Counted from the stretch's first letter, positions 1 through 23,778 are shown. The stretch is DNA of 23,778 nucleotides from a virus (IMGVR_UViG_3300024999_000399:1-23778), one strand, 5' to 3'. Numbers and translations: made by a program. Notes: generated by a model from the sequence alone, not told the origin.

Positions 1-296
1 GAGACACCACTGAGCCCGATGATATCGAGGTCCGTGGTCGTCGACTTGGCGCCGGTGAGATCGATCAGGATCGTGGTCTTGATCATACCCCCGACCCGTT
101 CAACTGCGCTCTCGTAAATCGTGCCGGTACCGGCGAAGCCTGCCCCGGGAGCCATGGCGTCCTGGGCCGAGAGGTCGGCGGCATAGTTGAGTTCAGCTAC
201 TGTAGCGTTGAGCCCGCCGATGGTCGGCATCCCGCTATTGGATGTTTCCAGATAATCGGTAATTACTCTCTGGGTCTTAACTTCTTGTCTGCTCAT
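1..296 (-). CDS. Structural protein of unknown role, 3' end beyond the window
   Basis: Open from an ATG at 296 to the left edge, 98 codons plus two bases with no stop. The start is preceded by a GGAG Shine-Dalgarno sequence. The protein begins MSRQEVKTQRVITDYLETSN and is rich in Gly, Thr and Ala, as is common for virion surface or tail proteins. It is the last gene visible in the leftward virion block, directly downstream of the capsid gene and another structural gene, so a head or tail structural role is inferred from position only. I do not recognise the family. Confidence 0.75.
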   Translation of the reverse strand, partial: MSRQEVKTQRVITDYLETSNSGMPTIGGLNATVAELNYAADLSAQDAMAPGAGFAGTGTIYESAVERVGGMIKTTILIDLTGAKSTTTDLDIIGLSGV

Positions 297-342
297 AGTT
301 TCTCCATCAGGTAGTGTTTGCCCGCCTGAACAGGTAAGGGGG

Positions 343-888
343 TTAGCGGAGAGCCAGCCAGCGAACTACGTCGGCCGCGGTGTCACAAATGTCAGTACCG
401 AGCGTGAACCCGGGGCCTTTGCCTGACATATCGTAGCACGATACAGTGGAGGCGGCGGCATCGAATGTCGTCTCCGTGGTAAGGCTGGTGGTCGTAGCGA
501 TTGCGGCGACTACGCGGGTCTCACCGTTGACCATGATCTTATCTCCGACAACCAGTTCGCCGATAAAGTTGGTGCTGGTGCCGGTTACCGTGGCGGACCC
601 AGCCGTGACAGCGACGGTGCCTGTGATCGTCGACCCAGCCGCCCTTCCTGCATACAACGAAATCGAGCCGGCAGCGTTAACCGACCACTGAGTGTCGGCA
701 TGGTTGCCGTTGTCGAGTGAGGTGCCTGCAGACATCCCGGAGAAATACTCATAGGATGCGAGATTATTGACATTGAATGCTCGAACGTACCGCGGCTGCC
801 AGCCGAGGATGACGTTCATCGCGGAGACCGGATCGTCGACAACGAAGGTCCCAACTTTCTGATACTGATCTGCGTGGTTCAAACTCAT
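343..888 (-). CDS. Phage structural protein with a beta-rich repeat-like domain
   Basis: 181 aa, start ATG at 888 with AGGAGG eight bases upstream. The middle (about residues 87-145) contains a GTVAVTAGSATVTGTSTNF stretch followed by VVGDKIMVNGE and alternating Thr/Val strands. This pattern is often seen in small beta-barrel domains of phage head-decoration, fibre or tail proteins. The gene follows the major capsid gene after a terminator-like hairpin and precedes another structural gene. A head decoration or tail-associated role is inferred; no catalytic motif is visible. Confidence 0.75.
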   Translation of the reverse strand: MSLNHADQYQKVGTFVVDDPVSAMNVILGWQPRYVRAFNVNNLASYEYFSGMSAGTSLDNGNHADTQWSVNAAGSISLYAGRAAGSTITGTVAVTAGSATVTGTSTNFIGELVVGDKIMVNGETRVVAAIATTTSLTTETTFDAAASTVSCYDMSGKGPGFTLGTDICDTAADVVRWLALR

Positions 889-911
889 ATCGAAATCCTC
901 CTGCTAAATTT

Positions 912-935
912 TTAAGAGAAAGGGGCCGGAGCCCC
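912..935 (-). terminator. Rho-independent terminator-like hairpin after the capsid gene
   Basis: Read leftward, GGGGC TCCG GCCCC forms a five-base-pair GC stem with a four-base loop, followed by TTTCTCTT. It sits in the 56-base gap between the capsid stop and the next start. It may end or attenuate transcription so that capsid mRNA exceeds downstream message. The T-tract is interrupted, so termination may be partial. Confidence 0.55.
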
Positions 936-944
936 CCTCAGATA

Positions 945-1946
945 TTACAGTTCAGGAATGGCCACTTCTGCGCAAGCACACCACAGTTGGTTCAAAATTA
1001 ACGCTGCGAAGTAGGTCTTCCAGCCGATGTGCCCTCGCTGACCGAGCTTGTCGGAGTCACTGACGATTCCCGGGTTCTTGACGAACGGGGTCAGAGCAGT
1101 AGCACCCTTGAGCGGGGTGACGGCCGCGCAGTCAGCGGCGATGTAAATCACCGGGTAGACATCAGCCTTAACACCTGTCGTGGAGATCATCGTGGTGCCG
1201 GAACCGGCCTTGTCACCGCCGCCGTCAGCCCATGGAGTGAAGACCGTCGAGGTGAGATAGCGAACATTGCCGACGGAGCCAATCTCGGTCGGGTAGCCGA
1301 CCATTGAACCGTAGTCCACCACGTCCTTAAACCCGGCCATCTTCTGAACAACATCCTCGATATCCGGATGGACAAAAGCAATGAAGCTGGGTTTGACGTT
1401 TACCGTCTCCATGTTCGCTGAACTGGAGAGTTTCTTGGTGATGACCGAGGCGTTCTGGCGTTTGAAGCCGCGGGTGATCTTCTGCTGCAGGGTCTTGGTC
1501 AGGGTCGTATTGACATCGGTCCTGACGTTCGAGTTGGCGAAATACCGATTGGTAGCGGCCCGCATGATGTAGAACAGCCGGGTCTCAACCGACAGGGCGG
1601 CCTGTTTGGCCAGGATGTCGCTGTACTCCTTGATGATCGGGTCCTCGTGGGTATCAGCTACCTTATCGGTAATGCCGACCCAGTCGCCCATCTGGGCGAG
1701 TGTGGCCTGATAATCCGTGCTGGTGATGGCGCTGCCGGCCGGGGTTACGCCCTCGGTCAGATCGGCGGTGGCCGCGGCCAGGGCCTCATACCTGCGGAAC
1801 TTAATGGTATCCGAAGAGTTGCGCGGGATGGGCTTGGTCTGCAGGAACGGCTGCATGACCAGATCGGGGTCGGCCCTCTTCAACAGGTCGGCGGCAACCT
1901 TGCCTGCGGTTCGATAAGAAATGTCACTGACGGTCTGTGTGGTCAT
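945..1946 (-). CDS. Major capsid protein, N4-gp56 family
   Basis: 333 aa, the expected size for this HK97-fold coat family. The N-terminal third has the family signature: after a Lys-Pro-Ile-Pro-Arg segment comes SSDTIKFRRYEAL, then DLTEGVTPAGSAIT and the AQMGDWVGITDKV stretch. Later come an FVHPDIEDV segment and the conserved Pro-Gly region near residue 295. It forms the icosahedral head shell. The ATG at 1946 has AGGAGGAGC about ten bases upstream. It follows the scaffold gene, the usual order. Family assignment is by recognised sequence pattern and I am confident in it. Confidence 0.93.
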   Translation of the reverse strand: MTTQTVSDISYRTAGKVAADLLKRADPDLVMQPFLQTKPIPRNSSDTIKFRRYEALAAATADLTEGVTPAGSAITSTDYQATLAQMGDWVGITDKVADTHEDPIIKEYSDILAKQAALSVETRLFYIMRAATNRYFANSNVRTDVNTTLTKTLQQKITRGFKRQNASVITKKLSSSANMETVNVKPSFIAFVHPDIEDVVQKMAGFKDVVDYGSMVGYPTEIGSVGNVRYLTSTVFTPWADGGGDKAGSGTTMISTTGVKADVYPVIYIAADCAAVTPLKGATALTPFVKNPGIVSDSDKLGQRGHIGWKTYFAALILNQLWCACAEVAIPEL

Positions 1947-1973
1947 AATTCTTGCTCCTCCTGAATGGTGGGG

Positions 1974-2888
1974 TTACGCTTTCGCGGCTTCCTGTGCGAA
2001 CGCTCCTTCAAAGTCGTCCTCATCAATGCCACTCTGCTGCGTCGTCTGCCTGCTCCTGATGCCTTCCTGGGCTTTGAGCTTGGCTTCCTTCGCAGCGGCC
2101 TCTGCTGCTGCTTTGGCGGCGGCAGCATCCGGCGCCGCGCCTGGTGATCCCGGTGTCTGTGCGCTCCCGGTATCCTTCTTAAAAACATCGTACAATTCGA
2201 TAATGTCGTCGGTGTTGCCGTTGTCGAGGACCTGGTTATAAGCGGCCTTCAGAATCTTCGGCTGCGAATCGACCCAGGCCTCGACCTGCGGAAGCGTGGT
2301 GAACGCATCCGGGTGCTTGGCGAGGATAGCCTGCTCGTGGGCATTGCGGGCGACGTTCTGGGTTACTGCTGCGATCGGGGCGAGCTGAGCGAGAACGGCG
2401 TTGACCCGCTGCTCAACCATGTTCTCAACCCTGGCCAAGATCACCCGAGAGAGCACGGCGTTGGCGGCGGTGACCTCTGGGAAATTGGCCTCAAGCGTGT
2501 CGAGGATGACCTGCTCGTCGGCGGAGACATTCTCCTTGCTGGTGCGAGCGGCTGCGTCATCGGCAGCAGCTTTGGCTGCGGCGTCAGCGGCTTCCTTGTC
2601 AGCCTTGACCTGGGCATCAGCCGCGAGCTTGGCAGCGGCCTTGGCGGCAATCTCGTCTACGGTGGGTGCGGGCGGCGCGATCGGAGGCTCAGGCACTACC
2701 GGTGGGTCAACGGGAGGATCGACCGGCGGAGGCTCTGGCGGTGCAGGAGGCTCCGGGGGAGTTTCGGGCGAGTCTACGGGAGGCTCGGTGAAGCCTTCCT
2801 CTTTTTTATCAGGATCCGGCAGTCCGGCGGTGGCCTCGAAGGCGAGGTCGAAATCAGTAAAAGTCGTATCTTGTTCTGTATTTTCCAT
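1974..2888 (-). CDS. Capsid scaffolding protein (putative)
   Basis: 304 aa, acidic and of low complexity. The N-terminus is Asp/Glu-rich (1-37), followed by a Pro-rich stretch (about 38-76), an Ala/Lys/Asp coiled-coil-like segment (77-118), a helical middle (120-240) and an Ala/Glu/Lys-rich C-terminus. Location between portal and major capsid, high helix content and biased composition are typical of head scaffolding proteins, which guide coat assembly and then leave the procapsid. Start ATG at 2888 has CGGAG seven bases upstream. Function is inferred from position and composition, since scaffolds share little sequence. Confidence 0.8.
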   Translation of the reverse strand: MENTEQDTTFTDFDLAFEATAGLPDPDKKEEGFTEPPVDSPETPPEPPAPPEPPPVDPPVDPPVVPEPPIAPPAPTVDEIAAKAAAKLAADAQVKADKEAADAAAKAAADDAAARTSKENVSADEQVILDTLEANFPEVTAANAVLSRVILARVENMVEQRVNAVLAQLAPIAAVTQNVARNAHEQAILAKHPDAFTTLPQVEAWVDSQPKILKAAYNQVLDNGNTDDIIELYDVFKKDTGSAQTPGSPGAAPDAAAAKAAAEAAAKEAKLKAQEGIRSRQTTQQSGIDEDDFEGAFAQEAAKA

Positions 2889-2934
2889 TGTTTCTCCGGT
2901 TTGTTAGAAGCGTAACAATATTTTATTGTAAAAG

Positions 2935-3129
2935 TCAATCAAAAAGCTGTATCAGCGACTTACATTCCTGCGATTTTCCGCGAGCTTCGGCATTTTCGCC
3001 GTCCTCCAACTTGTCGCGGTGCCTGTCACGCCGAAGCTGGAACAGTTCGAGGAACAACTGCACCGGCTCGGCGGTCTTGTAAGTCTTGAGAATGTCTTCA
3101 ATTTCCGCTTCCCTTTCCTTGTTTGCCAT
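2935..3129 (-). CDS. Small charged protein between portal and scaffold
   Basis: 64 aa, highly charged and probably helical (MANKEREAEIEDILKTYKTAE). Its start lies within the 3' end of the portal gene, a 32-base overlap, and has a GGGGGAG ribosome-binding site eight bases upstream. Small proteins of this kind are frequent at this place in podovirus-like head modules, but I do not recognise a family. It is likely to be translated together with the portal. Confidence 0.7.
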   Translation of the reverse strand: MANKEREAEIEDILKTYKTAEPVQLFLELFQLRRDRHRDKLEDGENAEARGKSQECKSLIQLFD

Positions 3130-5185
3130 TTTTCTTCTCCCCCTCTTGCGGTTTTACTGCGGTAAGTAGTAAGGTTTTCAGATTTTCCAACTGCACCTTG
3201 TCCTGCCCTGTCTTGGCATTGGCCAGGTTCTGCTCGACCCGCGACAGGATTTCCTGGATCGTGGCCTCAGCAGTTGCTGCTACTACCTGCGCGTCGGTGC
3301 GCTGTTTCTCAGCCGAGGCGGTGGCGGCCTCAGTCTTGGCAGTAGTCAGCCCCTGCTCGACCTGGGCGGCCTGCGAGGCAGCGGCCCGCATATCGGCCAG
3401 TACCTGCTTGGCCTCAGTCTCCGGCAGCATCCGATCCACCGGCAGGTCCCGGGCCTTGAGGCGATCGATCAGCAGGCCGTAGGTGTCGAGGATGGCCCGC
3501 TCCTCCGGAGTCAGGGTGGAGACGAACTGGTCGAGGGCGGCGCCGCGGACTTCCTTGGCAACCAGAGAGAGATTACCCTTGGCCAGGACTTGATAATCCC
3601 CCTTGATCTCTTCCTCCGGATTGAACTCCATATTCCACTGCAGCATCGATCCGACCAGTGATGTGGTGAACTTGTCGAAGGCCCGGACGGTGTCTTTCGT
3701 CACCATGTTCGCCGAGCCCATCATCATGCTCATGTTGTTCGAGGTCCTGAACGCCTCGCCGAGCGGTTGCTGCTGCATCGCCCCCATGGTGTAGGCCGGC
3801 AGATTGCTCTCGATGTCCAACTGCTGGCGCTGCATGGTGATGATACTGAGGATCTCGGCAACATGCGACTGGGTCGTGACTGCCCGCACTGCTGGATACT
3901 GAGCAGCGACCCCGTCGCCCTCACGTTCTATGGTCATGAACGGATGGATAGGTCCGATGCTCTTACGCCCCCTGGCCAGCAGCTCGACATTGACTTCGAG
4001 GATGGGGCCAGCCGTTGCTGCCATATTGTCCATCAGCGCCCTGGTAGATGCACAGATCGACATCTGTGAATCCCTAATCTCCTCCGGCATCCCGACACCG
4101 GTGAGGCCACTGTCCTCGTCCTCGGTGTAGATGAAGGCGTGATACTGGTCGGAGGGGCGTTTGCCGAAGGGGGCGACTACGGCCTTGATCACAACGTCGT
4201 CGATGAACCAGATGTCAGCGAGGATGTCAGTATCGAGTTCATCATCCGGAATGTCTACCCCAACGCTCTGCAGGGTATGCCCCGTCCTGAAACCAAGACT
4301 GCGATAGATTTCATACCTGCGAGCAGTGCGATCAGCGAGGTTCGCCGTCTTATCGAGGATATGCAACTCTGCCTCGTAGGACTTGGCCATGTAGTTACCA
4401 GTAGGATGATCCCTGATATACTGCTTGATGACATGCCCAATGAAATCTTCCCGCTTAGATAACTCACGTAAGTCGTGGCGACTGAGTACCGATCTTTCAA
4501 ACACTTCGTCCTGCTCTTTCCACCGCTTGGCTGAGAGGTCGGGGTAGAAGTCCCATATCCGCACATCCTCGGGGTACGGCCGGCGGATGGTCTTCTCCTT
4601 GGCGGCGTAAACACCGGTAACCGGATCCATTTCCCAGTAGCGTTCTTTCTGGGTCCTGACCATCGGGCAACGAGCAATACCGAAGCCGTAAATATAGCCA
4701 CTGCGGGTGACTTGTTTGCAAAGCTGCGGATAGTCTACATCGGCGTCTGAGAGCTGGTCGGCGATCTCGGTCTCCATCCTGCCCTTGCGATCCTCGGCGA
4801 ACTCCCTGACCGCCCGCTCGATCGTCTCGCTGCTGACCGGCTCCCCGCTCTGCTGCAGGTTGGCGAGGATGTTCTCAAGGGCGTCTTTGGGGATAGAGGG
4901 GGATGGCGATACACTCAGGGTCCAGTTGCGGTCCTGGCTCGGGAACATCATCTCCATCATCTTGGCCACCCCGCCCTTGATTTTGACCTTGGTGTCTCGA
5001 GGATAGACGTGACTTCGCTCGTCCTGGATATACTGGAGGATATCCGGGTCGTATTTGCCGAGGTACTGGCGTAGATTCTTCAACCACTGCGCCTCACAGA
5101 GAGCCCGGTCGTTGATGAACTGGGCGAGGGTGCCCTTCAGGTGGGTGCCGAGCTTGGACAGTTCATCGAAGTTGTATTTTGCCAT
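3098..5185 (-). CDS. Portal protein (head-to-tail connector)
   Basis: 695 aa. Location directly after the large terminase, length, and content agree with portal proteins of N4-like and related podoviruses: an N-terminal helical part with RSHVYPRDTK, a central region with GVGMPEEIRDSQ and RALMDNMAATAGP, then a long Ala/Gln/Glu-rich helical C-terminus (about 585-690). The dodecameric portal forms the DNA channel at one capsid vertex and docks the terminase. The terminase TAA is followed at once by this ATG, with GAGGG upstream, so the two are probably translationally coupled. Confidence 0.9.
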   Translation of the reverse strand: MAKYNFDELSKLGTHLKGTLAQFINDRALCEAQWLKNLRQYLGKYDPDILQYIQDERSHVYPRDTKVKIKGGVAKMMEMMFPSQDRNWTLSVSPSPSIPKDALENILANLQQSGEPVSSETIERAVREFAEDRKGRMETEIADQLSDADVDYPQLCKQVTRSGYIYGFGIARCPMVRTQKERYWEMDPVTGVYAAKEKTIRRPYPEDVRIWDFYPDLSAKRWKEQDEVFERSVLSRHDLRELSKREDFIGHVIKQYIRDHPTGNYMAKSYEAELHILDKTANLADRTARRYEIYRSLGFRTGHTLQSVGVDIPDDELDTDILADIWFIDDVVIKAVVAPFGKRPSDQYHAFIYTEDEDSGLTGVGMPEEIRDSQMSICASTRALMDNMAATAGPILEVNVELLARGRKSIGPIHPFMTIEREGDGVAAQYPAVRAVTTQSHVAEILSIITMQRQQLDIESNLPAYTMGAMQQQPLGEAFRTSNNMSMMMGSANMVTKDTVRAFDKFTTSLVGSMLQWNMEFNPEEEIKGDYQVLAKGNLSLVAKEVRGAALDQFVSTLTPEERAILDTYGLLIDRLKARDLPVDRMLPETEAKQVLADMRAAASQAAQVEQGLTTAKTEAATASAEKQRTDAQVVAATAEATIQEILSRVEQNLANAKTGQDKVQLENLKTLLLTAVKPQEGEKKNGKQGKGSGN

Positions 5186-7660
5186 TTAGTATCCCTCGCG
5201 TTGAGCAGGTCTGTATGGGTTGTGGGTAGCCAGTGGATTAAACTGGTCATCATAAACTGTGTAATCAGCGGGGTCATATTTCCTGCCGGTGAGGAACATC
5301 GCACCATATTGTCCGCCCTCTACGAGATGCGAGCAGGGATGAGACTTGTCTGGCTTCTCGCCATATTCCTCACCAAACGCCTGCTTTTTGCGAGGGTATC
5401 GATAACTGGAAGCCATGGCCCCGATGAACGACTTGCAGGCAGGGTCAATGAGAATGGCAGGCTCACCGTCTGGGTACATGGAAAACAATTCGTCCAAGGC
5501 CTTTATCCTGACCTCCGGGTCGTTAGTCGACGCCGGCTTGGCGATGTATCCAGCGTCCTTGAACTCCTTGAAACTCGTGCCCTCATCAGAGTCCGCTCGC
5601 CGCACACCGGAGGGGTCACCGATCACGACGATCGGATTGGTAGGAAAGGTCGTCATCTGCATCGGCCGAAACCGACTTCTAATATACCGCTTCGTGCCCA
5701 TGTCGAACGCCGGTGTTTCCCGCAAGACAAATATTCGTCCGTCCTCCTGCATCTGCATCCATAGGCCTGCGGGGGTGAGCCCAAAATCTTGTCCAACAAT
5801 TACAGGTAGATATGGATTAATCGGCAGCGGTGTTTTCGATACGTGACGGTCCCGCCTGAAGGTCGCATGATAGACTGGCTTTCCTGACAATGAGGGAGCA
5901 TATAATCCATGCACGTAGGTATCTACCCACGCCTTGGTTTTGCCTTTGGCGAGTTCCTGGTAATAATCTGGTCGGAGATTCTCCACGTTCTCGGCTTCCA
6001 GCGAAGTCCCGGACGGCTGATGGAACGAATCTACCTCCATCACTGAATCGGGGTTGTTCTCTTCTATCGGCTGGTGCTCGAGGATCTTATACCACATGCT
6101 CTCAAACTCGGGAGGGTTGGTATCGGCCAGTACAAAACTGCGGTACTCAGGTACATCACTTCTTCTTGGAAACCTGCCAACCCGGCTCATGATAGCCTGA
6201 AGAATTTCCAAGGGGATTTCTCTGGCCTCATTTATCCATGCTGCACTGGCCTCCATAGAAAGCACTCGCTGAACGTCCTCTGGAGAGTCGAGCGCCCTGA
6301 ACATAATGTCGGACTCTACATCCTTAAACCTCAACTGGAAGATCATTTCAGATTCCTTCCATTTTCCGAAGACTCCTGGTTTGATCCACTCAATCCAACT
6401 GCGTAACGTGGTGTCTTTTAGTTGCTGGCGGGTTTGGCCGCTCCACACTGCTTTCCCGTTCCTGCGCACCAAAACGACATGACTTGGCACTGTAACGCAG
6501 TATACCATTCCATCATATTCCGCTCGGCTCCAGTTGTTGCACCGAATAATTGGGTTCTCTCGTTTAGGCTGTCGGATAGTTAAGCAATAACCTTCGCTGC
6601 TGTTATATATCGGATGTGCAGGAGATATCTGCATAGTGCCGGCTTGATGGCATGTCGTCAGTCGCGCAGCCCTTCCAGATCGAATGATCATTTCATGCAG
6701 ATCATTAATGAGATCTTTCGATGAGGAGTACAGCCTGTCCACATCATGCTTCCCGGTTTTGTGAACGCCGTCTCCTCGCTGAAAACCTTTTATAAATGCT
6801 GCCGCATATTCCCTCGGAGCGTCCTTTATATACTGAGGAAGTTTTTTCGTTGTCGACTTACCATACTGAGAAAGCTCAATGATCAAGTCCTTTACCCACT
6901 GTTCCTTGGTAGACACAACAAAGTCTAAACACCCTTGTTTCTGCAATTCATTCCAAGTGAATCCCACCGCGGCAAGCAGGTTCGCTACATACTCCCTGTC
7001 GTGCGTTCTGTGGGTCATTGTTAGTCTATAGTGATTCCCTCGTGTATCTGTCCGAGGATACACTCCGGCATACCCCTGTGCGAACCAAAAGCCGAGAAAC
7101 TCCCAGTATACTGGCAAATGGCCCGGTCGTTCGCCCTTCCAATCACAGATAGAAGTCATCCGGTGAAGTTCGCCGATACCTTCAATCTCCTGCGCCGGCA
7201 CATGCTCATAATCGAACCATATCTTTTTACGTGTGCGCCGCGTAGATACCCACAACTCGTGGTCGGGCGTAATGCAAAGGTCGACATCCTCATTAACGAT
7301 GTTGATCATGTCCCCCTTGTATGGCGCAGCATGGTAGTAAGACGGCTTCTCAAACGTGAGCACCCCATCTACCCGGGTCGCGACTTTGTCTTCTGGGTGC
7401 AGATACTTAAATGGCACCCATCCACGCTGCTCGGTTAGAATCTCTGTCTGATCGTCGTAACAGTTCCTGACTACGACATATCGCGATCGCCGAATACCAT
7501 CGGCGCACGGAGGCATCAGCATAGCTTGGCGAAACACCTCAATGATGCAACCTACTGATTTTCCGCTCCCGACAGGTCCTTTTATGGCTCGAAAGAACGC
7601 GTCGGAGCGCATAAATTTCGACACTGTAGGTGGTGCTGTGTAATTAAATTCGTAACTCAT
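5186..7660 (-). CDS. terL: Terminase large subunit interrupted in frame by an intein
   Basis: 824 aa as translated, about 481 aa after removal of residues 67-409. The mature protein is the packaging motor. The ATPase Walker A is GPVGSGKS (28-35). The segment ending ASAAWINEAREIP (471-483) fits Walker B with its catalytic Glu. LADTNPPEFE (511-520) is the coupling motif. The RuvC-like nuclease begins VIVGQDFGLTP (620-630, Asp625), with a second acid in VIGDPSG (Asp682) and SHLVEGGQYG near the end (777-786). The intein splits the conserved VVVRN/TRQQLKDTT motif. The start has GAGGAG upstream and overlaps the zinc-finger gene by ATGA. Without splicing the ATPase fold would be disrupted. Confidence 0.95.
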   Translation of the reverse strand: MSYEFNYTAPPTVSKFMRSDAFFRAIKGPVGSGKSVGCIIEVFRQAMLMPPCADGIRRSRYVVVRNCYDDQTEILTEQRGWVPFKYLHPEDKVATRVDGVLTFEKPSYYHAAPYKGDMINIVNEDVDLCITPDHELWVSTRRTRKKIWFDYEHVPAQEIEGIGELHRMTSICDWKGERPGHLPVYWEFLGFWFAQGYAGVYPRTDTRGNHYRLTMTHRTHDREYVANLLAAVGFTWNELQKQGCLDFVVSTKEQWVKDLIIELSQYGKSTTKKLPQYIKDAPREYAAAFIKGFQRGDGVHKTGKHDVDRLYSSSKDLINDLHEMIIRSGRAARLTTCHQAGTMQISPAHPIYNSSEGYCLTIRQPKRENPIIRCNNWSRAEYDGMVYCVTVPSHVVLVRRNGKAVWSGQTRQQLKDTTLRSWIEWIKPGVFGKWKESEMIFQLRFKDVESDIMFRALDSPEDVQRVLSMEASAAWINEAREIPLEILQAIMSRVGRFPRRSDVPEYRSFVLADTNPPEFESMWYKILEHQPIEENNPDSVMEVDSFHQPSGTSLEAENVENLRPDYYQELAKGKTKAWVDTYVHGLYAPSLSGKPVYHATFRRDRHVSKTPLPINPYLPVIVGQDFGLTPAGLWMQMQEDGRIFVLRETPAFDMGTKRYIRSRFRPMQMTTFPTNPIVVIGDPSGVRRADSDEGTSFKEFKDAGYIAKPASTNDPEVRIKALDELFSMYPDGEPAILIDPACKSFIGAMASSYRYPRKKQAFGEEYGEKPDKSHPCSHLVEGGQYGAMFLTGRKYDPADYTVYDDQFNPLATHNPYRPAQREGY
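6434..7462 (-). mobile_element. Intein with degenerate LAGLIDADG endonuclease domain in terL
   Basis: Residues Cys67 to Gln409 of the terminase reading frame (343 aa). Splicing block A begins CYDDQTEIL. Block B is TPDHELWV (131-138, with the TxxH pair). Two LAGLIDADG-like helices are visible: FLGFWFAQG (188-196), where the catalytic Asp position is Gln195, and IKGFQRGDG (290-298), which keeps Asp297. Block F is VYCVTVPSHVVLVRRNGK (386-403). The intein ends VWSGQ, with Thr410 as the first residue of the downstream host sequence. Instead of the usual His-Asn ending it has Gly408-Gln409. Boundaries are inferred from where the terminase motif resumes. Confidence 0.9.
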
Positions 7661-7851
7661 CCCCCCATCTCCTCAGCGCACTGTACACAATATTGACACC
7701 CCGGCGCCGCCCGTCTGCGCCCCTCGGGGATAGGCTCCTCGCACTCCAGACAGTGAGTCCGAGACTCGCCCTGCATCTGCGGACGGTTCAGCAGCAACTG
7801 CTTCAAGTGCAGTTCCGACAACTCCCAGGCGCGGTCAAGCTGGTCGGCCAT
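7657..7851 (-). CDS. DksA/TraR-family zinc-finger protein
   Basis: 64 aa. The C-terminal half carries CLEC (34-37), the family phrase PIPEGRRRAAPG, and CVQC (55-58), giving the C-x2-C-x17-C-x2-C spacing of DksA/TraR zinc fingers. As in TraR and phage homologues, the long N-terminal coiled coil of DksA is missing. TraR-like proteins bind the RNA polymerase secondary channel and alter host promoter use; the same role is likely but inferred here. The stop overlaps the terminase start (ATGA), and the start lies inside the 3' end of the ferredoxin-like gene. Confidence 0.88.
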   Translation of the reverse strand: MADQLDRAWELSELHLKQLLLNRPQMQGESRTHCLECEEPIPEGRRRAAPGCQYCVQCAEEMGG

Positions 7852-8044
7852 CTAGTCTCCTCAAGGTCAGTGCGTCCATGTAACAATCACCTATTGCGCG
7901 GAAAATTGCAACGAAATCAACGATCGAGTTATTCTCATTGACCAGCAACCGATTACCGGTGGTCTTCAGATGCAGCCCCGGCAGCCACCGGTCGCAGTTG
8001 CCGCAAGCGGCGCAGAGGAAAGGGTCAATAATTAGCTCATACAT
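7835..8044 (-). CDS. Small ferredoxin-like [Fe-S] protein
   Basis: 69 aa from the ATG at 8044, which shares its A with the endolysin TGA stop (TGATG), a coupling that decides the start. The layout matches single-cluster bacterial ferredoxins: IIDPFLCAACGNCDRWLPGL with Cys11, Cys14 and Cys17, and a fourth Cys54 in CYMDALTL, corresponding to the CPVxAI motif of the family. This predicts one [4Fe-4S] (or [3Fe-4S]) cluster in a small electron carrier. The Pro usually after the fourth Cys is Tyr. It lies between endolysin and the DksA-like gene. No redox partner is visible in the window, so its role is unknown. Confidence 0.72.
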   Translation of the reverse strand: MYELIIDPFLCAACGNCDRWLPGLHLKTTGNRLLVNENNSIVDFVAIFRAIGDCYMDALTLRRLDGRPA

Positions 8045-8565
8045 CAGTCTGTATCCTCTGCTCCGTAGAGCAGGTTGTTTGCAATTCGATCCATCCAACC
8101 ACGATTATTTTCTTGCCAGTTAGAAAGGTCTTTCAAAAACTTTATTCTAGCAGCAGTAATAATCATCACCAAATCTGAATCAGAAAATGATAATATCTTC
8201 GCTCGTGTATATGGACCTATTATCCCATCTGGTTTAACTCTCTCTCCACCAATAATAATATTCATATATCGCTGAAGTTCTTTAACTGCTTTACGAATAC
8301 CACTATGAACAGAAAAATCAATCAATTGAAACGTAATACCGTCTGGTAATGTTCGAGAAGAAATAGGTGTAATAAAATCTGTTAAATAAATGCCTGCGGC
8401 TTGTTCAAGAGTTAAACTCTTAATATTCAAATATGGATAAGATCGTTTACTGATCCCCCACTTAGTTTCGCCTCCAGGATCAGCTTTCGGAGAACGATTG
8501 GTATAGCCTCCCTCATGCCCATTGATCCTGATCAACCACTTCTTTATTGTTTCAAGAGTGGCCAT
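8044..8565 (-). CDS. Endolysin, glycoside hydrolase family 108 type
   Basis: 173 aa from the ATG at 8565; the frame extends eight codons further, but GAGGA nine bases upstream supports this start. The N-terminus has HEGGYTN with the putative catalytic Glu18, then DPGGETKWGIS (29-39), the hallmark of GH108 peptidoglycan hydrolases. The C-terminal half (KPDGIIGPYTRAKI and around) resembles the peptidoglycan-binding domain found with this family. No signal peptide or membrane segment is seen, so release to the periplasm probably needs a holin. The gene is visibly richer in A and T than its neighbours, suggesting later acquisition. Confidence 0.92.
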   Translation of the reverse strand: MATLETIKKWLIRINGHEGGYTNRSPKADPGGETKWGISKRSYPYLNIKSLTLEQAAGIYLTDFITPISSRTLPDGITFQLIDFSVHSGIRKAVKELQRYMNIIIGGERVKPDGIIGPYTRAKILSFSDSDLVMIITAARIKFLKDLSNWQENNRGWMDRIANNLLYGAEDTD

Positions 8566-8725
8566 CTTTCTCTTCCTCATCTTGGGCAATTTTCAAACAA
8601 TCTTGTAAAGCTTTAATTCTTACAGTTGCATCAATACCAGTAGCTGTGATAATACCTGCATCATCTTTCTCAGGCACTCGGACAGCGCAGTCGAGCAGTT
8701 CCTGGATTCGTTGGACTGTGCTCAT
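8552..8725 (-). CDS. Small helical protein of unknown function in the lysis region
   Basis: 57 aa (MSTVQRIQELLDCAV...). The ATG at 8725 lies two bases after the stop of the membrane-protein gene and has AGGA seven bases upstream; an in-frame upstream ATG at 8764 lacks such support. The 3' end overlaps the endolysin start by 14 bases. The product is helical with an acidic C-terminus (DEEEKDG). No membrane segment is visible. Position suggests a link to lysis, but nothing in the sequence proves it. Confidence 0.65.
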   Translation of the reverse strand: MSTVQRIQELLDCAVRVPEKDDAGIITATGIDATVRIKALQDCLKIAQDEEEKDGHS

Positions 8726-8726
8726 A

Positions 8727-9092
8727 TCAATTTCCTGTAAGGGCTTTTTTGACATTGTTGACAACGGTTTCCCACCAGCCGATAAGGGCTATTCCCCCCA
8801 TACCAGTGAGGATTGAAATAACAAGAAATCTCCTAGCGATTGTTTTGCTATCATCCATTGCCGCACTGAATTTTTTATGCGAGTCAACCATTGCCTTCAA
8901 GTCTTCATGTGTGATATCTCCAAATCGGCAAGTTATTCCAGCATGAGGGACTCGCCGGCCGACAGTATCTTCGATGATGGAAGTTATGCTGGCGAGGTCG
9001 TCAGCGGTGAGGCTGTTCTGTCGTTTCTGATACTTTTCGTGGTCATAGACTTCTTCCATTTCCACCACTTCCAAGTCTCGATTCTCTGCCAT
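8727..9092 (-). CDS. Membrane protein with C-terminal transmembrane segment, holin candidate
   Basis: 121 aa from the ATG at 9092; a GTG at 9152 would add 20 residues and overlap the protease gene. The first 95 residues are charged and soluble-like (MAENRDLEVVEMEEVYDHEK...). A single hydrophobic segment, FLVISILTGMGGIALIGWW (about 96-114), lies near the C-terminus, followed by a short basic tail. The gene precedes the endolysin in the same unit, so a holin or other lysis role is plausible. The long N-terminal domain and single late membrane segment are not the classic small-holin pattern, so a tail-anchored protein of another role is the alternative. Confidence 0.65.
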   Translation of the reverse strand: MAENRDLEVVEMEEVYDHEKYQKRQNSLTADDLASITSIIEDTVGRRVPHAGITCRFGDITHEDLKAMVDSHKKFSAAMDDSKTIARRFLVISILTGMGGIALIGWWETVVNNVKKALTGN

Positions 9093-9127
9093 CTCGCTCA
9101 ACCTTTCCGACCCTCCAGCCGGCGTAA

Positions 9128-9850
9128 TCACGCTTTTTCCAAAAACACGCACTCTCCGTGCTCATGCAGGAGTCTATCCATTTCGTCGGCCACGATCCAG
9201 ACCTCCCCGTCCACGCCGTGTTCCATTCCCCACGACTGAGCGATGCCTACCGCCCCGGTGTACTTGTTGTACCAAGTTGCCGCCACGCAGTGCCCACCGT
9301 CGATTGGTCCGCCGATGCGGATACGTCCGTCAGACTCTGGCTCGGACATTCGGGAGTACCAGGGGATTCCCACAACCGCCGTTCCGAAATAGCCGAGGCC
9401 GAGAATCAGTTCATCAATGGAAAACGCCCATCGGTATGATTTGATCAGCCCGAGGCGCTTGAGTTGTTTCACGCCTTCAAGTAGGGACGTTCCGCCCATG
9501 CGCGGGGATGCACCGGGATACTCGCCGCCGGGGAATGGGTCGTTTTTCTGCGCTTCCCAGTAGATTTGCTCAATGGCAAACCGCTCGTCGTAGGTTTCAA
9601 GATTACCGATATTCGGCTCGTAGCGCATGGCATTCGTCAGACCCATGCCGACACAGGCCCCTTCTCGGCCTTGATCGAGATGGTTGCCCGGTGCCTTGAT
9701 TCGCACCTTGGAAATCTTTTCCAGTCCATCCCATGCAAGGGTTTTTTCAAGTATCGCCTCGGTCACCCCAAACGACAGAGAGCGCGGGTCGAATTGCACC
9801 AGCCTGTCAAGTCTTGGGTCGCTCGTTTCTGTTCCGTCTCTGAGTATCAT
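9128..9850 (-). CDS. Papain-like (C1 family) cysteine protease
   Basis: 240 aa. The papain-type order of active-site motifs is present: DQGREGACVGMG with oxyanion Gln60 and nucleophile Cys66, DGGHCVAA with His187, and IAQSWGMEHG (203-212) where cellular enzymes have NSWG. Here Gln205 replaces the catalytic Asn. There is no signal peptide or long propeptide. Such proteins occur in several phage groups; roles in capsid maturation or host-protein cleavage are possible but unproven. Start ATG at 9850 has AGGGG seven bases upstream. It lies between the DUF5662-like gene and the lysis genes. Confidence 0.82.
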   Translation of the reverse strand: MILRDGTETSDPRLDRLVQFDPRSLSFGVTEAILEKTLAWDGLEKISKVRIKAPGNHLDQGREGACVGMGLTNAMRYEPNIGNLETYDERFAIEQIYWEAQKNDPFPGGEYPGASPRMGGTSLLEGVKQLKRLGLIKSYRWAFSIDELILGLGYFGTAVVGIPWYSRMSEPESDGRIRIGGPIDGGHCVAATWYNKYTGAVGIAQSWGMEHGVDGEVWIVADEMDRLLHEHGECVFLEKA

Positions 9851-9859
9851 TTCATGCCC

Positions 9860-10372
9860 CTATGATTCATCCGCGTGATGTTTCGTGTCGGTTGCATTCA
9901 ACCACCTCGCTGTATTTGCCAGGATCATTCGCAGTTCATCTGAGTACCCGAATCTTTCCTGGTTTTGGTTGACACTCTGTATGATATCACCGTCAGCATG
10001 TCTCAAAGTCGCTGCCTTCCAGTCGCAAAGCATTTCAACCAGATCAACCAGCGTCATCCGTTCAAGTGGAGATTGCACCCATGGCCCATTATGCTCTGGC
10101 CCAACCGTAAAGTATTCGGGATGATGCCGATTCATAAAATAGTGGTGGTCAAGGGCAACCTGCATTTCCTTTAGGTAGGTTTTGTACTCCTCAGAGCCAT
10201 AGGTGCATTCACGTAATTTTGGAGTATATATTTCAAATATTTCAACTTCGGGGGACTGCAGCTTGCTTTGGTCATGACCTTCAGCCCTTACCAGTAATTC
10301 CTTTATGACAGTTCCGATATAATTCCTGACTGTCTCAATGTGTCGCATTGTCTTAAATTTGCTTTCGCTCAT
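9860..10372 (-). CDS. DUF5662-like protein
   Basis: 170 aa from the ATG at 10372, chosen because CAGGAG lies eight bases upstream; the frame extends further into the neighbour. Conserved blocks are HDQSKL (33-38), HHYFMNRHHPE (76-86) and LVEMLCDWKAA (111-121), the pattern I associate with DUF5662. The His/Asp layout recalls metal-binding HD-type phosphohydrolases, an inference only. A short insertion with GPEHNGPW lies between the second and third blocks. It starts one base after the DUF1353-like stop and is probably coupled to it. Confidence 0.72.
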   Translation of the reverse strand: MSESKFKTMRHIETVRNYIGTVIKELLVRAEGHDQSKLQSPEVEIFEIYTPKLRECTYGSEEYKTYLKEMQVALDHHYFMNRHHPEYFTVGPEHNGPWVQSPLERMTLVDLVEMLCDWKAATLRHADGDIIQSVNQNQERFGYSDELRMILANTARWLNATDTKHHADES

Positions 10373-10373
10373 T

Positions 10374-10889
10374 TCACACTCCTGGGATGCCAAGTGAATT
10401 GGTGTTGTACGCAGTCGGGCCAACCTTGCGATAGTTCGCCCACGGAATGCCGCCGCCGAGCCTGACCATGCAATACGCTCCCCATGCCCGATACTTCGCC
10501 CCGGTTGCCGCGATGGTCACATCTCGCAGGGTTGCATCAAAGAATTGCCGCGTCTCTCCGATACAGACCGGGATGTTTCCACCGAAGGCGTATTTATGGC
10601 CGTTCATGATCGCCTCTGCCCTTGTGCCGGGGTTGTAGTCTCCAAAGTCGGGCGTGAGCAAATAGCCATGCTGATATCCGAAGTCGTGAGGAAGTGAGCC
10701 ATAACGAAGGATTCCCATCGGTGAGGCTATCGGCCAGAGGGGGCGCGGGACACTGGCAAAGTCGGTCTCAAACCCTTCCGGGATGATTATCGGTCTGCTA
10801 TTACCAATCTGATACACCCAGTCTTCAAGCAGTCTGGACTGGATGCCGCCCTTGATAAACTCGAATTTTGGCTCTGGAAAATGGTTCAT
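10374..10889 (-). CDS. DUF1353-like protein
   Basis: 171 aa from the ATG at 10889, with TTAGGAGAG upstream and an ATGA overlap with the preceding zinc-ribbon gene. The block IIPEGFETDFASVPRPLWP (35-53) and the following LPHDFGYQHG (67-76) match the DUF1353 signature of Pro-x-Gly-Phe-x-Thr-Asp-Phe-Ala-Ser and a His-Asp pair. DUF1353 proteins are common in phage late regions, often near lysis or tail genes; their activity is unknown to me. The family match is good, the role open. Confidence 0.78.
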   Translation of the reverse strand: MNHFPEPKFEFIKGGIQSRLLEDWVYQIGNSRPIIIPEGFETDFASVPRPLWPIASPMGILRYGSLPHDFGYQHGYLLTPDFGDYNPGTRAEAIMNGHKYAFGGNIPVCIGETRQFFDATLRDVTIAATGAKYRAWGAYCMVRLGGGIPWANYRKVGPTAYNTNSLGIPGV

Positions 10890-11059
10890 ATCTCTCCTAA
10901 CGATGGCATGGTAGGGCGAATCTGGCAAAACTCGCACTCCTGATCTGCACATTTTTCGTCAAGCCATTCGTCACATACAGCGCAAAACCAGGAATCGTGA
11001 AAGTCTGAGTAATCACCCTGCTCTCCGCATTTTGGGCAAACATGCAAAACCCTGCTCAT
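10886..11059 (-). CDS. Tiny zinc-ribbon protein
   Basis: 57 aa, too short to be obvious, but bounded by ATGA overlaps at both ends (with the nuclease upstream and the DUF1353-like gene downstream) and preceded by GGAGG nine bases from the ATG. Cysteines form CPKC (8-11), CAVC (26-29) and a third set at 37, 42 and 45, so it probably binds one or two zinc ions. A nucleic-acid or protein-binding role is usual for such ribbons but not shown. Confidence 0.8.
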   Translation of the reverse strand: MSRVLHVCPKCGEQGDYSDFHDSWFCAVCDEWLDEKCADQECEFCQIRPTMPSLGEI

Positions 11060-11520
11060 TGTGATCGCCTCCACTCCCAAGGCCGAACCGGCGCAGGCTG
11101 TGCCCACAGTCCGACCCGGTTGCCCGCGCTGATGCCTTGCAGTGTGCTCCATGCCGTGCAGAATGATTTCCGGCAATACTGAGGGTATACCCAGGCGTAA
11201 CCGGCGAGGATCAACTGCTCTTGCAGGTTCTGCGTGCCGTACATCACGATTGCCGACCTTCGCCCCCACCCGCCGTCGCCGGTAAATATGATGTCGACCA
11301 TTTTGCCGTTTACAAAGGTCTCTGTAAAATTTCTTGCAGACATTCCGTACGCTTGTTTTATTTCAGGGCTGTCGACGCCATAGAGCCTGATTGATTCCGT
11401 TTTCCCGGAAAGTGTGACTTCGATTGTGTCGCCGTCGATTACTCGCGTCACCCGGGCCAGTTCGGCTTGGGCTGAGGTGGCGAGTAAGAGAATGAGGATT
11501 ATTGCCTTGATAGCCATCAT
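11056..11520 (-). CDS. Secreted staphylococcal-type nuclease
   Basis: 154 aa. Residues 1-19 form a Sec signal peptide (hydrophobic IILILLLATS, cleavage after SAQA), so the enzyme should act in the periplasm or outside. The SNase fold is evident from VTRVIDGDTIEV (24-35), SIRLYGVDSPE (43-53) with Arg45 and Glu53, and GWGRRSAIVM (84-93) with an Arg in place of the third catalytic Arg. This family cleaves DNA and RNA with Ca2+. The start overlaps the preceding gene by ATGA. Possible jobs are scavenging nucleotides or destroying incoming phage DNA in the periplasm. Confidence 0.88.
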   Translation of the reverse strand: MMAIKAIILILLLATSAQAELARVTRVIDGDTIEVTLSGKTESIRLYGVDSPEIKQAYGMSARNFTETFVNGKMVDIIFTGDGGWGRRSAIVMYGTQNLQEQLILAGYAWVYPQYCRKSFCTAWSTLQGISAGNRVGLWAQPAPVRPWEWRRSQ

Positions 11521-11759
11521 TCAGCCCTGTCGGTACATTTAATTTCCCATGGATGATCTATCTTGACTGGGCCATATATCGGCGGAAACGGCTGAAATGG
11601 CGCAGGCCCTAATTTATGAGGGTACGAAGGGGGAACATATACCGGAGAAGGCGCATTCTTGGTAAACATCCCGGCAAGTGCCGCATGAAGTTCAATCGCC
11701 TCTGCCACTGTCAGTTCAATTGATTTCTCGCCGATATTTATCGTGATTGTGATTTCCAT
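11517..11759 (-). CDS. Small protein with Pro/Tyr-rich C-terminal half
   Basis: 80 aa. The N-terminal half (MEITITINIGEKSIELTVAE and following helix) looks folded. The C-terminal half is rich in Pro, Tyr and aromatic residues (VYVPPSYPHKLGPAPF). AGGAGAG lies just before the ATG, and the stop overlaps the nuclease start. No family recognised and no signal peptide. Confidence 0.7.
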   Translation of the reverse strand: MEITITINIGEKSIELTVAEAIELHAALAGMFTKNAPSPVYVPPSYPHKLGPAPFQPFPPIYGPVKIDHPWEIKCTDRAE

Positions 11760-11766
11760 GTCTCTC

Positions 11767-11955
11767 CTATGGTTTTTCGCACAGCTTTACACCTGTTGAT
11801 TGTTTCCTGAACCAGTCGCAGGATTTATCCGCCCTGCCGTTGCAGTCGAACGAGAAGCAGGGGCCCTCTTCCTTGCAGTAGCGGTCCTTGACTGCGTGAA
11901 TACCATCTTCGTCTCTTGGTTCCATGTGCAGGCTATCCTCAGCAATGACTCTCAT
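11767..11955 (-). CDS. Small Cys-rich protein
   Basis: 62 aa from the ATG at 11955 (AGAGG seven bases upstream); an in-frame start at 12000 would overlap the previous gene by 25 bases. Five cysteines at 27, 33, 38, 46 and 59 with the phrase CFSFDCNGRADKSCDWF suggest metal binding or disulfides, but the spacing is not a standard ribbon. Function unknown. Confidence 0.65.
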   Translation of the reverse strand: MRVIAEDSLHMEPRDEDGIHAVKDRYCKEEGPCFSFDCNGRADKSCDWFRKQSTGVKLCEKP

Positions 11956-11975
11956 CGGCAAACCTCTCTTGAGAT

Positions 11976-12170
11976 TTATTCCCGGTAACACCCCTTGCAC
12001 TTGTCGCTGTTCCTGTTTCTACAGATCATGCACGGCTCAATGTATTCAACCTCATCAAAAAGGTCAGGCTTTCCTTCTTCCATGACACCACCACACTCGC
12101 AGGTCGTTCCCTTCACTTCATCCTCAACGGTTTTGCCATCTTCACAGACTGGGCATACAAATCGTTTCAT
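11976..12170 (-). CDS. Small double zinc-ribbon protein
   Basis: 64 aa with a strong GGAGGGAG site before the ATG. Four Cys pairs are present: CPVC (6-9), CEC (24-26), CMIC (47-50) and CKGC (58-61), enough for two zinc sites. The first pair with TTCECGG is typical of zinc ribbons; the second half resembles small phage Cys-cluster proteins. Role unknown. Confidence 0.75.
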   Translation of the reverse strand: MKRFVCPVCEDGKTVEDEVKGTTCECGGVMEEGKPDLFDEVEYIEPCMICRNRNSDKCKGCYRE

Positions 12171-12197
12171 TTCTCCCTCCAGGGAGGCTTGTCAGCC

Positions 12198-12284
12198 TCA
12201 ACAATCATCCTCGTCGCTAGGATACCCACATACCGGGCAATAGCCTCCGTAATACCTGTGTCCGCAATTTTCGCAGGTTGTCAT
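12198..12284 (-). CDS. 28-residue zinc-ribbon micro-protein
   Basis: Starts at an ATG six bases after the stop of the secreted-protein gene and ends 28 bases before the next start. Almost the whole protein is a zinc ribbon: CENCGHRYYGGYCPVCGY, with pairs at 4/7 and 16/19, then an acidic tail. The Shine-Dalgarno is weak, so translation may depend on coupling. The dense, canonical motif is the main support for a real gene. Confidence 0.65.
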   Translation of the reverse strand: MTTCENCGHRYYGGYCPVCGYPSDEDDC

Positions 12285-12290
12285 TTGCGC

Positions 12291-13085
12291 TCAGTTGTAA
12301 TACATGGTGACGGTATTGCTCTTATCGCCGTATGCAGCATGAAGATAGATACCGCCGTGGCTGGTGCCAGTATCTTTGTCACCTTCGCCGTTCGGACCTA
12401 TTCCTGGCTTGTAGACGAATCCATCTTTATTTTGAGATGACGGTATATCGCAGGTATCGGGATTATTCCCACGGCAATTCTTGGAGGTGTTCTTTATTGT
12501 GTACTCTTTCCCGCTGGCGAAAACGAATTTGATCTGGCTACCGTAAGACGGGCCTTTCCCCGAGATTCTCCAAGCCTTTCTCCCCCCGTTCCTTTCACCG
12601 TAGCTCGTAAACACCTTGCTTTTGCTGTACCCGATCGTCGGAGTGCTCGGCCCGGCAGGTGTATCGCTCGACCCACTCACAGCCGTACAGGTCTGGCCGT
12701 CGCTGGTCTGAACGACGAACTTCAGCGGCCTGGAATACTGATCCCCGGACTTGCTCATGAGGAAAACAGGGGCGTTCTTGTATGGCTTGCCCAGTCGTGC
12801 AACCTCGCCATTTACCGACACGGCTGTAATTGATCCTGCTTGCAGTGTGCGAAATAGGATCGCCGCCGCGCCGTTGCCTTGATCGCTGTCTCGCTCAAAT
12901 GTAATCGGCATCGTGCAGACCTTGCCGGTCGGCGGCACGACAGGAGGCGTTACCGGAGGAACAACCGAGCCGCCTGGAAAGTATTGGTTACAAAGAGCGT
13001 TGCACTCTGCGAGAGACGTTGGGATTGCTTGCGCCCCTGCGGTTGATGCCAGGAGCAATGCCAAGAGAACGACCAGCCATCTCAT
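12291..13085 (-). CDS. Secreted protein of unknown function
   Basis: 264 aa. A Sec signal peptide spans about 1-20 (WLVVLLALLLASTAGAQA). Then come a short Cys-containing segment, a Pro-rich linker (VPPVTPPVVPPT, about 42-53), a domain with TFERDSDQGNG, and a C-terminal domain rich in Gly, Lys and Tyr ending SNTVTMYYN. At least six cysteines after the signal could form disulfides in the periplasm. I recognise no family. It directly follows a lipoprotein gene (shared boundary at 13085) and is part of a run of exported proteins. Confidence 0.75.
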   Translation of the reverse strand: MRWLVVLLALLLASTAGAQAIPTSLAECNALCNQYFPGGSVVPPVTPPVVPPTGKVCTMPITFERDSDQGNGAAAILFRTLQAGSITAVSVNGEVARLGKPYKNAPVFLMSKSGDQYSRPLKFVVQTSDGQTCTAVSGSSDTPAGPSTPTIGYSKSKVFTSYGERNGGRKAWRISGKGPSYGSQIKFVFASGKEYTIKNTSKNCRGNNPDTCDIPSSQNKDGFVYKPGIGPNGEGDKDTGTSHGGIYLHAAYGDKSNTVTMYYN

Positions 13086-13492
13086 CAGTCCACCTCTTCA
13101 ACTGTGCCTGCCGGCGCATCTTCGAGGGCTTCGGGTTCGGCAATTTCTTCCTCGACTGCCGGAGGCACAACCTTATCGGTTGGATTAAGCGATGGCAGGC
13201 TCGGGAGAATGCTCTTAACCTTGTTAGCCATAGCATCCATCACACCACTTGCATCAAGGTCTGAGTTGGAGTCCTGGTTGGTTTCCTCAATGATAATGAC
13301 CGTGTTCCCTGCGCCGCCGCTGTTTGTCGATCCTGCCCCGGTCTGGTTACCTGGAGATTCTGAGAGGCCACGGGCTACGACCTGCGGTTGAGCACAATCT
13401 GGTGCGCCCTGATTGAATGTGTACTCAGCATTTTTGATTGTGCAGGAAGTCAGCAGAAGCAGAATGGCAATTATCAAGTAGCTCTTTTTCAT
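13085..13492 (-). CDS. Lipoprotein with acidic/Pro-rich tail
   Basis: 135 aa from the ATG at 13492, preceded by AAAGGGG; the frame extends nine codons further without support. The signal MKKSYLIIAILLLLTSC gives a lipobox LTSC with lipidated Cys17. The mature part is rich in Gly, Asn and Ser, then has a VIIIEE strand, and ends in a Pro/Glu/Ala-rich tail. It should be anchored in a membrane with a flexible periplasmic domain. An outer spanin or a surface-modifying lipoprotein are possibilities; no inner-spanin partner is evident. Confidence 0.75.
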   Translation of the reverse strand: MKKSYLIIAILLLLTSCTIKNAEYTFNQGAPDCAQPQVVARGLSESPGNQTGAGSTNSGGAGNTVIIIEETNQDSNSDLDASGVMDAMANKVKSILPSLPSLNPTDKVVPPAVEEEIAEPEALEDAPAGTVEEVD

Positions 13493-13509
13493 AATTTCCC
13501 CTTTGAATT

Positions 13510-13854
13510 TTAATACCATTTGTCAGCCCCTCCTTTGCAATGCTCAAGCTCATGCTTCATCAGAAAGCTCGGTGCCCAGACTTCACATCTCTGTACTCCC
13601 CCCTTACCGTCCGGGATTACATCAGCGCAGGCCCAGATCCCACCAAAGAAGATAAGGGTGAAGACTGGCCGCTCTTTCAGCATCTCCCAGTGGCACTTTG
13701 CCATTGCTACAGGAAGAAGAACCTCGTGAATTTCCAGATCAGGAATATCTACAAGTCTTGTTTCATGATCAATTCCTGGAAGAAAACTTCCTCCGGGCGT
13801 TGGAGCACAGGCTGAGAGTGTGAACAGAGCAAAGATGAGCAGAAGATTTGCCAT
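13510..13854 (-). CDS. Lipoprotein with HExxH metalloprotease-like motif
   Basis: 114 aa from the ATG at 13854, which shares its A with the upstream TGA (TGATG). The signal MANLLLIFALFTLSAC has lipobox LSAC and lipidated Cys16. Near the C-terminus FLMKHELEHCKGG (98-110) contains HELEH (101-105), the zinc-metallopeptidase HExxH pattern. The usual third zinc ligand would have to come from elsewhere, since only about nine residues follow. The motif may therefore mark a reduced or inactive zincin. Membrane-anchored, presumably periplasmic. Confidence 0.75.
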   Translation of the reverse strand: MANLLLIFALFTLSACAPTPGGSFLPGIDHETRLVDIPDLEIHEVLLPVAMAKCHWEMLKERPVFTLIFFGGIWACADVIPDGKGGVQRCEVWAPSFLMKHELEHCKGGADKWY

Positions 13855-14219
13855 CACTTCGCTGTAATGTTGGTAATCCTCGGCTTCGGACCCCAGTCAA
13901 TGAACAGATAAGGGTCAGATTGCGGAGACTCCTGCCCATCGCTAAAAAGTGCAGAGAGGGTGTACCTGGTAATCTTCGCCGTCAGCACAACATCGCAGGT
14001 GCCAATCCTGGCTATCGGAACGCTCCATTCACAGGTTGGTTGACCTTCCTGATAGAGTTTGAACCCAGTCAGGCTGAGGTCAGATGGAGTATCGTATGAC
14101 CACTCGACAGTGATGCTCCGATTCCAACTAGGTGTTGCACTGGATATCTCAGGCCAGAAAAATGCTGTGAGCAGCATCACCAAAATCCATAACCATCCTT
14201 TTGTTACAAGTTTTTTCAT
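13854..14219 (-). CDS. Exported fibronectin type III-like protein
   Basis: 121 aa from the ATG at 14219 with a strong GGAGGG site; earlier in-frame starts lack one. The N-terminus (MKKLVTKGWLWILVMLLTAF, then EISSA) is a signal peptide. The mature part has SITVEWSYDTPSDLSLTGFK followed by strands and a YTLSALFSDGQESPQSDPY segment, the usual order of an FN3 domain. Two Cys (in PTCEW and GTCDV) may be bridged. Such domains bind proteins or sugars; an extracytoplasmic binding role is inferred. Confidence 0.75.
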   Translation of the reverse strand: MKKLVTKGWLWILVMLLTAFFWPEISSATPSWNRSITVEWSYDTPSDLSLTGFKLYQEGQPTCEWSVPIARIGTCDVVLTAKITRYTLSALFSDGQESPQSDPYLFIDWGPKPRITNITAK

Positions 14220-14286
14220 AATCCCTCCAATGAGCATTTCCACACGTTCGCAACCTCGACCCCATCTACTGTGGTTGGTTGCCAGA

Positions 14287-16236
14287 TCATGACACCCCTA
14301 AATATCTATCAGCCTGCATCTGTTCAGTAGCATCCAAATCTTCCCCGTAAATCAGCATCCCCCGAGGCCCGATCCGTGTCCGTGCCGTTGCGGAGAGCGT
14401 ACTCAAATCAACAGCAGCCTCCCCGGTCCACTCGGGGATCCCCTGGAACTTCGGGCCGAGGGGAGCCTTGATGGTGACTGCCGGGTAGGTGGTGCCTGCT
14501 GTGATGGTGGCTGAGACGTTGAGGGGGCCGGGGTATTGGACAGGAAAAGCTGTTCCGTCCGAATTAATTCCAGCCAACGGCGGCACTCTATACCCCGTAG
14601 GAACAATTACATTTTTGGGGAGATATAGGGAATATTTCCAAAGTTCGGCCATAGCTGAAACTCCGACCTGAGACAGATGCACTCCATCATAATCATATGC
14701 GGTTTTTAGATCATCAATCTCCCCAGTTGATATCCTAACCTGCCCCATATCATCATGGCATTGGACCAGAGTTGCATTATTTACTAAGCACCAAGCGGCA
14801 TAGTATGTATTCCACAATCTAATAGTCGCATTCTGTACATCGGTGCCATCAGACCACGGCAAAATCTCATCTACATACAACGCTGTCTCTGTTGGTATTA
14901 GCGCACGAATCGCATCCATGTCCGACTCAACAGCGGCCCACGTTCTACCGGCCTGGACATCATTAACCCCAACGTGTATCCATATAGCACTTGCCCCAGA
15001 TGCAATGCACGCTGGAATCCCTGTAGTCAGACACCAGTCCCATTTTCGCGTCCCGTCCGCAAAGTCGCGGTAATTCCCAAATGTCTTGCCATCAGCCGCT
15101 ATGCTCAGAGACAAACGGTGCATAATACATGCGTTCAAGTCGCCTGCGGGGCCACCAAAATACCCATGCCATACCCCCTGATTCATACCCTCAGCTATTG
15201 AGTCTCCTGTTACCGCCATAAACGGAGTATCTGCGACAGCCGTTATGTTCATTACAAAACCATTGGAGAGCGTCAGAAATTGGTTGCTTTCGGTGATATC
15301 TCCAGCCGTATATCGAATGCTTGCAGCTCCTTCGCTGAGGTTTGAAACGTATATCTTTGCAGGGGTTGTGATGTAAAGCCCCAAATAATCGCCGGGAAGG
15401 CAAGGGATGGGCTGGCTCAAAGCATATGTAGCCGTTCCGATTGGTGCAGTTATTGTTTCGGACTCTCCTACGAATGTATAATCAGATCCCACCAACCGAA
15501 ATACTTTTACCTTAAAATTACCAGCCGTATGAACCCCCAAGACAACCTTTTTGATAGGCCCAGTTTGCTGTATTCTCCTCGTAATACTCGCCTGGATGTA
15601 TGTAGAGCCTGCGGCAAGTGTTGTAGACGCTAGAAAACTACCCTGGGCCAACCCGCCAATATGAACATCACCCCCTGGGGACTCTAGAGATTGGATTCCA
15701 GGCATGTACACGGTGCTGCCATCCGATGTTGAAAACCCAGATTCATTAGCATAGTTTGTTCCGGTGCCATCCACCGCCTCAACAATCGTCGTGGTCGTCA
15801 GGTACAAGTGATGGCCCAGTCCACTCGCATCCACCTCAAACGCACCGCCGACATTTATCCCCGGCAGGTACGCCCAGAGCACTCCACCACGATGGATGGA
15901 CATATCCCAAAAGTTTGCGGACATGCTCAAGGTGCCATTTACCGCGCAAGTTGGGGCAGTGCCGCTTGCTGTGATTACATCTGTCGTGAGAATCCCCGTG
16001 TAGGCCACATCTTCCGGGACGGCTACGCTGAATAGCGAGCCTTTGACCTGGGGAGTGCTGGAGCCGATTGGGCGGTAGGCTTGTAGGCGGCCGTCTATGA
16101 TATCGCCTTTGTAGTATGCCAGGAGAGCGCCGGTCTGCAGGTCCTGCACCCAGAACGGTCTCTCAGCGGCGCCGGTAACTCCCCTGCCGGTTCTGCCGCA
16201 GATCGGCCTGAAGATGCTCCGCGCTACGCCGCTCAT
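14287..16236 (-). CDS. Tail spike/fibre with SGNH (GDSL) esterase domain
   Basis: 649 aa. Residues 1-70 look like a virion-attachment region; 100-330 are beta-rich. An SGNH hydrolase domain follows: block I VTGDSIAEG with nucleophile Ser346, block III HVGVNDVQAG with Asn425, and block V YDYDGVHLS with Asp517 and His520. Such domains in phage spikes usually deacetylate host surface polysaccharide during adsorption. The C-terminal 85 residues are a different beta-rich part. It overlaps the preceding gene by four bases. The middle is less GC-rich than both ends, suggesting exchange of the host-recognition part. Confidence 0.88.
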   Translation of the reverse strand: MSGVARSIFRPICGRTGRGVTGAAERPFWVQDLQTGALLAYYKGDIIDGRLQAYRPIGSSTPQVKGSLFSVAVPEDVAYTGILTTDVITASGTAPTCAVNGTLSMSANFWDMSIHRGGVLWAYLPGINVGGAFEVDASGLGHHLYLTTTTIVEAVDGTGTNYANESGFSTSDGSTVYMPGIQSLESPGGDVHIGGLAQGSFLASTTLAAGSTYIQASITRRIQQTGPIKKVVLGVHTAGNFKVKVFRLVGSDYTFVGESETITAPIGTATYALSQPIPCLPGDYLGLYITTPAKIYVSNLSEGAASIRYTAGDITESNQFLTLSNGFVMNITAVADTPFMAVTGDSIAEGMNQGVWHGYFGGPAGDLNACIMHRLSLSIAADGKTFGNYRDFADGTRKWDWCLTTGIPACIASGASAIWIHVGVNDVQAGRTWAAVESDMDAIRALIPTETALYVDEILPWSDGTDVQNATIRLWNTYYAAWCLVNNATLVQCHDDMGQVRISTGEIDDLKTAYDYDGVHLSQVGVSAMAELWKYSLYLPKNVIVPTGYRVPPLAGINSDGTAFPVQYPGPLNVSATITAGTTYPAVTIKAPLGPKFQGIPEWTGEAAVDLSTLSATARTRIGPRGMLIYGEDLDATEQMQADRYLGVS

Positions 16237-16556
16237 TGGCCTTTTTCCACCAGGGCGACGCCGATGGTGGCCCCCACGGACTCGGTCTTGACGAACTGCA
16301 GCAGGACCGGGCTCTCGACCATCAGGGGCTGAGAGGTGGCGGTGATCGTTACCGCGGTGCCGGTGTCGTCGTAGAGGGGCAGGACGGCCGAGGCGTCGCC
16401 GGCGGCATCGACTGCTGTGACGACATTGACGGCGATCGTGTTCGCGCCGAAGGGGCCGACTGCGTGCAGGGTCTTCGGGAACGGGTCGCAGGTCAGGTCG
16501 ATGACTTCGGAGGTGGCTGCTGTTGTCTGCGGGGTGAGGGGGTATCCAGTGGGCAT
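16233..16556 (-). CDS. Small structural-type protein upstream of the spike
   Basis: 107 aa, rich in Val, Thr and Ala in alternating strands (MPTGYPLTPQTTAATSEVID...). No Cys pairs or catalytic motif. The stop overlaps the spike start (ATGA), suggesting coupled expression and perhaps physical partnership, for example a spike adaptor or a head-decoration protein. Family not recognised. Confidence 0.7.
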   Translation of the reverse strand: MPTGYPLTPQTTAATSEVIDLTCDPFPKTLHAVGPFGANTIAVNVVTAVDAAGDASAVLPLYDDTGTAVTITATSQPLMVESPVLLQFVKTESVGATIGVALVEKGQ

Positions 16557-16565
16557 GGGGGGCTC

Positions 16566-16772
16566 CTATATGTTAGAAGTTGAACATTGTTTGCTAAAAG
16601 GTCGCCCGAGGGCGGCGCAGAAATATGGGCGGTGCGCCACCTCAACTACATTAACCTCGAGCGTATCCGGGTTAAGTCGTTTCTCTTTGTACCTGCTCTC
16701 AGAGGATATCACAGAGACGTTCGTATACCCGCCACCTTTAGGTTTCGATCCTCTAAATTTTCTTAACCCCAC
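16566..16772 (-). CDS. Small basic protein with GTG start
   Basis: 68 aa. The GTG start at 16772 is decided by a strong AAGGAGG site six bases upstream, and it lies 11 bases after the stop of the small-terminase-like gene. The N-terminus is basic (GLRKFRGSKPKGGGY), the middle mixed. No known motif. Good translation signals and tight packing argue that it is real. Confidence 0.6.
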   Translation of the reverse strand: MGLRKFRGSKPKGGGYTNVSVISSESRYKEKRLNPDTLEVNVVEVAHRPYFCAALGRPFSKQCSTSNI

Positions 16773-16783
16773 AACCGCCCTCC

Positions 16784-17341
16784 TTAGAAATTGATTGAAA
16801 CATTAATTTGCGCCTGGGTGTTGCCGCTCTCGCTCTTGTCTTCCTTCGGCTCCAGGTTGGCCCAGCGCACCGTCGACCTGATCGCCTCGAGTTTCGTCGT
16901 GGCCGGCGTGGTCTCGTTGTACACCAGGTCGTTGATCACCTCCAGGTAGGCCTCGGCCTGGACCCGGGCCTTCGCCCTGAAAGGCAGCCCGTTCTCATGT
17001 ACGTCGCGAATGGTGACCGCCAGCTCCTGGCGAAATACTCTTGATCCACAGAGGACGATGTAGTCGTTGTCGGTGAGGCCATAGCGCTCGAGGACCTGGC
17101 GGGTGTCTTCTATACCCAGGGCGAGGTCGAGGATGAGGCGGGGGTCCCACTGGTTGGCGGAGGACTGTTCGGGTAGGAGGTCTTGCTTGCGAGGGCGGCC
17201 TAAGCCTCGAAGGGCTTGCTTGAACGGAGTTTCGGCGGGGAGTTTATCGTGAAACTCCACGGTGGGTGACTCGTCGAACTCCACGCTGAGGAGGTCGGAA
17301 AGGTCGTCTTCTAACTTGGGGTTGTAGTCTGCGAGGCTCAT
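16784..17341 (-). CDS. Putative terminase small subunit
   Basis: 185 aa from the ATG at 17341; a TTG start 12 codons earlier is possible. WDPRLILDLALGIEDTRQVL and the following YGLTDNDY resemble the N-terminal helix-turn-helix of phage small terminases and related DNA-packaging proteins. GLPFRAKARVQAEAYLE and TTKLEAIRSTVRWANLE match helices in the same group. The protein ends in a beta-rich INVSINF tail. It is the first gene of the leftward unit. Unusually, it lies about 9.7 kb upstream of the large subunit. No clear Shine-Dalgarno is seen. Assignment is moderate. Confidence 0.65.
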   Translation of the reverse strand: MSLADYNPKLEDDLSDLLSVEFDESPTVEFHDKLPAETPFKQALRGLGRPRKQDLLPEQSSANQWDPRLILDLALGIEDTRQVLERYGLTDNDYIVLCGSRVFRQELAVTIRDVHENGLPFRAKARVQAEAYLEVINDLVYNETTPATTKLEAIRSTVRWANLEPKEDKSESGNTQAQINVSINF

Positions 17342-17607
17342 ACTAAAGGTCGTAGCGTTTTTATGCAGGAAATGCAAGTAAAAAAGTGTAGATGGGTGAT
17401 ACTTCTGTAGGGGATTGCTGCGTTGTTAGGGTTTTGGGGGCTGGGGGAGGCTACTTTTGTGGTGGGACTTTTGGTCAGGAATCTACGCTCTATGGTACCG
17501 TTAGGCAGGAGGTAAGTGGCTGAGATTATTAGCGAATGTTGCGGGGGTTACGTACTTTGGTCTCCGGATTTCATTTTATGTAAGAGCGTGTATGAGTTAA
17601 GTGGCCT

Positions 17608-17636
17608 CCCCACTCCCTCCTACCCCCCTGCCCCCC
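17608..17636 (-). other. G-quadruplex motif 1 on the minus strand
   Basis: Read on the minus strand there are four G-runs of 6, 6, 3 and 4 with loops of 2, 5 and 3 bases, which satisfies the standard G3+N1-7 rule. It lies in the intergenic region upstream of the leftward unit. Confidence 0.7.
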
Positions 17637-17654
17637 TCCTGGAATCTCTCCCTA

Positions 17655-17676
17655 CCCCGCCCCTATGCCCCTCCCC
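17655..17676 (-). other. G-quadruplex motif 2 on the minus strand
   Basis: On the minus strand four runs of four G are separated by loops of 1, 4 and 1 bases, a very regular pattern predicted to be highly stable. It is 18 bases from motif 1. Confidence 0.8.
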
Positions 17677-17857
17677 GCTACGTGCCTCGAACCTGGCAAC
17701 CTGGGACCGGTCCTCCTGGCCCTCAGTCCTGCATGACATACCCTCACGATCTGGCGAGCTGATAATATTATTCTCGCGCCTGGGAATGTACAGTGAAACA
17801 CTATGCCTCTCTGTAAACCGAGTAACAAATAAAAACGTAACTCATGCAATAAAAACC

Positions 17858-17886
17858 TTGCATCTTTATGTTACACCGTTTACAGT
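17858..17886 (+). promoter_or_regulatory. Possible sigma70 promoter for the first rightward block
   Basis: TTGCAT (17858-17863), a 17-base spacer and TACAGT (17881-17886) lie 47 bases before the first start codon. The hexamers match consensus only partly (4 of 6 each), and other AT-rich placements nearby are possible. Confidence 0.35.
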
Positions 17887-17932
17887 TAATTATACAGTTT
17901 GATTGTCAATCACTTAACAGGAGGATACGAGC

Positions 17933-18184
17933 ATGAAGACTGCAGAACAGATAGCCCTTGAAACGGATGATAAGAATGGCCTGGCGAATATCCGAGCTAT
18001 TAACAGAATGTACAGAGCACAGGACGAAAGCAATTTATGGCCTATCAATAATAGATTCAATGTCACTGAAAGGGCGATCCGCCAGGTTCGCAAGTTGTCA
18101 GGCGAGATAGGCGGCCTGTATGGCCTGGAGTATTGTTATGCACTCGAAGCGACAATGTCTCATATCGTTAACTCTGCAGTCTGA
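17933..18184 (+). CDS. Small early-type protein, unknown
   Basis: 83 aa, start with AGGAGG eight bases upstream. The C-terminal half looks helical (TERAIRQVRKLSGEIGGLYG). No recognised motif. First gene of the rightward block; its position suggests early expression. Confidence 0.7.
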   Translation: MKTAEQIALETDDKNGLANIRAINRMYRAQDESNLWPINNRFNVTERAIRQVRKLSGEIGGLYGLEYCYALEATMSHIVNSAV

Positions 18185-18196
18185 AAAGGTGACAAA

Positions 18197-18478
18197 ATGA
18201 AAAATCAAATACTGGAAAAAGTAAAAGATGCAATCCGCAACCCGTATGCCTGGCCAGGTGGCTACCCTGTTTATGTCGTTATGGCAGATGGTGAATTGCT
18301 TTGTCGTGATTGCGCTCGGAAGAATTACAAGGAAATTGTCAGACACGTAAACGATAATATGAATACTGATTGGGAAGCTGCGGGCGCAGAAATATTGTGG
18401 GAAGATTTTGACAACAACAATTGTTGCCATTGCGGTATTCGCCTAGAAAGCGCCTATGGCGAACCTGAAGCCGATTAG
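18197..18478 (+). CDS. Conserved-type small zinc-binding protein
   Basis: 93 aa. The order NPYAWPGGYPVYVVMADGELLCRDCARK, with the first Cys pair at 36/39, followed by a second pair (76/79) in CCHCGIRLESAY, is a layout I have seen in small proteins of phages and plasmids of proteobacteria. It predicts one zinc site. No enzymatic motif. AAAGG lies upstream of the ATG. Confidence 0.75.
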   Translation: MKNQILEKVKDAIRNPYAWPGGYPVYVVMADGELLCRDCARKNYKEIVRHVNDNMNTDWEAAGAEILWEDFDNNNCCHCGIRLESAYGEPEAD

Positions 18479-18489
18479 TTCATCTATTC

Positions 18490-18519
18490 CCCTGACCTGC
18501 AGTGGATGCCAGGTCAGGG
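18490..18519 (+). other. Perfect 10-bp hairpin in a gene leader
   Basis: CCCTGACCTG and CAGGTCAGGG pair around a ten-base loop, between the stop of one small gene and the leader of the next. No T-run follows, so this is not a standard terminator; it could stabilise mRNA ends or act as a binding site. In the related leader at 18830 the hairpin is reduced to a remnant. Confidence 0.6.
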
Positions 18520-18554
18520 CGATAGGCGAAGCAAGGCAAGATAAACAATCAATT
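18517..18554. repeat. 38-bp leader repeat, copy 1
   Basis: Starts GGGCGATAGGCGAAGCAAGG and runs to the AATT just before the ribosome-binding site of the 18568 gene. It is identical over 38 bases to copy 2. A shorter match, TCATCTATTCC, also precedes both copies. Confidence 0.9.
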
Positions 18555-18567
18555 GAGGAGAAAAACT

Positions 18568-18813
18568 ATGCTTAAATGTGAAAATCCGAAAACGAATTAC
18601 CGAGATATCATTGAAGACTTTAAAGTCAGTGATGATGGGCTACAACACGACAACAATATAGCTGCAGACTTTGAACACGGCCAATGGTTTATAACCTGCC
18701 TGTCATGTGGTGCTCAGTGGTCCGTTAATGATGCTGAGGGCCGCAACGGTTTTTACTATCAATTTGAACAAGTATCGAACGGAGACGAATACTGCTACAA
18801 TCACACGGATTAA
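18568..18813 (+). CDS. Small zinc-binding protein, paralogue A
   Basis: 81 aa from the ATG at 18568 (GAGGAG eight bases upstream). Cysteines 4, 44, 47 and 76 could hold one zinc: MLKCENP at the N-terminus, CLSCGAQW in the centre, EYCY at the end. It is 80% identical to the gene at 21736, with residues 25-59 unchanged. I do not recognise the family. It sits downstream of the 38-bp leader repeat. Confidence 0.8.
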   Translation: MLKCENPKTNYRDIIEDFKVSDDGLQHDNNIAADFEHGQWFITCLSCGAQWSVNDAEGRNGFYYQFEQVSNGDEYCYNHTD

Positions 18814-18839
18814 AAACTAGATCATCTATTCCTGATCTC

Positions 18840-18877
18840 GGGCGATAGGCGAAGCAAGGCAAGATAAACAATCAATT
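18840..18877. repeat. 38-bp leader repeat, copy 2
   Basis: Identical to copy 1 and in the same place relative to the next gene's start. Together they show that the leader, not the coding sequence, was duplicated: the two downstream proteins are unrelated. Confidence 0.9.
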
Positions 18878-18891
18878 ACAGGAGAAAGACT

Positions 18892-19101
18892 ATGCGAACA
18901 GAACACATTAAATCCGTAATAGTGCCCGACGGTTTTCTTGGTGCAACCATTCAGATTAACCTTTGCTATGATCCTGAAAGCAAGAAAACCATTGGAGTAT
19001 GGACCGGCGGAACGTTTACAAGTCAGGTTCCGCTCGCTGTCGATGCAGCGGAAGCGGAATGGCTTATCAATAATCATCCAGCATGTAAACAGTTAAGGTG
19101 A
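18892..19101 (+). CDS. Small early-type protein, unknown
   Basis: 69 aa (MRTEHIKSVIVPDGFLGATI...), mixed alpha/beta in appearance, no Cys pair of note. CAGGAGA lies before the ATG and the 38-bp leader repeat precedes it. No family recognised. Confidence 0.7.
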   Translation: MRTEHIKSVIVPDGFLGATIQINLCYDPESKKTIGVWTGGTFTSQVPLAVDAAEAEWLINNHPACKQLR

Positions 19102-19105
19102 TCAA

Positions 19106-19228
19106 ATGAGAACAACCCTTATAAGACAAGCACTCAAGCGCTTAATGGTGCAACCTGGATATTTCCGTTTGTCGGTATCGGCCAGGCTGCAGACTGTTTA
19201 TTTCTATATATTTGATGTGAAGCCATGA
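19106..19228 (+). CDS. 40-residue protein coupled to its neighbours
   Basis: Begins four bases after the previous stop with AAGGTGATCAA before the ATG, and its TGA overlaps the next ATG (ATGA). The product is MRTTLIRQALKRLMVQPGYF followed by a hydrophobic/aromatic end (VYFYIFDVKP). Basic and possibly amphipathic. Supported by packing rather than by homology. Confidence 0.5.
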   Translation: MRTTLIRQALKRLMVQPGYFRLSVSARLQTVYFYIFDVKP

Positions 19229-19470
19229 TAGAAGAAATCCCCGCATATAAGACTTATGATGGCAAAGTATTCGAGAATAAGACCAAAGCAACCGAGCACT
19301 CGTTAAATGCTATTCGGGAATTACTCGACACGCAATTAAAGCCGTTGCTCGGAAAGTTTACACATGCAGACCTGTACAATATAGTAATGGAGTTAGTGCC
19401 CGATAACATGCCAGTGAACAAACGAAATATGTTTGATTCAATCTGCAATATCCTCAACTATGGAGATTAA
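19225..19470 (+). CDS. Small early-type protein, unknown
   Basis: 81 aa. The N-terminus IPAYKTYDGKVFENKTKATEH resembles the short YDGK-x-F segments that open many small phage proteins; the rest is helical. Start overlaps the upstream 40-codon gene. Function unknown. Confidence 0.7.
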   Translation: MIEEIPAYKTYDGKVFENKTKATEHSLNAIRELLDTQLKPLLGKFTHADLYNIVMELVPDNMPVNKRNMFDSICNILNYGD

Positions 19471-19474
19471 AATC

Positions 19475-19660
19475 ATGGCAACATACATCCAAAGAAAAGG
19501 AAATGACTACCTTGAGACAGTAGATGAATTTGAAAGCGGCAAAGAAGCCCGAGCAATGGTCAAGGAATACCGGATGGCCGATCCTTATGCCGAGTATTAC
19601 CTCAGTAAGCGGCCTTGTAAGGCCTGGCGCGAGAAAGCGGGCGAAAGCCGGGAAAACTGA
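19475..19660 (+). CDS. Small early-type protein, unknown
   Basis: 61 aa from the ATG at 19475, GGAG ten bases upstream; earlier in-frame codons overlap the previous gene and lack a site. Content is charged (YLETVDEFESGKEARAMVKE). Last gene of the first rightward block; the coding sequence contains a GGCCTT/AAGGCC palindrome near its 3' end. Confidence 0.65.
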   Translation: MATYIQRKGNDYLETVDEFESGKEARAMVKEYRMADPYAEYYLSKRPCKAWREKAGESREN

Positions 19661-19672
19661 CACGCGGGGAAA

Positions 19673-19718
19673 CAGGTTACTTGTACGTTTTTACAACAAA
19701 AAGCGGACAAGTAACCTG
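19673..19718. repeat. 12-bp perfect inverted repeat with 22-base loop
   Basis: CAGGTTACTTGT and ACAAGTAACCTG flank a loop that itself contains TTTTT and AAAAA, able to extend the structure. It begins 13 bases after the last gene of the first rightward block. It could end transcription or be a protein-binding dyad; there is no good T-tail. Confidence 0.75.
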
Positions 19719-20037
19719 CAAAAAGCTCAATTTGAAATGTATGTAACAGGCTATTACACTACTTTGCTACACAGTTTTCTACCACAGAGTAGGAGTTTTG
19801 AGCGGTTAGGGGGAAGTATGACACTCATCCGCGTTTTTCGGAGGTCGAAGCGGAAATGAAAAGTTGTGAGAAAAAATCGTTAGGTGTGGCTAAACCGTGT
19901 CGCAAGTCGGGCCGGAGGAGGTCAAAATTTTTCGCTCGACGGTCTCTAAGTCGAGGAGAGAAGAGGAGGTCAAAACCGATGTTCATCAGTAAAACTGATA
20001 GTTGGGCCTGTTCTATACAGTTTTTGTGTAATAGTGT

Positions 20038-20317
20038 GCTACACTTTGTAGTGTTTTGGAGGGCAAAAACGGCCTTTTTTCAAGATAAATTGACGAAAAA
20101 CCGTGATCTGGGGGGTTTTGCACAGGCGGCGGGATGCCAGCCACGAGAGAAAAAACTAATGAAGACCTATATATATATATTTATTAAAAGTAATATAGTA
20201 GTAGTATCAAAAAAAAAGATAAGCACTGAATACTTTTTACCGTTTCACTACACATGGATGTTACACGACGACATGGCGACCATCAAAAACCGACCCGCTG
20301 TAACTCCAAAGTGTAGC
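20038..20317. repeat. Inverted pair of 11-bp GCTACACTTTG elements
   Basis: GCTACACTTTG at 20038-20048 is repeated on the other strand at 20307-20317. The first copy extends into the dyad CTACA CTT TGTAG. Similar TGYTACAC words occur at 19765 and 20259, and at the start of the early block near 17869. Confidence 0.6.
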
Positions 20318-20515
20318 CAAAACACATAAACTGAGCATTAACTTTATTTTTCGCAAGTGCCTACAGCCTAAGTATAGGATATCATGGCATTAGTTGTGTA
20401 CGGCCCGTCAACTTACAAAAAATATGTCTGTACTTGTACGATATTATTAGATAAATTCTAAGAAATCTCATAACCAGCTAAAAACACATCAAATAAACTT
20501 TTTTGCGTAAACCGC

Positions 20516-20544
20516 TTGACATATGCCGTAAAACCGAGTTATAA
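20516..20544 (+). promoter_or_regulatory. Sigma70-type promoter for the regulator operon
   Basis: TTGACA (20516-20521), a 17-base spacer and TTATAA (20539-20544) lie 48 bases before the regulator start. The -35 is a perfect consensus. GTAAACCG (20507-20514) and GTAAAACCG (20528-20536) flank the -35 box and are candidate operator half-sites. Confidence 0.75.
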
Positions 20545-20591
20545 ATAATTAGCAGAGACACAGAATGATACAAACCTCATAGGAGGACAAA

Positions 20592-21008
20592 ATGACCGGA
20601 TCAGAACTCAAAGAAATTAGAAAGGCGCTCGGGTGGAGTGTCACCGAGGCCGCCAGGCAATTCTCCCGCACCGTCTCTTACTGGTATGCAACCGAGCGAG
20701 CTGAGACCGTCCCGGCCAGGATCGCGGATTTCATGGAGATGAAAAACAAGATCGATGTCCCGCGCATCGTGGCGGCACGCGAGGCCAGGGCCGCAGCTGA
20801 GGCCAACAAGCCCGTGGCTACTCCGGCGCACCTGACGGCCTTCCGTAGAGCGTTCAACTTAACACAAGACGCAGCCGCCTCCCTGTTGGGAGTCAGCCGC
20901 ATCACCTGGAACAGATGGGAAAATAACCAGTCACCCGTACCGCGCTCCATGCTCCACACCTTGCGCGGCCTGGTGCAGAAACTCAAACAAGAACAAACAG
21001 GAGAATAA
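20592..21008 (+). CDS. Tandem helix-turn-helix transcription regulator
   Basis: 138 aa with two Xre-like helix-turn-helix units. The first (about 4-47) has GWSVTEAARQFSRTVSYWY. The second (about 81-127) has NLTQDAAASLLGVSRITWNR and the WENN motif typical of Cro/CI-type DNA-binding domains. An Ala/Arg-rich linker joins them. No protease or dimerisation domain is seen, so it is more Cro-like than a full CI repressor. AGGAGG precedes the ATG. It follows its own strong promoter, flanked by repeated AAACCG words, which suggests autoregulation. Confidence 0.85.
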   Translation: MTGSELKEIRKALGWSVTEAARQFSRTVSYWYATERAETVPARIADFMEMKNKIDVPRIVAAREARAAAEANKPVATPAHLTAFRRAFNLTQDAAASLLGVSRITWNRWENNQSPVPRSMLHTLRGLVQKLKQEQTGE

Positions 21009-21012
21009 GACC

Positions 21013-21453
21013 ATGAAAACCGAGAAAAATATCATCAACGGCTTTGACTTCTCAGCCCTCCCTATCACTGTAACCTATGTTGGTAAGGTCCAGGACAAAG
21101 AGTGGCCGCATTTCCTGTGGAACGTCACCATTAATCATAAGGACGGCTTCTGGACCATACCATATAAAACCGGCCTGGGGCTCGTGGAGAAACCGAAAAC
21201 GCGGCCATTCGGCCCGCCTCCATCTGAGCAGCCCAAGCGACCATCCAACGCTGATATCATGCACTCTCTTCTCCTGGACGCCGACGCCGCCGATCAGTCG
21301 TTCAACGAGTGGTGCGACACCTACGGCGAGAACAACGACAGCATGAAGGCGTTCAAGACCTATCAGGCCTGCTGTGAAGAGGGCGTCAACCTGCGGAAGA
21401 CCTTCACCCGGGAACAGATCGAGGAGATGCGGAAGGCTCTTGAGGATTATTGA
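21013..21453 (+). CDS. Conserved-type phage protein, unknown
   Basis: 146 aa. The C-terminal half, with the phrase SFNEWCDTYGENNDSMKAF and then YQACCEEGVNLRKTF, is of a kind seen in many early-region phage proteins, and the end EEMRKALEDY fits too. The N-terminal half is beta-like. Role unknown. Four bases after the regulator stop, with AGGAG upstream, so in the same operon. Confidence 0.75.
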   Translation: MKTEKNIINGFDFSALPITVTYVGKVQDKEWPHFLWNVTINHKDGFWTIPYKTGLGLVEKPKTRPFGPPPSEQPKRPSNADIMHSLLLDADAADQSFNEWCDTYGENNDSMKAFKTYQACCEEGVNLRKTFTREQIEEMRKALEDY

Positions 21454-21480
21454 AAATCGAAATTCAAAAGGAGAATAAAA

Positions 21481-21720
21481 ATGAGATTCAAACACGACTG
21501 TACCAACTGTCAGTCACTCGGAGAATTCGGAAAATATGACCTCTATATCTGTATCACAGCCTACGACGAGACCGTTTTGGCCCGTTACAGCGACGACGGC
21601 CCGGACTATGCCAGCATGAGCCTTCAGGAATTGCCTCTGTCTCGGTTACCATACCTGATCGAGGCCAAGCGCAGGGCTGAGGAGATGGGATTGATCCCCA
21701 AGCCGAAACCTGAAGTCTAA
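21481..21720 (+). CDS. Conserved-type small phage protein, unknown
   Basis: 79 aa. The opening FKHDCTNCQSLGEFGKYDLY with an isolated Cys pair (7/10) and later TVLARYSDDGPDYASM is a layout I have seen in small phage proteins. A zinc site would need ligands from elsewhere, since only one more Cys (in LYICI) is present. AAAGGAG before the ATG. Confidence 0.75.
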   Translation: MRFKHDCTNCQSLGEFGKYDLYICITAYDETVLARYSDDGPDYASMSLQELPLSRLPYLIEAKRRAEEMGLIPKPKPEV

Positions 21721-21735
21721 CCAAAAGGAGATGCG

Positions 21736-21984
21736 ATGATGTTAAAATGTGAAAACCCTAAAACAAATCCACAACATATTATTGAAGAATTTGAAGACAG
21801 CGAAGAAGGGCTGCAGCACGATAACAATATAGCCGCAGACTTCGAGCACGGTCAGTGGTTTATAACCTGCCTTTCCTGCGGTGCTCAGTGGTCTGTTAAT
21901 GATGCTGAAGGAAGAGATGGAGAGTACTACCAGTTTGACCAGGTCACTGTTGGAGATGAGTATTGCTATAGCCAAGTGGATTAA
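21736..21984 (+). CDS. Small zinc-binding protein, paralogue B
   Basis: 82 aa, start ATG at 21736 followed at once by a second ATG, either usable; AAAGGAG is upstream. It is 80% identical to the protein at 18568: residues LQHDN...DAEGR (35 in a row) are unchanged, while the acidic N-terminal linker and the C-terminus differ. All four Cys are kept. The coding DNA differs at roughly fifteen synonymous sites in the unchanged stretch, so the copies are old and both selected. Confidence 0.85.
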   Translation: MMLKCENPKTNPQHIIEEFEDSEEGLQHDNNIAADFEHGQWFITCLSCGAQWSVNDAEGRDGEYYQFDQVTVGDEYCYSQVD

Positions 21985-21994
21985 AGGAGGATTT

Positions 21995-22201
21995 ATGGAA
22001 TGCTATTATTGCAAAGGGAGTGGGAAAAATACCGATAAAAAAGAAGTTGAGTGGATATATAAACATGAAAAAATGAACCCAGTTCCAGAGTGGCGGAAAC
22101 AACTAATTGAAATGTGTCCGTATTGCCACGGCGGGGGAAAGAGTGAGGTCTATAACAAAGATGGGTCATTTAAAGGGGAAGGATATTGGGACCAGAGATA
22201 G
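21995..22201 (+). CDS. Small protein with two DnaJ-type CxxCxGxG motifs
   Basis: 68 aa from the ATG at 21995 (AAAGGAGG six bases upstream). CYYCKGSGK (3-11) and CPYCHGGGK (about 47-55) are the two halves of a DnaJ-like zinc-binding site. Between them lies a Lys/Glu-rich helix. There is no J domain. A stand-alone zinc protein that may bind unfolded protein or nucleic acid is inferred. Confidence 0.78.
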   Translation: MECYYCKGSGKNTDKKEVEWIYKHEKMNPVPEWRKQLIEMCPYCHGGGKSEVYNKDGSFKGEGYWDQR

Positions 22202-22246
22202 GAACCTCACAGTGCAAGCATTAATTTAACCAAAAGGAGAATCAAA

Positions 22247-22690
22247 ATGTACTTGGATACCAGGGAATTATACAAGCGTCAATGTGAACTGGCCGAAGAG
22301 CTTGATAGTCTGAAGTATGATGTTGAGTGCGCTCAGGAGGCCCTTGAAGATAATGAAGATCCGGACGAACAGGAGGACCTCGTTGATAAACTAGATAATG
22401 CTGTCTCCGATCTCGATATCTGGCAGGCTGAGTACCAGGAAGAGCTTGACGAACTGAACGCCCTTGAGGATGAGGTCGGCCGGGAGTGGATGCACGGCGA
22501 GACCTTGATAGACGAAGACGAATTTACCGACTACGCTGAAGACCTGGCCGCCGACCTGCACGGCGACGCAGTGACCGACGCCGCCTGGCCCTTCTCCCAT
22601 ATCGACTGGGAGGCCGCCGCTGACGAGCTGAAGCAGGACTACTCAGAAGTCGAATACCAGGGCACCACCTACCTTTTCCGGGCAAACTGA
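22247..22690 (+). CDS. Acidic conserved-type phage protein
   Basis: 147 aa, strongly acidic. The N-terminal half is a coiled coil (ELAEELDSLKYDVECAQEAL and on). The C-terminal half has DYAEDLAADLHGD, then WPFSHIDWEAAADELKQDYS and a VEYQGTTYLFR end, a phrase order familiar from many phage early proteins. The high negative charge is compatible with a DNA-mimic role, but no known anti-restriction family is recognised. AAAGGAG before the ATG. Confidence 0.78.
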   Translation: MYLDTRELYKRQCELAEELDSLKYDVECAQEALEDNEDPDEQEDLVDKLDNAVSDLDIWQAEYQEELDELNALEDEVGREWMHGETLIDEDEFTDYAEDLAADLHGDAVTDAAWPFSHIDWEAAADELKQDYSEVEYQGTTYLFRAN

Positions 22691-22691
22691 T

Positions 22692-22964
22692 ATGGCCAAA
22701 TACTCAAGAGTAGGCGAGATATTCGAGGAGTTGAGGAACCTTAAAACGGAGGTTAAAGAGATGAAAACCACACTGACCGAGGAAGACAAACAGAAGTACG
22801 TCAAGAGCGGCGGGGCAGTCTGCCCGTACTGTGGAGAGTGGAACGTCGAGGGCGCGTTCTGCGAGACAAACGAGGGCTTTGCCACTCAGAAGATGTTTTG
22901 TACTGAGTGCGAGAAATCCTGGTATGACATCTATACCTTAACCGCTATCCAGACGGAGGTCTAA
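22692..22964 (+). CDS. Zinc-ribbon protein
   Basis: 90 aa from the ATG at 22692, one base after the previous stop but with no clear ribosome-binding site. A second ATG at 22761 (67 aa) has a strong CGGAGG site and may be the true or an additional start. CPYC and CTEC pairs with SGGAVCPYCGEWNVEG and a C-terminal KSWYDIYTLTAI are typical of small phage zinc ribbons. The stop overlaps the next ATG (TAATG). Confidence 0.8.
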   Translation: MAKYSRVGEIFEELRNLKTEVKEMKTTLTEEDKQKYVKSGGAVCPYCGEWNVEGAFCETNEGFATQKMFCTECEKSWYDIYTLTAIQTEV

Positions 22965-23143
22965 TGAAACGCTTCAACATCCAGACCAACATCGGCAAAG
23001 TGAAGTATGTCGTAAACTCTCACGATGGAGAGAAGACGCACCCGGACGGCAGCGAGTTTTTCGACATTGAGATTTTTCGCAACAAAAAAGACCTTGCCCG
23101 GTGTGTGGCGAGGTTAAAATCAGACGGTTACGTGGAGGACTGA
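22964..23143 (+). CDS. Small protein of unknown function
   Basis: 59 aa (MKRFNIQTNIGKVKYVVNSH...), start sharing a base with the previous stop, CGGAGG just upstream. It looks like a compact alpha/beta protein with GSEFFDIEIF and a Lys/Arg-rich helix (NKKDLARCVARLK). No family recognised. Packing and translation signal support it. Confidence 0.7.
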   Translation: MKRFNIQTNIGKVKYVVNSHDGEKTHPDGSEFFDIEIFRNKKDLARCVARLKSDGYVED

Positions 23144-23146
23144 GCC

Positions 23147-23449
23147 ATGAAGGAATACACAATCACTTGGGAAGTGGAAGACCTGAAAGCCAAGTCACCA
23201 ATCGAGGCCCTTTTTAGAGCTGTGGAGCTTTTTGAACGCCAGCGCAGCACATTCCTGGTAACTGATCAAAGAACCGGCAAGCAACGGACCTTTCCTGATC
23301 CGCGCAGTTTTGATAGGGACGACTGGGAGAAGGCGGTTGTGCTGGGCGAAACTGATTTAGGTTTCATCGACTGGATAGAAGCGCAGCAGGAAGCAAAAGC
23401 CCAGGCAGCCGCAGAGACATTAAAGTCTCTTGGAATTTCCACAGATTAA
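23147..23449 (+). CDS. Small phage protein, unknown
   Basis: 100 aa. The opening YTITWEVEDLKAKSPIEALF resembles short beta-alpha modules seen in many small phage proteins. The C-terminus is helical and Ala/Gln-rich. GGAGG eight bases upstream; three bases after the previous stop. Confidence 0.75.
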   Translation: MKEYTITWEVEDLKAKSPIEALFRAVELFERQRSTFLVTDQRTGKQRTFPDPRSFDRDDWEKAVVLGETDLGFIDWIEAQQEAKAQAAAETLKSLGISTD

Positions 23450-23459
23450 GGAGCCCAGT

Positions 23460-23621
23460 ATGCACCGACTGAAAAAGCACCTCCCCGATATCCTCCTGAC
23501 CCTCATCGCTGCAGCCGTAGCCGCCGGCCTGATCCTGGCGTTCATCGTCACAGTGCCGAGGCATATCGACAAACTGGAGGGCAAAACCGCCGAGAGGCAT
23601 AACATTTACCAAGGAGATTGA
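23460..23621 (+). CDS. Small single-pass membrane protein
   Basis: 53 aa from the ATG at 23460 (AAGGAG seven bases upstream). A hydrophobic segment, ILLTLIAAAVAAGLILAFIV (about 11-30), is preceded by basic residues, predicting an N-in, C-out topology. The C-terminal 20 residues are charged. An inner-membrane role such as superinfection control is possible but not shown. Confidence 0.7.
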   Translation: MHRLKKHLPDILLTLIAAAVAAGLILAFIVTVPRHIDKLEGKTAERHNIYQGD

Positions 23622-23626
23622 AGGCC

Positions 23627-23778
23627 ATGCGAGTCATCCGACCACCAAGAAAAATCGTCCTCCCCTCTGGCCAGCAGTCCTGGGAGTTTGACTGCGACGA
23701 TGGCAAGACCTACGGGACCGCCGAGCTTGCCCTCCTTGTCGGCCTGGCATCACGTCACAGCCTGCTGCAACGCATGGC
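23627..23778 (+). CDS. Partial protein, possibly helix-turn-helix, cut by the window edge
   Basis: First 50 codons from an ATG at 23627 (GGAG about 11 bases upstream). KTYGTAELALLVGLASRHSL resembles the first helices of a small DNA-binding helix-turn-helix, but too little is present to be sure. Six bases after the previous stop. Confidence 0.6.
   Translation, partial: MRVIRPPRKIVLPSGQQSWEFDCDDGKTYGTAELALLVGLASRHSLLQRM

Follow-up and report, generated by a model that had tools for sequence, protein, structure and literature searches.

Studies of phages mostly concern components of the virion or proteins that act in the cytoplasm. Why would a phage encode five exported proteins among its late genes? 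The locus that raises this question lies in a virus record from IMG/VR that is 23,778 bases long, and this whole stretch of analysed DNA is referred to below as the window. Its minus strand encodes spike genes, the cassette of exported proteins, lysis genes, terminase, portal, a scaffold-like protein and the major capsid protein. Small early-type genes, including one for a repressor-like HTH protein, are found on the plus strand beyond 17.5 kb. PHROG 1357 includes the capsid protein, which shares 38-39% identity with its counterparts in Pseudomonas phage Rollin and Pseudoalteromonas phage vB_Pun_Y3; the counterpart in vB_Pun_Y3 carries an N4-gp56 family annotation. The phages that carry the cassette form a podovirus-like clade whose capsid protein is of the N4-gp56 type. 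The cassette is located on the late (minus) strand, with the tail spike on one side and the lysis genes on the other (Table 1). When the whole window, the secreted protein sec264 and the HELEH lipoprotein were searched against annotated phages, no match resulted; PADLOC returned a generic SNase match and nothing else, and pattern scans for promoters and terminators performed no better than chance.

Table 1. Features of the cassette and its flanks (window coordinates).
Feature	Position	Strand	Characteristics
Endolysin (Glyco_hydro_108)	8044..8565	-	Lysis genes downstream of cassette
Peptidase-family protein (phrog_16701)	9128..9850	-	Conserved downstream neighbour
Exported SNase-family nuclease	11056..11520	-	PF00565, E=7e-13, 49.3 bits (cut-off 21)
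80-aa protein	11517..11759	-	Not exported, not conserved
g11767	11767..11955	-	62 aa, Cys-containing, cytoplasmic; member of conserved core
Small Cys-rich protein	11976..12170	-	Zinc-ribbon-like, not exported
sec264, secreted protein	12291..13085	-	6 Cys; signal ends AGAQA; N-terminal CxxxC segment, Pro linker
Overlapping stop/start	13080..13100	-	TGATG, with GAGGTGG ribosome site within the lipo144 end
lipo144, second lipoprotein	13085..13492	-	From MKK start; lipobox LTSC
HELEH lipoprotein	13510..13854	-	ATG start; lipobox LSAC; HExxHCxGxxDxxY
FN3-like exported protein	13854..14219	-	121 aa; Sec signal or N-terminal anchor; 2 conserved mature Cys
Probable virion spike, GDSL-like domain	14287..16236	-	Flank; no signal peptide; PF13472, E=1.8e-6, under curated cut-off

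The sequence-only reading had described five exported proteins, and all five were found where it had placed them, on the minus strand, as real and tightly packed open frames. Signal anatomy supports its claim of export: the two lipoproteins, the FN3-like protein, sec264 and the SNase each carry a recognisable, predicted signal for inner-membrane export. Its claim of clustering is supported by a rule-based call, which assigned a Sec signal or lipobox to 5 of 8 genes inside 11056-14243 and to 1 of 41 elsewhere in the window. The rule is conservative and was made for this analysis rather than taken from SignalP; its background rate is 0.5% of internal Met starts (10/2146). Applied to the relative G026, it called 4 of 5 genes inside the cassette and 0 of 88 outside, and it overlooks some homologues in relatives, such as the SNase of G008 and G024. 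Across homologues of the cassette proteins, the signal sequences are divergent and the mature parts conserved. In both lipoprotein families (those of the genes at 13510 and 13085), the lipobox Cys is invariant and follows a hydrophobic signal. The cassette genes are under purifying selection, with pN/pS of 0.16-0.44 across the five exported proteins.

Is the set itself conserved? Relatives of sec264 were found at 59 viral loci, which reduce to 40 distinct sequences. Among the 32 distinct loci with upstream sequence, lipo144 is present in 26, the FN3-like gene in 12 and the HELEH gene in 6; 28 have a further protein of 90 aa or more that looks exported, a few of these calls being doubtful. Downstream sequence is available for 29 loci, of which 20 have g11767 and 19 an exported SNase, the nuclease not being found near sec264 in about one third. 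The genes typically run from the spike through variable exported genes, lipo144, sec264, g11767 and SNase to one or two further genes, followed by the peptidase (phrog_16701) and a lysozyme-type gene. The sequence-only reading had staked its proposal on these genes co-occurring in related phages, and they do: the genes recur, and their order is kept, across 40 distinct IMG/VR loci. What recurs is a core of lipo144, sec264, g11767 and the SNase, whereas a fixed set of five does not hold, as the FN3-like and HELEH genes are swappable and small non-exported genes lie inside the stretch. Three such genes separate sec264 from the SNase; besides g11767, these are the 80-aa and the Cys-rich gene, neither of which has a homologue in the related contigs searched, except in the near-identical G001.

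In 24 of 25 distinct junctions within this core, the stop of lipo144 shares one base with the start of sec264 (TGATG, TAATG or TAGTG), and the lipo144 gene contains a GAGGAGGT-like ribosome site. This arrangement indicates that the two genes are translationally coupled and their products made together. Part of the sec264 homologues have no signal peptide and start with MPTCPKC, and the overlap is kept even there. Since these homologues keep the coupling to lipo144, export of sec264 is not always needed. The lipo144 frame of the window reaches 13519 through an earlier ATG, and the protein ends in a low-complexity, Pro/Glu-rich tail with EEVD as its last residues. An alignment of lipo144 homologues revealed no conserved block, and the conserved EEVD-like end would be a consequence of the ribosome site and overlap inside the gene.

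Could these genes simply assist lysis? On that account, lipo144 would assist the neighbouring endolysin as a spanin-like or disruptin-like outer-membrane factor, and the SNase would do no more than thin the lysate. As a small lipoprotein near an endolysin, lipo144 resembles Rz/Rz1 spanins and fits the description of an o-spanin by lipobox and position, its outer-membrane location being putative. Its Pro-rich tail, the place of the cassette upstream of peptidase and lysozyme genes in loci extending that far, and the lack of any other spanin candidate among the late genes of the window all speak for such a role. Two relatives without the cassette (G014 and G019) have unrelated acidic-tailed lipoproteins nearby, which also agrees with it. 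Unlike Rz/Rz1, however, lipo144 has no significant homology to spanins: matches to Rz-like spanin PHROGs are weak (best E=0.018-0.06) and fall mostly over the signal peptide. No i-spanin partner, with an N-in membrane anchor and a periplasmic coiled coil, was found in translations of the window and its relatives, and lipo144 has no C-terminal membrane segment and is therefore not a u-spanin. A lysis accessory would also leave the FN3-like protein, the HELEH lipoprotein and the exported fibre-like proteins of relatives unexplained, and we consider this account unlikely.

The nuclease had been called a secreted SNase, and this assignment stands. In addition to the PF00565 match, the window protein keeps the catalytic residues Arg35, Glu43 and Arg87 and the calcium ligands Asp21 and Asp40, with Thr41 replaced by Ser, and nuclease activity is predicted. 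The signal, a Cys pair and the catalytic residues are conserved among its homologues, and the Cys pair is consistent with an oxidising compartment. The best-covering matches in the phage database, for example in Moraxella phage Mcat8, show identities of only about 29-34% across 85-90% of the protein. With the secreted SNase-family (thermonuclease-like) nucleases, the cassette SNase shares its domain, its catalytic residues and an export signal, but it is encoded in a phage late operon beside lysis genes.

An exported nuclease next to surface lipoproteins agrees with superinfection exclusion, as proposed by the sequence-only reading; the lipoproteins would block receptors during infection, and a periplasmic SNase would destroy superinfecting DNA. 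A precedent by analogy is Llp of phage T5, a lipoprotein that blocks a receptor and keeps phage from adsorbing to lysed fragments (PMC9586334). Llp and Cor-type proteins are likewise small phage-encoded envelope lipoproteins, able to shield receptors during and after infection. In contrast to them, the cassette lipoproteins belong to a late set of several genes that includes a nuclease (and, in relatives, sugar-type proteins), and no homology beyond the signal peptide was seen. The Cor superinfection-exclusion PHROG is weakly matched by 3 of 14 lipo144 homologues (best E=0.018), but the match in the window protein spans only profile positions 1-20, which are the signal. Lipo144 was thus rejected as a spanin or Cor homologue, the matches being weak and centred on the signal. 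Furthermore, a late-operon position would leave little time for protection, and exclusion proteins are usually expressed early (PMC9586334). A prophage role is not evident either: a tyrosine integrase/recombinase was found in only 1 of 9 related records, and lysogenic conversion was set aside on this count. Exclusion as originally proposed is given a low probability. Action at the end of infection is at least as compatible with the place of the cassette between spike and lysis genes.

What might the remaining proteins do? The sec264 model consists largely of beta-strand and is predicted to form two beta-sandwich-like domains (pLDDT 80, pTM 0.47), whose arrangement is uncertain given the low pTM. 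Foldseek returned weak Ig-like and CBM-like similarity (expansin C-terminal domains and carbohydrate-binding modules of amylases), all with E above 0.001, and the match to Pfam Expansin_C is also weak (E=0.074). The Foldseek matches, at such values, weakly suggest that sec264 could bind sugar. The FN3-like protein has 21 invariant positions in 10 homologues. Its signal upholds the claim of export, whereas the name FN3 is an assignment by sequence pattern: the Pfam FN3 profile gave no match, and profile searches yielded weak similarity to NagJ (chain 2w1n, E=0.069) and CslF6 (E=0.012).

The HELEH lipoprotein had been proposed as a protease-like part. The HExxHCxG motif and four mature Cys are invariant in 9/9 homologues, and the Asp and Tyr that follow are kept in 8/9, the exception ending before the Asp position. 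The sequence agrees with the metzincin/zincin motif HExxHxxGxxH/D, and a zinc site is likely from this pattern. The mature part has about 100 residues (model pLDDT 84). Foldseek against the PDB gave no match better than E=1, so that a zincin fold was not recognised, and the sequence had no meaningful family or PDB match. The motif half of the earlier claim is thus upheld, but no fold match was detected and proteolytic activity is putative.

The FN3-like and HELEH genes occupy a slot between the signal-less spike and lipo144 that holds other exported proteins in relatives. These are about 190-760 aa long and exported-looking, and include mosaic fibre-like proteins with segments in common. In one of them, similarity to segments of tail fibre proteins annotated in cyanophages was detected (E=5e-5), and further matches in the slot were to Beta_helix (E=2.6e-13), Laminin_G_3 (below cut-off) and GH123_N. 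Phage depolymerases and tail fibres, free or virion-borne, likewise have fibre repeats and beta-helix and lectin-like domains. The slot proteins differ from them in bearing an N-terminal Sec signal or lipobox, where a virion-attachment domain would be expected, and in being encoded beside a separate spike. Little overlap was seen between the exported fibre-like proteins and the signal-less proteins of the same clade. Virions of tailed phages are assembled in the cytoplasm, where an exported fibre could hardly join them; the slot proteins therefore look like free or anchored surface-binding proteins. The fibre-like and sugar-active examples point to surface glycans or receptors as their probable targets.

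Two further explanations are touched by these slot proteins. Some cassette proteins might be tail components whose signal peptides are incidental or remnants, as the fibre-like architecture in relatives, the position adjoining the spike and the signal-less sec264 of part of the clade could suggest. Signals and lipoboxes nevertheless keep their form across divergent homologues, a signal-less spike is already encoded just upstream, and assembly is cytoplasmic, which makes virion parts very improbable. Alternatively, exported sugar-active proteins and the SNase could digest biofilm polysaccharide and extracellular DNA, clearing the way for progeny. The exported beta-helix, GH123-like and LamG-like proteins of relatives, together with an exported DNase, would suit this purpose. 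Lipid anchors, however, would hold parts of such a system on the cell, and the SNase is the only recognisable enzyme of this kind in the window, so that matrix digestion seems rather improbable.

The explanation that we tentatively prefer, with less than even confidence, is that the late operon equips the phage to manage the host envelope and its own exit, the exported proteins masking or trimming receptors and cutting extracytoplasmic DNA. The exported proteins would act on the envelope late in infection. The variable slot proteins may attach to, or trim, whichever surface glycan or receptor the phage's own spike recognises, lipo144 and sec264 may hold or act at the outer membrane, and both periplasmic DNA and DNA in the lysate would be cut by the SNase. 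As a result, progeny and rival phages would not be wasted on a dying cell or its debris, incoming DNA would be cut and the lysate would be less sticky. This explanation draws on the signals and their clustering, purifying selection, the order and co-occurrence over 40 loci, the lipo144-sec264 coupling, the late-strand position, the exported fibre-like, beta-helix, LamG-like and GH123-like slot proteins, the retained SNase residues, the sec264 beta-sandwich model with its weak CBM likeness and the T5 Llp precedent (PMC9586334). Against it stand the signal-less sec264 homologues, the third or so of loci in which the SNase was not found, the weak Foldseek matches of sec264 and the inspected regions of isolated phages with related capsids (Rollin, StenR_269 and vB_Pun_Y3), which hold no such cassette.

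A related possibility, which we regard as doubtful, is a dedicated phage secretome in which fibre- or spike-like proteins, their virion-attachment domain replaced by a signal peptide or lipid anchor, are exported late with lipo144/sec264 and the nuclease, coat or strip host receptors and destroy external DNA; the window would then be a reduced version, with the FN3-like and HELEH proteins in the fibre slot. Phage-encoded envelope proteins and secreted enzymes are already known, and the exported fibre-like proteins of relatives add interest. No phage cassette of this kind is described in the open-access literature searched. If the preferred account of envelope and exit is true, a horizontally moving late cassette of exported proteins would allow some phages to manage the exterior of the dying host. 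The cassette offers concrete, cloneable genes bearing on receptor masking, outer-membrane lysis and clearance of extracellular DNA.

How did the cassette come to be shared? GTDB genomes yielded no homologue of either sec264 or HELEH, and plasmids yielded none of HELEH. In the viral record G024, the capsid protein is 29% identical to that of the window, but lipo144, sec264, the SNase, a DUF1353 protein and the peptidase are 77-93% identical. This disparity indicates that the block moves horizontally between phages.

The secreted cassette protein sec264 has homologues without a signal peptide in related viral loci (L113, L114, L115, L118, L120 and L129) and in the related phages G010 and G008. 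In these proteins, the position of CxxxC in the exported form is occupied by an N-terminal CPxC, a zinc-ribbon-like motif. The overlap with the gene encoding the lipoprotein lipo144 was kept in those signal-less homologues with a readable junction. In L120, a tyrosine-recombinase-like ORF (see table) is a possible route for exchange of the cassette. The cassette is absent from the related phages G014 and G019, and their spike-to-lysis lipoproteins are unrelated. In the window, the gene for a small Cys-rich protein overlaps the end of the SNase gene.

Positions of features in the window and in related records
Feature	Record	Position	Strand	Remark
TerL	window	5186-7660
Insert within TerL	window	6434-7462	-	in-frame
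Cys-rich zinc-finger-like protein	window	10886-11059	-	57 aa
Tyrosine-recombinase-like ORF	L120	7855-8697		within variable exported region
Lipoprotein, acidic Pro-containing tail	G014	33384-33990		between spike and lysis genes
Lipoprotein, acidic Pro-containing tail	G019	23660-24256		between spike and lysis genes
GIY-YIG-like protein	G008	21943-22878		directly upstream of TerL

Comparison with relatives showed that their TerL lacks an insert of ~343 aa (TerL residues 67-409). The insert begins with Cys, ends with SGQ followed by Thr, and matched a thymidylate-synthase PHROG (E=1.6e-6). From its sequence, it appears to be an intein whose C-terminal residue, Gln, is non-canonical. TerL of G008 is without the insert and is adjoined on its upstream side by a gene whose GIY-YIG-like product appears homing endonuclease-like, judging from the start of the protein.
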